Source: an uncultured Coriobacteriaceae bacterium
Lineage (GTDB): Bacteria > Actinomycetota > Coriobacteriia > Coriobacteriales > Atopobiaceae
Assembly (NCBI GenBank): GCA_902791035.1
Contig: CADAUA010000002.1
Location: forward strand, 1-64,000
Length of the DNA: 64,000 bases
Reading direction: 5' to 3'
In this document: in pieces, positions 1 to 64,000 of the stretch
How the letters are laid out: the number at the start of each line of letters is the position of its first letter
Position numbering within the stretch: the stretch's first letter is position 1
The notes under the pieces: generated by a model
Seen by the model: the letters and a program-made list of their open reading frames with translations, nothing else
Told to the model about the DNA's origin: nothing
The model's database searches: none
Program-made: the position numbers and the translations under genes

Positions 1-46
1 GGCGGGGCGCCGCGGGCGGGGCCGGCGGGGCCGGCGGGGGCGGCGG

Positions 47-139
47 GAAATAACGGACAGATGTTGGCGAGGGGCGACTGCAATCCTGCGGTTTTGTCGT
101 CGCGCGGCGGCTGGCGGCACGACTTGTGTCCGTTATTTC
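47..139. repeat. 13-bp inverted repeat around an 67-bp spacer
   Basis: GAAATAACGGACA at 47-59 is exactly complementary to TGTCCGTTATTTC at 127-139. The arms are AT-rich against a very GC-rich flank. The element lies downstream of the minus-strand gene at 246-974 and has no T-run, so it is not an obvious terminator. Bases 1-46 are a low-complexity run of GGC/GGGC. Nothing coding is supported in 1-245. Confidence 0.55.
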
Positions 140-245
140 GAGCGCTGTCGGCACAAGAGCCGCCGCCTTCAGCGCCTCGGGCAAGAGCCGCCGGATGCGG
201 CGTGCGCGCCGGGGACTTGCGGCTCCTCCCTGACGACGATTGGCG

Positions 246-974
246 CTAGCGGATGCGGGGGCGCTCGGCGGCCTTGGCGCGCACGCTCTCCAGGAGCCGC
301 GCGTAGCCTTGGGCGAAGCGCCTCCCGCGCGGACCATCCAGATCCGCAGCCTGCACCACGCCGTGCTCGTCCGACACGAGGAAGACCTCGCTCACGGGCG
401 GCTCGGCGCCCGACCTGCCGGCTCCGCTCCCCAGCAGCCCATCGGCCGCCGCATTGCGAACCTCCTGCACCAGTCCCTCGCACCGGATGACGTTAAGCCC
501 CACGGTCTGCGCGAGATCCGCCACGAGGCCCGAGGCGGCACCCACGGCTGAGCCAGGCGCCACGCCCCACAGGAGGTCGCCGCCGCGGACAGCCCAGAGG
601 GTCTCCGGCACCACGCCCGTCTCGTCCCCCTCGCGAGCAGCCTGAAATGCGCGACCAGCGAGACCGGAGGCGGTGGCAACCGCCAGAGGCTCGTAGGGCC
701 CCACCGTCATAGCGGCTCGGCCCCCCTCGTCCACGATGAGCATGAGGACGCCGTCCGGATGCTGGGCCGACCCGTCGTGGAGGGTCCACTCCACGTGCTG
801 CTGGGCCCAGGCAACGAGGTTGGGCGAGACGATCGCGCCGTTCACACGTCGCTGGCCAAGGGCGCGCAGATGCCGACCCGCCATGGGCAAATCACCGCCG
901 GCGATGCGCCAGCGACACACGAGGGACGGCCTCCCCAGCGTAAAGTTCTCCTGCATGGCACCCGCATCCGGCAT
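246..974 (-). CDS. Hypothetical protein resembling a degenerate class IV aminotransferase
   Basis: A 242-residue protein. The ATG at 974 is chosen because AAGGAGG lies eight bases before it. The C-terminal half follows the pattern of fold-type-IV PLP enzymes (branched-chain aminotransferase, aminodeoxychorismate lyase). LWAVRGGDLLWGVAPGSAV stands where those enzymes read 'dG-L-tP...pGiTR', and SEVFLVSDEHGVVQAADLD where they read 'aEvFltnT--GvvPV'. The N-terminal half is short, and the Lys that binds PLP is not visible at the expected place (VNGAIVSPNLVAW). It may therefore be a non-catalytic or altered relative. The gene is divergent from the sensor kinase at 1350. The family assignment is an inference from weak similarity; the reading frame itself is well supported. 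Confidence 0.6.
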   Translation of the reverse strand: MPDAGAMQENFTLGRPSLVCRWRIAGGDLPMAGRHLRALGQRRVNGAIVSPNLVAWAQQHVEWTLHDGSAQHPDGVLMLIVDEGGRAAMTVGPYEPLAVATASGLAGRAFQAAREGDETGVVPETLWAVRGGDLLWGVAPGSAVGAASGLVADLAQTVGLNVIRCEGLVQEVRNAAADGLLGSGAGRSGAEPPVSEVFLVSDEHGVVQAADLDGPRGRRFAQGYARLLESVRAKAAERPRIR

Positions 975-1061
975 GGGACACCCCTCCTTGGTCGCGCACT
1001 GGACTTCAATCCTACCCCGGCAGATGGGTCGACTTGCGCGAGGCAGCTCACCCCCGCGGAA

Positions 1062-1157
1062 CTGCACGTTTGCCGGGGGTCAAACGTGCAGATCCGACCC
1101 GGACCCGCGCAAGATTGCACGTTTGCTGGGGGTCAAACGTGCAGATCCGACCCGGAC
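1062..1157. repeat. Two tandem palindromic units (53-bp period)
   Basis: Two near-identical 43-bp units begin at 1062 and 1115. Each holds GCACGTTTG, eight bases, then CAAACGTGC (arms 1064-1072/1081-1089 and 1117-1125/1134-1142), followed by GATCCGACCCGGAC. They sit in the divergent intergenic region between the genes starting at 974 and 1350, so they could be operators or REP-like insertions. Positions 1158-1349 show only a weak CATAAT -10-like hexamer at 1274-1279. Confidence 0.75.
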
Positions 1158-1349
1158 GGAAATCCTCCCGGCGCGCCAGCCGACTGCTCCACACGCCCAC
1201 CCCAGCCCCTGCCGTCTACCAGCGCAAACGCACGCTCGGCGCATAACGTCCGCCAATTCGCGTCATCCAGTGACATAATCCAATAGACCGTCAGCCGGCC
1301 GGGGCCTCGCACCCCTGGCCCACCCCGCGACCCCGGAGGCACGCCGCGC

Positions 1350-2735
1350 ATGGCAAACCGTCTCGTGGCGCCCACCCGCGCCCAACGACACAACCCCACC
1401 CAGGTGGCACACACCTGGGAGCGCTCCATGAACGTGGTGCTCGGGGCGTCCACCGTCCTGCTTCTGGCCCTTCTCGTCCAGACGCTCACCACGCAGCCCA
1501 ACCCGCTCCCCGCCGTCATGACCATCGCCGGCCTGGTGCTCCTGTGCTTCTTCTACGCCTTCGTCTTCGTGATGCCCGACGACCTCACCTCCAAGTCCAC
1601 CGACCGCACCCTGGGCATAGCGTCTCAGCTCTTCAGCTACGCGCGCGGCGGCTTTACCGAGAAGTCCATGCAGGGTGCCTGCCGCACGATCCTGCCCGAG
1701 ACCTTTGCCGCCGCCATCTGCGTGACCGATGGCAAGAAGGTCATGGCCAGCTCGGGCGAGCTCTTCTCGGCCTTCCCTCCCGGGCACGACCCAGTGTCTC
1801 CGGCCACGGCCTCGGTCGTGAGCTCCGGCGAGGTCGTGGTATTCGTGGGCGAGCACGACGACCCCAAGGTCACGCTCCCCGACCAGCTCCATGCGGGCAT
1901 CGTAGCGCCCCTGCGCGTGGGCGACTCCGCGGTGGGCACGCTCGAGCTCTACTACCGCCGCCAGGGCCAGATAGACCAGCGCCAGATGGCCCTGGCCTCC
2001 GGCTTCGCCGAGCTTCTCTCCGCCCAGCTGGCCACCTTCGAGCTGGAGCGCCAGTCGGAGATAAGCGCCCGCGTGGAGCTCAAGGCCCTGCAGTCGCAGG
2101 TGGACCCGCACTTCCTCTTTAACACCCTGGGGACCATCGTCTCGCTCGTGCGCACCGACCCAGAGAAGGCCCGCCGGCTGATCATCGACTTCTCGGACTA
2201 CTACCGCCAGACCCTGGGCGACTCCGACAAGACCGTGACCGTAGAGCAGGAGATCCGCCAGGGCATGCGCTACTTCACCCTCATGCAGGCCCGCTACGGC
2301 GACGACCGCCTGGCCATCAGCCAGGACGTGGACGAGGCCCTGCTCCACAAGTCCGTGCCGCCCTTCATCCTCCAGCCCATCCTGGAGAACAGCGTCAAGC
2401 ACGGCATGCGCGAGGTGGGCACCCTCCACATCCGCCTGACGGCCCAGGAGATCCCCGGCGGCGTCGCGCTCTCGGTGGAGGACGACGGCGTGGGCATGGA
2501 CGCCCAGACGCGCGACCACCTCTTTGACCCCAAGCGCGCCCGCCACGACGGCAAGGGCGCCGGCCTGGCCATGAACAACGTGCTACAACGCATCCACCTC
2601 TTCTTTGGCAACGACTCGCACATAGACGTGGAGTCCACACCAGACGTGGGAACCAAGGTAACGATCGTGCTGCTGGGCGATGCCCTCGACCAGCAGCGGG
2701 AGGAGACGCCCAATGTGGAACGCACTCATAGTTGA
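1350..2735 (+). CDS. LytS-family sensor histidine kinase
   Basis: A 461-residue membrane sensor kinase. It has two N-terminal membrane helices (about residues 27-47 and 54-75), then a GAF-like sensory region (about 95-235). A His_kinase (PF06580-type) core follows with LQSQVDPHFLFNTL, putting the phospho-acceptor His at residue 254. The ATPase shows an N-box (LQPILENSVKHG) and a G-box (DDGVGMD...GAGLAMNNV). Family knowledge: LytS-type kinases dimerise, autophosphorylate on His and pass phosphate to a LytTR regulator. That partner is encoded immediately downstream, its start overlapping this gene's end by 23 bases. GGAGG lies ten bases before the ATG. Stimulus unknown; cell-envelope status or small metabolites would be typical. 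Confidence 0.93.
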   Translation: MANRLVAPTRAQRHNPTQVAHTWERSMNVVLGASTVLLLALLVQTLTTQPNPLPAVMTIAGLVLLCFFYAFVFVMPDDLTSKSTDRTLGIASQLFSYARGGFTEKSMQGACRTILPETFAAAICVTDGKKVMASSGELFSAFPPGHDPVSPATASVVSSGEVVVFVGEHDDPKVTLPDQLHAGIVAPLRVGDSAVGTLELYYRRQGQIDQRQMALASGFAELLSAQLATFELERQSEISARVELKALQSQVDPHFLFNTLGTIVSLVRTDPEKARRLIIDFSDYYRQTLGDSDKTVTVEQEIRQGMRYFTLMQARYGDDRLAISQDVDEALLHKSVPPFILQPILENSVKHGMREVGTLHIRLTAQEIPGGVALSVEDDGVGMDAQTRDHLFDPKRARHDGKGAGLAMNNVLQRIHLFFGNDSHIDVESTPDVGTKVTIVLLGDALDQQREETPNVERTHS

Positions 2736-3438
2736 TGACGAGCCGCCTATAAGGTCGGAGCTCCGCTACCTCCTGGGCCGCGACGGCCGCTGCGGCGACA
2801 TCCGCGAGGCCGGCAGCGCCACCGAGGCCGTGGCCGACATCATGGAGGACGAGCCGGACGTCATCTTCCTGGACATCTCCATGCCAGGCACGAGCGGCAT
2901 GCGGCTGGCCGAGACCCTGCGCAACCTCAAGCACCCGCCGGTGATCGTCTTCGTGACGGCGCACGCCGAGTACGCTGCGCAGGCCTTTGACCTGGATGCC
3001 GTGGACTACGTGCTCAAGCCCATCGAGGAGGAGCGCCTGCAGAACACCTTGGCCCGCATAGACGCCGCCCTGGCCAAGCGCGACGCCCCGCGGTCCGTGC
3101 GCGACGTGCCACGAATCGGCATCAGCAGCGGGAGCCGCAAGCTCTTCGTGCCCGTGACGGACGTGATCTACGTGGAGGCGCGGGCGGACTCCTCGTACGT
3201 GGTGACCACGCAGGGGGCCTCGCTCGTGAGCGAGTCCATCCTCTCGCTTGAGCGCCGGCTGGAGCGCGAGGGCTTCTGTCGCGTGCACCGTAGCTACCTG
3301 GTGAACCTGGACTTCGTGCACAACGTGGCCGAGACCCCCTCGGGCCTCCTGGAGCTCGAGCTCGAGGGGGTTGACAAGCGCGTCCCCGTGTCGCGCCGCC
3401 GCATGAGCGACGTCAAGGAACGTCTGGGCATGGCCTGA
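2713..3438 (+). CDS. LytTR-family response regulator
   Basis: A 241-residue regulator with an N-terminal receiver (DDE acid pocket in IVDDEPP, phospho-acceptor Asp54 in FLDISMPG, KP switch in YVLKPIEEE). A C-terminal LytTR DNA-binding domain runs from about 125 to 235 (VIYVEARADSSYVVTT, FCRVHRSYLVNLDFV). The ATG at 2713 is preferred over upstream codons because AGGAG precedes it, and the protein then begins exactly at the receiver fold (MWNALIVDDEP). It is translationally coupled to the sensor kinase, since the two reading frames overlap. Its targets are not identifiable here. The gene ends just before a tandem repeat that separates it from the convergent permease. Confidence 0.94.
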   Translation: MWNALIVDDEPPIRSELRYLLGRDGRCGDIREAGSATEAVADIMEDEPDVIFLDISMPGTSGMRLAETLRNLKHPPVIVFVTAHAEYAAQAFDLDAVDYVLKPIEEERLQNTLARIDAALAKRDAPRSVRDVPRIGISSGSRKLFVPVTDVIYVEARADSSYVVTTQGASLVSESILSLERRLEREGFCRVHRSYLVNLDFVHNVAETPSGLLELELEGVDKRVPVSRRRMSDVKERLGMA

Positions 3439-3504
3439 CGCGGGGTCGGAGCTCGTGTCACGCAGGGTCGGAGTTCGTGTCACGCGGGGTCGGAGTTCGT
3501 GTCA
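3439..3504. repeat. Three tandem 22-bp units, GGGTCGGAG-TCGTGTCA family
   Basis: Three consecutive copies of CGCGGGGTCGGAGTTCGTGT plus CA, with minor C/T changes, start at 3439, 3461 and 3483. The array fills the whole gap between the stop of the LytTR regulator (3436-3438) and the stop of the convergent permease. The permease stop codon (3502-3504, TCA on the plus strand) is the end of the last unit. Related copies occur at 48491-48600 and 48786-48831. Confidence 0.9.
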
Positions 3505-4935
3505 CGCCCGGGAGCGGCGACCGTCGCCGTCGAGCGAGATCACGAGCCAGAGCAGCGCCCAAGCGAGCACGATGGCCCACTCCGCCGCCGAGAAGGACGA
3601 CGGCGTGAGCGGCACAGCAAGCAGGGCCATGCAGATGCCGCTGGCCACGCAGGCCGCGAGCACGCCCATCCGACCCCCCAGAACGTGGAAGGGCCGCGGC
3701 ATGGTGGGATCGAGCTTGCGCATACGCAGGCAGGAGAGCGACACCACCAGGTAGGCGAAGCAGAAGGCAAAGGCCGAGACCTTAGAGAGGGGCGCCAGCA
3801 CCCCCGCCCCTAGGAATGGGCCCACTAGGGCGACTCCCACGGCCTGCCTTATGGCATCGCGGGGCACCCCCGTGAGCGGGTCCACCTGGGCCAGGCCCTG
3901 CGACAGCTGTCCCATGCGGGCGAGCGCCAGGAGCGAGTAGCCCGTGGCGCCCACGAAGGAGTTCATGGGGCCTATCGGACAGAGAAGGGCCACCACCAGC
4001 ATGAGGGGCATGACCCGCGGGGCCAGCTCCCCCAGCGTGCGGATGGCAGGCAGAGGCCGCGCCACGAACTCCGTCCAGGGCACCATGGTGCCAAAGGCAT
4101 AGGTGTCGATGATGTAGAAGCCGGCCGAGGCAACGAGCGTCATGGCTATGACCTTGCCGAACTTGTTCCAGTTGACGCCCTCGGCCGCCTCCTCGGAGCG
4201 CTGCGGGATGGTCGAGAAGCCCGCGTAGAAGAAGGGCGTCACGCAGAGCATGGACATGACGCCCATGCCAAGGCTTGCCGGCGGATCGGCGCCACTCACG
4301 CTCGCCCCGCTCAGGCTCGCGAAGGCGGGCAGGGCGTTGTCCGGCGAGCCCCGCAGGGCCGCCACGCCCAGGACCACCAGCATGCCAGCCAGCTGCACGT
4401 AGGAGAGGACCAGCTGGAGCCGGGCCGAGTCCTGGGGCCGGTCCAGGTTGAGGTGGCCCACGTAGAGGACCACGAGGTCGGCGAGGAGTGCTGGCAGAAG
4501 GTAGATGTCGGTCCCAGCCACCCGATAGAGGCGCACAGCGTTGAGCCAAGCGAAGGCAGGCATGCCTCCCAGCACCTGCGAGATGATCACCGAGAGCACG
4601 AGCGAGTCCCACATGGCCACCACGCCGCTGCCTAGGATCATGGCCCAGCCCACGAGCGACGACATCCGCCGGCCGTGCGTGCGCTCCACGAACTCCAACA
4701 CCCCGCCGGACTTGGGGCGCGCCGTGGCGAGCTCCGCAAAGACGCAGGCTATGGGAGCCATGAGGATCATGCCCAGGAGCGATGCCACCACCACGGCCGT
4801 GGGGCCGCCGCCCTGAACCATCCAGTCGCCCACCAGGAGGAGCCATGACGAGCCCACGATGGCGCCGAAGCCCAGGTTGAAGAAGTCCCACAGCGAGAGG
4901 GTCCTTCTCGCCTGCGGCATGCCCTGCTCGTCCAC
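3502..4935 (-). CDS. APC-family amino acid permease (copy 1)
   Basis: A 477-residue polytopic transporter with about 12 membrane helices. The APC signature is in helix 1 (FFNLGFGAIVGSSWLLLVGDWM), and FFYAGFSTIPQRSEEA matches the helix 6 region. It is clearly paralogous to the permease at 6518-7987, sharing LGFGAI-G, YAGF-TIPQ--EEA and P-GPMNSF-GA. Family knowledge: such permeases import amino acids or amines by proton symport or exchange. The substrate is not readable from sequence. The GTG start at 4935 follows GGGAGG by five bases. Its upstream region is occupied by TGTCACA palindromes. With the amidohydrolase and second permease it forms a three-gene minus-strand block, suggesting uptake and hydrolysis of amino-acid derivatives. 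Confidence 0.92.
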   Translation of the reverse strand: MDEQGMPQARRTLSLWDFFNLGFGAIVGSSWLLLVGDWMVQGGGPTAVVVASLLGMILMAPIACVFAELATARPKSGGVLEFVERTHGRRMSSLVGWAMILGSGVVAMWDSLVLSVIISQVLGGMPAFAWLNAVRLYRVAGTDIYLLPALLADLVVLYVGHLNLDRPQDSARLQLVLSYVQLAGMLVVLGVAALRGSPDNALPAFASLSGASVSGADPPASLGMGVMSMLCVTPFFYAGFSTIPQRSEEAAEGVNWNKFGKVIAMTLVASAGFYIIDTYAFGTMVPWTEFVARPLPAIRTLGELAPRVMPLMLVVALLCPIGPMNSFVGATGYSLLALARMGQLSQGLAQVDPLTGVPRDAIRQAVGVALVGPFLGAGVLAPLSKVSAFAFCFAYLVVSLSCLRMRKLDPTMPRPFHVLGGRMGVLAACVASGICMALLAVPLTPSSFSAAEWAIVLAWALLWLVISLDGDGRRSRA

Positions 4936-4946
4936 GCTCGCCTCCC

Positions 4947-5034
4947 TGTCACAATAGTGTCAGTCACTATTGTGACATTTCACATCTTATGTCACAGAGG
5001 TGACTGACACTATTGTGACAACACTGCTGTGACA
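4947..5034. repeat. TGTCACA palindromes (two units plus a partial)
   Basis: The first unit is TGTCACAATAGTG, TCAGT loop, CACTATTGTGACA (4947-4959/4965-4977), a perfect 13-bp stem. A second, imperfect unit runs 4990-5020 (TGTCACAGAGGTG, loop, CACTATTGTGACA). A half unit CTGCTGTGACACC follows to 5036. They lie directly upstream of the permease ribosome-binding site. The same family occurs at 35999-36029 and 37348-37378. Confidence 0.85.
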
Positions 5035-5042
5035 CCACGAAA

Positions 5043-5070
5043 GGGCGCCGGCCCTCGCGAGCCGGCGCCC
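5043..5070 (-). terminator. Terminator of the amidohydrolase gene
   Basis: GGGCGCCGGC and GCCGGCGCCC form a perfect 10-bp stem with an 8-base loop. Read on the minus strand it is followed by a short T-run (TTTCG). It lies 33 bases beyond the amidohydrolase stop. Confidence 0.7.
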
Positions 5071-5102
5071 AGAGTCGCATCTACGATGCAAGCCCGCCCA
5101 GA

Positions 5103-6350
5103 TTACAGGGCGTCCTTGATCATGATGTCGCCCTCCTTCATGACCACGTCGAGGTTGTCGGCGTTGAGGTCATGGATGTTGGCGAGGACGTCGCCCTTGA
5201 CAACCAGGATATCGGCGGACTTGCCGGCCTCGACGGAGCCGAACTCGTCCTGGCCACCGATCATCTTGGCACCGTTGAGCGTGGCGCCCACGATGGTGTC
5301 CATGGTGGAGATGCCGCAGTGGTCGACCCAGGTGTACAGCTCGTCGAAGGTCGTCTGGCCGTACGGGGTGGAGAAGGAGAAGGAGTCGGAGCCAACGGTC
5401 AGCGTGATGCCCATCTTGTAGGCGCGGTTGAGGTTGGCGTAGGAGCGAGCCATGCCCTTCTCGGCGTTGTTCTTGCCAGGCCACTTGTCGAGCTCGGGGG
5501 TCCACTCGGGAGGATAGGTGCCGTACCAAGAGGGCAGGAAGCCGACGGTCGGGGTGAAGAAGGTGCCCTTCTCGGCCATGAGCTCCATGGTCTTATCGTC
5601 GAGCTCGAAGCCGTGGATGAGCTGCTTGCAGCCGAAGCGCACGGAGTCATAGGCACCGGAGATGCTGTTGTAGGAGTGGGACCACACGGGGATGCCGATG
5701 AGGGCGCACTCGTCGCAGACGGCCTTGATCTCCTCGGTGTCCATCAGCTGAGCGCGGCCGGAGTCCCAGCGCCAGATGCCGCCGCCGGAGACCCAGATCT
5801 TGATGGCGTCGGGGTTCTCGCGCAGGCGCATACGGATGGCGTGACGGAGCTCCCACGGGCCGTCCACCTGGTCGCCCCAAGGGTGGCCTTCCTTGGACAT
5901 CTCGAACGGCAGGCCGTGAACGTCGCCGTGGCCAGCGGTACGGCAGAAGCCGCGGCCGGTAGCGTAGATGCGCGGGCCCTTCATGACGCCCATGTTCACG
6001 AGGTTACGGATGGCGATACCGTTGATGCCGATCTCGCACACGGTGGTGAGGCCGTGGGTCACGGCGTCGTAGGCCTGCTTGACGGCGCACGCCTGCTTCT
6101 GGTGGATGTCCTCGATGACCCAGTCGTTGTCGGTGTCGGTCAGGTTACCGGAGAAGTGCAGGTGGGTATCGATGATACCGGGCATGACGGTCTTGCCCTT
6201 GGCGTCGATCACGGTGTAGCCCTCGGGAACCTCGGTGGCCTCGCCGGCGTAGGTGATCTTCTTGTCGTCAACCAGGACCAGGGAGTCGTTGACCGCGTGG
6301 GCCCCAGTGCCGTCGACGAGCTTGCCACCAACGATTGCGTACTTGCTCAT
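5103..6350 (-). CDS. Metal-dependent amidohydrolase (imidazolonepropionase/prolidase-like)
   Basis: A 415-residue TIM-barrel amidohydrolase. Visible metal ligands are His63 and His65 (DTHLHF), a likely carboxylated Lys in AIKIWVSGGG, two His residues in VWSHSYN and QLIHGFEL, and the closing Asp in TVGSDSF. The flanking beta-sandwich is formed by the N-terminus (IVGGKLVDGTGA) and the C-terminus (ILVVKGDVLANI). Family knowledge: this subgroup contains Xaa-Pro dipeptidases and enzymes that hydrolyse N-acyl or cyclic amide substrates. The exact substrate is unknown. AGGAGG stands six bases before the ATG. The gene lies between two APC permease paralogues on the same strand, so its substrate or product is probably an imported amino-acid derivative. 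No signal peptide; cytosolic. Confidence 0.9.
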   Translation of the reverse strand: MSKYAIVGGKLVDGTGAHAVNDSLVLVDDKKITYAGEATEVPEGYTVIDAKGKTVMPGIIDTHLHFSGNLTDTDNDWVIEDIHQKQACAVKQAYDAVTHGLTTVCEIGINGIAIRNLVNMGVMKGPRIYATGRGFCRTAGHGDVHGLPFEMSKEGHPWGDQVDGPWELRHAIRMRLRENPDAIKIWVSGGGIWRWDSGRAQLMDTEEIKAVCDECALIGIPVWSHSYNSISGAYDSVRFGCKQLIHGFELDDKTMELMAEKGTFFTPTVGFLPSWYGTYPPEWTPELDKWPGKNNAEKGMARSYANLNRAYKMGITLTVGSDSFSFSTPYGQTTFDELYTWVDHCGISTMDTIVGATLNGAKMIGGQDEFGSVEAGKSADILVVKGDVLANIHDLNADNLDVVMKEGDIMIKDAL

Positions 6351-6432
6351 GACGAACCTCCTACTGCTTGTTGCTGACTTGCCGATACTTGCCTTGCTTG
6401 CACGTCCCCGCAGGGACGGTGTTGCCTTGGGG

Positions 6433-6457
6433 GGCGGGGCCTCCAGGCGGCCCCGCC
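6433..6457 (-). terminator. GC hairpin between permease 2 and amidohydrolase
   Basis: GGCGGGGCC (6433-6441) pairs with GGCCCCGCC (6449-6457) across a 7-base loop in the 167-bp spacer of the two minus-strand genes. There is no T-run, so it may only attenuate read-through or stabilise RNA ends. Six GGTGCG/GGTGCC repeats (6458-6515) lie next to it. Confidence 0.45.
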
Positions 6458-6517
6458 TTGGTGCGTTTGGTGCCGGGTGGTGCGTGTGGTGCTAGGTGGT
6501 GCGGTTGGTGCCGGGCG

Positions 6518-7987
6518 CTAGGCCTTTGATGCCTCGCCCTCGGCGGCGTGCTTGTTGCCGAATACCGCCATGATCAGGACGCCTATGAGAATCCAGGCGA
6601 TGGTGATGGCCCACTCGACGGGCTTGAGGGACGCAGGCGAGAAGGGCAGGACCATGAGGGCGATCACGATGAGGCCGGCCAGGATGGCGCACATGATGCC
6701 CGCCTTGCCGCCGTTGACCTCGTAGGGACGCGGGAGGTCGGGCTCGGTCTTGCGGAGCTTCCAGCAGGCGAAGCCGGCCATGGTGCAGGCGAAGATGAAG
6801 CCGAGCGACGCCACGTTGGTCAGGGGGACCAGCATGTTCTTGCCCAGGAAGGGGCCGACGAGCGTGAGGATGGCCATGACCTTGTTTGCCGTGGAGGGAG
6901 CGCCCGTGTTGGGGTCAAGCTCAGAGAAGGACTCGGGCAGCATGCGCTTGCGGCCCATGGCCAGCATCAGGCGGCTGGACGCGCCGTAGAAGGAGTTCAT
7001 GGGGCCCAGGGGGCCAAGGGTGGCGATGATCAGCATGGCCACGTAGAAGAAGATGTTGATCTTCTCGAGGACGGCCAGGGCGGGCACGGACTCCTGCACG
7101 AACTCGGTCCAGGGGTGGATGGTGCCAAAGGCGTAGATGCAGATCAGGTAGAAGACGCCGGAGGCCAGAAGGGCGATGGCCGGGATCAGGCCGAACTTCT
7201 TCCAGTCGAGGTTGGCCGAGGCCTCCTCGGCCTGCTGCGGGATGGTGTCGAAGCCCGCGTAGAAGAAGGGGGTCATGACCAGCACTGCCACGATGCCGCC
7301 AAAGAGCGAGGTGGCGTTGGTGGAGCCGGCGACCTCAGTCTGCACCTGGCTGAAGATGGGCTGCGCGTTGTCGGGCGAGCCGGTGGCAAAGGAGATGACC
7401 ATTGCCAGGACCATGCCGGTGAGAAGGGCCTTGGTGAGGAAGCTGGAGAGCTTGGCCGCGGCGCCGGCGCCCTTGAAGTTGAGGAAGATGACCAGGACGG
7501 CAAAGCACAGGGCGATGATCGTGGGGAAGAGATAGACGTCGGCGCCCATGATGGTGTAGAGCTTGACGGACGTGAGCCACTCCGCACCCGGGAACTTGGC
7601 CCAGCGCTCGGAGATGAGCGTAGAGATTGCGATTGCCTCCCAGGGGCACAGCGGCGCGTTGCCCAGGAGCAGCATCCAGCCGGTGAGGAAGCCCAGCTTG
7701 CGCCCATAGGTGCGGTCGACGTACTCGATGATGCCACCACTGATGGGGATGGCAGCGGTGAGCTCGCCGAAGCACATGCCGATGGGTACCAGGAAGATGG
7801 CTCCGATCGCGAATGCGATCATGGCGGGGATGGGGCCGCCGCCCAGGATCATCCAGTTGCCCACGAGCATGACCCAGCCGGTGCCGATGATGGCGCCAAA
7901 GCCGATGGTGAAGAAGTTGAAGAGCGTTAGCTCCTTCTTCATCCCAGCGCCCTCTGCGGGTTGGGCGGCCGCGTTCTTGTCTGCCAT
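6518..7987 (-). CDS. APC-family amino acid permease (copy 2)
   Basis: A 489-residue polytopic permease with the APC helix-1 motif (FFTIGFGAIIGTGWVMLVG). FFYAGFDTIPQQAEEA and GPLGPMNSFYGASSRLMLAMGR are shared with copy 1. About 12 membrane helices; short hydrophilic N-terminus. The ATG at 7987 is taken because AAGGAGG lies just before it (spacing only three bases) and MADKN...LFNFF starts near the first helix. In-frame sequence farther upstream is probably untranslated. Probably co-transcribed with the amidohydrolase 167 bp downstream. Substrate not determined; amino acid or polyamine import or exchange is expected for the family. Confidence 0.92.
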   Translation of the reverse strand: MADKNAAAQPAEGAGMKKELTLFNFFTIGFGAIIGTGWVMLVGNWMILGGGPIPAMIAFAIGAIFLVPIGMCFGELTAAIPISGGIIEYVDRTYGRKLGFLTGWMLLLGNAPLCPWEAIAISTLISERWAKFPGAEWLTSVKLYTIMGADVYLFPTIIALCFAVLVIFLNFKGAGAAAKLSSFLTKALLTGMVLAMVISFATGSPDNAQPIFSQVQTEVAGSTNATSLFGGIVAVLVMTPFFYAGFDTIPQQAEEASANLDWKKFGLIPAIALLASGVFYLICIYAFGTIHPWTEFVQESVPALAVLEKINIFFYVAMLIIATLGPLGPMNSFYGASSRLMLAMGRKRMLPESFSELDPNTGAPSTANKVMAILTLVGPFLGKNMLVPLTNVASLGFIFACTMAGFACWKLRKTEPDLPRPYEVNGGKAGIMCAILAGLIVIALMVLPFSPASLKPVEWAITIAWILIGVLIMAVFGNKHAAEGEASKA

Positions 7988-8328
7988 GATCCTCCTTCCA
8001 TAGACGTTGCGACGCGGGTGCGCCGCACCTGACTTTGGGCTTGACGCCCCTTGTTGCCGTCCTCTGACGGCCTGCGATGTAAACGTTACCGGCGACTGCG
8101 AAATCTTTTGGACACATTCCGAAATGCGGCTGCAACGTGCATAGCACCGGCCGGTTTCCACCGATGGGCGGGCGGATGGTCGCCATGCGTCCGCGAGCGG
8201 CCTGTGTTGCGTTACCATTGGTCGACGAGCGGCGCCACGAGCGGCGCTCGCCGAGAAGTGCCTGCTTGCGGTGGGTGGGCGCAGCAGGGGCACGGGACCG
8301 CCCGACTCGACCTCCAGGAGACAAGCGC
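7988..8328. other. Divergent intergenic region, no gene seen
   Basis: Holds the upstream regions of permease 2 (minus) and the glutamyl-Q synthetase gene (plus). It is locally AT-richer around 8080-8130 (GTAAACGTTACC, AAATCTTTTGG), where promoters are likely. I could not assign -35/-10 pairs with confidence. Confidence 0.4.
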
Positions 8329-9324
8329 ATGCCCGACCAACAGCCCATACGCCCCGCGACTCGCCCCACGGCAGCACACCCCGCGGTAACGGGGCGCTTC
8401 GCACCCACACCCTCGGGGCGCATGCACCTTGGCAACGCGTTCTCGGCCCTGATGGCCTGGCTCTCTGCCCGGGCGGCGGGTGGTCGCATGGTGCTGCGCA
8501 TAGAGGACCTGGACCCCCGGGCCCAGAACCCCGAGGCCGCGCAGCTAATCATGGACGACCTGGCCTGGCTGGGGCTGGACTGGGACGAGGGCCCCTGGTA
8601 CCAGAGCCAGCGCGACGAGACGTACGCGGCGGCCATCGACCGGCTGGAGGCCGCGGGCCTCACCTACCCCTGCTTCTGCACCCGGGCGGAGCTCCATGCC
8701 GCCACGGCACCCCACGCCTCGGACGGCACCTACGTGTATCCCGGCACCTGCCGGGGGCTCACCGCCCAGCAGATAGCCGAGCGCTCACGCTTGCGCCGGC
8801 CGGCCACGCGCCTGCGGGTGCCCGAGGCGGACGATCCCGCAGGCACCATCGCCTTCGACGACCTGGCCCTGGGTCACCACGAGGAGGTACTGGCGCGCGA
8901 GTGCGGCGACTTCCTCGTGCGGCGCAGCGACGGCGTGGTGGCCTACCAGCTGGCCGTAGTCGTAGACGACGCCCTCATGGGTGTGACCCAGGTGGTCCGT
9001 GGTGCCGACCTGCTGGGGTCGGTGGCGCGCCAGACCTACCTACAGCGCCTGCTCGGCTACCCCACCCCCACCTACGGCCACGTGCCCCTGCTCGTGGCGC
9101 CAGACGGACGGCGCCTCTCCAAGCGCGAGCACGACCTGGACCTTGGCGCGATCCGCGCACACGAGGCCAGGCCCGAGCGGCTGCTCGGGGTCCTGGCCAG
9201 CTGCGTGGGACTCGCCGAGAAGGGCGAGAGCCTGAGCGCCAGCCAACTCGCGACGCGCTTCTCGTGGGAGGCACTGCGCGTGCATGCCGGCAACGTGGTC
9301 GTTGACGGAGATTTTCTCTCCTGA
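8329..9324 (+). CDS. gluQ: Glutamyl-Q tRNA(Asp) synthetase
   Basis: A 331-residue paralogue of the GluRS catalytic core. It has the HIGH-like element GRFAPTPSGRMHLGNAFSA and the KMSKS-like RRLSKREHD. The zinc-binding stem cysteines are in YPCFCTRAEL and YPGTCRGL. The anticodon-binding half of true GluRS is missing, as expected for GluQ-RS. Family knowledge: it charges glutamate onto the queuosine base of tRNA(Asp) without recognising tRNA(Glu). The protein is therefore a tRNA-modification enzyme, fitting its position just before a tRNA-Ser gene. AGGAG precedes the ATG by eight bases. Earlier in-frame ATGs would add an unrelated Arg-rich extension and are rejected. Confidence 0.9.
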   Translation: MPDQQPIRPATRPTAAHPAVTGRFAPTPSGRMHLGNAFSALMAWLSARAAGGRMVLRIEDLDPRAQNPEAAQLIMDDLAWLGLDWDEGPWYQSQRDETYAAAIDRLEAAGLTYPCFCTRAELHAATAPHASDGTYVYPGTCRGLTAQQIAERSRLRRPATRLRVPEADDPAGTIAFDDLALGHHEEVLARECGDFLVRRSDGVVAYQLAVVVDDALMGVTQVVRGADLLGSVARQTYLQRLLGYPTPTYGHVPLLVAPDGRRLSKREHDLDLGAIRAHEARPERLLGVLASCVGLAEKGESLSASQLATRFSWEALRVHAGNVVVDGDFLS

Positions 9325-9337
9325 TCGATTTGGGGAG

Positions 9338-9366
9338 TTGTGGGCTCGGCCGGTTGGCTGTATTAT
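9338..9366 (+). promoter_or_regulatory. Candidate promoter of tRNA-Ser(GCT)
   Basis: TTGTGG (9338-9343), a 17-base spacer, then TATTAT (9361-9366). This would start RNA about ten bases before the mature tRNA 5' end. Confidence 0.6.
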
Positions 9367-9383
9367 TCTTGAGCACTGTCTTT

Positions 9384-9475
9384 GGAGAGCTGACCGAGAG
9401 GCCGAAGGTGCTCGCCTGCTAAGCGAGTATAGGGTGCAAACTCTATCTGGGGTTCGAATCCCCAGCTCTCCGCCA
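9384..9475 (+). tRNA. tRNA-Ser (anticodon GCT)
   Basis: Acceptor stem GGAGAGC/GCTCTCC, anticodon loop CTGCTAA, a class II long variable arm, T-loop GGTTCGAATCC, and an encoded CCA (9473-9475). Reads AGC/AGU codons. One of three tRNA-Ser genes in the window. Confidence 0.97.
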
Positions 9476-9484
9476 GGATGCCCG

Positions 9485-9517
9485 GACCCGTCGCGCGCTG
9501 CGTGGCGGGTCTTTTTT
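9485..9517 (+). terminator. Terminator of tRNA-Ser(GCT)
   Basis: GACCCG pairs with CGGGTC around a GC-rich loop, followed by six T (9512-9517). Confidence 0.85.
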
Positions 9518-9649
9518 GTTCTGCGGCCGCAGCACGTACTTGTTCTGCAGCCGCGGGCCGTGACAACCCTCCGCGCGTGTCCCGCGCAGTCAGCTTGCCC
9601 CGCGCGTTTGTGTACAAAATGTGATTGCAAAATCTACTCCCAAGCGTAA

Positions 9650-9678
9650 TTGACACCACGCGGTTCCCGTGGCATAGT
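9650..9678 (+). promoter_or_regulatory. Promoter of tRNA-Arg(ACG)
   Basis: Perfect TTGACA at 9650-9655, a 17-base spacer, and CATAGT at 9673-9678. The tRNA starts 12 bases after the -10. Confidence 0.8.
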
Positions 9679-9690
9679 AGTTAGTCGCAC

Positions 9691-9767
9691 GCGCCGTTAC
9701 CTCAGCTGGATAGAGGACCTGACTACGAATCAGGGCGTCATAGGTTCGAATCCTATACGGCGCACCA
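9691..9767 (+). tRNA. tRNA-Arg (anticodon ACG)
   Basis: Acceptor stem GCGCCGT/ACGGCGC, anticodon loop CTACGAA, T-loop GGTTCGAATCC, CCA encoded at 9765-9767. A34 would be deaminated to inosine to read CGN codons. Confidence 0.97.
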
Positions 9768-9777
9768 CGCACATGAG

Positions 9778-9803
9778 GGAGCCCCTTCGGGGGCTCCTTT
9801 TTT
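9778..9803 (+). terminator. Terminator of tRNA-Arg(ACG)
   Basis: GGAGCCCC, TTCG tetraloop, GGGGCTCC, then six T. A textbook intrinsic terminator. Confidence 0.95.
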
Positions 9804-9863
9804 GTATGACCGACGAGCGATAGCCAGCAAGTGCGCTGGGACTTCTAGCTCCTCGGCCGCCAC

Positions 9864-10247
9864 CTAGCAGTGCGGCGGGCGGTACACCATCCCGGTGGCA
9901 TCGCCCCCAGCCGTGTACACGTAGGGAATCCCAGCCTCGTCGGCCTTGTCCATAAGGTCGAAGGCGCCATCGGGCAGCCCGACGATCGCGGTCCACAGAC
10001 CGTCCGGGCCGTCCGCGCCGTCCACCCCAAGCACCGCGGCCAGCCGCGCTGCGTCGTCTGGCGAGAAGGAAAGGCGCGTCACGTGCTCATCCTCGCCAAA
10101 GGCCGCGGTCACACCCGGCCCCGCGAGGCGCTCCTCGACCTCGACCACACCGAACCTTCCCACCGTGAGCCTCTCGAGTACCTCGTCCTGGTGACGCACC
10201 CCACTCCACTCCCACGACCTTGCGCCGTCATAACCCCTCTGAGCCAT
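9864..10247 (-). CDS. Hypothetical protein downstream of a LexA-like box
   Basis: A 127-residue soluble protein of no recognised family. It is acidic, with no signal peptide or membrane helix. A central SPDDAARLAAVLG segment looks helical, and the C-terminus ends YVYTAGGDATGMVYRPPHC. GGAGG lies five bases before the ATG. The promoter region holds a perfect 20-bp palindrome that includes CGAACAATTGTTCG (10292-10311) just upstream of a TATACT -10, so the gene is probably LexA-repressed and induced by DNA damage. It is divergent from the patatin gene. Its function cannot be read from sequence; a DNA-damage-responsive role is inferred only from the operator. Confidence 0.7.
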   Translation of the reverse strand: MAQRGYDGARSWEWSGVRHQDEVLERLTVGRFGVVEVEERLAGPGVTAAFGEDEHVTRLSFSPDDAARLAAVLGVDGADGPDGLWTAIVGLPDGAFDLMDKADEAGIPYVYTAGGDATGMVYRPPHC

Positions 10248-10291
10248 GCTGACCTCCGCTCTCTCGTCTTATGGGAGCGAGTATATCATGT

Positions 10292-10311
10292 TCACGAACA
10301 ATTGTTCGTGA
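10292..10311. promoter_or_regulatory. LexA (SOS) box-like perfect palindrome
   Basis: TCACGAACAATTGTTCGTGA is a perfect 20-bp palindrome. Its core CGAAC-N4-GTTCG matches the Gram-positive/actinobacterial LexA (DinR) box. On the minus strand it overlaps the -35 region ahead of a TATACT -10 (10280-10285), whose gene starts at 10247. It also lies about 90 bases upstream of the plus-strand patatin gene. Confidence 0.8.
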
Positions 10312-10403
10312 GAATATGAGACGATCTTGCCAAACTCGCCTGTGCCACCCATAGTCTGCGGTGCGTTAAGCTATACGTCCATCCAAAGAGATCGGAGTGG
10401 CAT

Positions 10404-11348
10404 ATGGGCAGGTTCGAGGGTGTGGGCGTCGCGTTCTGCGGCGGCGGGTTCCGCTCGTACGCGGAGGTCGCGGCGCTCGAGGACATGGAGCGCAACGACG
10501 TGAGGATCGCCGCCGTGGCGGGCACCTCCATGGGATCGCTCCTTGCCGTGCTTTCGGCCTCCGGCGCCTCCGCCACTCGCATCGCCGAGCTCCTCGTGGA
10601 GATGGACCGTCAGGTCGTGGCCGAGGGCCTGCTCCGCAACATGCAGCTCAAGGTCCTCAACGTGGTCACCAACCGCGGCATCGTTGCCTCCGCCGACATG
10701 GAGCGCATCGCGCGGGCAACGCTCTCGGCCGCTGGCGTGAGCACCATGGCCGACCTCAAGATGCCCATCGCCATGCCGGCCGTGGACCTGACCTCTGGCG
10801 AACTCTGCGTCTTTACCAACGACACCGACCTCTTTGGCGACACCTCCGGCTCCTGGACCTGCCTTACCGGCGACCTCGACCTGGCCAAGTGCATGGTGGC
10901 CTCCGCCTCCTATCCGCTGGCGATAAGCCCCACCGACTATCTGGGCCGTACCTTTATGGACGGGGGTTGCCGCATGAACCTCCCCACCCCGCTCTTCGAC
11001 CGCATGCAGGTTGATGCTGTGGTGGGCATCGGAATGGAGCGACACATGCAGCCCCTAGGCGAGGTCACGCCGCTCGCGATCGCACAGCGGACCATGTCGT
11101 GCGGGGCCAACCAGCTCGACCGGCTGTATGCCCAGAGCGCGGACATCTACATCAACCTGCCGGTTTCCGGCGATGACGCCTTCCAGGCGGGCACCGGGCA
11201 GCAGGTGATCGCGGAGGCGCGGCAGATGATGCAGGACCATCCGGTGGACTGGTCCGCCGCGCGACCCACGCCCCTCATGGCCATGCGACGCGCGGCTGTG
11301 GACGCCTTTGCCCGCATGATGCGCCCCCAGCACCTGCTGCAGCTCTAG
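10404..11348 (+). CDS. Patatin-like phospholipase
   Basis: A 314-residue patatin/RssA-type serine hydrolase. It has the glycine-rich oxyanion motif FCGGGFRSYAE, the nucleophile elbow GTSMGS with Ser42, and the dyad Asp186 in FMDGGCR. Family knowledge: a Ser-Asp dyad cleaves acyl esters of phospholipids or other lipids. RssA-like members are cytosolic or membrane-associated, and their substrates are often unknown. No signal peptide. The ATG at 10404 is preceded by CGGAGTGG. The gene shares its upstream region, with the LexA-like box, with the divergent 127-residue protein. It is followed by an array of stem-loop repeats. Confidence 0.9.
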   Translation: MGRFEGVGVAFCGGGFRSYAEVAALEDMERNDVRIAAVAGTSMGSLLAVLSASGASATRIAELLVEMDRQVVAEGLLRNMQLKVLNVVTNRGIVASADMERIARATLSAAGVSTMADLKMPIAMPAVDLTSGELCVFTNDTDLFGDTSGSWTCLTGDLDLAKCMVASASYPLAISPTDYLGRTFMDGGCRMNLPTPLFDRMQVDAVVGIGMERHMQPLGEVTPLAIAQRTMSCGANQLDRLYAQSADIYINLPVSGDDAFQAGTGQQVIAEARQMMQDHPVDWSAARPTPLMAMRRAAVDAFARMMRPQHLLQL

Positions 11349-11361
11349 GCGAGGGCAGGGC

Positions 11362-11560
11362 GGGAAGAATCCCCCGCTTAGCAGGGCCTAACCGTCCCGG
11401 TTGTCCCGATCCCGGAAATTCCTCCCGCTTAGAGCTGCCTAAGCGTCTTGGGTTTCCCATTCCGGGAAGAATCCCCCGCTTAGCAGGTTCTAAGCGTCCC
11501 AGGTTTCCCAGCACTGGGAAGAACCCCCCGCTTAGCGGCCCCTAAGCGTCCTGGTTGTCC
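11362..11560. repeat. CGCTTAG...CTAAGCG repeat array, locus 1 (four units)
   Basis: Four units at 11375, 11426, 11477 and 11529 (period 51-52 bp). Each contains CCGCTTAGC-N5-CTAAGCGTC and a second small palindrome of the type TTCCC...GGGAA. The array lies 3' of the patatin gene, on the side of the convergent serS gene. Larger arrays of the same family are at 31,790-32,215 and 45,040-45,400. Confidence 0.85.
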
Positions 11561-11677
11561 CCCGAAGGCGGCAATCGCTCCTGTCTGGCAGGCAACCAAA
11601 CGTGTCCGCCTGCCCGTCACGCGCCCATGGGCCCACCAGCACCCCGCTCCGCACGGCCGCCCGCCCCTCGCCGCACG

Positions 11678-11711
11678 AAAACGGGGCGCCCGGCCGCAGC
11701 TGGACGCCCCG
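11678..11711 (-). terminator. Terminator of serS
   Basis: CGGGGCG (11682-11688) pairs with CGCCCCG (11705-11711). Read on the minus strand, the hairpin is followed by TTTT (11678-11681). Confidence 0.75.
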
Positions 11712-11738
11712 CAGGTCGCACGTACTTGTTGCCGCGCG

Positions 11739-13025
11739 CTATGCCAGAGGCTTGATGACCTCCATGTCGCGCATGTAGGGACGCAGGGCCTCGGGCACCG
11801 TGATGGAGCCGTCGGCGTTCTGGTAGTTCTCCATGATGGCGGCCATGGTGCGGCCCACGGCCAGGCCGGAGCCGTTGAGGGTGTGGACCAGGCGCGTGCC
11901 CTTGAACTCCGCAGGGTCCTTGTAGCGGATGTTGGCGCGACGGGCCTGGAAGTCCCAGCAGTTGGAGCAGGAGGAGATCTCCTTGTAGTTGTTGTAGCTG
12001 GGCAGCCAGACCTCCAGGTCGTAGCACTTGGTGGCGCTGAAGCCAATGTCGCCGGTGCAGAGGGTAACCACGTGGTAGGGCAGGCCCAGGACCTGCAGCA
12101 CGTGCTCGGCCTCGGCCACCATGCTCTCCAGCTGGTTCATGGAGTCCTCGGGCTTGGCGAACTTGACCATCTCGACCTTGTCGAACTCGTGCACGCGGAT
12201 GATGCCGCGGGTGTCGCGGCCGGCCGATCCCGCCTCCTCGCGGAAGCAGGGAGTGAAGGCCGTGTACCAGAGCGGCAGGTCCTTGCCGTCGAGGATCTCG
12301 TCGCGGTGGATGTTGGTCAGCATGACCTCGGCGGTGGGGATCAGGTACATGCCGCCGGACACGTGGTAGAGGTCCTCGTCGAACTTGGGCAGCTGGCCCG
12401 TGCCAAAGAGGGAGTCGTAGTTGGTGATTACGGGCGGCCACCACTCCTTGAAGCCGGCCTTCACGTGCTCATCGATGAAGAAGTTGATAAGCGCGCGCTC
12501 CATGAGGGCACCGGCTCCGCCCAGCAGGTAGAAGCGCGTGCCCGCCAGCTTGATGCCGCGGTCGAAGTCGATCATGCCCGTGGCGGGGCCAAGGTCCCAG
12601 TGGGCCTTGGGCTCGAAGTCGAAGTGCGTGGGCTCGCCCCAACGACGCGCCTCGGGGTTGTCGGAGTCGTCCTTGCCGTAGGGCACGGACTCGTGGGGGA
12701 TGTTGGGGATAGCGGCCACCAGGTCAAAGAGGTCCTTCTCCACCTGGGCGCGCTTGTCGTTGAGCTCGGCGATGCGGTCCTTGCCGGCCGCGACCTGGGC
12801 CTTGGCGGTCTCGGCCTCGTCCTTCTTGCCCTCGCGCATGAGAAGGCCGATCTGCTTGGACACGGAGTTGCGCTCCGCCTGCAGCTTCTCGACCTCGGCA
12901 ATCGTGGCGCGGCGCTCCTCGTCGAGCTCGAAGAAGCGCTCGCGGTCCCAGTGGGCGTTCTGGCGGTCGGCGCAGGACTTGTCGACCACATCGGGGTTCT
13001 CTCGGACGAACTTGATGTCGAGCAT
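11739..13025 (-). CDS. serS: Seryl-tRNA synthetase
   Basis: A 428-residue class II synthetase of normal length. The N-terminal coiled-coil arm (about residues 25-110) contacts the long variable arm of tRNA-Ser. The catalytic core has motif 2 FREEAGSAGRDTRGIIRVHEF and motif 3 GSGLAVGRTMAAIMENYQ. It activates serine and charges all tRNA-Ser isoacceptors, three of which are encoded in this window. Start ATG at 13025, giving the canonical MLDIKFVRENPD, with GAGGAG six bases before it. Longer in-frame starts lack a Shine-Dalgarno. No T-box leader is visible in the 129-bp upstream region. Confidence 0.98.
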   Translation of the reverse strand: MLDIKFVRENPDVVDKSCADRQNAHWDRERFFELDEERRATIAEVEKLQAERNSVSKQIGLLMREGKKDEAETAKAQVAAGKDRIAELNDKRAQVEKDLFDLVAAIPNIPHESVPYGKDDSDNPEARRWGEPTHFDFEPKAHWDLGPATGMIDFDRGIKLAGTRFYLLGGAGALMERALINFFIDEHVKAGFKEWWPPVITNYDSLFGTGQLPKFDEDLYHVSGGMYLIPTAEVMLTNIHRDEILDGKDLPLWYTAFTPCFREEAGSAGRDTRGIIRVHEFDKVEMVKFAKPEDSMNQLESMVAEAEHVLQVLGLPYHVVTLCTGDIGFSATKCYDLEVWLPSYNNYKEISSCSNCWDFQARRANIRYKDPAEFKGTRLVHTLNGSGLAVGRTMAAIMENYQNADGSITVPEALRPYMRDMEVIKPLA

Positions 13026-13093
13026 CACACACTCCTCGAATTGTTGGGCTGCACATCGGCGCGAGGCTGGCGCGCGGCGGCTTTGCAGTGCGT

Positions 13094-13107
13094 CAAGTAT
13101 ATACTTG
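13094..13107. promoter_or_regulatory. Palindromic overlapping -10 boxes, serS / small membrane protein
   Basis: CAAGTATATACTTG is a 14-bp perfect palindrome that places a TATACT -10 hexamer on each strand. It lies in the divergent region between serS (13025, minus) and the gene at 13155 (plus). No good -35 is seen for either, so it could instead be an operator. Confidence 0.45.
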
Positions 13108-13154
13108 TGGTTCGTCAACAACGCCCCTAGGTGGGCAAAACGCGGGGAGGCCCC

Positions 13155-13373
13155 ATGGACTTCATCGGCTGGCTCTTTAACACCAAGCAGGGCGTGATCG
13201 CCTTGGTGCTGGGCGGCATCGTCGTCTTCGTGATCATCGCGTTCGTGCTGGAGCGCAAGACGCGCAAGGTCTACTACAACCACAAGAAGTCCGCGGACGA
13301 CTGGGACCTCTTTGACGACGAGGAGTCAGACAGCGAGAGCGGCTGGTCGGACTTCGACGACGACAACAAGTAG
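13155..13373 (+). CDS. Small single-pass membrane protein with acidic tail
   Basis: A 72-residue protein. A short N-terminus (MDFIGWLFNTK) precedes one membrane helix at about residues 13-34. A basic stretch follows (ERKTRKVYYNHKK), then a strongly acidic Asp/Ser/Trp-rich tail (DDWDLFDDEESDSESGWSDFDDD). The positive-inside rule puts the C-terminus in the cytosol. No family recognised. GGGGAGG is four bases before the ATG. Followed by a GC-rich tract and a perfect 28-bp palindrome that probably ends transcription. The small size and strong charge pattern suggest a membrane adaptor, but that is a guess. Confidence 0.7.
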   Translation: MDFIGWLFNTKQGVIALVLGGIVVFVIIAFVLERKTRKVYYNHKKSADDWDLFDDEESDSESGWSDFDDDNK

Positions 13374-13527
13374 CGGGGGCGGGCGGGCCGGCGGGTTCGG
13401 CGGCGGGCGGTCCCGGCAACCCCGGCGGCCCCGGCGGCGGGCGGGCTCCACAGCTTCCCGTGTCAAAGGCACGCCAGACTACCACGACCGCCCAGCAGCA
13501 GGGCAGCCACCTCAAACGGGCAAGTAA

Positions 13528-13555
13528 GCGCGGCGAGAAGGCCTTCTCGCCGCGC
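13528..13555. terminator. 28-bp perfect palindrome, likely bidirectional terminator
   Basis: GCGCGGCGAGAAGG followed directly by its complement CCTTCTCGCCGCGC, then GATTTG. It lies 155 bases after the small membrane protein. The 13374-13460 stretch before it is low-complexity GGC/CGG sequence with no gene. Confidence 0.6.
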
Positions 13556-13597
13556 GATTTGTACCGGATTCGTACCGCCTGGGGATTCCTAGCATAA

Positions 13598-13651
13598 GAA
13601 AAGAGCGCTTCCGCTTGTAGATTTACCGGCATCTACCTGCGGAAACGCTCT
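13598..13651 (-). terminator. Terminator of tRNA-Leu with internal GCAGGTAGAT motif
   Basis: A long hairpin with arms AGAGCGCTTCCGC (13602-13614) and GCGGAAACGCTCT (13639-13651), extended by GTAGAT/ATCTAC. Read on the minus strand the stem ends in CTCTTTTCTT. It lies just past the tRNA-Leu 3' end. Its minus-strand loop side carries CGCAGGTAGATGCCGGT, a 17-mer that recurs at 41592-41608. Confidence 0.8.
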
Positions 13652-13663
13652 CCGAAGAAATCA

Positions 13664-13750
13664 TGGTGCGGGCGAGAGGACTTGAACCTCCATGAGATTG
13701 CTCTCATACGGACCTGAACCGTACGCGTCTGCCAATTCCGCCACGCCCGC
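13664..13750 (-). tRNA. tRNA-Leu (anticodon CAG)
   Basis: Minus strand: acceptor stem GCGGGCG/CGCCCGC, anticodon loop TTCAGGT, a long variable arm, T-loop GGTTCAAGTCC, and encoded CCA (13664-13666). Reads CUG codons, the dominant leucine codon in these genes. Confidence 0.96.
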
Positions 13751-13911
13751 GTGCTGTGTAATAGTACAACAAGTCTCGGCGCTTGGGGGCGAGAATTTCT
13801 GTCGACTTCTGGAAAGGGTGATAAGCCCCACACCTCGACCAAACCTGCAGGGGATGCGAGTTCACCCGAGGTCTGGGCCGGATCGCAGGGATGGATCGCG
13901 GCAGAGCCGAG

Positions 13912-14133
13912 GCGAACTTCAGGTTAGTAGAGCGCGGCCAGACCCGTCGGGGGCGAACTCCAGGTTAGTAGAGTCCAGTTATGATTTGATCCCACATAAT
14001 CGCAGGTAGACGAATTGTTACCTCGCCCATAACACTCTACTAATCTGAAGTTCGTCTACGTCCGCCCAAGAGGCTCTACTAACCCGAAGTTCGTCTACGT
14101 CCGCCCAAGAGGCTCTACTAACCCGAAGTTCGA
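13912..14133. repeat. Inverted repeat arrays around an AT-rich core
   Basis: Two direct copies of GCGAACTTCAGGTTAGTAGAG (13912, 13953) face three inverted copies beginning CTCTACTAA (14035, 14074, 14113; exact 39-bp period, last two nearly identical). The core between them (13974-14034) is AT-rich and carries ACATAATCGCAGGTAGA (13994-14010), the motif shared with 41586 and 51538. No gene is supported. Confidence 0.85.
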
Positions 14134-14514
14134 GGCCGTCGCTGCCGAGAGGGAGCGCCAGGCGTCGAGGTGCGCTCGGCAAGCCGCACCCCAGTGGGCC
14201 GTTTCGGGCTTCCCACCTCGTCAAAGTGCCGATAAGGTGCATCGTAAGCCCGTATACGCCCGATTGCTGCACCCTAACCGGGCAACCGCGACCCCCCAAG
14301 CACCTCGCGGCGTCAGTAGGGTGCAACCTTCCACTGCGAGCTGGCTACGGCGCGCACCCCATCGCACCCCGTGAGCGAGAAATGCGTGCCAAGGGACCGG
14401 TAGGGTGCCGCCTGTCCCCGCGTCCGCCACACCACGCACAGGCCACCCCCCGCCCTGCGGTAGAATTGATCCCACCGGCACCCCGTCACACCCCAAACGC
14501 AACCGAGGAGGGCC
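14134..14514. other. Kinase-operon upstream region, no gene seen
   Basis: Contains scattered TAGGGTGC and GCACCCTA words (near 14271, 14318, 14401) in both orientations, which may be further small palindromes. A TAGAAT hexamer at 14461-14466 could be a -10 for the kinase gene starting at 14515, with no convincing -35. Confidence 0.4.
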
Positions 14515-16383
14515 GTGAACACCACAGACGCCACATCGCAGAAGCAGTCGCGGGGGACGCGACCCCAGCAGCCTGCGCGCCAACCGCGTCACGCCCGCCC
14601 CGCACAGCCCCAGCAGCCCACGCTGACCCGCCATCTGCCCGACCAGCACCAGCAGCCCGAGCACCGCGAGGTCCCCGACGAGGTCCTCCTGGGTCGCTAT
14701 CGGGTGCTTTCCCGTCGCGGCACCGGCGGCTTTGGCACCGTGTGCACCTGCTGGGACACCCGCCTCCAGCGCCGCGTGGCCATCAAGCGCATCCCCCTCG
14801 TCCAGGACGCGGGCACCACCGGCGTGGCCCCCTCCACCGTGGACGAGGCCCTGACCGAGGCCCGCACCGCCTGCCTCCTGGCCCACCCGAACATCGTGAC
14901 CGTCTTCGACTTCGAGTCGGACGGCACCTATGCCTACATCGTGATGGAGTACGTTGACGGCCTCAACCTGGCGGAGCTCCTGGCCCGCGTGGAGGGGGGC
15001 GTCCTGACCCACGAGGAGTGTGCCCACATGCTGCGCTCCGTGGCCGACGCCCTGGGCTACGCCCACGAGAACGGCGTCCTCCACCTGGACATCAAGCCCA
15101 CGAATATCATGGTGGACCGCCAGGGCGTGGTAAAGCTCGCGGACTTCGGCATGGCCACCCTCGCGAGCGCCGCCGGCTACGGCGGGGCGCGCGGCGGCAC
15201 CGTGGGCTACATGCCCCCGGAGCAGATCCAGGGGCTCCTGGTGGACGAGCGAACCGACGTCTTCTCGCTCGCGGTGGTCACCTGGCAGGCCCTGACCGGC
15301 CGAAACCCCTTCGAGGCCGCATCCGCCAAGGCCTCCCTCGACAAGATCTCGCACGGCCCGACCCCAGCCTTCTCCGCCCTGGACGTGACCCTGGCCGGCG
15401 AGCCCGAGGACGCCCTCACCGAGGCCCTGGACCCGGAGTCCCAGGGCCGCCCTGCCTCGGCCACGGGCCTGGCCAAGCGGATCCTGCCCTTCCTGGGCTC
15501 GGCCGACGAGGGCCGCGAGTCCCTGCGACGCCTGGTGGACCAGGCGGAGGACGACGAACCCACCGAGTCCTGGGACGTGCGCCACCTGCCGCCCTACGTG
15601 AGCCACCCCAAGCTCGAACCCGCGCTCGAACGCGCATTTGCCGCACTCGTCACGCTCTGGGCCGCCCACCTGGTGCTGCCCGCCCTCATGCCCCCCGGCA
15701 CGACGCGCCTGGCCTGGGCCCTGGCGCTCACCGCGGCCACGGCCCTCTGGCCACCCCTGGGCTCGGCCCTTGCAGCAACGCTCCTGGTGGCAGCCGTGGG
15801 CACCACGGCCGCGACCACGGCCTCCTTCCCCCTGGCGCTCGCGACGGCCCTGGCCCTCGGCGCATGGTGGCTTGCCGTCGGCCGCACCGAGCACATGGCC
15901 ACGCCAGCCCTGCTCCTGCCCGCCTGCCTGGGCTCCCCCGTGGCGGGCGCGGCGCTCGCGGGCTTCTCGCTGGACCCCGCCCCAGCCGCGGCAACCGGCG
16001 CCGCGGGCGCCCTCATGGGCATCTACCTGCCCCTCGCCGTCCAGTCGGGCTTCCAGGCCACACAGCTGGCCTCCGCCCTCGCCGCCACCCTGGCCCAGCC
16101 CGGCAGCTGGGCCATTGTTGCCGCCTGCGCCGCCTCGGCCGGCATCTCCTCCGCCATAGCCATGCGGGGGTCCGTGGCCTCAGGCGTAGTGGGCCAGGTG
16201 GTGGGGGTGGCTGCCCTTGTTGCCGGCCTGGTGCTGGCAGCTAGGGTGGAGAATGGCGGTATATGGTCGGCTCCCGCATGGGGTGCCTGTGCCCTTGCGG
16301 TACTCTTAGGTGTCCTTGCAACGATTTTTACGGTCCTACGTGGGCCTCTGAGCAACAACGGGGAAGGCGACGAGAACTCATGA
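14515..16383 (+). CDS. Ser/Thr protein kinase with polytopic membrane C-terminus
   Basis: A 622-residue kinase. A Pro/Gln-rich N-terminus precedes the kinase domain at about 55-330 (P-loop GTGGFG at 69-74, AIKR lysine, DFG with Asp210). The catalytic loop reads HLDIKPTN, so the usual Arg before catalytic Asp192 is Leu and it is a non-RD kinase. After a linker, about eight hydrophobic Ala/Leu-rich helices fill residues 370-610, unlike the single-pass PASTA kinases. Start GTG at 14515 behind GAGGAGG. The stop overlaps the fhaA start (ATGA), placing this gene first in the fha-pstP-SEDS-pknB operon, where mycobacteria carry pknA. Role inferred: phosphorylating FHA or cell-wall proteins at the membrane. 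Confidence 0.93.
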   Translation: MNTTDATSQKQSRGTRPQQPARQPRHARPAQPQQPTLTRHLPDQHQQPEHREVPDEVLLGRYRVLSRRGTGGFGTVCTCWDTRLQRRVAIKRIPLVQDAGTTGVAPSTVDEALTEARTACLLAHPNIVTVFDFESDGTYAYIVMEYVDGLNLAELLARVEGGVLTHEECAHMLRSVADALGYAHENGVLHLDIKPTNIMVDRQGVVKLADFGMATLASAAGYGGARGGTVGYMPPEQIQGLLVDERTDVFSLAVVTWQALTGRNPFEAASAKASLDKISHGPTPAFSALDVTLAGEPEDALTEALDPESQGRPASATGLAKRILPFLGSADEGRESLRRLVDQAEDDEPTESWDVRHLPPYVSHPKLEPALERAFAALVTLWAAHLVLPALMPPGTTRLAWALALTAATALWPPLGSALAATLLVAAVGTTAATTASFPLALATALALGAWWLAVGRTEHMATPALLLPACLGSPVAGAALAGFSLDPAPAAATGAAGALMGIYLPLAVQSGFQATQLASALAATLAQPGSWAIVAACAASAGISSAIAMRGSVASGVVGQVVGVAALVAGLVLAARVENGGIWSAPAWGACALAVLLGVLATIFTVLRGPLSNNGEGDENS

Positions 16384-17543
16384 GCTTTCTGAACGACTTC
16401 GAGGATCGCATCAGCTCGGTCTTTGGTGCCGCACCCCAGGGCTACACCGAGCCCTTCTCCTTCAAGAAGCTCGCCAAGCGCGCCGCGCGCGAGATGGAGA
16501 GCGAGACCTACGAGATCGACGGCACCGACACCGCGCCCGCCCTCTACACCGTGCTCGTCTCGTCGTCCGACGACGCCCTCATGCGACCCCTCTACGAGCA
16601 GATCACGCGCGAGACCGCCGGCTTCGTGGCAACCGAGGCCAAGCGCAAGGGCTACGTCTTCGTAGGCGAGCCGCTCGTGCGCTTTATGGTGGACCCCTCG
16701 CTCAAGTCGGGCAAGTTCGCGGTCTTTGCCGAGAACGTGGACGCCAGCACCCTGGCCCGCCTCCGGGAGGAGGAGCGCGCCTTCCTGGGCGGGAACTCCA
16801 GCGTGGGAGGGGCGGCGGCACTCGTGCAGCAGCCCTACTCCGGCCACGCCGGCCGCGGTGGGCGTCGCGGCGAGGGCAGGCTCACGCCCATCCCCGAGCA
16901 GGGCGGACCGGCCTCGCCAGAGGACTCCGCCATCGCGGGGCTCGACGTGATGCCCATGGAGTACGGCTCCATGGATCCCATCCCCGTGGCGGCCTCGCCC
17001 TCCAGCTCCACCCCCATGCCCGTGCCGGTGATGGGCCAGCCCGCCGTGATGACGCCGCTCGCCCCCCAGCCCGTGCCGGTGGACATGCCGGCCGTGAGCG
17101 AGTCGCGCCCCTCCCACATGCGCAACGTCCCCCTGGTGGACGCGCGCCAGATGGCCGCCGCGCAGGCCCAGGCCCCCTCGGGCCACCCCGCGGCCTACGA
17201 CGACCCGCAGGCCGCCGGCCAGCCCGACGCCGCGCCGCAGACAAGCGCCGCGCCCTCCTGCCTCCTGATCGACCGACAGACCGGCCGCACCTACACCGCC
17301 CAGGCACCCACCGCGGTGATCGGCCGCGAGCGCTCGCAGTCCGACATAGTGCTGCGCGACCCCAACGTGTCGCGCCGCCATGCGGAGCTCCAGTACGACG
17401 GCCGCGACTGGCACATCGTGGACCTCCGCTCCACCAACGGCACCCTCGTAAACGACATCGACGTCGACGAGTGCGTGCTGCGCGACGGGGACCTCATCAC
17501 GATGGGCCTCGTGAACCTCGAGTTCAGGGAGAACCAGCAATGA
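16380..17543 (+). CDS. fhaA: FhaA-like protein: DUF3662 plus FHA domain
   Basis: A 387-residue protein. The N-terminal DUF3662 domain (about 1-120, FEDRISSVFGAAP...KGYVFVGEPLVRFMVDPSL) is typical of FhaA. A long Pro/Met-rich disordered linker (about 130-290) follows, then a C-terminal FHA domain (about 295-387: [32 protein letters not shown]). Family knowledge: FHA domains bind phosphothreonine, and FhaA in mycobacteria links Ser/Thr kinase signalling to peptidoglycan precursor flippase control. The ATG overlaps the upstream kinase stop by four bases, implying coupled translation. In-frame sequence upstream lies inside the kinase gene and is rejected as N-terminus. Confidence 0.93.
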   Translation: MSFLNDFEDRISSVFGAAPQGYTEPFSFKKLAKRAAREMESETYEIDGTDTAPALYTVLVSSSDDALMRPLYEQITRETAGFVATEAKRKGYVFVGEPLVRFMVDPSLKSGKFAVFAENVDASTLARLREEERAFLGGNSSVGGAAALVQQPYSGHAGRGGRRGEGRLTPIPEQGGPASPEDSAIAGLDVMPMEYGSMDPIPVAASPSSSTPMPVPVMGQPAVMTPLAPQPVPVDMPAVSESRPSHMRNVPLVDARQMAAAQAQAPSGHPAAYDDPQAAGQPDAAPQTSAAPSCLLIDRQTGRTYTAQAPTAVIGRERSQSDIVLRDPNVSRRHAELQYDGRDWHIVDLRSTNGTLVNDIDVDECVLRDGDLITMGLVNLEFRENQQ

Positions 17544-17953
17544 TCAACCTCGTCCTCTTTGCGGGCCGCATAGTCCTCGTGATCCTGCTCTACGTGTTTC
17601 TCTTCGCCGTCATGCGGACCGGCGTGGGTCTGGTGCGCGGCCAGCGCAAGGACTCCGCCATCTGGTCGGTGGACGTGGAGAAGGGCATCAAGGAGCTGCG
17701 CGGCCTCCATGTGGACATCCTGGGCCCCGTAGTGGTGGGCCGCTCCCCCTCCTCAGACATCGTGGTGGAGGAGCCCTACGTGTCGTCCACGCACGCGCGC
17801 TTTACCCTGCAGGGGCCGGCGCTCGTGCTCGAGGACCTCAACTCCACGAACGGCACCCTGGTAAACGGCCACCTCATCGACCAGCCGGTCACCCTGCGTG
17901 ACGGCGACGAAGTGCAGGTGGGCGACACCATCATGCGGGTCACCCGCCGATGA
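17540..17953 (+). CDS. fhaB: FhaB-like membrane FHA protein
   Basis: A 137-residue protein. One N-terminal membrane helix (about 5-25, [20 protein letters not shown]) is followed by a cytosolic FHA domain at about 55-135 ([34 protein letters not shown]). This matches the FhaB/FipA architecture of actinobacterial fha-pstP-rodA-pbpA-pkn operons. The family connects kinase signalling with the division and elongation machinery by binding phosphothreonine. Start ATG overlaps the fhaA stop (ATGA), and its stop overlaps the next start in the same way. Confidence 0.94.
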
Positions 17954-19281
17954 GCGCCGAGAACCCCATAACCTCCCCCACGCCCGAGCCGACCAACGCC
18001 CCGGGCAGGGCCGAGATGCCGGTGGACGGCCGCTCCGGTGCGGACGTGGCCTCCGGCTCCAACCACTACATCTCGTGGGGGGCCAGGAGCGACGTGGGCC
18101 TGGTGCGCAGCCACAACGAGGACTCCTTCCTCCTCCGCACGCCCCTCTTTGCCGTGTGCGACGGCATGGGCGGCCATGCGGCAGGCGAGGTGGCGAGCTC
18201 CATCGCCGTGGAGACGATCGCCGCCACCGCGCCGAGCAACGCCGACGACGCCCTCCTGGGCGCCGCCATCGAGTCCGCCAACCTGGCCGTGATCAAGGGC
18301 GCCGAGGACGGGCGCGGCAAGCCCGGCATGGGCTGCACCGCCTCCGCCGTCCTTATCGACGGCAACCGCATGGCCGTGGCCCACGTGGGCGACTCCCGCG
18401 TGTACCTGCTGCACCACGGGACGCTCGTGCGCGTGACGCGCGACCACTCCTACGTGGAGGAGCTCGTGGACGCCGGGCAGATAACGGCCGACGAGGCCCG
18501 CACCCACCCCTCGCGCTCCATCATCACCCGCGCCCTGGGCTCCGACCCAGACATGTACGCGGACCACTTCACCCTGGAGGTCGTGAACGGCGACCGCGTG
18601 ATCGTGTGCTCCGACGGCCTCTCGTCCATGGTGCCGGACTCCGAGATAGAGGCCCTGGCCACCTCCTCGGCCACGCCCCAGCAGGCGGCCGACAACCTCG
18701 TATCGGCCGCGCTCACCGCGGGCGGTGCCGACAACGTGACCGTCGTGGTGGTGGACGTGATGAACGACGGCGTGGCCGACGCCACCCGCCAGCGCCTGCT
18801 CCGCCGCGCGCTGCACAACTTCGGGGCCGTGGCCATCGTGTTGGTGGCGGTCTTTGCGCTCGTGCTCTACATCGCGCGCACCGGCTGGTACCTGGCGCCC
18901 AACGGCGACACGGTGGGCATCTACGAGGGCTCGCCCTCGGACTTCAACGGCATCGACTCCTCGGAGCTGGTGGAGACGACCACCGTGGAGGTGTCGGACC
19001 TCCCGGCGGCCGTGCAGGACCAGCTCTCGCGCGGCATCGTGATGAACTCCGAGCAAGAGGCCCACGAGACCGTGGAGTCCTACCGCGACCAGATAGACGC
19101 CGACAAGGCCAAGGCCGGGCAGACGGCCGAGGAGGTAAAGGCCGAGGCCGGCGACACGGCCACGGAGCCCACGGGCGCCGAGGGCGAGGCCGCGGCCGCA
19201 ACGGATGGCACTACGACGGACGGCACCGCGGCGGACGGAACGACGGATGCCACCACGACCACGGAGGGGGGCAACCAATGA
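17950..19281 (+). CDS. pstP: PP2C-type Ser/Thr protein phosphatase, membrane anchored
   Basis: A 443-residue PstP-like phosphatase. The PP2C catalytic domain (about 45-280) shows the metal-binding motifs [43 protein letters not shown] and [12 protein letters not shown] membrane helix (about 295-318) follows, then an extracytoplasmic tail that is acidic, Ala/Thr/Glu-rich and repetitive near its end ([20 protein letters not shown]). It would reverse phosphorylation by the two kinases of the operon. Four-base ATGA overlaps join it to fhaB and to the SEDS-PBP gene. Confidence 0.95.
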
Positions 19282-22232
19282 CGGCATCGACCGAGCACGT
19301 GGGCGGCATCAGGCGCAACACCGAGCTCATGCTCCTGGGCCTGGCCGCCATCCCGGTGATCCTCCTCTACGGCATGTACGTGGTCACGAACGACGTGGAG
19401 CTGTCCTTCTCCACGCTCAGCGTGCCCATAGGGCTCTTCGCGGCCTTCGTGGTGGCCCACCTGGCCATACGAAGGCTGGCGCCCGGGGCCGACCCCGCCA
19501 TCCTGCCCATAGTCTTCCTGCTGAGCGGCATAGGCATCGCCTTCGTCACGCGGCTGGCGCCCACCCTGGCCGTGAACCAGGTCATGTGGCTCTTCGTGTC
19601 GGTGGCGGCCATGGTGGTCACGCTGGCCTTCGTGCGCACCCTGGACCAGCTGGCGGCCTACACCTACACCCTGGGCCTGGCCGGCATCGTCCTTCTGCTC
19701 CTCCCCATGGTCATTGGCGAGGAGCGCTACGGGTCCAAGCTCTGGCTCTCCATCGGGCCCTTCTCCTTCCAGCCGGGCGAGCTGGCGAAGATCCTCATCG
19801 TGCTCTTCCTGGCCTTCTACCTGGCGGCCAACCGCGAGGCCCTCTCCATGTCCATGCGGAGCTTCGGGCCCATCCGGATTCCGCGGCCGCGCATGCTCCT
19901 GCCCCTCTTCGTGATGTGGGGCATCTGCCTTCTGCTCGTGATCTTCGAGCGGGACCTGGGCAGCGCCCTTCTCTTCTACATGTTCTTCGTGATCATGCTC
20001 TACGTGGCCACGGGACGGCTCTCCTACGTGCTGGTGAGCTTCCTCCTCCTAGCTTTGGGCGGGGTCTTCTGCTACTCGCTCTTCTCGCACGTGCAGGTGC
20101 GCGTGCAGATCTGGCTGGATCCCTTCCAGGACCCCTCCGGCTCGGGCTACCAGATAGTCCAGTCGCTCTACTCCATCGTGGACGGCGGCCTGGCGGGCAC
20201 GGGCATAGGCAAGGGCCTGCCCACGCTGATCCCCGTCGTGGAGTCGGACTTCATCTTCTCGGCCATCTGCGAGGAGATGGGCCTCCTCGGCGCCTCCGCG
20301 GTCGTGATCCTCTACATGCTCTTCTGCGTGCGGGGCTTCGTGACGGCGGCGCGCGCCCGCTCGGACTCCTCGGCCTTCGCCGCGGTGGGCCTGGCCTGCG
20401 CCATCGGCTTCCAGGCCTTCCTCATCATCGGCGGCGTGACCAAGCTCCTGCCCCTCACGGGCGTGACCCTGCCCTTCATGAGCCAGGGTGGCAGCTCGCT
20501 CCTCTCGAGCTTCATCATCGTGGCCCTGCTCCTGCGCGCGGGCGACGAGGCCACCGGCCGCGAGGCCCAGGTCGAGACCTCCCACACCAACCTGGGCAGC
20601 TCCAGGCTGGTGGGCCAGGGAGCCGACGCCACCGGCATGGGCGCCGTGGTGAGCCCGGCCACCCCCACCGGCAGCCCGGCAGGCAGCCCCGTCTCCGCCG
20701 CGGGCGCCCATGCGGACGCCATCGTGCATGGCCGCCACGCGCGCGGGAGCTTTGGGCTCGAGACCCCCGAGAGCGGCGTGCTGGGCCGAGTGGCCCTGGG
20801 CAAGCGCATGACCAACCTGATCACGGTCTTCACCGTGCTCTTCGCCGTCCTTATCGGCAACCTGACCTACCTGCAGGTGTTCGACGCGCAGCGCATCCAG
20901 AACCTCCCGACGAACAACCACACCATCGCCAAGAGCGCCTACGTGCAGCGCGGCGCCATCATCACCTCCGACGGCGTCACCCTGGCCGAGAGCGTCCAGC
21001 AGGAGGACGGCTCCTTCGTGCGCAACTACCCGCAGGGGTCGCTCGCCGCCCACACCGTGGGGTACATGAGCTCCCGCTACGGCGCCGCGGGCGTGGAGGC
21101 CACCCTCAACGAGACCCTTACCGGCCACGCGGACTACTCCAACTGGCGGAGCGCCCTCTACTCGCTGGCGGGCATCCCCACCCCGGGCTCCAGCGTGGTC
21201 CTTACCATGAACTCCCAGATCCAGAAGGCGGCCGAGAACGCCCTGGAGGGCTACACCGGCGCCATCGTGGTATTGGACCCCACGACGGGCGCCGTCCTGG
21301 CCAAGGCCTCCAACCCCACCTACACCTACGCCGACCTAGACTCCATCATGGCGGCGGGCACGGGCTCCCAGCTCCTGGACCGCACCACCCAGGCCCTCTA
21401 CTCCCCGGGCTCCAGCTTCAAGGCCGTGACCCTCTCGGCCGCGCTGGACACCGGGACCTATACGCTCGACGACACCATCGACGCCGAGCCCAGCCTCACC
21501 ATAGGCGGCGGTGAGGTGACCAACTACGGCGGCAACGACTACGGCACCCCCAGCCTCAAGGAGGCCTTCGCCCTGAGCTCCAACACCGCCTTTGGCCAGG
21601 TGGGCGTGGCCGTGGGGGCCAAGGCGCTCGTGCAGTACGCAAACGCCTTCGGCTACGGGCAGGACGTGGGGCAGGACTTCTCCACCACGCCCTCCCTCAT
21701 GCCCGACCCCTCCGAGATGACGGAGTGGGAGACGGCCTGGGCTGCCTGCGGCCAGCCCGTGGGCCAGCACGCGAGCCCCGCCGGCCCGCAGGTCACCGTC
21801 ATGCAGAACGCCATCGTGGCCCAGACCATAGCCAACGGCGGCATAGCCATGAACCCCTACGTGGTGGACCATGTGCTCTCGCCCGAGGGCGTGACCACCG
21901 CCACCACCACGCCCAAGGCCCTGGGCCAGGTCGTCTCGGCCCAGACCGCCGAGCAGGTCAAGGAGGCCATGGCGGGCGTCGTGGACCACGGCACGGGCCG
22001 GCGGGCCCAGGTCTCGGGCGTGACCGTGGCCGGCAAGACCGGCACCGCCCAGGTAGAGGACGGAAACATCAACTCGTTCTTCATCGGCTTCGCGCCGTAC
22101 GACAACCCCACGCTGGTCGTCTCGGTCTGCGTGGAGGGACAGGGAGAGGACGTGGAGGGCTACGCCGCGGCACTTGCCGGCAGGGTCCTCGCGCAGGCAC
22201 TCAGCATCCAGTCGTCCGGTGCGGCACAGTGA
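19278..22232 (+). CDS. SEDS glycosyltransferase - class B PBP fusion (RodA/FtsW + PbpA)
   Basis: A single 984-residue open frame. Residues 1-430 form a RodA/FtsW-type SEDS polymerase with about ten helices and its hallmarks: [49 protein letters not shown] (Glu322-Ser-Asp), [13 protein letters not shown] linker of about 80 residues follows. A new membrane helix (about 511-535) then begins a PbpA-like class B penicillin-binding protein with Ser712-xx-Lys715 (PGSSFK), Ser767-x-Asn769 and Lys920-Thr-Gly. In most actinobacteria these are adjacent separate rodA and pbpA genes. Here glycan polymerase and crosslinking transpeptidase are one chain. The ATG overlaps the pstP stop. No internal stop or frameshift is visible at the junction. 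Confidence 0.95.
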
Positions 22233-22322
22233 TGGGGGCAGGCATGAAAACGCAGACGGAAACGACAAGGCCTCTAGCAACGAGAGCTCGCGGCACGCGC
22301 CGCTTCGTGATGGGAGATACCG

Positions 22323-24308
22323 ATGCCAGGTAGGGTGCTCAGCGGACGGTACCAGGTGCAGGACAAGATCGGGACTGGTGGCATGGCCACCGTGTTCCGC
22401 GGGGTGGACCAGACCCTGGGCCGCACCGTGGCGATAAAGACCATGCTGCCGCAGTACGCGGCCGACCCCTCCTTCGCCGCACGCTTCAAGCAGGAGGCCC
22501 AGGCCGCCGCGGCCCTGCAGAGCCCCTACATCGTGAGCGTGTACGACTGGGGCCAGGACGGCGACACCTACTACATCATCATGGAGTACCTGCGCGGCAC
22601 CGACCTCAAGACGGGCATCCGCAAGCACGGCGCCCTGGACTGCCGCAAGGTGGCCCAGATCGGCTCGCAGATAGCGCAGGGCCTCTCGGTGGCCCACCGG
22701 CACGGCATCATCCACCGCGACATCAAGCCGCAGAACATCATGGTGCAGCCCGACGGCAACATCAAGGTCATGGACTTCGGCATCGCCCGCGCCAAGAACA
22801 GCCACCTGACCACCGACAACTCCGTCCTGGGCACGGCCCACTACGTCTCGCCCGAGCAGACCCAGGGCCACGAGCTCGGCCCCACGACCGACATCTACTC
22901 CCTGGGCGTGGTGATGTACGAGGCCGCCACCGGCAGGGTGCCCTTCGACGGCGACGACGCCGTGACCGTGGCGCTCAAGCAGGTGACCGAGCAGCCCGTT
23001 CCACCCAGCCAGGTAAACCCCGCGGTCGATCCCACGCTGGAGAGCATCATCCTCAAGTGCATGGAGAAGGACCCCGCCAACCGCTACCAGACGGCCGACG
23101 AGCTCTACCGGGCACTGCGCGACTACCTGACCGGCCGCATGGTCCAGACCGGCGGCTCCACGGCCGTGCTCCACGGCTCGCCCATGGTGGCCCGTCCCAG
23201 CGCGACCGCCACCCTGCCCCGCAACGTGCAGACCACCTCGACCCACATGCGCCAGATCTCCGCCACGCAGCAGGCCGAGGAGGAGGAGCGGGCGCGCCAG
23301 GGCAAGCGCCGCCGCAAGACCTTCCTCATCGTCGTGGCCGTGCTCCTGGCCATCGCCGCCGCTGCCTACGCCGTGGTGAGCATGCTGGGCACGGGCAGCC
23401 AGACCTACCCCATCCCCAACCTCCTGGGCCTCACGCAGGACGAGGCCCAGGAGCAGGTGGAGAAGGACGGGCACTTCTCGATCTCCAGCGTAAAGGAGTC
23501 CTACAGCGACACGGTGGCCGAGGGCCAGGTCATGGACCAGTACCCCAGCGCCGGCCGCCTGATGGACGAGGGCACGCAGATAGAGATAACCATCTCCAAG
23601 GGGCCGGAGCCCGCCGCCACCGTGACGGTGCCCGACCTCACCAACCTCACGCCCTCGCAGGTGGACGAGGCCCTTGCCAAGGCCAACCTCAAGGGTCAGG
23701 CCGGCGACTCGGTGTACGACTCCAACATCGAGGTGGGCAAGGTGGCCCAGCAGGAGCCCGTGGGCGGCACCACCGCCAAGGCCGGCGACACCGTGACCTA
23801 TCACCTCTCGCAGGGCGTGGAGAAGGTCGACGTGCCCAGCGTGGTGGGCCAGTCCCAGTCCGACGCCACGAGCGCGCTGGAGACGGCGGGCTTTACCGTG
23901 AACGTGACGACCTCCTCGTCCTCCGTGGTGACCAAGGGCTACGTGATCTCCCAGACCCCCAGCAGCGGCCAGGCCGACAAGGGCTCCTCGGTGACCATCA
24001 CCGTGAGCTCCGGCCCCGAGACCAAGACCGTGCCCAACGTGATCGGTGAGTCCGTGGGGAGCGCCGAGAGCACGCTGATAAACGCGGGCTTCAAGTACTA
24101 CGTGGAGTACGTGTCGAGCGACTCGGTGGCCTCCGGTGTGGTTATCTCCTACTCGCCCACGTCGGGTGCGGCGGGCTCCACGGTGACCATCAAGGTGAGC
24201 TCCGGGTCCAGCAGCTCGCACAGCGGGAGCGGTACGGGCGACGGCAGCTCCACCACCGGCGGCGAGACAGGTGGCGGGACCGGCCACTCGAGCGGCACCG
24301 ACGACTAG
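22323..24308 (+). CDS. pknB: PknB-type Ser/Thr kinase with four PASTA domains
   Basis: A 661-residue receptor kinase. The cytosolic kinase domain is at about 8-270 (GTGGMATVF, AIKTM, HRDIKPQN, DFGIAR, SPEQ). A juxtamembrane linker with many Thr is followed by a membrane helix (about 337-357). Four extracellular PASTA repeats begin near YPIPNLLG, VTVPDLTN, VDVPSVVG and KTVPNVIG. A Ser/Gly/Thr tail ends the protein. Family knowledge: PASTA domains bind muropeptides or lipid II and the kinase tunes wall synthesis and division, consistent with the preceding SEDS-PBP gene. GGGAG lies six bases before the ATG. A 90-base spacer separates it from the fusion gene; the others overlap. A strong hairpin follows the stop. 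Confidence 0.97.
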   Translation: MPGRVLSGRYQVQDKIGTGGMATVFRGVDQTLGRTVAIKTMLPQYAADPSFAARFKQEAQAAAALQSPYIVSVYDWGQDGDTYYIIMEYLRGTDLKTGIRKHGALDCRKVAQIGSQIAQGLSVAHRHGIIHRDIKPQNIMVQPDGNIKVMDFGIARAKNSHLTTDNSVLGTAHYVSPEQTQGHELGPTTDIYSLGVVMYEAATGRVPFDGDDAVTVALKQVTEQPVPPSQVNPAVDPTLESIILKCMEKDPANRYQTADELYRALRDYLTGRMVQTGGSTAVLHGSPMVARPSATATLPRNVQTTSTHMRQISATQQAEEEERARQGKRRRKTFLIVVAVLLAIAAAAYAVVSMLGTGSQTYPIPNLLGLTQDEAQEQVEKDGHFSISSVKESYSDTVAEGQVMDQYPSAGRLMDEGTQIEITISKGPEPAATVTVPDLTNLTPSQVDEALAKANLKGQAGDSVYDSNIEVGKVAQQEPVGGTTAKAGDTVTYHLSQGVEKVDVPSVVGQSQSDATSALETAGFTVNVTTSSSSVVTKGYVISQTPSSGQADKGSSVTITVSSGPETKTVPNVIGESVGSAESTLINAGFKYYVEYVSSDSVASGVVISYSPTSGAAGSTVTIKVSSGSSSSHSGSGTGDGSSTTGGETGGGTGHSSGTDD

Positions 24309-24374
24309 CAGGCAGTGGCGCCGGCCGAGGGCTGCAGCGCGATTCCGGCCGGCGTGTGAGTCCCAGAAAGTTGG

Positions 24375-24661
24375 ATGGCAAGTTGCCCACGTGCAGAAGC
24401 GTGGGCAACTTGCCATCATGGCTCTTCTCTCCCACCCGGTGTGGGGTTACCCACGTGTCCAGACGTAGGCAACCTCCCCGCCGCAGCCCCTATCGCCCCT
24501 CGGGTGCGGAGTTGCCCACGTGTAGGAACGTAGGCAACTTGCCCGTTGCGCCCCTCTTCTCCTGCAGGGGTCGAGTTGCCTCCATGTGGGGGCGTGGGCA
24601 ATATCGCACCAGCCATCGTCTCCTGAGGCTGAACTCCCCACATGCGGGCGTGTGGGTTTCC
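24375..24661. repeat. GTTGCCCACGTG hairpin repeats
   Basis: First unit: ATGGCAAGTTGCCCACG (24375-24391) and its exact complement (24400-24416) around an 8-base loop, a 17-bp perfect stem. Four decayed units follow near 24445, 24510, 24573 and 24632, spaced about 63 bp. A single related unit is at 48612-48645. The first hairpin may double as a pknB 3'-end structure, though it lacks a T-run. No gene is seen from 24309 to 24938. Confidence 0.8.
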
Positions 24662-24841
24662 CGAGAGCCGGCCGGGTCCGCAGCCGGCACAAGCTCGCTC
24701 GGGGTCTGTGGCAGCAGGCGATGAGGAGAACTGCCGTCCAAGGGCACCCAGACCCGGCCGAACTCACAGAAGGTACGAGCCAGCCCAAGACTAGGGTCAC
24801 GAGAAGTAACCACCGCGACAAACTGGCCACAGATACGAAAG

Positions 24842-24868
24842 GGGCGGGGAGCATGCCGCTCCCCGCCC
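24842..24868. terminator. Strong GC hairpin upstream of the pur-operon end
   Basis: GGGCGGGGAGC pairs with GCTCCCCGCCC around ATGCC. Located between convergent pknB and the minus-strand gene at 24939. GAAA precedes it, giving TTTC on the minus strand, so termination of the minus-strand operon is plausible. Confidence 0.6.
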
Positions 24869-24938
24869 ATCCACAAGCAAGCCCATGACCGGCGCAGCCG
24901 TTCGCGGGACTTCAGGGCAATCCCCCTGCCGTTGGGCG

Positions 24939-25205
24939 CTAAGCCGAAACGACGTCGGCATTGATCAGCTCTCGGATGCGCTCCGCCCTCGTCTGCCCGT
25001 GCGCCTTGGCCTTGGCGTCGAAGGCCTCGGCGATCGACTGGGCCACGCGGCCGGAGACGACCTGCGTCGGCTCTTCCGCCACGGGCGGCCTCCCGAGCCT
25101 CACCGTGCGCCCCTCAGGCCACTGCCCGGACTCGTAGGCTGCGGCCGTCTCCTCAAGCTCGCCGTCTTCGAAGCCCATCAGGCGCTCCATCTCCTTGGTG
25201 TCCAT
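24939..25205 (-). CDS. Small antitoxin-like protein with ribbon-helix-helix-like C-terminus
   Basis: An 88-residue acidic protein. The first half is MDTKEMERLMGFEDGELEET. The C-terminal segment SGRVAQSIAEAFDAKAKAHGQTRAERIRELINADV has the beta-helix-helix spacing of CopG/RHH DNA-binding antitoxins. No toxin partner (BrnT-, RelE- or HicA-like) is adjacent. The upstream neighbour is purN, 38 bases away on the same strand. AGGAGG lies six bases before the ATG. It may therefore be an orphan antitoxin or a small transcription factor co-transcribed with the purine operon. The fold assignment is by pattern only. Confidence 0.7.
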   Translation of the reverse strand: MDTKEMERLMGFEDGELEETAAAYESGQWPEGRTVRLGRPPVAEEPTQVVSGRVAQSIAEAFDAKAKAHGQTRAERIRELINADVVSA

Positions 25206-25243
25206 CTGAAGCCTCCTATCTCCCGCCCAAGGAGCCTCGTCCC

Positions 25244-25894
25244 CTACTCCGGGTCCACCACGACCTTGCGGCCATCCACGTGCACGCGGCCCTCGGCCAG
25301 GAGCTGGATCACGTCCGGATAGAGCTCGTGCTCCACCTCGTGGATGTGGGCCTCCAGCTCGTCGACCGTCCAGCCCTCCCTCACGGTCACCGGCCGCTGG
25401 GCGATGATGGGTCCGCAGTCGTACTTGTCGTCCGCGAAGTGCACCGTCACGCCCGTGACCTTGACGCCGTAGTCGAATGCGTCCTGGATGGCGTGCGCCC
25501 CCTTGAAGCTGGGCAGGAGGGCCGGATGCAGGTTGACCACGCGGTTGGGGAAGGCCGCCAGGATCGGGTCGTGCACCATGCGCATGTATCCCGCCATGAT
25601 CACGTACTCGGCCCCGTGGCGCTTGAGCTCGGCGGCTATGACCTCGTCGGCCACGTCGGGGTCGGCGTAGAGATCCTTGCTGAGGGTGAGCGTCTGGATG
25701 CCAGCAGCCTCGGCGCGCTTGAGGCCATAGGCGGAGGGCCTGGAGCTCACCACGAGCACGACCTCGGCGTCGAGGGTCCCGGCCGCGATGCGGTCGATGA
25801 TGGCCTGGAGGTTGGTGCCGGAGCCGCTGATAAGGACGCCGATCTTGAGGGGCTTGAGGGGCTTTACGGCTGCCTCGGTCTCGTTTGCGCTCAT
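25244..25894 (-). CDS. purN: Phosphoribosylglycinamide formyltransferase
   Basis: A 216-residue GAR transformylase. The N-terminus ISGSGTNLQAIID binds the substrate phosphate. The formyl-folate site is in MAGYMRMVHDPIL and NLHPALLPSFKG (catalytic Asn-His), and VTGVTVHFADDKYDCGPIIAQ contains the catalytic Asp. It transfers formyl from 10-formyl-THF to GAR in step three of purine synthesis. Its ATG overlaps the purM stop (ATGA), so translation is coupled. Cytosolic. Confidence 0.97.
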   Translation of the reverse strand: MSANETEAAVKPLKPLKIGVLISGSGTNLQAIIDRIAAGTLDAEVVLVVSSRPSAYGLKRAEAAGIQTLTLSKDLYADPDVADEVIAAELKRHGAEYVIMAGYMRMVHDPILAAFPNRVVNLHPALLPSFKGAHAIQDAFDYGVKVTGVTVHFADDKYDCGPIIAQRPVTVREGWTVDELEAHIHEVEHELYPDVIQLLAEGRVHVDGRKVVVDPE

Positions 25895-26953
25895 CGGTAG
25901 GTCACCTCGCCCTTGCCCGGCACGCACTCGCCCATGAGGAAGGGCTCGAAACCCTCGGCGCGCACGGCATCCATGACCTTGTCCACGTCCTCGGGGGCGC
26001 AGATCAGGCTCATGCCCACGCCCATGTTGAAGGTCTTGTAGGCCTCGTCGGGGGTGAGGCCCGCGGCGCGCACGCAGTAGCCGATCACCGGCGGCACGTC
26101 CCAGGCCGGCCCGTCCGCACCGCCGCGGTCCACCACGGCGTCGACGTCGGCCGGAAGGGCGCGGTTGAGGTTCTCGGTGATGCCGCCACCCGTGATGTGG
26201 GCCATGGCGTGGATGGGAGCGCCTGCCTTGAGGGCACGCACCAGGCCGCCCGCGTAGATCGTGGTGGGCCGCATGACGGCATCGGCCAGGCTCTCGCCGC
26301 CGAGCTCGGGCAGCGGGGTCTCCAGCTCCTCCACCGTCTTGCCCTCGATGGCCACCTTGCGCACCAGGGAGTAGCCGTTGGAGTGGATGCCTGAGCTGGG
26401 CAGGCCGATGATCTTGTCTCCCGCATGCACCAGGTGCGGCCCGATCATCTTGGGTCGGTCCACCACGCCCACCACGAAGCCGGCCAGGTCGTAGTCGTCG
26501 GGGTCCATGACGCCCGGGTGCTCGGCCATCTCGCCACCCACGAGGGCGCAGCCGGACTTGCGGCAGCCCTCGGCGATGCCGGCCACGATCTGGGCCACGT
26601 GCTCCGCGCGGAGCTTGCCGATGGCCACGTAGTCCAGGAAGAAGAGCGGCTCGGCCCCGATGGGCACCACGTCGTCCACGCACATGGCCACCAGGTCCTC
26701 GCCCACCGTGTCGTGGCGGTCCAGGAGCTGGGCTATGGCCAGCTTGGTGCCCACGCCGTCGGTGCCGCTCACCAGCACCGGGTCTTCCATGTCCTTGAAG
26801 CCGGCCATGGAGAAGCACGACCCGAAGCCACCCAGGCCCCCGATGACCTCGGGGCGGTTCGTGGCGGCAACGGCCGGCTTGATGAGGTCCACCGCGCGGG
26901 CGCCCTCGTCCACGTCCACGCCGGCGTCAGCGTACGAGATGTGCCTTACCTGC

Positions 26954-26961
<8 letters not shown>
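25891..26961 (-). CDS. purM: Phosphoribosylformylglycinamidine cyclo-ligase (AIR synthetase)
   Basis: A 356-residue AIR synthetase. Motifs: VLVSGTDGVGTKL, DDVVPIGAEPLFFLDY, ALVGGEMAEHPG, GLPSSGIHSNGYSLVR, HITGGGITENLNRALP. It closes the imidazole ring of AIR using ATP. The ATG at 26961 (MSEQVRHISYADAG) has GGGAGAG before it. The longer Arg-rich in-frame extension is the shadow of purF and is rejected. It overlaps the purF end by eight bases and purN by four. Confidence 0.97.
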
Positions 26962-28564
<1,603 letters not shown>

Positions 28565-28577
28565 GGGTATGCCTCCC

Positions 28578-29708
28578 TTATTGGTTGGAGGCGGCGCTCG
28601 CCGCGCCCACCTCGGCCTTGGGCACGCACACCAGGATCGTGCGGCCGTACCCGTCTATGTAGTTGCAGGTGCAGAGGGTAAGGACGTGCTGGGCGGTGCC
28701 GATAGCGGTGGAGGCGTCGGCGCGGCTGGTCTGTGCCTTGGCCAGGAGCCCGTCAAGGTAGGCGTGGAACTCGTCGGCGCTCGCCCATTCGAACACGCGG
28801 ACGTTCTGGTCGTTCTCGTCGGTGTAGTACAGGAGGAGAGGCTCCAGCTCGTAGGTGGCGCCCTCGGTGACGTACCACACGGTGTCCACCGAGTCGAAGA
28901 CCTCCTGCTTGTCCATGTCGGCTATGGGCTTGAACATGGCGCCGTTGCGCAGGTGATGACCATAGATGATGGTCTGCTGGTCCACCATGCCGGGCGCCTG
29001 GTTCTCGAAGTCCATGAAGACCTGGCCGCCCAGGGAGTACTCGCCCTCGGCGTTGGTGTGGAGGTACTTGTCGTTGTCCGAGGCCTGGTATACGGGGAAG
29101 CTCACGACGGTGCCAGGGATCTGGATCCATCCCACGACCTCGGAGTTAACGGCCTTGAGCTGGGCCCAGTCCACCTGCGGGGGCTCGTTGCCCGTGTCGT
29201 CCACGGTGGCGTAGGCGGCCAGCTTCTGGGTCTCCACGTCCTGCTCGTGGTACTCCCACTGGGCGCGGCCCCACATAAAGGCCGCCGCGGCGATAAGCCC
29301 GATGCCCACGATGAAGAGGATGGCCGAGATGATGCGGTTGCGGCGCTTCCGGGGGTCGCGCGACCGCTTGCCCGAGAGGTCGTAGGGGTCGGTCTCGCGG
29401 TAGGCGTCGCGGTTGGTGCGCTTGTCGTTGCGCCTGCGGCCACGGCCGGGGCGCGCCTGGGAGCCCGTGGCGTCCTCGTTCGTGACCACGGGGATGAAGC
29501 CCGCCGCGTCGGGCCGGGCTGTGGGCACGGGGGCCGTCTGGCGGGACGTCCGCGGCGCGGCGTCGCGCGGTGCGACCGCCTGCGGCTCGTCCCCGTATGC
29601 CGGCTGCGCACCGCCCGCCGGCCGCGCGTCGTCCACGGCCCAGCCGTCACCTGCCGGCTGCGCGCTGCCCGGCGCCTGCCTGAAGTGCTTGCCCTCGGTG
29701 TCAGACAA
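28578..29708 (-). CDS. srtB: Class B sortase
   Basis: A 376-residue sortase. A long cytosolic Arg/Pro/Ala-rich N-terminus (about 120 residues) precedes one membrane helix (about 122-146) and the extracellular catalytic domain. The active site reads His in TIIYGHH, Cys348 in TLCTC and Arg in GYGRTILVCV. Family knowledge: class B sortases anchor surface proteins or assemble pilin-like polymers at sorting signals. No LPxTG-type substrate is encoded nearby. The start is uncertain: a TTG at 29708 with GAGGA very close, or a later GTG. It is embedded between yqeY and purF in the purine operon, an odd context for a surface enzyme. Confidence 0.9.
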   Translation of the reverse strand: MSDTEGKHFRQAPGSAQPAGDGWAVDDARPAGGAQPAYGDEPQAVAPRDAAPRTSRQTAPVPTARPDAAGFIPVVTNEDATGSQARPGRGRRRNDKRTNRDAYRETDPYDLSGKRSRDPRKRRNRIISAILFIVGIGLIAAAAFMWGRAQWEYHEQDVETQKLAAYATVDDTGNEPPQVDWAQLKAVNSEVVGWIQIPGTVVSFPVYQASDNDKYLHTNAEGEYSLGGQVFMDFENQAPGMVDQQTIIYGHHLRNGAMFKPIADMDKQEVFDSVDTVWYVTEGATYELEPLLLYYTDENDQNVRVFEWASADEFHAYLDGLLAKAQTSRADASTAIGTAQHVLTLCTCNYIDGYGRTILVCVPKAEVGAASAASNQ

Positions 29709-29742
29709 ATTCCTCGCCTTTCTCGCCAGACGCGGCCGGGAC

Positions 29743-30198
29743 CTAGGCCAGCTTCCGGCCCACGTAGGCCGCGGCGGCCTTCTTGTCGAAGTTGCCGTTG
29801 GTGGCCTTGGTCAGCGCGCCCATGACCTTGCCCATGTCGCGCTTGCTGGTGGCGCCGAGCTCCGCAATCAGCTCGTCGGCCTTGGCCTCGAGCGCCGCGC
29901 CCTCAAGCTGTGCCGGGAGAAGCCCCTCCAGCACCTGGGCCTGGGTCTCCAGCTCGGCGATGCGGTCGGCATGAGCCTCGGCCCCGGCCTTGCGCAGGCC
30001 GTCCAGCTCCTCGACGGTCACCTTCTGGAGCTTCTTGACCACGGCCGTCATGTCGGCCTCGGTAACGTCGCGGCGCTCGTCGACCTCGATCTGCTTCACG
30101 GCCTGGTTGACCTGCCGCAGGATGGACAGGCGCACCTTGTCGTGCGCCTTCATGGCAGCCTTTATCTGCTCCAGCAGCTCTTCCTTCTTCAAGCTCAA
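29743..30198 (-). CDS. YqeY/GatB-domain protein
   Basis: A 151-residue helical protein of the GatB/YqeY family (SILRQVNQAVKQIEVDERRD, LEGLLPAQLEG, KRDMGKVMGALTKATNGNFD). It resembles the tRNA-binding tail domain of the GatB amidotransferase subunit. Its own function is unresolved in the family, and a role in tRNA-dependent amidation is presumed. Two TTG starts are possible (30198 and 30192). The second has GGAGG at the better spacing of eight bases, which would give MKKEELLEQ. Lies between purE and srtB on the same strand. Confidence 0.9.
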   Translation of the reverse strand: MSLKKEELLEQIKAAMKAHDKVRLSILRQVNQAVKQIEVDERRDVTEADMTAVVKKLQKVTVEELDGLRKAGAEAHADRIAELETQAQVLEGLLPAQLEGAALEAKADELIAELGATSKRDMGKVMGALTKATNGNFDKKAAAAYVGRKLA

Positions 30199-30246
30199 AG
30201 CCTCCCCCGCCGGGCCCCGCCCGGCACGTGTGACGCCCGGCCGGCG

Positions 30247-30708
30247 CTAGGCCTCGGCCAGGGCCTTCTTCATGTTCGCGATCTTCTCGCGGTACTCCGG
30301 CAGGCCGGCGCCCAGGATCTGCGTGGCCAGGATGGCCGCGTTCTTGGCGCCGCCGATGGCCACGGTGGCCACGGGCACGCCGGAGGGCATCTGCACCATG
30401 GAGAGGAGCGAGTCCATGCCGCCCAGGTCGGACGTCTTCATGGGGACGCCCACGATGGGCAGGGGCGTGTAGGCCGCCACCACGCCGGGCAGCGCGGCCG
30501 CCTTGCCGGCAGCGGCGATGATCACGCGGATGCCGCGGTCGGCCGCGGTGGTCGCCCACTCCGCCACCTGGGCGGGGTTGCGGTGGGCCGAATGGACCAC
30601 GAGCTCGTAGGGCACGCCCAGCTCGTCGAGCTCCTTGGTGCAGGCCTCCATGGCCGGCAGGTCGGACTTGGACCCCAGGATGATGCCTACCACCGGTTCT
30701 GCCGCCAT
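30247..30708 (-). CDS. purE: N5-carboxyaminoimidazole ribonucleotide mutase / AIR carboxylase
   Basis: A 153-residue PurE. Conserved: IILGSKSDLPAM, the catalytic VHSAHRNP, and PMKTSDLGGMDSLLSMVQMPSGVPVATVAIGGAKNAA. The usual GGAAHLPG segment reads GKAAALPG here, replacing the His normally found in bacterial class I PurE. No purK is in this window, so it may act directly on AIR and CO2 or with a purK elsewhere. GGAGG lies five bases before the ATG at 30708. It is the first gene of a minus-strand operon purE-yqeY-srtB-purF-purM-purN. Candidate -10 TATACT at 30762-30767. Confidence 0.93.
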   Translation of the reverse strand: MAAEPVVGIILGSKSDLPAMEACTKELDELGVPYELVVHSAHRNPAQVAEWATTAADRGIRVIIAAAGKAAALPGVVAAYTPLPIVGVPMKTSDLGGMDSLLSMVQMPSGVPVATVAIGGAKNAAILATQILGAGLPEYREKIANMKKALAEA

Positions 30709-30761
30709 GACGTCCTCCGATCGACGCGACCCGCGCCGCCCGATGCGACGCACTCGCACAC

Positions 30762-30767
30762 AGTATA
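30762..30767 (-). promoter_or_regulatory. Candidate -10 of the purine operon
   Basis: Minus-strand TATACT, 54 bases before the purE ATG. The hexamer 17 bases upstream (TTCGGC) is a poor -35. No PurR box or purine riboswitch is visible. Confidence 0.45.
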
Positions 30768-30859
30768 GATTAATTCGGCGAACGGCCGAAACGCAGGCCC
30801 AAAGGGGCAGTCTCGCGTAACATCTACTCGACACACCCACCGGCAGCACGGAGGAAACG

Positions 30860-31732
30860 ATGAGAAGCGCCCACGATACCCACCTCTACCAGCGCGAGGG
30901 CGCCTACATCCCCCGTGTGGCCGCCGTGCACGACCTCTGCGGCTACGGCAAGTGCTCTCTGGGCGTGGCCATCCCCGTGCTCTCGGCGGCCGGCTGCGAC
31001 GTGTGTCCCGTGCCCACCTCGCTCTTCTCGGCGCACACCAAGTTCCCCACCTACCACATGCACGACACGACCGACATGTTGGAGGCCTACCTGGACGCCT
31101 GGGTGGCCGAGGGCGTGGAGCTCGACGCGGTCTACTCCGGCTTCCTGGGGGCGCCCGAGCAGGTGGCGAGCATCCAGCGGCTCTACCGGGAGCACCCGGC
31201 TGCCCTGCGGGTGGTGGACCCCGTGATGGGCGACGCCGGCCGCATGTACGCCACCTACACGCCGGAGCTCTGCGACGCCATGCGGGGCCTGGTTGACGGG
31301 GCGGACCTTCTGGCACCCAACCTCACGGAGGCCAGCATCCTCACGGGGCGGCCCTACCAGGGCGCAGCGCTCAGTGACAAGGACGTGCGCCAGGAGCTCG
31401 ACGCCCTCCTTGGCATGGGCGCACGCATCGTGGTGCTCAAGGGCATCGCGCGCGGCGACGGCCTCATGCGGAACTTCGTGGCCGGACAGGACGTGGAGCC
31501 CGTGGAGGTCTCGGGCGAGATGCTGCCCTTCATGATCCACGGGACGGGCGACCTCTACGCGAGCGCGCTGCTGGGCGCCGTCATGTGTGGGCGGGACCTC
31601 TACGACGCCGTGGCCTTCGCGGGCCGCTTCGTGCACGACGCCATGCTGGTGACGCGGCACCAGCCGGGGTTCGAGCTGCGCGGGGTGTCGTTCGAGCCGC
31701 TGCTGGGGCAGGTGGCGGCTCTGCTGCCGTAG
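30860..31732 (+). CDS. pdxY: Pyridoxamine kinase (PdxY/PdxK family)
   Basis: A 290-residue ribokinase-like vitamin B6 kinase. The N-terminal motif VAAVHDLCGYGKCSLGVAIPVLSAAGCDV, DPVMGDAGRMY, LLAPNLTEASILTG, and the anion-hole/catalytic region FMIHGTGDLYASALLGA (GTGD with catalytic Asp) are all present. It phosphorylates pyridoxal, pyridoxine or pyridoxamine for PLP supply. GGAGG five bases before the ATG. Divergent from purE across 151 bp, so both promoters lie in that gap. Followed by a long stem-loop array. Confidence 0.94.
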   Translation: MRSAHDTHLYQREGAYIPRVAAVHDLCGYGKCSLGVAIPVLSAAGCDVCPVPTSLFSAHTKFPTYHMHDTTDMLEAYLDAWVAEGVELDAVYSGFLGAPEQVASIQRLYREHPAALRVVDPVMGDAGRMYATYTPELCDAMRGLVDGADLLAPNLTEASILTGRPYQGAALSDKDVRQELDALLGMGARIVVLKGIARGDGLMRNFVAGQDVEPVEVSGEMLPFMIHGTGDLYASALLGAVMCGRDLYDAVAFAGRFVHDAMLVTRHQPGFELRGVSFEPLLGQVAALLP

Positions 31733-31789
31733 GGCGCACTGCGCACGCTGTCGGGCACGCCGGCCGGGCCGAGACTGGAATCTAAGCGT

Positions 31790-32215
31790 ACCTGCTCGCA
31801 CGAACCTGAGCGTCGAGACATGCTTAGCCGGGTCTAAGCATGCATTCTTGCCCAAGCCCAAGCGTCCGGCCACGTTTAAGTCGGGCTAAGCGGGTGGCCC
31901 TTCCCGGTCCTGGAGAGGGACGGGAAGAATGGGACGCTTAGCGCGGCCTAAGCGGGAGGTTCTTCCCGCCGCGGGAAAGTCGGGACGCTTAGCGCGGCCT
32001 AAGCGGGAGGTTCTTCCCGGTCCTGGAGAGGGACGGGAAGAATGGGACGCTTAGCGCGGCCTAAGCGGGAGGTTCTTCCCGCCGCGGGAAAGCCGGGACG
32101 CTTGGCGCGGCCTAAGCGGGAGGCTCTTCCCGCCGCGGGAAAGTCGGGACGCTTGGCGCGGCCCAAGCGGGGCGATTGTCCCGAATCGGGAAGGATGGGA
32201 CGGTTAGGCGGCGCA
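31790..32215. repeat. CGCTTAG...CTAAGCG repeat array, locus 2
   Basis: A head section (31,818-31,900) carries ATGCTTAGCCGGGTCTAAGC and a diverged unit. Five regular units of about 51 bp then have CGCTTAGCGCGGCCTAAGCG-type palindromes starting near 31,935, 31,986, 32,048, 32,099 and 32,150, alternating with CTTCCCGCCGCGGGAA-type palindromes. The last unit ends at the stop codon of the minus-strand gene at 32217. The head is shared with the array at 45,040. Confidence 0.9.
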
Positions 32216-32216
32216 T

Positions 32217-33185
32217 CTAGATCGCGGGGTGCTCGACCGTGGGGTCGGTCGTGGTCAGGTCCGTGCCACCCACCACGGGAGCCGTCGTCTCGGTCGTGGT
32301 GGTGGTCGTGGTCGTGGTCGACGTGCCGCTGCCGTCGTCCGCCGCACCAGTACCGTCTTCGGCCCCGTTCGTCACGTCCGCGTCGGAGTTGCCGATCCCC
32401 AGAAACTGGACGGGCGTGAAGCTCGTCGTGATCTTGTCGCGCAGGCGCTCCTGCATGGCCGCGTCCACGCCGGTGATCGTGCAGTTGAAGTTGACGCCGT
32501 CCACGCTCTGGGTCTTGGTCCACACGAAGGTCATGAAGGGCTTGAGCTCCCCATCGGGCTTCCAGAAGCCGAAGAACTGCGAGGTCTGGAGCTTGCCCTC
32601 GGCGTCCACGTGCACGTACACGTGGTAGACCACGGTGTTTATGTTGGGGTTGAGCAGGGCGTTTATCGAGAAGGCCGTGGCCTGGATCTGCGAGCCGGCA
32701 AAGGCCTCGAGGGAGTTCTCGGAGGTGGTGTCCACCACGGAGACCTCCACGCGGCCGGTGTTCTCGTCGGCCTCCTGGACCGAGTAGTCGTCCGGGAAGG
32801 TCGTGAAGCCGTTGCCCCACTCCACGCCGCCGCCCAGGGCGGAGGCCACGGTGCGGACGTTGACGCTCTGGGAGAGGTTGGACGTGGCGGACCGGCGCAC
32901 CGTGCCATAGATGAGCTGGGACACCACGACCACGACCACGCCGATAAGGACGACGGCCACGGCGGTCTTCGTGATGGTGGCCTCGATGGTCGAACCCGAG
33001 GGGTCCTTGCCCGACAGGGGGTCCACGTCGAGGGCGGCGCCCGTCTCGCGGCGGCGCTGCCGCTCGCGGATGGCGACCTCCTCGTTGCTGTGGCCGGTCT
33101 CGTCGACCTTGGCAAACAGGGCTTCGGCCTGCTCAGCTGTGAGTGCGCCCGGCTGCTTCCGGGCTGGCGTGGTCTTCTTTGCCAT
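32217..33185 (-). CDS. Hypothetical membrane-anchored extracytoplasmic protein
   Basis: A 322-residue protein. A hydrophilic N-terminus (about 1-70, MAKKTTPARKQPGALTAEQAEALF) precedes one strong membrane helix (about 72-92, TAVAVVLIGVVVVVVSQLIYG). The extracellular domain is beta-rich (RVEVSVVDTTSENSLEAFAGSQIQATAFSINALLNPNINTVVYHVYVHV). It ends in a low-complexity Thr-rich tail (TSTTTTTTTTTETTAP). Family not recognised. The ATG at 33185 is preceded by AGGGAAGAG. It lies downstream of the ABC exporter on the same strand but is separated by a palindromic element. Its stop abuts the repeat array. A surface or periplasm-equivalent sensor or anchor role is only a guess. Confidence 0.75.
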   Translation of the reverse strand: MAKKTTPARKQPGALTAEQAEALFAKVDETGHSNEEVAIRERQRRRETGAALDVDPLSGKDPSGSTIEATITKTAVAVVLIGVVVVVVSQLIYGTVRRSATSNLSQSVNVRTVASALGGGVEWGNGFTTFPDDYSVQEADENTGRVEVSVVDTTSENSLEAFAGSQIQATAFSINALLNPNINTVVYHVYVHVDAEGKLQTSQFFGFWKPDGELKPFMTFVWTKTQSVDGVNFNCTITGVDAAMQERLRDKITTSFTPVQFLGIGNSDADVTNGAEDGTGAADDGSGTSTTTTTTTTTETTAPVVGGTDLTTTDPTVEHPAI

Positions 33186-33281
33186 CGAGTCTCTTCCCTG
33201 CGCGGATGTCCGCCGGACTTTCCCCCGCCAGACGTTCCTATCAGTATACGCAATGCCGCGTCGCACGGAGACGCTGCGTAT

Positions 33282-33345
33282 GGGCACTAGGGGGTACTCC
33301 CCTGGTGCCCGCTGCCGGGCATTAGGGGAGTACCCCCTAGTGCCC
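33282..33345. repeat. GGGGTACTCCCC long hairpin, copy 1
   Basis: Left arm 33282-33310 (GGGCACTAGGGGGTACTCCC...) and right arm 33317-33345 are complementary over 29 bp with two adjacent mismatches; loop GCTGCC. Each arm is itself palindromic around GGGGTACTCCCC. It lies in the 180-bp gap between the ABC exporter stop and the next minus-strand gene. Copy 2 is at 56515-56578. Confidence 0.9.
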
Positions 33346-33365
33346 GCAACCACCCGCACGCCTGG

Positions 33366-35144
33366 CTAGGACGCCCGCCCCTCGAACTGCATGCGATAGT
33401 AGCGCGCGTAGGTGCCGTCCTTGGCCAGGAGCTCCTCGTGGGTGCCCTGCTCCACCACGCGCCCACCCTCTATGGTGGCAATGCGGTCGGCATCGCGGAT
33501 GGTGGAGAGGCGGTGGGCTATCACGAGCGTGGTCCTGTCGCGCGCGAGCTCGGCAAGCGACGCCTGCACGGCCTGCTCGGACTCGTTGTCGAGCGCCGAG
33601 GTGGCCTCGTCGAAGATCAGCAGGGGCGGGTTCTTGAGAAACACGCGAGCGATGGCGATGCGCTGCTTCTGGCCGCCGGAGAGGTGGCTTCCGCGCTCGC
33701 CCACCAGGGTCTCGTAGCCATCGGGCAAAGACTCCACGAAACGGGCGATGTTTGCCCGCTCGGCGGCCAGGCGGATCTCCTCGGCCGTGGCGTCGGGCTT
33801 GCCGTAGGCGATGTTCTCGGCGATGGTCCCGTCAAAGAGGTAGGCGTCCTGCTGCACGATGCCGATGGCCTCGTGGAGGCTCTTCTGCGTTACGGACCGC
33901 ACGTCCTGGCCGTCGATGGTGATGGCGCCCTTGTCCACATCGTAGAAGCGCGGGAGCAGGGAGCAGGTGGTGGTCTTGCCACCGCCCGAGGGGCCCACGA
34001 GCGCCACCGTCTGGCCGGGCTCGATGTGCAGGTCCAGGCCCTCGATGACCTCCTCGTTGCCGTCGGGGTAGGAGAAGTGCACGTCGTCGAAGTCTATGCG
34101 GCCCTCGGTCACGCGGATGGGCCTGGCGTCGGGCGCGTCCTGGATGTCCGGCTCGCGGTCGCGCACCTCCACGAAGCGCTTGAAGCCCGCGATGCCCTTC
34201 TGGAAGGTCTCGGTGAAGTTGAGGATGTTCGCGATCGGGGTGGTAAAGAGCGAGATGTAGAGGGCGTAGGTGGAGAGGTCGATGGGCTCCATCTGCCCCC
34301 GGGCGATGAGGTAGCCGCCGTAGCACACGATGGCCGTGTTCAGGAAGCCCATCATGGCCGCGATGGCCGCCTGGTAGCGGCCCATGGCCTGGTACATGCG
34401 AACCTTGGAGTCCAGGTAGGCCTCGTTGGCATGGCGGAACTTGCCCACCTCGGCACCCTCGGCGGCAAAGCTCTTGACCTCGCGCATGCCGGCAAGCGAG
34501 TCCTCCACCTGGGAGTTCACCCCGGAGATGCGCTCGCGGTTCTCGCGGTAGACGCGCCGCATGGCGAGGTTGGCCCAGGCGTTGTAGGCCACGAGGGCCA
34601 CAAGCACCACCACGAGCACCATGGTCAGGCTGGCGTTTATCCCCCCGAGGATGATGAAGGAGCCCACGATCTCCACGAAGCCTATGAGGATGAACTCGGG
34701 GCCGTGGTGGGCCACCTCCGAGATGTCGAAGAGGTCATTGACCAGGCGGCTCATGAGGTCGCCCGACTTGTTCTGGTCGAAGTAGGAGAAGCTCATCCGC
34801 TCATAGGCACAGAAGAGGTCGTCGCGCATCTGGCTCTCCATGCGCGCGCCCATCACGTGGCCCCAGAAGATCACGAAGTAGCGGCAGGCAAATCGCAGGG
34901 CGTACATGCCCAGGAGGCCCACCAGCAGGTAGCCAAGGGCACCCATGATGGCGTCCGGTCCCTCGGCAAAGACCCCCTTGGTGGCCGCGCGCAGGATCTG
35001 GGGGAAGGCCAGGTCTATGCCCGCCACCAGGAAGGCGCACACCAGGTCCGCCACAAAGAGGCCCCAGTAGGGCCGGTAGTAGGAGAGGAAGGCCGAGAAG
35101 AGCCCGCGCCTCCTGCCGTCGTGCCTGTCGTGCTGCTGGGACAT
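33366..35144 (-). CDS. ABC transporter, fused permease and ATPase (exporter type)
   Basis: A 592-residue half-transporter. Six-helix exporter permease domain (about 20-310) plus nucleotide-binding domain (about 340-580). Walker A GPSGGGKTT, Q-loop VQQDAYLFDG, signature LSGGQKQR, Walker B LLIFDEATSALD, H-loop IAHRLST. It would work as a homodimer. MsbA/LmrA-like members export lipids, drugs or peptides; the substrate is not identifiable here. The start overlaps the nudix stop by one base (TGATG), so the two genes are translationally coupled. Confidence 0.95.
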   Translation of the reverse strand: MSQQHDRHDGRRRGLFSAFLSYYRPYWGLFVADLVCAFLVAGIDLAFPQILRAATKGVFAEGPDAIMGALGYLLVGLLGMYALRFACRYFVIFWGHVMGARMESQMRDDLFCAYERMSFSYFDQNKSGDLMSRLVNDLFDISEVAHHGPEFILIGFVEIVGSFIILGGINASLTMVLVVVLVALVAYNAWANLAMRRVYRENRERISGVNSQVEDSLAGMREVKSFAAEGAEVGKFRHANEAYLDSKVRMYQAMGRYQAAIAAMMGFLNTAIVCYGGYLIARGQMEPIDLSTYALYISLFTTPIANILNFTETFQKGIAGFKRFVEVRDREPDIQDAPDARPIRVTEGRIDFDDVHFSYPDGNEEVIEGLDLHIEPGQTVALVGPSGGGKTTTCSLLPRFYDVDKGAITIDGQDVRSVTQKSLHEAIGIVQQDAYLFDGTIAENIAYGKPDATAEEIRLAAERANIARFVESLPDGYETLVGERGSHLSGGQKQRIAIARVFLKNPPLLIFDEATSALDNESEQAVQASLAELARDRTTLVIAHRLSTIRDADRIATIEGGRVVEQGTHEELLAKDGTYARYYRMQFEGRAS

Positions 35145-35977
35145 CAGGCGTCCTCGCCCCCATCGTCGTCGTAGGGCTCGTCGCAGGCGTCGGGGACATC
35201 GGGGTCGGCGAGGTCCCCGAGGCTGTCGGGGTCGACGGAGTGCACGGCATCCGCGGGCGGGGCCAGGCGGCGGGCCACCGCGTCGCAGCAGAGGGCGCCC
35301 ACCACGGTCTTGGCATCCTCTATGCGGCCGTCCAGCACCGCGTCCACCAGCTCGCCCACCTCCACCAGGTCCACGTTGATAAACTCGTCCGCATCGGGGC
35401 TGGACTGGGCAAAGCTCAGGCCCGTCGCCATGTATATGTGGATGAGCTCGTCGCAGAAGCCGTCGGAGGTGGCGATGGTGGTGAGGAAGGCCATCTGGTC
35501 GGCCACCATGCCCGTCTCCTCCTGGAGCTCGCGGTGGGCGGCCTCCAGCGGGTCCTCGCCCGGGTCCAGCTTGCCGGCCGGGATCTCCACCGTCACTCGG
35601 CCCAACGCCGTGCGGTACTGGCGCACCAGGCAGATGCGACCCTCGTCGGTAAGGGCCACGATGGCCACCGCACCTGGGTGACGCACTACGTCGCGCGTGG
35701 CCATGCGGCCGTCGGGCAGCTCCACGTGCAGGCGGTTGACGTTGAAGATGCGGCCGCGCCAGGCCACGTCCTCGTCCACCACGTGCTCGGCCAGGCGGGC
35801 ATCGCGGGGGTCGTCGTCGCCAGCCACGAAGCCGCGCTCCACCGGCGCGCCCGACAGGTGGTCCTGGTCCGCGCGGTCCCCGTCGTAGGTGAAGGCCGCC
35901 GAGGCCTCGCGCATGTCGTCAATCGCGCGCGAGAGCTCGCCCTTGTCGTCGCCGGCCTCTGGGAAGACGTCCGTCAT
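35144..35977 (-). CDS. NUDIX hydrolase (ADP-ribose pyrophosphatase-like)
   Basis: A 277-residue protein. The NUDIX box is intact: GKLDPGEDPLEAAHRELQEETGM. The surrounding fold (RDVVRHPGAVAIVALTDEGRICLVRQYR, TVEIPAG) matches ADP-ribose/nucleoside-diphosphate-sugar pyrophosphatases. An N-terminal acidic extension of about 75 residues and an acidic C-terminus (DDDGGEDA) are additions to the usual length of about 180-200. The ATG at 35977 is chosen because GGAGG lies five bases before it. The alternative ATG four codons upstream overlaps that site. Located between purD and an ABC exporter. Confidence 0.92.
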   Translation of the reverse strand: MTDVFPEAGDDKGELSRAIDDMREASAAFTYDGDRADQDHLSGAPVERGFVAGDDDPRDARLAEHVVDEDVAWRGRIFNVNRLHVELPDGRMATRDVVRHPGAVAIVALTDEGRICLVRQYRTALGRVTVEIPAGKLDPGEDPLEAAHRELQEETGMVADQMAFLTTIATSDGFCDELIHIYMATGLSFAQSSPDADEFINVDLVEVGELVDAVLDGRIEDAKTVVGALCCDAVARRLAPPADAVHSVDPDSLGDLADPDVPDACDEPYDDDGGEDA

Positions 35978-35998
35978 GTGTTCCTCCATTCAGGTGTG

Positions 35999-36029
35999 TG
36001 TCACAAAAGTGTCTGACACTTCTGTGACA
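35999..36029. repeat. TGTCACA palindrome between purD and nudix gene
   Basis: TGTCACAAAAGTGTC, one base, then GACACTTCTGTGACA: 15-bp arms with a single mismatch. It sits between the purD stop (36046) and the nudix ribosome-binding site. Confidence 0.85.
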
Positions 36030-36045
36030 CCCCACCCGTTGCCAG

Positions 36046-37332
36046 CTAGGCGCGGGGCTCCACCGCGCGATGGCCGATGTCGTGCCGGAAGGTCTTGCCC
36101 TCGAAGTCGATGAGCTCGCAGGCCGCGTAGGCCTGGGCGCGCGCCGCCTCGAAGGTGGGGGCCACGGCCGTCACGTTGAGGACGCGACCGCCGTTGGTCA
36201 CGAGGCGGCCGTCCTTGTCCACGGCAGTGCCGGCGTGGTAGACGGTCACGCCAGGCAGCTCCTCCGCGCGCTCGATGCCCGTGATGGCCTTACCCTTCTC
36301 GTAGGAGCCGGGGTAACCCGCCGAGGTGAGCACCACGCAGACGGCCCAGTCGTCCTCCCAGTCGATGGCCACCTGATCCAGGGTGCCGGCGTCGCAGGCC
36401 AGGAAGGCGTCAATAAGGTCGGCGTGCATGCGGGGCAGGACCACCTGGGTCTCGGGGTCGCCAAAGCGCGCGTTGAACTCCAGGACCTTGGGGCCGTCCT
36501 TGGTGAGCATGAAGCCACCGTAGAGGCAGCCGGTGTAGCGGATGCCCTCCGCGGCCAGCTCGGCCACCACGCGGTTCTCGATGTCGACCATGGCGGCGTA
36601 CTCGTCCGGCGTCACCAGGGGGACCGGCGAATAGACGCCCATGCCGCCCGTGTTGGGGCCCTTGTCGCCGTCGAGGGCGCGCTTGTGGTCCTGGGCGGTG
36701 GCCAGGGGCACCACGGTCTTGCCGTCGGTGAGGGCCAGGAGCGAGCACTCGGGGCCCTCCAGCATCTCCTCCACGACCACGGTGGAGCCAGCGGCGCCAA
36801 AGTGGCCCGAGAAGCACTCGTGCACGCCCTCCAGGGCCTCCTCGGTGGTCTGGGCCACGATCACGCCCTTGCCCGCGGCCAGGCCGTCGGCCTTGACTAC
36901 CACGGGGCCGCCCACCTCGCGCACGTAGGCGGCGCAGGGCTCCTCCTCGGTAAAGGCGCGATAGGCCGCCGTGGGCACGCCCGCGCGCGCCATGACCTCC
37001 TTGGCGAACTGCTTGGAGCCCTCCATCTGGGCCGCCTGGGCGCCGGGGCCAAAGCAGGGGATGCCGGCCGCGCGCACGGCGTCGGCAACGCCCTCCACGA
37101 GCGGGGCCTCCGGGCCTATGACCACGAGGCCGATGCCGTGGTCCTGTGCAAAGGCCGCCACGGCCTCCGGGGAGTCCTGGTCCACGTCGGCCCGCTCGGC
37201 GAGGGCGTACATGCCGCCGTTGCCCGGCGCCACATAGAGCCTGCCCGCGCGCGGCGAGGCCGCCAGCTTGGAAAGAAGCGCGTGCTCGCGTCCGCCCGCG
37301 CCCAGAAGCAGGATGTCTACCTTGTCACTCAT
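36046..37332 (-). CDS. purD: Phosphoribosylamine-glycine ligase
   Basis: A 428-residue ATP-grasp enzyme of normal length. The N-terminus is LLLGAGGREHALLSKL, with APGNGG and VIGPEAPLVEGVAD. ATP-grasp motifs are VVVKADGLAAGKGV, EMLEGPECSLLALTD, and KVLEFNARFGDPETQV. It makes GAR from phosphoribosylamine and glycine, step two of purine synthesis. The ATG at 37332 (MSDKVDILLLG) has GAGGAG five bases upstream; a longer in-frame start at 37368 reads through a palindrome and is rejected. Runs with purA, the DegV-like gene and the nudix gene. Confidence 0.97.
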   Translation of the reverse strand: MSDKVDILLLGAGGREHALLSKLAASPRAGRLYVAPGNGGMYALAERADVDQDSPEAVAAFAQDHGIGLVVIGPEAPLVEGVADAVRAAGIPCFGPGAQAAQMEGSKQFAKEVMARAGVPTAAYRAFTEEEPCAAYVREVGGPVVVKADGLAAGKGVIVAQTTEEALEGVHECFSGHFGAAGSTVVVEEMLEGPECSLLALTDGKTVVPLATAQDHKRALDGDKGPNTGGMGVYSPVPLVTPDEYAAMVDIENRVVAELAAEGIRYTGCLYGGFMLTKDGPKVLEFNARFGDPETQVVLPRMHADLIDAFLACDAGTLDQVAIDWEDDWAVCVVLTSAGYPGSYEKGKAITGIERAEELPGVTVYHAGTAVDKDGRLVTNGGRVLNVTAVAPTFEAARAQAYAACELIDFEGKTFRHDIGHRAVEPRA

Positions 37333-37347
37333 CGTCGCTCCTCTCGG

Positions 37348-37378
37348 TGTCACAAAAGTGTCAGTCACTTTTGTGACA
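37348..37378. repeat. TGTCACA palindrome upstream of purD
   Basis: TGTCACAAAAGTG (37348-37360), loop TCAGT, CACTTTTGTGACA (37366-37378): a perfect 13-bp stem. It occupies nearly all of the 48-bp gap between the DegV-like gene stop (37381) and the purD start. Confidence 0.9.
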
Positions 37379-37380
37379 TT

Positions 37381-38184
37381 TCATAATTGATGGACAGACG
37401 TCCAGAGCCGTTCGGGCACGACGGCCACGCCCACGACACCCTCGCCCAGGGCGGCAGCCGTCGCGTCGCCGCAAGCGGAGACCCACAGCCTGCGGGCCTC
37501 GAACTCGTTCGTGTCCAGGGGCTTCTCGAGCCGTGCGAGGGCGTGGGACGCCGGGGCGCCCACCTCCGCGTAGCAGAGCGGGCCCTCCTCCTGAGCCATG
37601 GCACTCATGGCGTGCGCGATACGGCCCGTGAGGTCGCTCAGCGACATCGACCGGTCCGCCTGTGCCAGGTTGCCGTCGTGCAGCGAGTAGAGCGTGCGCT
37701 CCCCCACCAGACGCATCCGCATGGCGTCGGCGCGTCGCAGGAGCGACCCACGCCGACGGACGTTGCGGCGGCGCACGGGACGGGCACCCTCGGCGGTTAT
37801 CACCAGCAGGCGCACCCGCTCGCGCAGCTGGGCGGCCAGGGCCACGACGTCGGCGGTGGAGGCACCTGCCTCACGCGCCGCGGCCACCCGCTCCACCACG
37901 ATCCCCGTGCCCACCGAGGCCGTGCCCGTGTCCACCACGGAGACCTCCAGGCGCCCCGCCATGCGACGGGCCGCCCGCCGGGCCTCCTCGGCTGCGCCCG
38001 ACACGACTGCCGTCCCGTGGAGCGACACCACCTGCCCCACACCGGCATCGGCCAGACGCTCGTAGGCAGCCAGGAGGCTTGCCTCGTCCGCAGGCACCAC
38101 GAGCTCCACGCCTAGGGCTGCGGCCCTGCCCTCGGGCAGGTCGCAGCCGTCGTCGCACACTATGGCAAAGCGCTCGTCTGTCAC
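37381..38184 (-). CDS. DegV-like protein
   Basis: A 267-residue protein that follows the DegV pattern. An N-terminal strand with FAIVCDDGCDLPEG replaces the usual 'ivtDSt.dlp'. VVSLHGTAVVSGAAEEARRAARRM corresponds to the 'SgLSGTyqsA' fatty-acid-head-group segment. VSVVDTGTASVGTGIVVERVAAA corresponds to 'v.viDS...g~g~~v~~a~'. Family knowledge: DegV/FakB proteins bind fatty acids for phosphorylation by FakA. Here several signature residues differ (SGLSGTY reads LHGTAVVSG), so ligand binding is uncertain. GTG start eight bases after the purA stop, with only a weak GGGGCGGG as ribosome-binding site, suggesting coupled translation. Confidence 0.8.
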   Translation of the reverse strand: MTDERFAIVCDDGCDLPEGRAAALGVELVVPADEASLLAAYERLADAGVGQVVSLHGTAVVSGAAEEARRAARRMAGRLEVSVVDTGTASVGTGIVVERVAAAREAGASTADVVALAAQLRERVRLLVITAEGARPVRRRNVRRRGSLLRRADAMRMRLVGERTLYSLHDGNLAQADRSMSLSDLTGRIAHAMSAMAQEEGPLCYAEVGAPASHALARLEKPLDTNEFEARRLWVSACGDATAAALGEGVVGVAVVPERLWTSVHQL

Positions 38185-38192
38185 GCCCGCCC

Positions 38193-39473
38193 CTAGTGCC
38201 AGTAGCGGTCTATGGTCTGCTCGCGATCCGGGCCCACCGTGATGATGGACACGCGCACGCCAGCCAGCTGCTCCAGGAAGTCGATGTAGTCCTTGGCCTC
38301 GCGCGGCAGCTTGTAGAAGTCGCGCACGCCCGAGATATCGCACTTCCAGCCTGGCAGGGTCTCGTAGACGGGCTCGGCGTGGTAGAAGACGCTCTGGTGC
38401 TCGGGCACGGTGCGGTAGAGCTTGCCGTCGCACTCGTAGGCCACGCAGACCTTGATCTCGTCCAGGCAACCCAGGACGTCCAGCTTGGTGATGGCAAGGT
38501 CGGTGAGGCCGTTCACGCGGGCGGCGTAGTTCACGACCACGGCGTCGTACCAGCCGCAGCGGCGCTTGCGGCCCGTGGTCACGCCGTACTCGTGGCCCAC
38601 CTCACCGAGCTTGTCGCCAATCTCGTCGTAGAGCTCCGTGGGGAAGGGGCCCGAGCCCACGCGCGTGAGGTAGGCCTTGGCCACGCCCAGGACGCGGTCG
38701 ATGTTGGTGGGGCCCACGCCCGATCCCGTGACGGCACCACCCGCGGTGCAGTTGGAGCTTGTCACGAAGGGGTAGGTGCCGTGGTCAATGTCCAGCATGG
38801 TGGCCTGGGCGCCCTCGAAGAGGATGTTCTTGCCGTGCTCCAGCTGGTCGTTCAGGAAGAAGGAGCTCTCCACGATGTAGGGACGGATGCGCTCGGCGTA
38901 GGGCAGGTAGGTCTCGCAGATCTGGTCCACCGTGTAGGTGGGCAGGTCGTAGACCTTCTCCAGGATGGGGTTGGTGTAGGCCAGGGAGGCGTCGAGCTTC
39001 TCGCGGAAGATCTTCTCGTCCAGCATGTCCTGGATGCGCAGGCCGGTGCGGTTCATCTTGTCCATGTAGCAGGGACCGACGCCGCGCTTGGTGGTGCCGA
39101 TGAGGTTCTTGCCCAGCTTCTTCTCGTGGGCGCCGTCCAGGTCCTTGTGGTAGGGCATGACGATGTGGGCGTTGCCGGAGATCTTGAGGCGCTCGCAGGA
39201 GACGCCCTGGCCCTCCAGCATGTCGATCTCGCCGAGAAGGATCTCGGGGTCCACGATGCAGCCGTTGCCGATCACGGGGTAGGTGTCCGGGTACATGACG
39301 CCCGAGGGCACCTGGTGCAGGGCCAGCTTGTGGCCACCCGCGATAACGGTGTGGCCCGCGTTCGCACCGCCGGCATAGCGGCACACGACGTCAAAGTCGC
39401 CGGAGATAAGGTCGGTGACCTTGCCCTTGCCCTCGTCGCCCCACTGGGTTCCCACCAGAACTGTTGCCGACAT
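38193..39473 (-). CDS. purA: Adenylosuccinate synthetase
   Basis: A 426-residue enzyme of normal length. GTP loop GTQWGDEGKGKVTD, then RYAGGANAGHTV, IGTTKRGVGPCYMDK, EGAQATMLDIDHGTYPFVTSS, TTGRKRRCGWYDA, with VGPDRE near the C-terminus. It joins IMP and aspartate using GTP in the AMP branch. The ATG at 39473 (MSATVLVGTQWGDEG) has AGAGGG six bases before it; the ATG two codons earlier sits on that site. Heads a minus-strand series with the DegV-like gene and purD. Confidence 0.97.
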   Translation of the reverse strand: MSATVLVGTQWGDEGKGKVTDLISGDFDVVCRYAGGANAGHTVIAGGHKLALHQVPSGVMYPDTYPVIGNGCIVDPEILLGEIDMLEGQGVSCERLKISGNAHIVMPYHKDLDGAHEKKLGKNLIGTTKRGVGPCYMDKMNRTGLRIQDMLDEKIFREKLDASLAYTNPILEKVYDLPTYTVDQICETYLPYAERIRPYIVESSFFLNDQLEHGKNILFEGAQATMLDIDHGTYPFVTSSNCTAGGAVTGSGVGPTNIDRVLGVAKAYLTRVGSGPFPTELYDEIGDKLGEVGHEYGVTTGRKRRCGWYDAVVVNYAARVNGLTDLAITKLDVLGCLDEIKVCVAYECDGKLYRTVPEHQSVFYHAEPVYETLPGWKCDISGVRDFYKLPREAKDYIDFLEQLAGVRVSIITVGPDREQTIDRYWH

Positions 39474-39624
39474 TGTCATCCCTCTCAGACGGGTGCGTAC
39501 GCGCGGCCGCGGCGGCGCGTTTGGGGCCCTGCCCCAGAAACTCCAGTATAGGGCAGGCCGGTTGTGGGTACGGGGCCAGCCACAAAGCACACGGATGGCC
39601 CGCGTGGCGCAGGGACCTGCGCGG

Positions 39625-39902
39625 GCACCTCGGTCCTGCCTGTCACGGCACCTCGGTCCTGGGTGTCCCGGCACCTCGATCCTGGCTGTCACGTGTCACG
39701 GCACCTCGGTCCTGGCTGTCACGGAGCGGCGTACCGATGTCGCATTCGACAAGCAGCCGGTCGGGTCATCGCGGCCATCGCTACCGCCGCATACGTGTCG
39801 CGAGTTGCATCCGCGCACGGGGGGCGCCGCGGCAGCCTGACGGTTGCCGTCAAAGTGGGACACCCAGGACCGAGGTGCCGGGACACCCAGGACCGAGGTG
39901 CC
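39625..39902. repeat. GGCACCTCGGTCCTGG 23-bp repeats, inverted arrays
   Basis: Four direct copies of GGCACCTCGGTCCTGGCTGT plus CAC (39625, 39647, 39670, 39700) face two inverted copies (39857-39879, 39880-39902). The two arrays can pair as arms around an insert of about 135 bp (39723-39856). The whole lies between dnaB (stop 39923) and purA (start 39473). No gene is seen in this 449-bp gap. Confidence 0.9.
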
Positions 39903-39922
39903 CCCGTCCGCCTCCCGCGTCG

Positions 39923-41320
39923 CTAGCCCTGGTCCTCGTAGCGGTTGGTGATCTCCACGAACTTGGTGGACCCCGCCAGGAAGGTGAGCGGCACGTCGCG
40001 CAGGGCGCCCGAGCGGTTCTTGGCGATGATGAAGGTGGTCTCGCCCATGTCTGGGCGGTCCTGCCGCGAAGCCTCGTCCTCGCTCATCGAGCGGTCGAGC
40101 AGGGCCACGATGTCGGCGTCCTGCTCGATGGAGCCGGACTCGCGCAGGTCAGAGAGCTGGGGGCGCTTGCCGGTGCGCGCCTCGAGCGAGCGGTTGAGCT
40201 GCGAGAGCGCGATCACGGGCACGCTTAGGTCCTTGGCCATGATCTTGATGCCGCGCGACATCTCGGAGACTTCGGTCGCGCGCGAGTCGGACCTCCGGCC
40301 GCCCTCGGGTGGCGAGAGGAGCTGCAGGTAGTCAATCACCACGAGCCCCAGGTCCTTGCCGTGGAGCATGCGGCGGGCCTTGGCGCGAATCTCGGTCACG
40401 GTCGTGCCGGGCGTGTCGTCGATCATGATGTCGAGCGCGGAGAGCTCGCCCGTGGCAGCCACGAGCCGCTCCCAGTCCTCCTTGCGGATGCGCGCGGAGC
40501 GGATGTCCTGCAGGCCCACGCGCGAGGTGGCCGAGAGCAGTCGCTGCGCGATCTCCATCTTGGACATCTCGAGCGAGAAGAACGCGACCGAGGCGCCCGT
40601 GGCCGCGGCGTTCGTGGCCAGGTTGAGCGCGAAGGAGGTCTTGCCCACGCCAGGGCGGGCGCCGATGACCATCATCTGGCCCGGCCGCAGGCCCAGCAGA
40701 CACTCGTCGATGGTGGGGAAGCCCGTCATCACGCCCAGCTGCTGGTTCTGCGCGCCGTTCTGGCGGCTCAGCTCCTCGTAGAGCTCGGCCATGATGTCCT
40801 CGAGCGACTGCTCGCTCTGCCGGACGTCGCGGTTGGTCACGTCCATGAGGAGCTTCTCGGCCCGGTCCACGACCTCCTTGGTGTCCTCGGGGGCATCGTA
40901 GGCGAGGGCTGTTATCTGCGCGGACGCCTGGATCATGCGCCGCAGGGTGTTGTCGCGCCGCAGCATCTCTATGTGGCGCCGCCAGCCCACGAGGGCGAGC
41001 GAGTTCGTGCCCAGGTCCAGGAGGTAGCCCTTGCCGCCCACGCGCTCAAGCTCGCCCGTGGTGCGCAGGTGGTCCGCCAGCGAGATGGTGTCGATGGCCT
41101 GGTTCTCGTTGAACATGTCACGCAGGGCCAAGAAGACCGTGCGGTTGGACGGGATGTAGAAGTCGTCCGGCCCGAGCGCGATCAGGCACTCCTGCAGGAC
41201 ATCGGGCGAGATGATCATGGCCGAGAGGATCGACGACTCGGCATCGGGGTCCTGCGGCATGCGGCCCTCGCCGCCAGCCGTCATCCGGGTGGGGTTGATC
41301 TCGTAGTCGTCCTGTGGCAT
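39923..41320 (-). CDS. dnaB: Replicative DNA helicase DnaB
   Basis: A 465-residue hexameric helicase of normal length. The N-terminal domain (PQDPDAESSILSAMI) and RecA-like C-terminal domain are both present. Walker A is GARPGVGKTS, Walker B LVVIDYLQLL, followed by EVSEMSRGIKIMAKDLSVPVIALSQLNRSLEAR and a DLRESGSIEQDAD motif. It unwinds DNA at the fork. The ATG at 41320 (MPQDDYEINPT) is preferred since GGAG precedes it by six bases; the ATG at 41332 lacks a site. In many genomes dnaB follows rplI, as here, though a 480-bp repeat-bearing spacer separates them. Confidence 0.97.
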   Translation of the reverse strand: MPQDDYEINPTRMTAGGEGRMPQDPDAESSILSAMIISPDVLQECLIALGPDDFYIPSNRTVFLALRDMFNENQAIDTISLADHLRTTGELERVGGKGYLLDLGTNSLALVGWRRHIEMLRRDNTLRRMIQASAQITALAYDAPEDTKEVVDRAEKLLMDVTNRDVRQSEQSLEDIMAELYEELSRQNGAQNQQLGVMTGFPTIDECLLGLRPGQMMVIGARPGVGKTSFALNLATNAAATGASVAFFSLEMSKMEIAQRLLSATSRVGLQDIRSARIRKEDWERLVAATGELSALDIMIDDTPGTTVTEIRAKARRMLHGKDLGLVVIDYLQLLSPPEGGRRSDSRATEVSEMSRGIKIMAKDLSVPVIALSQLNRSLEARTGKRPQLSDLRESGSIEQDADIVALLDRSMSEDEASRQDRPDMGETTFIIAKNRSGALRDVPLTFLAGSTKFVEITNRYEDQG

Positions 41321-41442
41321 GCCGCGCTCCATGAGTCGTTTGGTGTGCGAATCCTACCGCATCGAAGGCCGGCCGTGGGAGCACCTTTGTTCCGTTTGGG
41401 GTCTTCGACGGAGCAATGTTGAAAGGGTCTGCGGCCCTGACG

Positions 41443-41499
41443 TTGCGTTTTCGGGTTTTCGACGTTTTCGACAAAATCGAAAGAAAGTTTTCGACAGCG
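41443..41499. repeat. GTTTTCGAC direct repeats upstream of dnaB
   Basis: GTTTTCGAC occurs three times (about 41454, 41463 and 41487), with AAAATCGAAAG between, in an AT-rich patch within the 41321-41801 spacer. It could be part of the dnaB promoter region (minus strand) or a protein-binding array. No consensus recognised. Confidence 0.5.
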
Positions 41500-41585
41500 C
41501 CGTTCTTACATTCTCCAAACCTGGCTTTTATTCACGCGTCTCGCCCTATTGCCTGCTCAATCCCCGCAATATACGCTTCGGTTTA

Positions 41586-41673
41586 TATAATCGCAGGTAG
41601 ATGCCGGTGTTAGATGCATTTAAGGTGTCCAGGTATAAGAAGGTCCCGCAGCCGAACGGGCGTGCGGGACCTT
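41586..41673 (+). ncRNA. Possible small RNA: TATAAT motif to hairpin
   Basis: A perfect TATAAT (41586-41591) is followed by CGCAGGTAGATGCCGGTG and, 50-80 bases on, by the hairpin AAGGTCCCGCA/TGCGGGACCTT (41640-41650/41663-41673) ending CGGGTTT. This layout could give a plus-strand RNA of about 80-90 nt. There is no clear -35. The hairpin may equally be the terminator of rplI on the minus strand. The motif is shared with 13994 and 51538. Weakly supported as RNA; well supported as a conserved motif. Confidence 0.3.
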
Positions 41674-41801
41674 CGGGTTTGAAAGCGGCCTGTAAGCCGC
41701 CTGTTTCCTGACCACCTCTGACCTGCGGGTTTTGTAGAAATCCCCAGCTCAGGTCAAGTGCTCGGGAGAGGTGCCTCGCGAGGGGCGCGAGAAGGCGCGG
41801 A

Positions 41802-42335
41802 CTACTCCGCGGTCTCCTCGGTGGCCTCGGCCTCGGGCGCGGCCTCCTCGGCTGCGGGCTCCTCGGCCTCAGCCACGACCTCGGCCACGGTCTCGGGGCC
41901 GACCTGCACGCCCACGAAGGCGTTGATCTCTCGGTAGAGGTTGACCTCGACCTTGTGGCGGCCGGCGGTCTTGATGGAGGCACCGCGGGTGAGGCGCTTG
42001 CGGTCGATCTCGATGCCGAGCTGGTCCTTGATGGCGTCGGCGATCTGCGCGGAGGTAACGGAGCCAAAGAGCTGGCCCTCCTCGCCGATCTTGGCGTCGA
42101 CGGTCACGACCTTGCCCTCGAGAGCGGCCTTAGTGGCCTCGGCGTTGGCGATGCGCTCCGCCTCGCGCTTCTCGATGTTGTGCCTGCGCTCCTCAAGCTG
42201 CTTGAGGTTGCCACGGGTGGCGGGCAGGGCGATGCGCTTGGGGAACAGGTAGTTCTCCGCGTAGCCCTGGGCGACGTCCACGACGTCTCCCTCTCCGCCC
42301 TTGCCCCGAAGCTCACCCAGGAGGATGACTTTCAT
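41802..42335 (-). CDS. rplI: 50S ribosomal protein L9
   Basis: A 177-residue L9. The N-terminal RNA-binding domain is intact (MKVILLGELRGKGGEGDVVDVAQGYAENYLFPKRIA), followed by the long connecting helix and the C-terminal domain (GSVTSAQIADAIKDQLGIEIDRKRL). An acidic Glu/Ala tail of about 28 residues (AEEPAAEEAAPEAEATEETAE) exceeds the typical length of about 150. AAGGAG lies six bases before the ATG. Part of the rpsF-ssb-rpsR-DUF2232-rplI block. Confidence 0.97.
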   Translation of the reverse strand: MKVILLGELRGKGGEGDVVDVAQGYAENYLFPKRIALPATRGNLKQLEERRHNIEKREAERIANAEATKAALEGKVVTVDAKIGEEGQLFGSVTSAQIADAIKDQLGIEIDRKRLTRGASIKTAGRHKVEVNLYREINAFVGVQVGPETVAEVVAEAEEPAAEEAAPEAEATEETAE

Positions 42336-42350
42336 GGGATACTCCTTCGG

Positions 42351-43430
42351 TCAGTCGGCGTGCGCCGACTCCTTGTTTGCGGGACCCTGGACCGTGACCC
42401 TGCCCCTGCCTCTCGGCAGCTGCCGGTAATTGCGCCACGCGTCCAAAAGGCCCACGATGGTCATGATGACGAGCTGAACCTCCAGAACAAACGCCATAGC
42501 GAGGATGGCTGCCCTGCCTGCCGCGCTCACGTTCCGCCTGTACAGGAACCACGCGAGGACCGCGAAGCCCTGGAAGGCGAATGCCAGCCTGAGTGCCATG
42601 AGCACGACGGACGTCACCTGGTGTGCCAGGTACGGCCACGTGTCCACGGTCGCTCCTGCCAGGAGGGCCGTCACGTCCACAGCCAGGACCACGAGCACCC
42701 AGAAGGGCAGGTCGAAGTCCCTGAGCGGGCTGAGCCTGAGCCCAGGCGCGCCCTGGCGCTGCGCGAGCGCGAGGCCCGCGTAGGCACACAGGAGCTCGCA
42801 GGCAGAGGCCACCACGTAGTTGATGGGCCACAGGAGCCCGACCAACTCGCGCAGCGTCTGCGCCTCCGCGGCCACCTCCGCCGTCTGCCCCACCAGGCTG
42901 CCCTGGTGGGCGTCGAGCGACGAGGTCGCCACCTGCGAGAGCGACGTGCCCTCCGCCCCAGCCGCGAGTTCCGCGACCGCGAGCACGGCCAAGGCCGAAC
43001 CCGCCACGAGCAGGCAGCACGCGCCCGACGTGAGCCTTCCCCTCCGCGCCAGGCCCGCCGAGGCGAGCGCGAGCGCGACAAACGCGAGCGAGCTGGCGGC
43101 CGCACCGGGAGCGGCAAGAAGAACTGCCACCCCGCTCACCGCGAGCGTCCCGACGACGGCCGCGACCCGGCCCCACAGGGGACCTCGGTCGAGAACCACC
43201 GCCGCACCGTACGCGATGGCGACCACACACACCAGGTCGGGCAGAACGGCCATGAGCGCCCCGCCCGCCAGGCAGCACACGAGGCCAGCCCACCAGGGCA
43301 CGTCCCTGTGTACCTGCGGCGCCTCCGACGCGAGCATGAGGCCCTTGTCTTCGGCTCGGGCGTCATCCGCACGCGTGCCGGCAAAACCCTCCGGCGCAGG
43401 CGGACGTCCGTTGTCCCTCAGTTCGCTCAC
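42351..43430 (-). CDS. DUF2232 (YybS-like) polytopic membrane protein
   Basis: A 359-residue membrane protein with about eight helices after a 45-residue hydrophilic N-terminus. Its place between rpsR and rplI is that of yybS (DUF2232) in Firmicutes, and LRELVGLLWPINYVVASACELLCAYAGLALAQR fits that family. Function unknown; a role in energy coupling or sporulation-independent membrane biology has not been established. The GTG start at 43430 has only a poor ribosome-binding site, suggesting translational dependence on rpsR 27 bases upstream. It is Ala/Leu-rich with strong GC bias. Confidence 0.88.
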   Translation of the reverse strand: MSELRDNGRPPAPEGFAGTRADDARAEDKGLMLASEAPQVHRDVPWWAGLVCCLAGGALMAVLPDLVCVVAIAYGAAVVLDRGPLWGRVAAVVGTLAVSGVAVLLAAPGAAASSLAFVALALASAGLARRGRLTSGACCLLVAGSALAVLAVAELAAGAEGTSLSQVATSSLDAHQGSLVGQTAEVAAEAQTLRELVGLLWPINYVVASACELLCAYAGLALAQRQGAPGLRLSPLRDFDLPFWVLVVLAVDVTALLAGATVDTWPYLAHQVTSVVLMALRLAFAFQGFAVLAWFLYRRNVSAAGRAAILAMAFVLEVQLVIMTIVGLLDAWRNYRQLPRGRGRVTVQGPANKESAHAD

Positions 43431-43457
43431 CCTTGCACGGCCGTTCTCAGGTGGTTC

Positions 43458-43739
43458 CTACCCGCGGCTGCGGCCACCGCGGCTGGAGACCACGGGGACG
43501 GTGTAGGGCAGGAGCGCGACCTCGCGCGCACGCTTGATGGCGAGCGCGATGTCGTGCTGGTGCTGCGTGCAAGCGCCAGTGACGCGGCGCGGCTTGATCT
43601 TGCCGCGATCGGTCGTGTACTTGCGGAGGAGGTTCACATCCTTGTAGTCGATGTACTCGACCTCCTCCTTGCAGAACTGGCAGTACTTGCGACGCGGCTG
43701 GCGCTGAAAGTCCTGCTTCTTCTTCTGCTGCTGAGCCAT
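43458..43739 (-). CDS. rpsR: 30S ribosomal protein S18
   Basis: A 93-residue S18. Conserved [60 protein letters not shown]. The CxxC and later Cys show the zinc-type (C+) paralogue pattern. The ATG at 43739 (MAQQQKKK) is the natural start, with AAAGG upstream. It binds S6 (rpsF, same operon) in the 30S platform. Confidence 0.97.
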
Positions 43740-43785
43740 GTCTTCTTTGCCTTTCTCAAGGCGGCCCCAGGGGCCGCCCACTCTG

Positions 43786-44355
43786 CTAGAACGGGATGTC
43801 CTCGTCGTAGACGTCGTCCGACGGCGGGGTCTGGACGGGAGCCTGGGCCTGCTGCACCGGCTGGTAGCTGCCGGCGTTGGAGTAGGTGGGCTGCTGCACC
43901 GGCTGGTACTGCGGCTGCGCCTGCTGCATCGGCTGCGCCTGCTGGTACTGCGGCTGGCCCATGGGCTGTCCCTGCATCTGCGGTGCCTGCTGGGCCTGAC
44001 GCATCATGTTCTGGCCCTGCTGGCTGCGGGCAGACAGGAACTCGACGTCGTCGACGACGACCTCGATCTTGCTGCGCTTCTGCCCGTCCTTGGTCTCCCA
44101 GGAGCTGTAGCGAAGCTTGCCCTCGATGGCAACCTTCGTACCCTTGGTGAGGAAGCGGGACAGGGCGTCCGCACGCGCGCCAAACACGACGCAGTCGATG
44201 AAGTTGGGATAGTCCTCCCACTCGCCGGACTGCGGGTTGCGACGACGGTCGTTCACGGCAACGCCAAAGTGGAGCACCTGCATGCCGCTAGCGGTGGCAC
44301 GCATCTCCGGATCCCTGGTGAGGTTGCCGGTTATGAGTACGCGGTTGATGCTCAT
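43786..44355 (-). CDS. ssb: Single-stranded DNA-binding protein
   Basis: A 189-residue SSB. OB-fold at about 1-110 ([43 protein letters not shown]). A Gln-rich linker holds repeated QQAQP/QPQYQ words, and the acidic tip DEDIPF recruits partner proteins. It lies between rpsF and rpsR, the common bacterial arrangement. The unusually Gln-rich linker (about 65 residues) is typical of actinobacterial and Firmicute SSBs that phase-separate, but that behaviour is not shown here. Confidence 0.97.
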
Positions 44356-44404
44356 GAGTCCTCACTGCCTCTCCTGCGGACACGCATGCCCGCAACTTCC
44401 CTTG

Positions 44405-44698
44405 CTACTCCTTGTCGTCGCGGCGCACGATCATGTGGCGCTTGACGGCATCGTTGATGCGCAGAACGCGGTCGAGCTCTGCGATGTCCTCCGGGTCAGC
44501 ATGGAAGTTGATGAGGGTGTAGTCACCCTCGGTGAGGTTGTCGATCTCGTAGGCGAGCTTGCGCTTGCCCCAATCCTCGACGCTGTCAGCAGCACCACCG
44601 TGGGTGGAGATAGCGACGTCAACGCGCTTCATGATGCCTGCGCGAGTCTCCTCGTCGCAGGAAGGATCGACAAAGTACAGCAGTTCATAAGCCTTCAT
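44405..44698 (-). CDS. rpsF: 30S ribosomal protein S6
   Basis: A 97-residue S6. MKAYELLYFVDPSCDEETRAGIMKRV, GKRKLAYEIDNLTEGDYTLINFHADPEDIAELDRVLRINDAVKRHMIVR. AGGAGG lies seven bases before the ATG at 44698. First gene of the rpsF-ssb-rpsR operon. A candidate promoter (TTGCGC, 19 bases, TATGGT) lies at 44777-44807 on the minus strand. Confidence 0.97.
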   Translation of the reverse strand: MKAYELLYFVDPSCDEETRAGIMKRVDVAISTHGGAADSVEDWGKRKLAYEIDNLTEGDYTLINFHADPEDIAELDRVLRINDAVKRHMIVRRDDKE

Positions 44699-44776
44699 GT
44701 GGTCACCTCCTCTGGGCATAAGGCCCCGAGACGTGAAGGTTGCACTCGGGGCAGGAAAGGTTCGGTCGAGCATCTT

Positions 44777-44807
44777 ACCATAGGGTTTGTCCTCGGTGCA
44801 CGCGCAA
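44777..44807 (-). promoter_or_regulatory. Candidate promoter of the rpsF operon
   Basis: Minus strand TTGCGC (44802-44807), a 19-base spacer, TATGGT (44777-44782), about 80 bases before the rpsF ATG. The rest of 44808-45039 shows no gene. Confidence 0.4.
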
Positions 44808-45039
44808 CCTCACCTTGCCGCCCCTTCCATCTGACCCACACAAGACCCTAGAGGGGCATGCTTACACGAATCTTCCCTGGAAATTACCGCAAACCTCGGT
44901 CAAACCCGCATTTGTCGAGCTAGCGATGGGTGAGAAGAGCCGAGCAGGCACTTTGAGGCCGAGGCAAATCTCCACAGGGTGCACACAGGTTGTTCGGGCC
45001 GGACAGCAGGGCGGACACCAGTAGGCCCAGGGCTTCTGG

Positions 45040-45400
45040 ACATGCTTAGCCGGGCGTAAGCGTGGCTACTTGCCCAACTCCGAGCGCCCAGCCACGCTTA
45101 AGGCAGGGCTAAGCGGGCGATTCCTCCCGAATCGGGAAAGTCCGGACGGTTAGCGAGAGCTAAGCGGCCAATCCCTCCCTGGTTCGGGAAGGATGTGACG
45201 CTTAGCCATGCCTAAGCGGGACGATCGTCCGCCATGCCTAAGCGGGACGATCGTCCCAGTTCGGGAAAGTCCGGACGGTTAGGCCAGGCTAAGCGGGCGA
45301 TTCCTCCCGAATCGGGAAAGTCCGGACGGTTAGCGCAGCCTAAGCGGTCGGGATGTCCCGCCCCGGGAAGGCTAGAACGCTTAGCGTAAGGCGTAGGGGG
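45040..45400. repeat. CGCTTAG...CTAAGCG repeat array, locus 3
   Basis: Begins with the same head as locus 2 (CATGCTTAGCCGGGCGTAAG, then CCCAGCCACGCTTAAGGCAG). About six further units with GCTTAG/CTAAGCG palindromes and CTCCCGAATCGGGA or GGGACGATCGTCC palindromes follow, at a period of 50-60 bp. One 19-base segment (GCCATGCCTAAGCGGGACG) is duplicated head to tail at 45,206 and 45,232. The array lies at the 3' side of the minus-strand DUF4013 gene. Confidence 0.88.
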
Positions 45401-45452
45401 AGATGCCTCCTTACCGCCCGGAGGCATACCTCTCCGGCCTATCCCGGACTGC

Positions 45453-47024
45453 CTACATCTCGGGCTTGTCCCAGTTGCAGCCATCTTCGAAGTTGCTCTT
45501 GTTGGCCTCAGGCGGCTCTTCCTCAGGAAAGACCACGGGCGCCAGCGGCTCCATGGGCGCAACCTCCACCGGGGGGAGCTCCGCAGCGGCATCCGACTCG
45601 TCGCCGACCGGCGCAGATGCCGCGGGTTTGGGAGTCGCTGTCTCCGGCACCGTGGGCTCCGACTCGTCGCCGACCGGCGCAGACGCCACGTGCTCCTGAA
45701 CTGCGTGCTCCGACTCCACAGGTTCCCGCTCCGACTCCACAGGTTCCCGCTCCGACTCCACAGGTTCCCGCTCCGGTTCCCCGGGTCCCGGCACTACCGG
45801 CTCGCCCGCCGCAGGCTCTGGCTCCGCAGGTCCGAGCTCCGCCTCCATCGCCGGCGGGCGCTCGCCGATGAGCGTCTCCGACGAGACGACCTTCTCCTCC
45901 GCCACACCGGCCTCGTCCAGGCCATCCGAATCGCCCGGCTCCTCCGCTGCTGCTGGCTCGTCCTTGTCTCCCGTTGTCGATGCCGGCATGGCAGGCACGA
46001 TTGCGGTCGTGGCCGCCGGCTCAGGGGCGGCCTCCTGCGTGGTCTCCGGCACAACCGGCTCTCCCACCGCGGTCTCCGGCACAGTCTGCGCGCTCGACGC
46101 AGTCTGCGCTTCCGGCGCGACCGGCGTCGCCTGCGCTTCCGGCGCGACCGGCGCCGCCTGCTCTGCCCCGGCATCCGGCACACCCTGCGGAAGCGGGTCC
46201 TCGCTCCTGCCCCAACGAGGCACGTCGAACTGCCTCATCCACAGGCCCACGCAGGTAAGGGTCGTGAGGTGCTGGATAACCACGAGGACGTTGCTCGCGT
46301 AGCCCACCACCACGAGCCAGGGTCCCAGCGTGGTGAGGACGTCCCCCAGCATCATGAGCGCGAACTCGCCGGCCACCTGATCCGGCATGACGTCCACCGA
46401 GTCGATGTAGGGCAGGTACGGCATGATGGTCGGCACCATGGAGCCCGCGACGGCGACCATGAGGACGAATCCGACGGCCGACGCGATGAGGGCCCACGCC
46501 AGCTGCACGCCCAGGATCCGCAGGAGCCCGCCGACGTCGCGCGAGCCCATCTGCCAGATGCGATCCGCGCGGTAGCCCGGCGTCACGCGCTGGTAGATGG
46601 CGCTGCGCACCATGGCCACGAGCACCAGAAGCTCCAGATAAATGCAGAAGATGGTCCACACGAGCGTCAGGGCACCGCCCACGCGCGGGATTGCCGCCAG
46701 GACCCCTTCCAGAAGGCTCATCCCCAGGCCCCACACGAGCGCCACGAGGAAGCCGCGCCAGCCGGCCGCCAGGCAGGCACCGATGTTTGCGTCCTTCTGC
46801 TTGGGGGCGGCGTTCACCCCCCAGGCCGTGAGGCGGGCCCATTCCAGGGCGTAACCCAGCAGCACGAGCTGGCCGACCACGGGAACGAACATGCCAAGAG
46901 CAAGGAGAAGGACGGGCTTGATCCAGCCCGGTTGGAGGGTGAGAAGGGCCCACGAGCGCGAGAAGTACCTGTCACGCCGAAAACCCTGGAGGTTTGCGTC
47001 CGAAACCATGCGGTCCGAAACCAT
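45453..47024 (-). CDS. DUF4013-like membrane protein with long Pro/Glu/Ala tail
   Basis: A 523-residue protein. Residues 15-285 hold about six helices with the DUF4013 pattern (LTLQPGWIKPVLLLALGMFVPVVGQLVLLGYALEWARLTAWG, RSAIYQRVTPGYRADRIWQM). Residues 300-523 are a low-complexity tail rich in Pro, Glu, Ala and Val. The tail has internal repeats: three SEREPVE units (about 45,715-45,780), two PVAPEAQ units and two ASAPVGDESE units. Start ATG at 47024 with AGGGAG seven bases before it. Its first ten codons are a 15-bp tandem duplication (MVSDR-MVSDA). The family's function is unknown. Confidence 0.85.
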   Translation of the reverse strand: MVSDRMVSDANLQGFRRDRYFSRSWALLTLQPGWIKPVLLLALGMFVPVVGQLVLLGYALEWARLTAWGVNAAPKQKDANIGACLAAGWRGFLVALVWGLGMSLLEGVLAAIPRVGGALTLVWTIFCIYLELLVLVAMVRSAIYQRVTPGYRADRIWQMGSRDVGGLLRILGVQLAWALIASAVGFVLMVAVAGSMVPTIMPYLPYIDSVDVMPDQVAGEFALMMLGDVLTTLGPWLVVVGYASNVLVVIQHLTTLTCVGLWMRQFDVPRWGRSEDPLPQGVPDAGAEQAAPVAPEAQATPVAPEAQTASSAQTVPETAVGEPVVPETTQEAAPEPAATTAIVPAMPASTTGDKDEPAAAEEPGDSDGLDEAGVAEEKVVSSETLIGERPPAMEAELGPAEPEPAAGEPVVPGPGEPEREPVESEREPVESEREPVESEHAVQEHVASAPVGDESEPTVPETATPKPAASAPVGDESDAAAELPPVEVAPMEPLAPVVFPEEEPPEANKSNFEDGCNWDKPEM

Positions 47025-47125
47025 GCGAGGACTCCCTTCGAGTGTTGCGAGGCCAATGGGGCCTGAGGGAATCATACCCGTGTATGCGGTCGGGGGCTGT
47101 GGGTCGGAATCTCCCCTTTCCTTCA

Positions 47126-47320
47126 TAAAACAAAAGCCGGCGCGCGCCGGCTCTTCTTCCTAAATGGCGGAGGGGGAGGGATGTCCGGCAGGCTCGCTTC
47201 GCTCCCCTGCCGTGGGCTCGCACCCGTCGCGCGCCACCGCGCGCGTGCTCGTCCCGCGGATGCCCGCTGGGCATCCGCGCCCTCTCGGGTTCGAATCCCT
47301 CCCCCTTTCTTTCCTAAAAC
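47126..47320. repeat. tRNA-Ser 3'-end duplication and hairpin element
   Basis: A copy of terminator plus tRNA 3' end (47126-47181) repeats the sequence at 47314-47373 almost exactly over about 57 bp. Between them, 47182-47300 is a GC-rich, self-complementary segment (for example GCGGATGCCCGCTGGGCATCCGC, abbreviated stem at 47256-47278). It ends in CGGGTTCGAATCCCTCCCCC, a tRNA-Ser T-arm in the opposite orientation. It looks like a tRNA-derived insertion or a decayed attachment site. No protein gene is credible here. Confidence 0.65.
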
Positions 47321-47343
47321 AAAAAAGCCGGCATGCGCCGGCT
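47321..47343 (-). terminator. Terminator of tRNA-Ser(CGA)
   Basis: AGCCGGC, ATGC, GCCGGCT, then six T on the minus strand (47321-47326). A second copy (AGCCGGC/GCCGGCT, 47135-47152) lies 189 bp farther on as part of the duplication. Confidence 0.85.
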
Positions 47344-47355
47344 CTTCTTCCTAAA

Positions 47356-47445
47356 TGGCGGAGGGGGAGGGATTCGAACCCTCGTAGCCCCGGAGGGCTA
47401 AACGGTTTTCGAGACCGCCGCATTCAACCGCTCTGCCACCCCTCC
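47356..47445 (-). tRNA. tRNA-Ser (anticodon CGA)
   Basis: Minus strand: GGAGGGG acceptor, anticodon loop CTCGAAA, a long variable arm (TTAGCCCTCCGGGGCTAC), T-loop GGTTCGAATCC, encoded CCA (47356-47358). Reads UCG. Confidence 0.96.
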
Positions 47446-47494
47446 GTGGGGTGAAAGCGGCGCCCCATCCTGGAACGGGACGCCGCGAATTTAC

Positions 47495-47585
47495 TGGCGG
47501 AGAGTCTGGGATTTGAACCCAGGATACGCTTTCGGCGTATACACGATTTCCAATCGTGCTCCTTCGGCCACTCGGACAACTCTCC
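47495..47585 (-). tRNA. tRNA-Ser (anticodon GGA)
   Basis: Minus strand: GGAGAGT acceptor, anticodon loop TTGGAAA, variable arm TATACGCCGAAAGCGTATC, T-loop GGTTCAAATCC, encoded CCA (47495-47497). Reads UCC/UCU. It lies 49 bp upstream of tRNA-Ser(CGA) and is probably co-transcribed with it. Confidence 0.96.
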
Positions 47586-47747
47586 GTAAAACCGCAGAGG
47601 TGAGTATAGCGTACTTGCCGCCCCAAAGGCCAGAGGAGAAAGATTTTTCTTGAGCATGTGTGTGGGGAGGCCTTAGCGGCACAATGTGTCCACAGGGCGG
47701 CGGGGCGAGTGGCGCGGCGGTCGCCCCCAAGCGAACGCGGAGGCGAC

Positions 47748-48479
47748 ATGGGCATCGAGTTCTTCTCCACCTATGGTCCCGAGACGACGAGCGTGGGCGT
47801 GCCCGCCTGGCTGGACCTCACTGCCGTGGTCGTGGGTTCTCTCTCGGGAATCATCGTGGCGCGCGAACGCAAGCTCGACCTCGTGGGGTTTATCGGCCTT
47901 TCGCTCCTGTGCGGGCTGGGCGGCGGGCTGATTCGCGACATCATGATGCAGAAGGGCGGGGTCTACATGCTGAGCTCGCCCTATGCCATCCCCGCCTGCG
48001 TGATCGCCGCCGTGGTGCTCTTCCTCTTCCCTCGGCCGCTCGACCTCTTTCCCAACCTCCTGGAGTGGGTCGACATCGTGTCCGTGGGGCTCTTTGCCGT
48101 GATTGGGACCGACAAGGCCCTCGTCTACTACCTACTGCCCGTGTCTGCCCTGCTCATGGGCACCATCACCGGCATCGGCGGCGGCATGCTGCGCGACGTG
48201 TTCCTGGGGGACGTGCCTAGGATCTTCCAGCACTCCAACCTGTATGCCACCTGCGCCTTGGCCGGTTCGCTGGCCTACTGGCTGGGAACCTACGTGTTCT
48301 TCCTGCTCAAGCCGTGGGCGGCGCTCCTGGCCGTGGTGGTCACGGTGGCGCTGCGGCGGTGGTCGCTGCGCTACGACGTGATGATCCCCGTGGACGTGGA
48401 CCTGACCCCGCAGGTAACCAGGCCCGTCCGCAAGGTAGTGAGAAGTGCGCGCCGTCTGCGCGCCATCCGCCGCCACTGA
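47748..48479 (+). CDS. TRIC cation-channel family (UPF0126/YicG-like) protein
   Basis: A 243-residue protein with seven membrane helices made of two related halves. Each half carries the glycine-rich signature of the family: LCGLGGGLIRDIMM and ITGIGGGMLRDVFLGDVP. Prokaryotic TRIC homologues form trimeric potassium-permeable channels; in vivo roles in bacteria are poorly known. The ATG at 47748 (MGIEFFSTYG) has GGAGG four bases upstream. Longer in-frame starts add an Arg-rich segment and are rejected. Convergent with typA across a repeat-filled gap. Confidence 0.92.
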   Translation: MGIEFFSTYGPETTSVGVPAWLDLTAVVVGSLSGIIVARERKLDLVGFIGLSLLCGLGGGLIRDIMMQKGGVYMLSSPYAIPACVIAAVVLFLFPRPLDLFPNLLEWVDIVSVGLFAVIGTDKALVYYLLPVSALLMGTITGIGGGMLRDVFLGDVPRIFQHSNLYATCALAGSLAYWLGTYVFFLLKPWAALLAVVVTVALRRWSLRYDVMIPVDVDLTPQVTRPVRKVVRSARRLRAIRRH

Positions 48480-48482
48480 CTG

Positions 48483-48831
48483 GGGGTCGCGCGTCACTTG
48501 GGGTCGGAGCTTCTGTCACGTCTGACACTTGGGGTCGGAGCTTCTGTCACGTCCGACACTTGGGGTCGTGACACTTGGGGTCGGAGCTCCTGTCACGCCG
48601 GCCGCAATCCCGAGTTGCCTACGGGCAATGCCGTAGGTAACTTGCACACGGCACCCCCATTCCGGTCCAAAGGGGTGATTTGCCTCCGGCTGCAGCCGCG
48701 GGCGATTGGCCCGCCAATGCCCCGGGGGGCCGGCAGAGAAGAGTCCCTGCCCGCAAGACGCGAACAGAAGCTCGAAACGTGACAAGAGCTCCGACCCCGC
48801 GTGACACGAACTCCGACCCCGGCGTCACGCG
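48483..48831. repeat. GGGGTCGGAG-TC-TGTCACG repeats, direct and inverted
   Basis: Direct copies of TTGGGGTCGGAGCTTCTGTC plus ACG at about 48501, 48532 and 48578, with truncated forms between. Inverted copies GAGCTCCGACCCCGCGTGAC and GAACTCCGACCCCGGCGTCA lie at about 48788 and 48810. The two sets abut the stop codons of the convergent genes at 48479 and 48832. A single GTTGCCTACGG hairpin unit (48612-48645) sits between. No gene is seen in this 352-bp gap. Confidence 0.88.
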
Positions 48832-50670
48832 TTACTTGTTTACCTTGCCGTTGCGGACGTTCCACTTGCGGCGCTCGATCTCGGTGAGCAGGCGCTTGCG
48901 CATGCGGATGTTCTTGGGCGTGACCTCCACCAGCTCGTCGTCCATGATGTACTCGAGCGCCTCCTCCAGGGTGAAGGTGCGCGGGGGCGTCAGCTGCACG
49001 GCGATGTCGGCCGTGGAGGAGCGCTGGTTACCCAGGCTCTTGGTGCGCGCGATGTTCACCGTCATGTCACCCGGCTTGGACCGCTCGCCCACCAGCATGC
49101 CCTCGTAGCACTCGTCGCCCGGGCCCACGAAGAGCTGGCCGCGCTCCTGCAGGGTGCCCAGGGCGTAGGCCACGGCCTTCTCGGTGCTCATGGAGATCAT
49201 GGCGCCGTTCTGGCGGTTGCCGATGTCGCCGGCGTAGGGGCCGTACTCCAGGAAGGTGTGGTAGAAGACGGCCTCGCCGTGGGTCACGTTGAGGATGCGG
49301 TTCTTGAGGCCCATGATGCCGCGCGTGGGGATCTTGAACTCCAGGTGCGTCTGCTGCACGCCCGTATCCATGCTCACCATGGTGCCGCCGGCGTTGCCAA
49401 AGACCTCGATCACCTTGCCTGAGAACTCCCCTGGGCACTCCACCACGGCCTGCTCCACGGGCTCCAGGAGGTTGCCCTCCTTGTCCTTCTTAAAGAGCAC
49501 GCGCGGGCGGCCCACCTGGAACTCGAAGCCCTCGCGGCGCATCTGCTCCATGAGCACGGAGAGGTGCAGAATGCCGCGGCCGGCCACCTCCACGCCGGTC
49601 TTGTCGGGGAGCTCCTCGATGCGCATGGTCACGTTGTTCTCGCGTTCGGTCATCAGGCGCTCCTTGAGCTGCCTGCCGCCCACGATGTCGCCGTCGCGGC
49701 CCACGAGCGGGGAGGTCGACGCCTCGAAGACGACCGCCAGCGTGGGCGGGTCGATCTCGATGGGGTCCAGCTCCACGGGGTTCTCGGGGTCGGTGTACAC
49801 GTCGCCGATGTCCGTCGAGTCCACGCCCACCACGGCCGCGATGTCGCCGGCCACGGCGGCCTGGCACTCCTTGCGGCCCAGGTAGTCGAAGGTAAAGAGC
49901 TGCTTGACCTGCGCCATGGCACGCGAACCGTCGTTCTTGACCACGAGGATCTTGTCGCCGTCGTGGATGGTGCCGGAGTAGATGCGGCCGATGCCGATGC
50001 GGCCCACGTAGTCGGAGTGGTCGATGGTCACGCACTGCATGGCCAGGGGGCCGTCGGGGTCCACGTCGGGCGCGGGCAGGCCATCCACGATCATGTCCAG
50101 CAGGGGGAACATGTCGTCGTTGTCGTCGTCGGGGGTCAACCGCGCGAAGCCGTTGACGGCGGAGGCGTACACCACGTGCTCCATGGTGAACTCCAGCTGC
50201 TCGTCGGTGGCACCCAGATCCATCATGAGGTCGAGCGATTCGTTGACGACCTCCTCGGGGCGGGCGCCGTCACGGTCGATCTTGTTTATGCACATCATGA
50301 TAGCCAGGCCGGCGTCGATGGCGTGACGCAGCACAAAGCGGGTCTGGGGCATGGGGCCCTCGGCGGCGTCCACCAGCAGGATCGCGCCGTCTGCCATGCG
50401 CAGGACGCGCTCCACCTCGCCGCCAAAGTCGGCGTGGCCCGGGGTGTCGATGACGTTGATCTTTATGCCCTTGTACTCGATGGAGATGTTCTTGGCCAGG
50501 ATGGTGATGCCGCGCTCGCGCTCCTGGTCGTTGGAGTCCAGCACGCGCTCTTGCACCTGCTGGTTTGCACGGAAGGCGTCCGTAGCCTTGAGCATCTGGT
50601 CCACGAGGGTGGTCTTGCCATGGTCGACGTGGGCGATGATGGCGATGTTGCGTATGTTCTCCTGGAGCAT
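48832..50670 (-). CDS. typA: Ribosome-associated GTPase TypA/BipA
   Basis: A 612-residue translational GTPase of normal length. G1 [13 protein letters not shown]2 ERGITI, G3 [13 protein letters not shown]4 NKIDR, then EF-G-like domains and the BipA C-terminal domain ([37 protein letters not shown]). It binds 70S ribosomes and aids growth under stress and assembly of the large subunit. The ATG at 50670 ([18 protein letters not shown]) has AGAGGG four bases before it. Confidence 0.97.
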
Positions 50671-50782
50671 GGGTCCCTCTCGGTCGTTGCAAAGTCTGCA
50701 TCCGGAAGACTTTACAGCGAGAAGCCCCAGCATGGCGCGCCGCTGGCGAGAAACCCGCTCCGCTCCATGTATCAGAGCATGT

Positions 50783-50827
50783 CGAGAGAACCGTCCCCCT
50801 GACACGAGAGAACCGTCCCCCTGGCAC
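50783..50827. repeat. Tandem AGAACCGTCCCCCTGACAC units
   Basis: Two copies of CGAGAGAACCGTCCCCCTGA plus CAC (the second with GGCAC), period 22, between typA and the next gene on the same strand. The same word forms the 31-bp hairpin at 61011-61077. Confidence 0.9.
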
Positions 50828-50844
50828 GGTCCTCCCCTGTTACG

Positions 50845-51285
50845 CTACAGCAGGCACTCCACCTCGCCGGCCGGGGCGGGATCCGTCCAACGGAAGTCAT
50901 CGCCCTTGCCGCGTCCGTCAAACAGCGAGAAGGCCGACCAGGCGGGCGCTCCCTTCTCGCCGAACTCTAGGATCACCGCATCCTCGTAGGAACCGCGCTC
51001 GTCGGCCACGGCGGCCTCGTAGGCGATGGCGTAGCACTGCGGCTCGTGGATGCCAGCGTCCTTGTCTCCACCCTCCTTGGCCAGCTTGCGCACCTGCTTG
51101 CGCGCGCCCTCCAAGCACTCCTCGGGACCGTCGTCGGCAAAGGTGTAGCTGGCCACGTTGCCTGCGGCGTCCGCCACGGCCAGAAGGACATTCACGTCGC
51201 GGCCGGCAGCCAGCACGTCGAATGCCTGCCCCATGAGGATGCTCGAGAGCTCGTCGAGCTGCGGTGAGATGCTTCCCTCTGCCAT
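50845..51285 (-). CDS. Hypothetical cytosolic protein
   Basis: A 146-residue acidic protein with no recognised family. It has an alternating strand/helix pattern: [68 protein letters not shown], then [29 protein letters not shown]. It has no signal peptide or membrane helix. AGGGGGG lies five bases before the ATG at 51285; the upstream in-frame extension has no site and an atypical composition. It follows an AT-rich element and precedes typA's repeat. Function unknown. Confidence 0.75.
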
Positions 51286-51459
51286 GTGTGCCCCCCTGCC
51301 AGCGCAATTGCGGACGTCCACCATTATAGATGCGCGCCATGTGACGTGGCATTCACGGGATGTGGGACGCGAATCTGCCCCCGACCACATGTAAGTCACC
51401 GCTGCACTCCATCTTGTACCGTCGGCAAGGGCCCGTGCAGTCGAGGGTCGTCGATGCAT

Positions 51460-51622
51460 GACGTCAAATCGGAGTTTTTCGGTGTGCCGCTCGCGCGTCC
51501 AGACTCTGGCCGGCGATGTTCATTTGCTTTGAATTTATATTATTGCAGGTAGATAAATTATCAATTATTCATCTAATTCCGCTACCGGCCAGCGTGACAC
51601 CGAAAAACTCCGATTTGACGTC
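51460..51622. repeat. 26-bp perfect inverted repeat flanking an AT-rich core
   Basis: The left arm 51460-51485 (GACGTCAAATCGGAGTTTTT...) is exactly complementary to the right arm 51597-51622. A nested pair, CTGGCCGG near 51507 and CCGGCCAG near 51586, extends the symmetry. The centre is markedly AT-rich (TTGAATTTATATTATTGCAGGTAGATAAATTATC region, 51530-51563) with the shared GCAGGTAGAT motif. It has a MITE-like layout without coding capacity and ends 17 bases before the histidine kinase stop. 51286-51459 shows nothing else. Confidence 0.92.
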
Positions 51623-51638
51623 GTTTGCCTCCGCACTC

Positions 51639-52982
51639 CTACTTCAAGGCCTCTTCTGCCGGCTCCAAGGCTGTCGGGATCAGCATATTCACATGGAAGA
51701 CCCCGCCCTCGCACCCAAACCTCACCGTGCCGCCGTAGCGCTCGCAAATCTCCCGCATGGACCGCACGCCAAAGCCGTGCGCGGTCTTGTCGGCCTTGGA
51801 GGTCTGGGGCAGGCCGTCCGCAAAGGCCACATGGCCCTCGCAGCAGTTCTCCACGTGCACCAGCACCATACCCGCCTGCCGCCTCACCTGCAGCGATATC
51901 GTGCGTCGCCGCGGGTCGTCCAGTTGCTGGACCGCCTCGATCGCGTTGTCCATGGCATTGCCAAAGAGCGCGTAGATGTCCGAGGCTGCCATGCGTCCCA
52001 GGGCCGTCCCATCTGCGATGCAGCTCAGGGCGACCCCCTCGCGCGCGCAGATTAGGCTCTTCTCGGTAAGGATCGTGTCGAGTGCCTCGTTTCCCGTGCA
52101 GACGGCCGAGTCGTACACACTCACCTCCCCGGCGATGTCGTCCAGCACGGCCTGGTCCACGCGAGGGCCCGACCCGTCCGCCAGGTGTCGGATCTGGTGG
52201 CGGATGTCATGACACTTGATGTTTATGTCATCGATGGTCTGCCGGCTCAGCGCATACTGGCGCTCCCGCTCGGCCATGAGGCGCTGAAGCGAAGCGGTCT
52301 CCGTGCGCAGGTGCTGGTTGTAGAGCATCTCATACTCCGCAATCAGCACGTAGAGCGAGAAGCCCACCTGCACCACGCGCTGCAGCAGGGCCAGGGAGGG
52401 GTCGTTGAGGGTGCCCACGTAGCGCACCGAGAGGTCGAAGGCAGTGTTTACGAGAAGAGCCACGAAGGCCGGCGCGAACTCCCTCGCCCCGGCTTCCACC
52501 CGCAGCCCCCGCTGGCGCACCTGCCGGACCAGCGTGGCCCGCAGGACCGCTAGCAGGGCGCACGTGCAAACGGTCGCCCTCTCCAGGTTGAGCTCCGGCG
52601 CGCCCAGCCCCACGTCCGCACGGCGCAGCAGCATGCCAACGAGGTCTCCCAGCCCCGAGCCCAGGTTCTGCACCGCATAGCCCACCACGGCACAGAAGGC
52701 CGCCGTCCACAGGTCGGTCTGGTTGCAGAGCCACACGCCACACAGGCAGAGCCCCACGACTACCACGAAGTAGCCTGCTGCCAGGGTCAGAACCCCGGAC
52801 GCGCTCTCCGGCACCGTTGAGAGCGCAGGGCTCGCCAGCACGAGCGTCAGCAGGCCCACGCACGCCCCTAGCCGGAGCCCCCAGCACGACCGGTGCAGCA
52901 GCGTGGCCGCGACCATGCCCACAGGTGCCGCATAGAGAAGGGCGCCCACCAGGGGCCGGGCCATACCTACGAGCACAGACAT
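51639..52982 (-). CDS. AgrC-like GHKL sensor histidine kinase
   Basis: A 447-residue sensor. The N-terminal half (about 1-220) has six hydrophobic helices. A coiled segment (ETASLQRLMAERERQYALSRQTIDDINIK) leads to the H-box CHDIRHQIRHL with His258 the likely phospho-acceptor. A GHKL ATPase follows (N-box FGNAMDNAIEA, G-box KADKTAHGFGVRSMREI). Family knowledge: AgrC-type kinases with polytopic sensors often detect peptides or small signals and pair with LytTR regulators. Its ATG overlaps the regulator stop by one base (TGATG), confirming the pair. Confidence 0.93.
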   Translation of the reverse strand: MSVLVGMARPLVGALLYAAPVGMVAATLLHRSCWGLRLGACVGLLTLVLASPALSTVPESASGVLTLAAGYFVVVVGLCLCGVWLCNQTDLWTAAFCAVVGYAVQNLGSGLGDLVGMLLRRADVGLGAPELNLERATVCTCALLAVLRATLVRQVRQRGLRVEAGAREFAPAFVALLVNTAFDLSVRYVGTLNDPSLALLQRVVQVGFSLYVLIAEYEMLYNQHLRTETASLQRLMAERERQYALSRQTIDDINIKCHDIRHQIRHLADGSGPRVDQAVLDDIAGEVSVYDSAVCTGNEALDTILTEKSLICAREGVALSCIADGTALGRMAASDIYALFGNAMDNAIEAVQQLDDPRRRTISLQVRRQAGMVLVHVENCCEGHVAFADGLPQTSKADKTAHGFGVRSMREICERYGGTVRFGCEGGVFHVNMLIPTALEPAEEALK

Positions 52983-53692
52983 CACCGATCGCCCCCGTAG
53001 TAGTCCGCGAAGGCTCCCAGGGCCTCCTTGCGCCGGGCGCGGCTCATGGCCAGGGTCGAGCCGTCGGCCATGACCACGTTGGGACCCTCGATGGCACGGA
53101 CCTGGTCGGCGTTCACGATGCAGCTGTTTGATATCCGCACGAACTGTCCCGCCCCCAGGTCCTCGGCCACCTTTGTCAGCGTGCCGCGCACAGCCTGCGG
53201 GTCCTGCCCCTCCAGGTGATAGACGATGTTGTGCCGCTGGACCTCCACGTACAGCAGGTCCGCGAGCGGAAAGACCTTGGCCCCGTCCTTGGTGGGCACG
53301 TAGAGGCTTCGATGCGATCGCCGGCGCAGCACGCGGACGGCCCGGTCCAGGCACATGCCCAGGTCGCGCGAGGTCACGGGCTTGACGATGAAGTCCAGGG
53401 CGTTCACTTCGTAGCCCCGCACCGCGTACTGCGCGAGGTTGGTCACGAAGATGATCAGCGTCTGCTCGTCGTAGGCGCGCAGGAGGTCGGCCGCCTCCAT
53501 GCCGCTGATTCCCGGCAGGTCTATGTCCAAGAACACGAGGTCGTACCTGCCCACCAGCTCCACCAGCTCGAAGGCCGTCTTGACCCAGTCCACCTTGACC
53601 TCCAGGCCCTTGTCGCCTGCGTAGCGCTCCACCGCAGCACGCAGCTGGGCCGCCTCCTCCGCCTCGTCCTCCACGACCAAGAACCGATACAT
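52982..53692 (-). CDS. LytTR-family response regulator
   Basis: A 236-residue AgrA-like regulator. The receiver has the acid pocket VEDEAEE, phospho-acceptor Asp56 (FLDIDLPG) and Lys in FIVKPVTSRD. A LytTR domain spans about 135-230 (LLYVEVQRHNIVYHL, FVRISNSCIVNADQVRAIEG). The ATG at 53692 (MYRFLVVEDE) has GGGAGGGG four bases before it. Divergent from the GH3 lipoprotein gene across a 197-bp region, so that gene is a natural candidate target, though no LytTR site was identified with confidence. Confidence 0.94.
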   Translation of the reverse strand: MYRFLVVEDEAEEAAQLRAAVERYAGDKGLEVKVDWVKTAFELVELVGRYDLVFLDIDLPGISGMEAADLLRAYDEQTLIIFVTNLAQYAVRGYEVNALDFIVKPVTSRDLGMCLDRAVRVLRRRSHRSLYVPTKDGAKVFPLADLLYVEVQRHNIVYHLEGQDPQAVRGTLTKVAEDLGAGQFVRISNSCIVNADQVRAIEGPNVVMADGSTLAMSRARRKEALGAFADYYGGDR

Positions 53693-53889
53693 GCGTCCCC
53701 TCCGAGCCCGCCCGCTCGCCGAGAGGCGCCGCAGGGCGTGCCGCAATCTTGCCCGACCGTGCCACCCAACCTGAACTTGTTAGCACGTTTTCTAGATTCG
53801 TTCATGACGACAAGGCCCGCGCTTTCGACGGATGGCGGGTTTTGCCAGCGCAAAGGATGGGGCGTCTGCGGACGCGAAGGGAGAGCGCC

Positions 53890-56403
53890 ATGAAGAGGAA
53901 CGTGACCAGAAGGAACTTCGTAGCAGGGACCGCGGGTGCCGCGGTACTGGCTGGGCTTGTCGCATGCGGTGACGAGACAGCAACCGCGCCGGCTGCCGAG
54001 GAGACGCCGACCGTGCCATCTGCCGACCAGTACCCCATCGAGCCCGACGCCGAGGGCACCGAGGCCAAGTGGTCCTCCGAGGAGACCCGCGACGGCTGGA
54101 CCCGCGTGACCAACCCCGACGACGGTGCCACGCTGGGCGTCACGGACACAGCCCGCATCATCCAGGTAGACGGCCTGGCCTTCCGCGACATGGACGGCGA
54201 CGGCAAGCTCTCGCTCTTCGAGGACTGGCGCCAGACCCCCGAGGACCGCGCGGCCGACCTTGCCGCCAAGCTGAGCGACCAGGAGTGCATCCAGCTCATG
54301 TGGCACGGCGGCGCCTCCGACGCCGGCGGTGGCTCCGTGGAGGAGACCACGGCAAACACCAACCTCATCGACCTCGGCTCCGCGGCGGGCGTCTCGCGCT
54401 TCAACGCCGACGAGGAGTCCTACGCCTCCTCCATCGCCTGGATCAACGGCGTCCAGGCCACCTGCGAGACCCGTCCCTGGGGCATCCCCTACATCAACTC
54501 CACCGACCCCTACCCCGTGCTGGGCATCCCCGGTACCATAGGCATCTCCGCCGCCATGGACAAGGACCTCTGGCGCAGAGCCGGTATGTGGGTCGGCCGC
54601 GCCTTCCGCGCCACCGGCGTGCGCCTGGAGCTGGGCCCGCAGGTGGACCTCTACACCAACCCCAAGTGCTCGCGCCTGCGTGGTGCCGAGACGGAGGACC
54701 CCGCCCTGGGCCGCGACTTCACGCAGGCCTTCGCGGGCGGCATGCAGTCCACCTGGGGCGACGACGAGGCCACCGAGGACCTGGGCTGGGGCAAGGACTC
54801 CGTGGGCAACACCCTCAAGCACTTCGTGGCCGCCGGCGCCATGCAGGGCGGCGCGGACGACCACTCCAGCGCCGGCATGTACAACATCTTCCCCGGCGAC
54901 AACTACAAGGCCCACCTCATCCCCTTCCTGGACGGTGGCCTGCACCTGGACTCCAAGACCGAGACTGTCTCGGCCGTGATGCCCAACTACGGCATCGCCT
55001 ACTCAGCCGACGCCGAGTACGGCCTGCGCGTGGGCGGCGGCTTTAACAAGAAGCAGCTCTCCATCCTGCGCAACGCCGGCTTCGATGGCGTGATCTGCTC
55101 CGACTGGAACATCCTCAAGACCGACTTCACCCGCGGCGTCGAGGGCCTCACCGAGGCCGAGCGATACCGTCTGCTGGTGGACGCCGGCTGCGACCAGTAC
55201 GGTGGCGGCTACGAGCCCGTGGAGATCGGCGAGCCCGTCTTTGAGTCCATGGTGAGCGACATGGGCCAGGACGCCGCCAGCGAGCGCGTACACGAGTCCG
55301 CCCTCCACGTCCTCACCCTCATGGCCCACGTGCAGCTCTTCGACCAGCCCTACTCCGACCGCTCCGAGGCCAAGGAGCTCTTCGAGTCCCAGGCCGCAGC
55401 CGACTTTGCCCGCGAGGCAAACGAGAAGTCCGTCGTCATGCTCAAGAACGCCGGCGGCGTGATTGCCCAGGGCGCGGGTGCAAACAAGCCCACGGTCTAT
55501 GTGCCGCAGATCTTCACCGCCATGAACAAGAGCCCCAGGGAGACCACTCCTGCCTCCGTCGCACCCTGCATGGACCTCGACGTGCTGGGCCAGTACTTCA
55601 ACGTGGTGACCGACGAGGTGGGCGACCCCACGGGCGAGCCCGTCGAGGGCCAGACCGACCCCCAGTACCAGGAGTCCGACATCGTGCGGCGCACGGACTT
55701 TACCGACGTCAAGTACGCCCTCATACGCATCAAGAGCCCGCAGGACGCCAACAGCGGCGCCAAGGCGGAGGGCGACACCACCACCTACGTGCCCATCTCC
55801 CTGCAGTACCGTCCCTACACCGCAGATGGCCCCAACGTGACCCAGGTCTCCATCGCCGGCGACCCGCTCGATGGCCTCACCTGGTACGACCACGGCATGG
55901 AGACCGACGTGCCCATCGAGAACCGCTCCTACTACGGCCAGTCGACGACCGTCAAGAACGAGTCCGACCTCGACCTGGTGCTCTCCGTGCGCGAGGCCCT
56001 GCCCGAGGAGATCAAGCTCGTCGTGATCATCGACGCCTACCAGCCCATGGTCTTCTCCGAACTGGAGCCCGCGGCCGACGTCATCCTCATGAACTGGGTG
56101 GGCTCCTCCGACTCCCAGACCAAGACCTTCGCCGTGACCGACGAGACCTTCGCCCGCATCCTGGCTGGCGAGGTGGAGCCCACGGGCCTGCTGACCTTCC
56201 AGATGCCCAAGAGCATGGACGCCGTCGAGGCTGGCCAGGAGGACGTCCCCCGCGACATGGACTGCTACACCGACTCCGAGGGCAACACCTACGACTTCTG
56301 CTTTGGACTCAACTGGTCGGGTGTGATTGACGACGAGCGCGTGGCCACCTACAAGGTCTCGCCGATCTCCGAGCCGGAGACCGAGGTCAAGGCCAGCGAA
56401 TAG
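53890..56403 (+). CDS. Tat-exported glycoside hydrolase family 3 lipoprotein
   Basis: An 837-residue enzyme. The signal has a twin-arginine motif (TRRNFVAG) and a lipobox-like LAGLVAC, so it is probably exported folded and lipid-anchored. A calcium-loop-like DMDGDGKLSLFEDW (about residues 100-115) precedes the catalytic barrel, a frequent feature of GH3 proteins. The nucleophile Asp405 lies in GVICSDWN. The second alpha/beta domain follows (about 500-800, EKSVVMLKNAGG). Likely activity: beta-glucosidase or related exo-glycosidase; specificity unknown. AAGGGAG precedes the ATG. Divergent from a LytTR two-component pair that may regulate it. Confidence 0.92.
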   Translation: MKRNVTRRNFVAGTAGAAVLAGLVACGDETATAPAAEETPTVPSADQYPIEPDAEGTEAKWSSEETRDGWTRVTNPDDGATLGVTDTARIIQVDGLAFRDMDGDGKLSLFEDWRQTPEDRAADLAAKLSDQECIQLMWHGGASDAGGGSVEETTANTNLIDLGSAAGVSRFNADEESYASSIAWINGVQATCETRPWGIPYINSTDPYPVLGIPGTIGISAAMDKDLWRRAGMWVGRAFRATGVRLELGPQVDLYTNPKCSRLRGAETEDPALGRDFTQAFAGGMQSTWGDDEATEDLGWGKDSVGNTLKHFVAAGAMQGGADDHSSAGMYNIFPGDNYKAHLIPFLDGGLHLDSKTETVSAVMPNYGIAYSADAEYGLRVGGGFNKKQLSILRNAGFDGVICSDWNILKTDFTRGVEGLTEAERYRLLVDAGCDQYGGGYEPVEIGEPVFESMVSDMGQDAASERVHESALHVLTLMAHVQLFDQPYSDRSEAKELFESQAAADFAREANEKSVVMLKNAGGVIAQGAGANKPTVYVPQIFTAMNKSPRETTPASVAPCMDLDVLGQYFNVVTDEVGDPTGEPVEGQTDPQYQESDIVRRTDFTDVKYALIRIKSPQDANSGAKAEGDTTTYVPISLQYRPYTADGPNVTQVSIAGDPLDGLTWYDHGMETDVPIENRSYYGQSTTVKNESDLDLVLSVREALPEEIKLVVIIDAYQPMVFSELEPAADVILMNWVGSSDSQTKTFAVTDETFARILAGEVEPTGLLTFQMPKSMDAVEAGQEDVPRDMDCYTDSEGNTYDFCFGLNWSGVIDDERVATYKVSPISEPETEVKASE

Positions 56404-56514
56404 CTGCCTGAACCGACCGACAGCAAAGACCCACCCGGGCCCCGGGACGCCATCTTCCCATCCTTCCTAAGGCGCTCCGGGGCCCAACTCTGTAGCGGCC
56501 GGGCACCAGGGGGT

Positions 56515-56578
56515 GCAAACACAGGGGGTACTCCCCCGTGTTTGCTGTCAAACACGGGGGAGTACCCCCTGTGTTTGC
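56515..56578. repeat. GGGGTACTCCCC long hairpin, copy 2 (supplies a stop codon)
   Basis: Left arm 56515-56544 (GCAAACACAGGGGGTACTCC...) is exactly complementary over 30 bp to 56549-56578; loop CTGT. The arms share the GGGGTACTCCCC core with 33282-33345. The minus-strand glycerate kinase gene reads into it and stops at 56548-56550, so its last nine or ten codons come from the element. Confidence 0.93.
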
Positions 56579-57723
56579 ATTCCCACCCGCACCAAAGCAA
56601 AGGTCCGGTCCGCCGCAAGCGAGAAGTTCCTCTCGGCATGGGCCAGCACGTCCTCCACGGAGCAGGGCTCGAGCACGGTGGGCACGAGCGCGTCCACCCC
56701 ACAGGCCAGGAGCTCTGTGGCGTCCGCGTCCATGCCGCCCACGATGGCCACGCAGGGTATGCCTGCCCGCCGGCACCGCGCCGCCACGCCGCTCACCACC
56801 TTGCCATGGACGGATTGCGCGTCTGCGTGGCCCTCCCCCGTCACACAAAGGTCGCTACTGGCAAGAAGCCCGTCGAAGCCCACGAGGTCCAGCACTTGCT
56901 CTATGCCCGGCACGAGCTCGGCATCAAGGTAGCAGAGGGCCGCCGCGCCGAGGCCACCCGCCGCGCCCGCACCAGGCACGTCGGCCACCGGCCGGCCGAA
57001 GGTCTGCTCGAGCACCGCGGCGTAGGACCGCATCCCCTGCTCCAGCTGGGTCACGACCTCGGGGGAGGCTCCCTTCTGGGGCGAGAAGACCGCCGCGCAG
57101 CCACGTGGCCCCACGAGCGGGTTGTCCACGTCGCACATCACGTGGAAGCGGGCCTCCCGCACGCGCGGGTCCAGGCCGGCCAGGTCGATCGCGGCCACAT
57201 GCGCCAGGTCTTCTCCGCAGCCAGCGAGCTCGCAGCCCTTGTCGTCGAGCAGGCGGGCGCCCAGCGCGCGGGCCATGCCCATGCCGCCGTCGTTGGTGGC
57301 CGAGCCGCCGATGGCGAGCGACACGTCGCGCACCCCGCGGGCGAGCGCGTCCTCGATGAGCTGCCCGGTTCCAAAAGTGCTGGTACGGCGCGGGTCGCGG
57401 AGCTCGGCCGGCACGAGCGGCAGTCCCGACGCCGCGGCCATCTCTATGACGGCACGGCCTCCGGGAAGAAGCCCGTAGCTGGCCCGCGCGGGCTCGCCCA
57501 AGGGGCCCGCCACCTCCACAGTGGCGAGCCCGCCGCCCGTAGCCGCCACAACCGCCGCGACGGTACCCTCGCCACCGTCGGCCACCTCTACCGCACGGCA
57601 CGTGGCGCCCGGCAGCTCGCGGGCCGCGGCGGCAGTGAGCAGCTCCCCCGTCCGCGCCGACGAGATCGTCCCCTTGAATGAGTCGCACGCAAACAGCAGG
57701 TGCAAGTGATTGTTGTTGCTCAT
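56548..57723 (-). CDS. Glycerate kinase
   Basis: A 391-residue glycerate kinase type-1 family protein (GlxK/GarK). N-terminus LLFACDSFKGTISSARTGELL, then VADGGEGTV, ETAAASGL-like IEMAAASGLPLVP, IGGSATNDGGMGMARALGARL, CDVDNPLVGPRGCAAVFSPQKGA, and VTGEGHADAQSVHGKVVSGVA. It phosphorylates D-glycerate for entry into glycolysis. The final residues (roughly GMQTQGVLPRV) are encoded by a palindromic repeat, so the natural C-terminus was altered by its insertion. AGAGG precedes the ATG. Convergent with the GH3 gene. Confidence 0.95.
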   Translation of the reverse strand: MSNNNHLHLLFACDSFKGTISSARTGELLTAAAARELPGATCRAVEVADGGEGTVAAVVAATGGGLATVEVAGPLGEPARASYGLLPGGRAVIEMAAASGLPLVPAELRDPRRTSTFGTGQLIEDALARGVRDVSLAIGGSATNDGGMGMARALGARLLDDKGCELAGCGEDLAHVAAIDLAGLDPRVREARFHVMCDVDNPLVGPRGCAAVFSPQKGASPEVVTQLEQGMRSYAAVLEQTFGRPVADVPGAGAAGGLGAAALCYLDAELVPGIEQVLDLVGFDGLLASSDLCVTGEGHADAQSVHGKVVSGVAARCRRAGIPCVAIVGGMDADATELLACGVDALVPTVLEPCSVEDVLAHAERNFSLAADRTFALVRVGMQTQGVLPRV

Positions 57724-57932
57724 CGGTGCCTCTCGTCCATCTACGTGTTTCTAGGTTCAGATGATATGCATAGAAGGTCGTTAGTCGGCTTCCAGAGTAC
57801 AAAGAGGAGGATGGGCTTCCTGGACGCTCAACCTTATCTGCTGTTTTAGCTTCCGAGAACCCCATAGCGCGTACCTGCTGTGGTTGATGAGGCCCGCGGG
57901 GCCACCGCAAGCAAGAGTGGGTACGCCAGCCA
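57724..57932. other. Glycerate kinase upstream region, no gene seen
   Basis: Relatively AT-rich near 57745-57775 (GATGATATGCATAG), where a minus-strand promoter for glycerate kinase is likely. No coding region supported. Confidence 0.4.
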
Positions 57933-57934
57933 AA

Positions 57935-57980
57935 CAAAAAGGGCTGCCCCCTAGCGGTCTAGCCACCAGAGGGCAGCCCT
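57935..57980 (-). terminator. Terminator of the FAD/Fe-S oxidoreductase operon
   Basis: AGGGCTGCCC (57940-57949) pairs with GGGCAGCCCT (57971-57980). On the minus strand the stem is followed by TTTTTGTTTG. 58009-58082 holds decayed GGGTC...GTGTCA repeat words. Confidence 0.85.
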
Positions 57981-58082
57981 CGTCAAATCACGGTGCGGCA
58001 AAGCGTGACAAAGGGTCAGACCCCGTGTCATCGACCCCGCGTCATCTGCGGGACCCGACCCCGCGGCAACCCCCGCGGCACC

Positions 58083-60974
58083 TTAGTCGTCCAGGTCGAT
58101 CGGGAGGGCGTTGCCCGTGTTGGGGTGGGTCCTCTCGAATCCGCGGTGGCTCTCCTCGTAGGCCCGGCGCTTCTCGCGCATGACCTTGGCCTCCTCGGAG
58201 CCGGAGTTCATCACGATCTTGACCGCGCGCTTGGCCGCGTAGGCCGCGAGGCCCGTGACCTTGTCTTCGGCCTTGCGCATGTCAGTCATCTCGGGGTGGT
58301 CGCGGTGCAGGTGGATGGCGTCGAAGTTGCAGCGCGTGGTGCAGATGCCGCAGCCGATGCACTTGTTGGGATCCACCACGGAGGCGCCGCAGCTAAGGCA
58401 ACGCGCCGTCTCGATGCGCACCTGGTCCTCGGTGAGGGAGTCGCGGTACTCCTCGAACTTGCCCGCCTCGTGCGTGGGCTCCTCCTGGCGCGGGAAGTGG
58501 TCGTAGCTGGGGAACTTGATGTCGTTCTTGTCCAGCGGGCGGAACTGGTGGCGGTCAAGCGCGATGGTGAGGTCCGCGTCGGGGCGCACGTAGCGGGCCA
58601 GCACGTCGGCCACGTGGTGGCCGGCCGCGATTGCATCGATCACGAAGCGCGGGCCGGTGTACACGTCGCCACCCACGAAGATGTCCGGCTGCTTGGTCTG
58701 GTAGGTCAGGCGATCGGCCACGGGGTAGTTGCCATGCCAGAAGGTCACGCCCTCGCCGTCCAGCAGGTTGCCCCACTCGATGGCCTGGCCGATGGCAAAG
58801 ACGATGCGGTCGCACTCGATGATGGTGGTCTCGGACTCGTCGTAGAGCGGCGAGAAGCGCCCGGTCGTGGGGTCCGTCACCTGGGTGCAGCGCTTGAAGA
58901 CGATGCCCATGACCTGCCCGTCTTCGCCAACCAGAACCTCCTTGGGACCCCAGCCGTTCACGACGTCGATGCCGTGCTCCTTGGCCTCGCGCACCTCGGC
59001 CGCGTCGGCCGGCATCTCGTCCAGCTGCTCGAGCGACACCATGCTCACGGCAGCGGCACCGCGGCGGTTGGCGTCCTCGGCGCAGTCGATGGCCACGTTT
59101 CCGCCGCCCACGACCACCACGCGGCCGGTGTAGGCGGGGTGGTCGTTGCCCAGGGACTCCTGCAGGTAGTGCACGGCGATGTCGGTGCCCAGGGCCTCGT
59201 CGCCGGGCACGCCGGGGCGACGGCCGCCCTGGCAGCCGATGGCCACATAGAAGGCCTTGAAGCCCTGCTCGCGGAGCTCGCCCAGGGTGACGTCCTTGCC
59301 AACCTCCACGCCGCAGCGGATCTCCACGCCCAGCTCGCGGATGATCTGGATCTCCTCGTCGATTACGTCCTTGGAGAGCTTGTAGGTGGGGATGCCGTAG
59401 GTCATCATGCCGCCGGGCTTCTGGTTCTTCTCGAAGACGACGGGCGAGAAGCCCATGAGGGCCAGGTAGTAGGCCGCGGAGAGGCCAGCAGGACCCGCGC
59501 CGATGATGGCGATCTTCTCGTCAAAGTGGCCATGCATGGAGGCCACGACCTTGCTGGGCACGTAGCGGTTCTGGGCCACCAGGTCCTGGTCGGCCACGAA
59601 GCGCTTGACGGCGTCGATGCTCACGGCGCGGTCCACGTCGCCGCGGGTGCACTCCTCCTCGCAGCGCTTGTTGCAGATGCGGCCGCACACGGCGGGGAAG
59701 GGGTTCTCCTTCTTGATAAGCGCCAGCGCGGCGCGATAGTCGCCCTCGTGGGCCTTCTTGAGGTAGGCCTGCACGGGCACGTGGGCCGGGCAGGCCGCCT
59801 TGCAGGGGGCAGAGCCCGTGGGCCAGGTGTTGTGCATGCGGGCAGTGTCGCGGTAGTTCTCGTCCCAGGCGTACTTGCCCCAGGGGATGGCGTCGGGCAG
59901 GATGGCGCGCGGGTAGACCTGGGCGCTGCCGTCCTTCTTGCAGAGCTTCTGGCCCAGCTTGACGGCGCCAGCCGGGCAGGACTCCACGCAGTAGCCGCAG
60001 GCCACGCACTTTACGGGGTCCACCTTGGCGGTGTAGCTGGAGCGACTCAGATTGGGCGTGTTGAAGAGCATGGAGGTACGCAGGGCGTTGCAGATCTTCA
60101 CGTCGCAGTTGCAGATGTCGAAGATGTGGTCGGAGCCGTCGATGTTGGTGATCTGGTGCACGAAACCGTTGTCCTCGGCCTTCTGCAGGATGTCCAGGGC
60201 CTCCTCGGTGGTGATGTAGTGGGCGCGGCCGGTCTCCACCGTGTAGTCGGCCATGTCTCCCACCTGGATGCACCAGTCGTCCGGGTCGTCGATGCAGCCC
60301 TCCCCCAGCTTGGCGCGGCTGTAGCGGCAGGAGCAGATACCGGCGGAGATGTGGCCGTCGTACTTCTTGAGCCAGTGGGAGATGTGCTCCAGGTCCACGG
60401 AGGTGTTCTCGGCCTCGATGGCCTTCTCCACGGGAATCACGTGCATGCCGATGCCGTCGCCTCCGGGCGGCACCATCTCGGTGATGCCGGCCAGGGGCTC
60501 GAAGGTCATGCGCTCGAAGAAGTTGGCAACAGCGGGGTTCTTGTCGATGCGGTCGATGGAGGAGTTGAAGAGCTCGGCCGAGCCCGGTACGAAGTAGGGC
60601 ACGCGCCAGCGCTGGGTGCGCGGCTCATCGGTGGGGCCGTTGTCGTCGTAGCGGTCGGAGTAGTCGTACTCGATGATGCCCACGTAGCTCATGCGATACA
60701 GGAGGTCGCGCAGCTCCTCCTCGCTGAGCTCGGGCTCCATCTTCTGGAGCTCCTCGAAGTAGTAGAAGTGGCGGAGCTCCATCTTGTTTGCCAGCTCCAC
60801 CATGTCGTCGGTGAGGACCTCCTTGAGGCCCCAGTACTCCGAGTCGTTGGTGGTGATGCCAGTCACCTTGTGCTTTACCACGTCGGTGATCTTGCGGCCC
60901 AGCCTGGCGATGGCCTCGTTGCGCTCCGCCTCGTTCTGATAGATGGAGCGGTGCGTCTTGAACTGCTCGGGCAT
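58083..60974 (-). CDS. Multi-domain FAD-dependent, Fe-S cluster oxidoreductase
   Basis: A 963-residue enzyme. The N-terminal region (about 1-310) has Cys pairs CSCRYSRAKLGEGC and CNCDVKIC. A ferredoxin motif CVACGYCVESCP (about 323) follows. A GltD-like adaptor holds CKAACPAHVPVQAYL and CGRICNKRCEEECTRG. The FAD site is IAIIGAGPAGLSAAYYL (from Lys487) and the NAD(P) site VVVVGGGNVAIDCAEDANRRG (about 621). The C-terminal ferredoxin is CLSCGASVVDPNKCIGCGICTTRC (about 861). It resembles the small subunit of glutamate synthase and related electron-bifurcating or NAD(P)H-ferredoxin enzymes, but no single known enzyme has this whole layout. AAGGGAG precedes the ATG. Co-directional with the FAD enzyme upstream. 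Confidence 0.9.
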   Translation of the reverse strand: MPEQFKTHRSIYQNEAERNEAIARLGRKITDVVKHKVTGITTNDSEYWGLKEVLTDDMVELANKMELRHFYYFEELQKMEPELSEEELRDLLYRMSYVGIIEYDYSDRYDDNGPTDEPRTQRWRVPYFVPGSAELFNSSIDRIDKNPAVANFFERMTFEPLAGITEMVPPGGDGIGMHVIPVEKAIEAENTSVDLEHISHWLKKYDGHISAGICSCRYSRAKLGEGCIDDPDDWCIQVGDMADYTVETGRAHYITTEEALDILQKAEDNGFVHQITNIDGSDHIFDICNCDVKICNALRTSMLFNTPNLSRSSYTAKVDPVKCVACGYCVESCPAGAVKLGQKLCKKDGSAQVYPRAILPDAIPWGKYAWDENYRDTARMHNTWPTGSAPCKAACPAHVPVQAYLKKAHEGDYRAALALIKKENPFPAVCGRICNKRCEEECTRGDVDRAVSIDAVKRFVADQDLVAQNRYVPSKVVASMHGHFDEKIAIIGAGPAGLSAAYYLALMGFSPVVFEKNQKPGGMMTYGIPTYKLSKDVIDEEIQIIRELGVEIRCGVEVGKDVTLGELREQGFKAFYVAIGCQGGRRPGVPGDEALGTDIAVHYLQESLGNDHPAYTGRVVVVGGGNVAIDCAEDANRRGAAAVSMVSLEQLDEMPADAAEVREAKEHGIDVVNGWGPKEVLVGEDGQVMGIVFKRCTQVTDPTTGRFSPLYDESETTIIECDRIVFAIGQAIEWGNLLDGEGVTFWHGNYPVADRLTYQTKQPDIFVGGDVYTGPRFVIDAIAAGHHVADVLARYVRPDADLTIALDRHQFRPLDKNDIKFPSYDHFPRQEEPTHEAGKFEEYRDSLTEDQVRIETARCLSCGASVVDPNKCIGCGICTTRCNFDAIHLHRDHPEMTDMRKAEDKVTGLAAYAAKRAVKIVMNSGSEEAKVMREKRRAYEESHRGFERTHPNTGNALPIDLDD

Positions 60975-61010
60975 GATCTCCCTTTCCGGTGTGGGCGTGT
61001 CAGGGGGACA

Positions 61011-61077
61011 CGTGTCAGGGGGACGGTTCTCTTGACACGCCGTCATGGCGTGTCAAGAGAACCGTCCCCCTGACACG
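61011..61077. repeat. 31-bp perfect hairpin, GTGTCAGGGGGACGG family
   Basis: 61011-61041 (CGTGTCAGGGGGACGGTTCT...) and 61047-61077 are perfectly complementary over 31 bp; loop GTCAT. A partial copy (GTGTCAGGGGGACA) precedes it at 60997. It fills the gap between two co-directional oxidoreductase genes, so it would form a very stable structure in a shared mRNA. Related tandem units are at 50783-50827. Confidence 0.95.
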
Positions 61078-61103
61078 CCCTCTTGGCACGCGATGCTTTT
61101 GGG

Positions 61104-62492
61104 CTAGGCGAAGAACCTGCGCACCAGGTCGCGCGAGTACTCCGCGGTCTCCTCCATGTCGCCAAAGGCCATGACCTCGCCGGCATAGAAGGTGTTGCGC
61201 TGGCCCTGCATGGCCTCCAGCTTGTCGTACCAGCCGTCGGCGTAGTCCTGGGAGCTCACGTGCGGGAAGTAGTACCAGTCGTCGATGCGCTCGGTCTTCT
61301 CCACGGGCAGGCCCGAGATGGCCATGTCGTCGAGGGTGGTCTGCTTGGCTTGCTCGAAGGGCACGTCCTCGGCGCCCTCGTGGTTGCGCAGGGTAAAGGT
61401 CACGAGCGGCTGGGGGCCGCAGTCGGGCCAGCGGTGGTAGAAGACCATCAGGTGGCCGCGGGTCTCGGGCGTCATGTTGGAGAAGTAGTAGTAGGAGATG
61501 TCGGGGCTCTTCTCCTCGGCCGTGCGCACGGCCATGGTGAAGTACTCCTTGTGCTGGATCTTCGAGAAGAGCTCGCACTCCTCGGGCGTGGCGTCGCCGT
61601 AGTTCATGAAGAGCTCGAGCGGCGTGCAGAGGATGATCTTGTCGAACTCCTCCACGTGCTCGCCGGTGACGTCGCGCACCGTGACCTTGACCTTGTCGCC
61701 GGAGCGGTCCACGGCGGCGACCTCGGTCTTGAGGATAGCGGGGTGCTTGAGGTGGGTGTTCACGCCGGTCCAGATGGACTGGGTGCCGTTCTTCCAGGTC
61801 CAGAGCCTGCCCGTGGAGAGGAACTGCTTGACGGTGAAGGCGTCCAGGTACTTGAGGACGTAGGCCGCGGGGATCTCGTCGAAGTAGCCGTAGCCAAAGG
61901 AGGTGAAGGGGCCCTTCCAGACCATCTCGGCGTCCTCGCAGTTGTTGAGCTTGAGGAACTCCGAGAAGGGCATGGAGAGGTCCTTGAGGTTGGGGTTCTC
62001 GCCCTCGATGTGCTGGAGCTTGAGCTCGGGCGAGGGGCAGGGGCCCTCGTAGCGGCCCTGAGCCACGCCACGGTGGCCGTTCACGTCGTAGCCCTTGTAC
62101 TTGGTGGCGAGGAGCCTGGAGAGCTTGCGCATCTTCAGGACCTTCTTGAGGAGCTCGAGCTTGCTCTGCTTGAGCGGGGTGCCGTCGGTGTTGCGGAAGG
62201 AGCGGCCCATGGCGGGGCCGTCGGCGTGGGTGGTGCCGCCGAACTCCTCGCACTCGTGCACGGCGAAGTAGGTGTCGCAGCCCATGACCGCGCCCATCTC
62301 GATGGTGCGGTGCTCCCACTGGCCCTTCTTGTTCTTGACCTGCATGTAGGGCGAGAAGGCCTTGCCGCCCACGTGGTCGGACTTCTCGTAGACCACGTAG
62401 TTGAAGTAGCCCGCCTTCTCCAGGTACATGGCCGCCGACATTCCGGCCGGGCCGCCGCCGACGATGCAGATGCGCTGGTTCCTGTCTGCCAT
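61104..62492 (-). CDS. FAD-dependent oxidoreductase (amine oxidase/NAD_binding_8 type)
   Basis: A 462-residue flavoenzyme. The N-terminal Rossmann dinucleotide motif is ICIVGGGPAGMSAAMYLEKAGY, followed by VVYEKSDHVGGKAFS. The C-terminal FAD-contacting segment is TFYAGEVMAFGDMEETAEYSRDLV, typical of amine oxidase/phytoene desaturase-like proteins. Substrate unknown. The ATG at 62492 (MADRNQRICIVGGG) has GAGAGG six bases upstream. It is upstream of, and probably co-transcribed with, the 963-residue Fe-S flavoprotein, suggesting that they act in one redox pathway. No signal peptide. Confidence 0.9.
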   Translation of the reverse strand: MADRNQRICIVGGGPAGMSAAMYLEKAGYFNYVVYEKSDHVGGKAFSPYMQVKNKKGQWEHRTIEMGAVMGCDTYFAVHECEEFGGTTHADGPAMGRSFRNTDGTPLKQSKLELLKKVLKMRKLSRLLATKYKGYDVNGHRGVAQGRYEGPCPSPELKLQHIEGENPNLKDLSMPFSEFLKLNNCEDAEMVWKGPFTSFGYGYFDEIPAAYVLKYLDAFTVKQFLSTGRLWTWKNGTQSIWTGVNTHLKHPAILKTEVAAVDRSGDKVKVTVRDVTGEHVEEFDKIILCTPLELFMNYGDATPEECELFSKIQHKEYFTMAVRTAEEKSPDISYYYFSNMTPETRGHLMVFYHRWPDCGPQPLVTFTLRNHEGAEDVPFEQAKQTTLDDMAISGLPVEKTERIDDWYYFPHVSSQDYADGWYDKLEAMQGQRNTFYAGEVMAFGDMEETAEYSRDLVRRFFA

Positions 62493-62691
62493 GAGGGTCC
62501 TCTCCACTCAATGCACTTTGCGCCAATCACAGCTGACGGCAAGGATACACGCTTTGCCACGTTTGTGCAGTATTTGTAGGTCTGATTGGAAGTCGGGCCA
62601 CGTGGGTACGACTCGGCCCGCTTCTCGCAACCACCTGATTCGCCTCCACGTGCTAACCTCTACGCATGTCGTCGGCACCGCGGAAGGCATC

Positions 62692-63663
62692 ATGGACACT
62701 CCAAGCTCCATCATGTACTCGGACCTCAAGAACTTCGGGCAGATCTCCAACCACGAGGTCGCGCTCGCTGTCCTGAACCCCGAGGGCAACTATGGAGGAA
62801 CGTCCATACGTGCGCGCGCCGCGAGCGACCGCACCTTCCTCTCGCGCGAGGTAGTCCATGCCGCTCCAGGGCAGATCTCCTCCGAGCGCTTCGCAGACCT
62901 CACCTTCGCATCGCTCTCGCTCGCGCGTCAGATGGCGCGGAAGCTTGGCGACGACCCACTCGCATGGCAGCGCATGGATACCCACTACGGCGGAGTCGCC
63001 GCACAGGCCATGCGCAAGGTGCTGGAGGACTTCTCACTCGACGGTACCCTCTACGCCAACGCCGCAGAGAAGCTCGTCCAGAGCACACACCTCTCGGACC
63101 AGTCCCGCGCCACGCTCCTCCTCATGCTCTTCGTGTCCACAGGCTGCCTAGGGAACCCCTCCGCAGCGCTGGCCGTGGTGGAGGCCCACATGGCAAGAAG
63201 CGCTGGCACGGGCATCTCCACAACCGAGACCACGGTGGGCGCGGGTTTCGCACATGCCACCGAACCCGTCCCTGCGGATGTGCGGCTGGGCCTCCTACGT
63301 CTGGCGGGCAGCGCCGTGCGCGGCTCCGTGCAGCCGCTCTCCCTGGGACACGATGGCACCGTGGTGGGCGCGCTCGCGGCCGGCCCGGACGGCATAAACA
63401 CCGTGGATTTCGACGTCTCCCGCAACCACCTGCACATATGGCGCGGGGAGGACGGCGAGTGGTATGCGCAGGGGATGGGTTCCACCAACGGTACCGTGCT
63501 TGTTTCCGGCAACACCCACGAGGCGAGCGTCATCGAGCCGCCGCGGGCCAAGCGCGAGCCGGGCCGCAAGTACCCGCCCGTGCGCATATCCAACAGCGAC
63601 GTGCTCTGCTTGGGGTCCACCACGCGCTTTCTCGTGGTGCGCGTCCTCGACGACCAACCATAG
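62692..63663 (+). CDS. FHA-domain protein
   Basis: A 323-residue protein. A novel helical N-terminal region (about 1-210, including FADLTFASLSLARQMARKLGDDPLAWQRMD and LLLMLFVSTGCLGNPSAALAVVEAHMAR) precedes a C-terminal FHA domain (about 225-320). The FHA domain shows FDVSRNHLHIWRG and GMGSTNGTVLVSG, phosphothreonine-binding residues. The ATG at 62692 has GGAAGG four bases before it. The next gene begins like a Ser/Thr kinase, so this is probably its substrate or adaptor. The N-terminal region was not recognised. Divergent from the FAD enzyme. Confidence 0.88.
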   Translation: MDTPSSIMYSDLKNFGQISNHEVALAVLNPEGNYGGTSIRARAASDRTFLSREVVHAAPGQISSERFADLTFASLSLARQMARKLGDDPLAWQRMDTHYGGVAAQAMRKVLEDFSLDGTLYANAAEKLVQSTHLSDQSRATLLLMLFVSTGCLGNPSAALAVVEAHMARSAGTGISTTETTVGAGFAHATEPVPADVRLGLLRLAGSAVRGSVQPLSLGHDGTVVGALAAGPDGINTVDFDVSRNHLHIWRGEDGEWYAQGMGSTNGTVLVSGNTHEASVIEPPRAKREPGRKYPPVRISNSDVLCLGSTTRFLVVRVLDDQP

Positions 63664-63735
63664 GAACGACCCAGGGCGCACCGGCCTCGCAGCCGGCGGC
63701 GCAGACTAAAGACAGGGGCGAGACAGGGATGACCA

Positions 63736-64000
63736 TGGACGATAAGACCTCTAATGCGGTGGCCACAGACCTTCGCGTGATAGAGTTCCAGCAGTTCGAC
63801 ACCTCCTTCGCCGTACCGCCGAGCGAGGAGGAGCAGGCCCGCCGGCGCTACATGACGCTCATCGCGGCACCCACGCACACCGAGAACCGGCTCTCGCAGA
63901 GCGAGGTTCTGCGCGTGGGCAACACGGAGGGCGAGTACTTTGCCCTCAAGCGGCTGCGGCCCCTCCCCACCGACGTCGATCCCACGTCGCGGCGCGGCCG
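63736..64000 (+). CDS. Ser/Thr protein kinase, N-terminal part (cut by window end)
   Basis: An open frame to the window edge, about 88 residues. After an acidic leader (IEFQQFDTSFAVPPSEEEQARRRYMTL), SEVLRVGNTEGEYFALKRLRPLP matches the glycine-loop/beta-3 Lys region of a protein kinase (FALKRL), although the P-loop glycines are reduced. Two ATGs are possible (63730, 63736); the second has AGGG six bases upstream. Follows the FHA gene by 72 bp on the same strand, suggesting a second kinase-FHA module separate from the pknB operon. Confidence 0.65.

Follow-up and report, generated by a model that had tools for sequence, protein, structure and literature searches.

We propose that the palindromic element at 51460–51622 of the window (the whole 64-kb stretch of DNA analysed here) probably belongs to a two-part system: it would be a REPIN-like palindrome that is non-autonomous, and its partners a family of nuclease-like proteins unrelated to the RAYT transposases. 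Its arms are dispersed across the genome in pairs, the arms of such elements are specific to individual genes of the family, core motifs are shared between elements, and the proteins are predicted to adopt a Vsr-like fold, in which the catalytic E and D residues are conserved. So far, most dispersed palindromes in bacteria have either been attributed to RAYT transposases or lacked an explanation. Here they are linked to another class of enzyme, at the level of single genes and in genomes from across a bacterial family.

The window element and its copies in the genome

The architecture of the element is as originally predicted: its 26-bp arms match exactly and enclose a 111-bp interior with a nested CTGGCCGG/CCGGCCAG pair (Table 1), and we agree that the element has no coding capacity. 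In 100 shuffles of the window, 0.00 occurrences of the arm are expected. The AT-rich centre was likewise recovered, with 40% GC at 51500–51599 as opposed to ~62–69% in most adjacent 100-bp intervals. Homology extends beyond the arms, most half-sites of the family running ~23 bp outwards to a GAAGTAG box, which to the right of the window element overlaps the stop codon of a histidine kinase gene (51639–51645) and to its left is degenerate.

Table 1. Features of the window: the element, its parts, its neighbours and further elements of the same system
Feature	Positions	Strand	Remarks
Palindromic element, arm to arm	51460–51622	.	Longest copy of the ten, at 163 bp
Left arm, 26 bp	51460–51485	+	GACGTCAAATCGGAGTTTTTCGGTGT; family consensus GACGTCAAATCCGAACTTTTCGGTGTC
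Right arm	51597–51622	-	Exact reverse complement of the left arm
Type-B core motif ATTTATATTATTGCAGGTAGATAAAT	51533–51558	+	Profile score 31.1; common to elements with other arms
Nested CTGGCCGG	51506–51513	+	Paired with CCGGCCAG at 51585–51592
Outer half-site, ending in GAAGTAG box	51623–51645	-	TAG is the kinase stop codon
Left outer half-site, degenerate	51437–51459	+	From half-site comparison
GHKL histidine kinase gene	51639–52859	-	One neighbour of the element
LytTR response regulator gene	52982–53746		Accompanies the GHKL histidine kinase gene
Small conserved gene adjoining typA	50845–51285	-	Other neighbour of the element
Element of the same system	47–139	.	Arms GAAATAACGGACAG, as beside family gene C5:64468
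Element or cluster	13910–14141	.	Five arms GAACTTCAGGTTAGTAGAG, as beside C6:149177; type-B core at 13990

How widely is this arm pair distributed? Across the 2.69 Mb of this Atopobiaceae genome (37 contigs), we found nine intact arm pairs and a tenth that is split by an insertion sequence (IS). A 55-bp half-site model retrieved exactly 20 arms genome-wide, all paired and with no solo arm among them, making ten elements; a 21st, weak match (E 0.135) falls within one of the 20, on the opposite strand. The arms are thus not unique, and the copies occupy tandem, convergent and divergent gaps between unrelated neighbour genes. From arm to arm, they measure 141 bp (six copies), 142, 152 (two) and 163 bp. 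The length steps of ~11 bp correspond to about one helical turn, a phasing argument that amounts to a hint only, because there are just ten lengths and most of them are 141. The paired-arm element folds into a strong hairpin, and the inner arms within one element are more alike than shuffled pairs (p 0.0007). The cores of the ten copies are mostly diverged or unrelated, while the arms are conserved.

The last two of the 20 arms lie at the ends of contigs C24 and C27. Each of these ends has 98–99 bp in common with the ends of two further contigs, and the flanks of the shared ends match as 8-bp duplications—CAACCACA for C24/C27, GGGGCCTC and ACTTGGCC for the other two copies—from which we conclude that an insertion sequence is present in three copies, one of them within the tenth element. 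Once the IS and one target duplication are subtracted, this element is exactly 141 bp long. The IS is a later insertion, with ends that differ from those of the element. Its three copies, at contig ends C24/C27, C9/C13 and C3/C18, have the ends GATCGTGTCC..GGACACTACC and 8-bp target duplications; judged by these ends, it is possibly IS256-like.

Core motifs and searches in relatives

Several of the ten cores share a motif, CCGACTTGTGGGGCG (type C), in either orientation. For the window element, the informative motif is another one. A profile (type B) was built from the core motif of eight elements with other arms (for example, ATTCATATAACTGCACGTAGATGAAT), and within the 64 kb its best site is the core of the window element, with a score that none of 2000 core shuffles reached. 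The other high-scoring sites in the window lie at 13990, which belongs to the training set, and at 41581; the next score is 11.0. The AT-rich core is a type-B motif that is used by other arm families and is here combined with C15-type arms, the parts of the elements being modular, with arms and cores combining across families. The original prediction had read the base composition as a pointer to foreign origin or a strong functional constraint; since the core is a type-B motif that also occurs in other-armed elements of this genome, its AT richness is explained and a foreign origin is not needed. The motif at 41581–41606 (GTTTATATAATCGCAGGTAGATGCCG), in the gap separating rplI from dnaB, lacks flanking inverted arms and may therefore work alone or be a remnant. 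A compact hairpin adjoining a tRNA gene (13596–13656) also contains CGCAGGTAGATGCCG.

Allowing up to one mismatch, we found no match to the arm in 139 genomes of the same family; the exact arm pattern had none in GTDB r220 contigs or IMG/VR viral contigs, and matches of the half-site model in relatives were at chance level. In Olsenella relatives, the palindromes in the orthologous gap are different ones, and their centre, GCCAACTGGGCAAACG (type A), is conserved. As SSCAACTGGGCAAAYG, this centre is present in 53 of 140 family genomes, with up to 43 copies in a single one, while a reversed-motif control gave two matches in total. In many of the sampled loci, it sits between inverted arms whose sequence varies by genome, and at several, two same-arm elements ~1.2–1.5 kb apart flank one gene. 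The genes flanked in this way are homologous to one another, and another homologue adjoins the copy of the window's arm pair on contig C15 of this genome. A gene of this family lies within 1.5 kb of six of 30 type-A loci, as opposed to none in 146 kb of control sequence, and in G040, a motif-rich genome, the arms beside one family gene recur in similar form in several dispersed copies.

Exact copies of the GCCAACTGGGCAAACG-type centre number up to 43 per genome in G036, G040 and other relatives, some of them in tandem with ~112-bp spacing (G036, contig C38). Homology between the type-C and type-A motifs was considered and dropped as weakly supported, the observed sum being 70.5 and the highest among 500 shuffles 70.0. 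Four loci of Olsenella relatives (L135, L137, L140 and L141) carry a palindrome of another arm type, and a fifth, L139, has the same gene pair without it. Set against these, the L139 gap is suggestive of an empty site, in intergenic DNA too diverged to define the ends; no clean empty site was found.

A predicted nuclease family and its palindromes

A profile of seven sequences detected 14 family genes in this genome and members in 23 of 24 genomes checked (range 0–17), those within a genome being mostly highly diverged paralogues. An AlphaFold2 model built with 35 sequences had a mean pLDDT of 78, rising to >90 in most of the Vsr/EDxHD-like domain. In this model, residues 188–304 match the domain of the homing endonuclease I-Bth0305I (3r3p; Z 10.1 over 96 residues), and the predicted catalytic domain also matches 3hrl (Z 9.6). 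A profile search of the PDB gave the same top match (3r3p, E 1.7e-4; AbaSI, 3.5e-3); Foldseek alone returned no significant E-value for the family model. E191 and D236 are invariant in all 35 members and D263 is found in 33. Judging from these results, the C-terminal part is a Vsr/EDxHD-like catalytic domain and the protein a predicted nuclease. The N-terminal region is possibly AbiEi-like: its model weakly matches the AbiEi antitoxin 6y8q (Z 3.8 over 113 residues), and PADLOC weakly assigned AbiEi to one of the 35 members. General libraries recognized MTES_1575 in three and DUF559 in two of them, and neither Pfam, NCBIfam nor PADLOC provided a confident name for the family. Phage records contained no match to it and plasmid records one. 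A member in Collinsella aerofaciens, annotated as hypothetical protein only, is closely followed on its downstream side by a palindrome whose arms measure 38 bp.

Many family genes are accompanied by palindromes of their own. Of 40 family genes, 19 have a repeat common to both flanks that scores higher than the 99th percentile of mismatched flank pairs, against an expectation of 0.4; in the case of L182, one of these 19, the best flank match is a tRNA, an arm-matched pair being present as well. In this genome, TGTCACTTGCAGGTG occurs on both flanks of C1:79427, AATAACGGACAGA on those of C5:64468 and GAACTTCAGGTTAGTAGAG on those of C6:149177, and in relatives, the genes at L178, L179, L182, L185, L188 and L197 have same-arm elements up- and downstream. 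Long-loop palindromes are found near nine of the 13 genes in this genome and 15 of the 27 from relatives, as compared to 5/87 and 8/198 control pieces, each half the length searched per gene; two of the 13 own genes have no palindrome nearby. Overall, arms and protein identity are weakly correlated (Mantel r 0.15, p 0.047). TAACG-type arms accompany more similar proteins (p 0.00025), in a pattern that was picked post hoc and does not correspond to a single clade in the tree; for another class of arms, GTGNACAC, no such relation to protein relatedness is seen (p 0.34). At C2:204700–208500 (L211), a tandem array of CGACCCAAACCTGACTTGTGCGGCGGG units, resembling the core motif of other copies, lies on both sides of a nuclease-family gene.

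No family gene is contained in the 64-kb window. The likely cognate of the window element is C15:55693–56862, an assignment based on one adjacency and the general rule above: a copy of the element lies ~120 bp from the start codon of this gene, on its upstream side, and on that side only. Taken alone, this adjacency could be due to chance, with a probability of about 0.03–0.12 according to our own estimate from the numbers of genes and gaps. The assignment of these arms to the C15 gene is the weakest link in the case for the window element.

Proposed mechanism, alternatives and known systems

What might such a system do? Its first part would be the diverged nuclease-like proteins, with their Vsr/EDxHD-like C-terminal domain and possibly AbiEi-like N-terminal region, and its second the inverted arms, each type specific to one nuclease gene and placed around a core with one of a few shared motifs. 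Many family genes keep at least one element of their own alongside, with further copies scattered in intergenic DNA. We infer that the protein would bind both arms, either as a looped duplex or as an extruded hairpin, that its Vsr-like domain would nick or cut at the element, and that repair or strand transfer may then copy the doublet elsewhere, as RAYTs are thought to spread REPINs. More tentatively still, Coriobacteriia might harbour a novel class of selfish DNA: Vsr-like nucleases that have diversified, each recognising a palindrome of its own, would spread miniature palindromic elements via cut-and-repair or a homing-like process, in a chemistry unrelated to that of any known transposase. 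If the nucleases do process their palindromes, genomes would have an independent route to gain dispersed palindromes. If true, this would explain many unannotated palindromes of Olsenella-like genomes and provide a natural set of protein–DNA pairs in which to study how nuclease specificity diversifies.

The main rival reading is that of a regulon, in which a DNA-binding regulator controls its own gene and other loci via the palindromes, the copies being regulatory sites rather than mobile DNA. In line with such operators, an element lies upstream of the C15 gene, the N-terminal region has its weak match to an AbiEi antitoxin (Z 3.8), and length steps of ~11 bp are expected if two sites face the same side of the helix. 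However, elements are also found downstream of family genes, the ten copies lie in gaps of all three orientations by unrelated genes, and the lack of a match in any relative argues against a conserved regulon. We therefore consider this explanation unlikely.

Less probable again is an ordinary MITE family, spread by an IS that is now lost or missing from the assembly, with the neighbouring nuclease gene a coincidence. That the element is MITE-like was the original prediction, and as far as dispersal goes, the ten paired copies among unrelated neighbours support it. MITEs, of which the Correia elements of Neisseria are an example, share with our elements the ~26-bp terminal inverted repeats, a length of 140–165 bp and the absence of genes. 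Two expected hallmarks did not turn up: target-site duplications, of which visual inspection on either side of the ten copies, whose outer ends are provisional, revealed none, and an autonomous copy with the same ends. All 20 arms are accounted for, and no transposase gene belonging to the element is bordered by any of them; instead, the evidence points to a Vsr-like nuclease gene beside one copy. Moreover, the cores are not homologous throughout and mostly unrelated, yet the arms are conserved, unlike in a decaying MITE, and coincidence sits poorly with the general rule of arm-matched palindromes at family genes.

That the element serves the histidine kinase gene as a terminator, or as structured RNA in its 3′ untranslated region, is very improbable: the inner palindrome does start 17 bp past the kinase stop codon and would fold very stably as RNA (z = −7.9 against 200 shuffles), but its loop spans 111 nt, no T-run follows the stem on either side, no Rfam family reached its gathering score in the element, and nine other copies lie by unrelated genes, one of them between divergent genes, so that the arms are not those of a simple, unique kinase terminator. 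Sub-threshold, microRNA-like Rfam matches merely reflect the long hairpin.

A GTAG tag at the foot of REP hairpins is a feature of REPINs and REPtrons. The GAAGTAG box of our elements is found on most half-sites, but lies ~15 nt outside the inner arm and is degenerate in several. In a REPtron, REPIN doublets flank a RAYT gene and further copies are dispersed (PMC3116915, PMC2817692, PMC3733652). The system described here is similar in that short palindromic doublets are scattered through intergenic DNA, genes are flanked by their own repeat type with several unrelated types per genome, and the unit is a doublet, not a single arm. It differs in that the partner is a Vsr-like nuclease rather than a Y1/HUH tyrosine transposase, the arms are longer, the loops of 20–150 nt contain shared core motifs, and copy number is low (ten). 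As the defining RAYT enzyme is missing from these loci, we do not class the system as a REPtron; by architecture alone it would be a variant of that kind, and its novelty lies in the pairing with an unrelated enzyme class.

With EDxHD homing endonucleases such as I-Bth0305I and with Vsr, DUF559 and MTES_1575 nucleases, the family shares the catalytic fold and key acidic residues, as predicted here. In contrast to these, it was not seen in an intron or intein, has an extra N-terminal region, and comes with gene-specific palindromes and their dispersed copies. The literature we searched, in which few subscription papers were covered, held no report tying Vsr-like or DUF559 nucleases to palindromic repeats.

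Five Y1_Tnp genes that are RAYT-like, diverged and extended at the C-terminal end are also present in the genome (C31:5525, C23:20896, C17:32611, C4:86083 and C1:438491). A link to these was rejected, none of the five being flanked by the arms studied here or by long-loop palindromes. The genome is palindrome-rich, and further strong inverted repeats of several kinds are present in the window at 31921–32081, 39620–39906, 45101–45316, 56509–56584 and 61011–61077.
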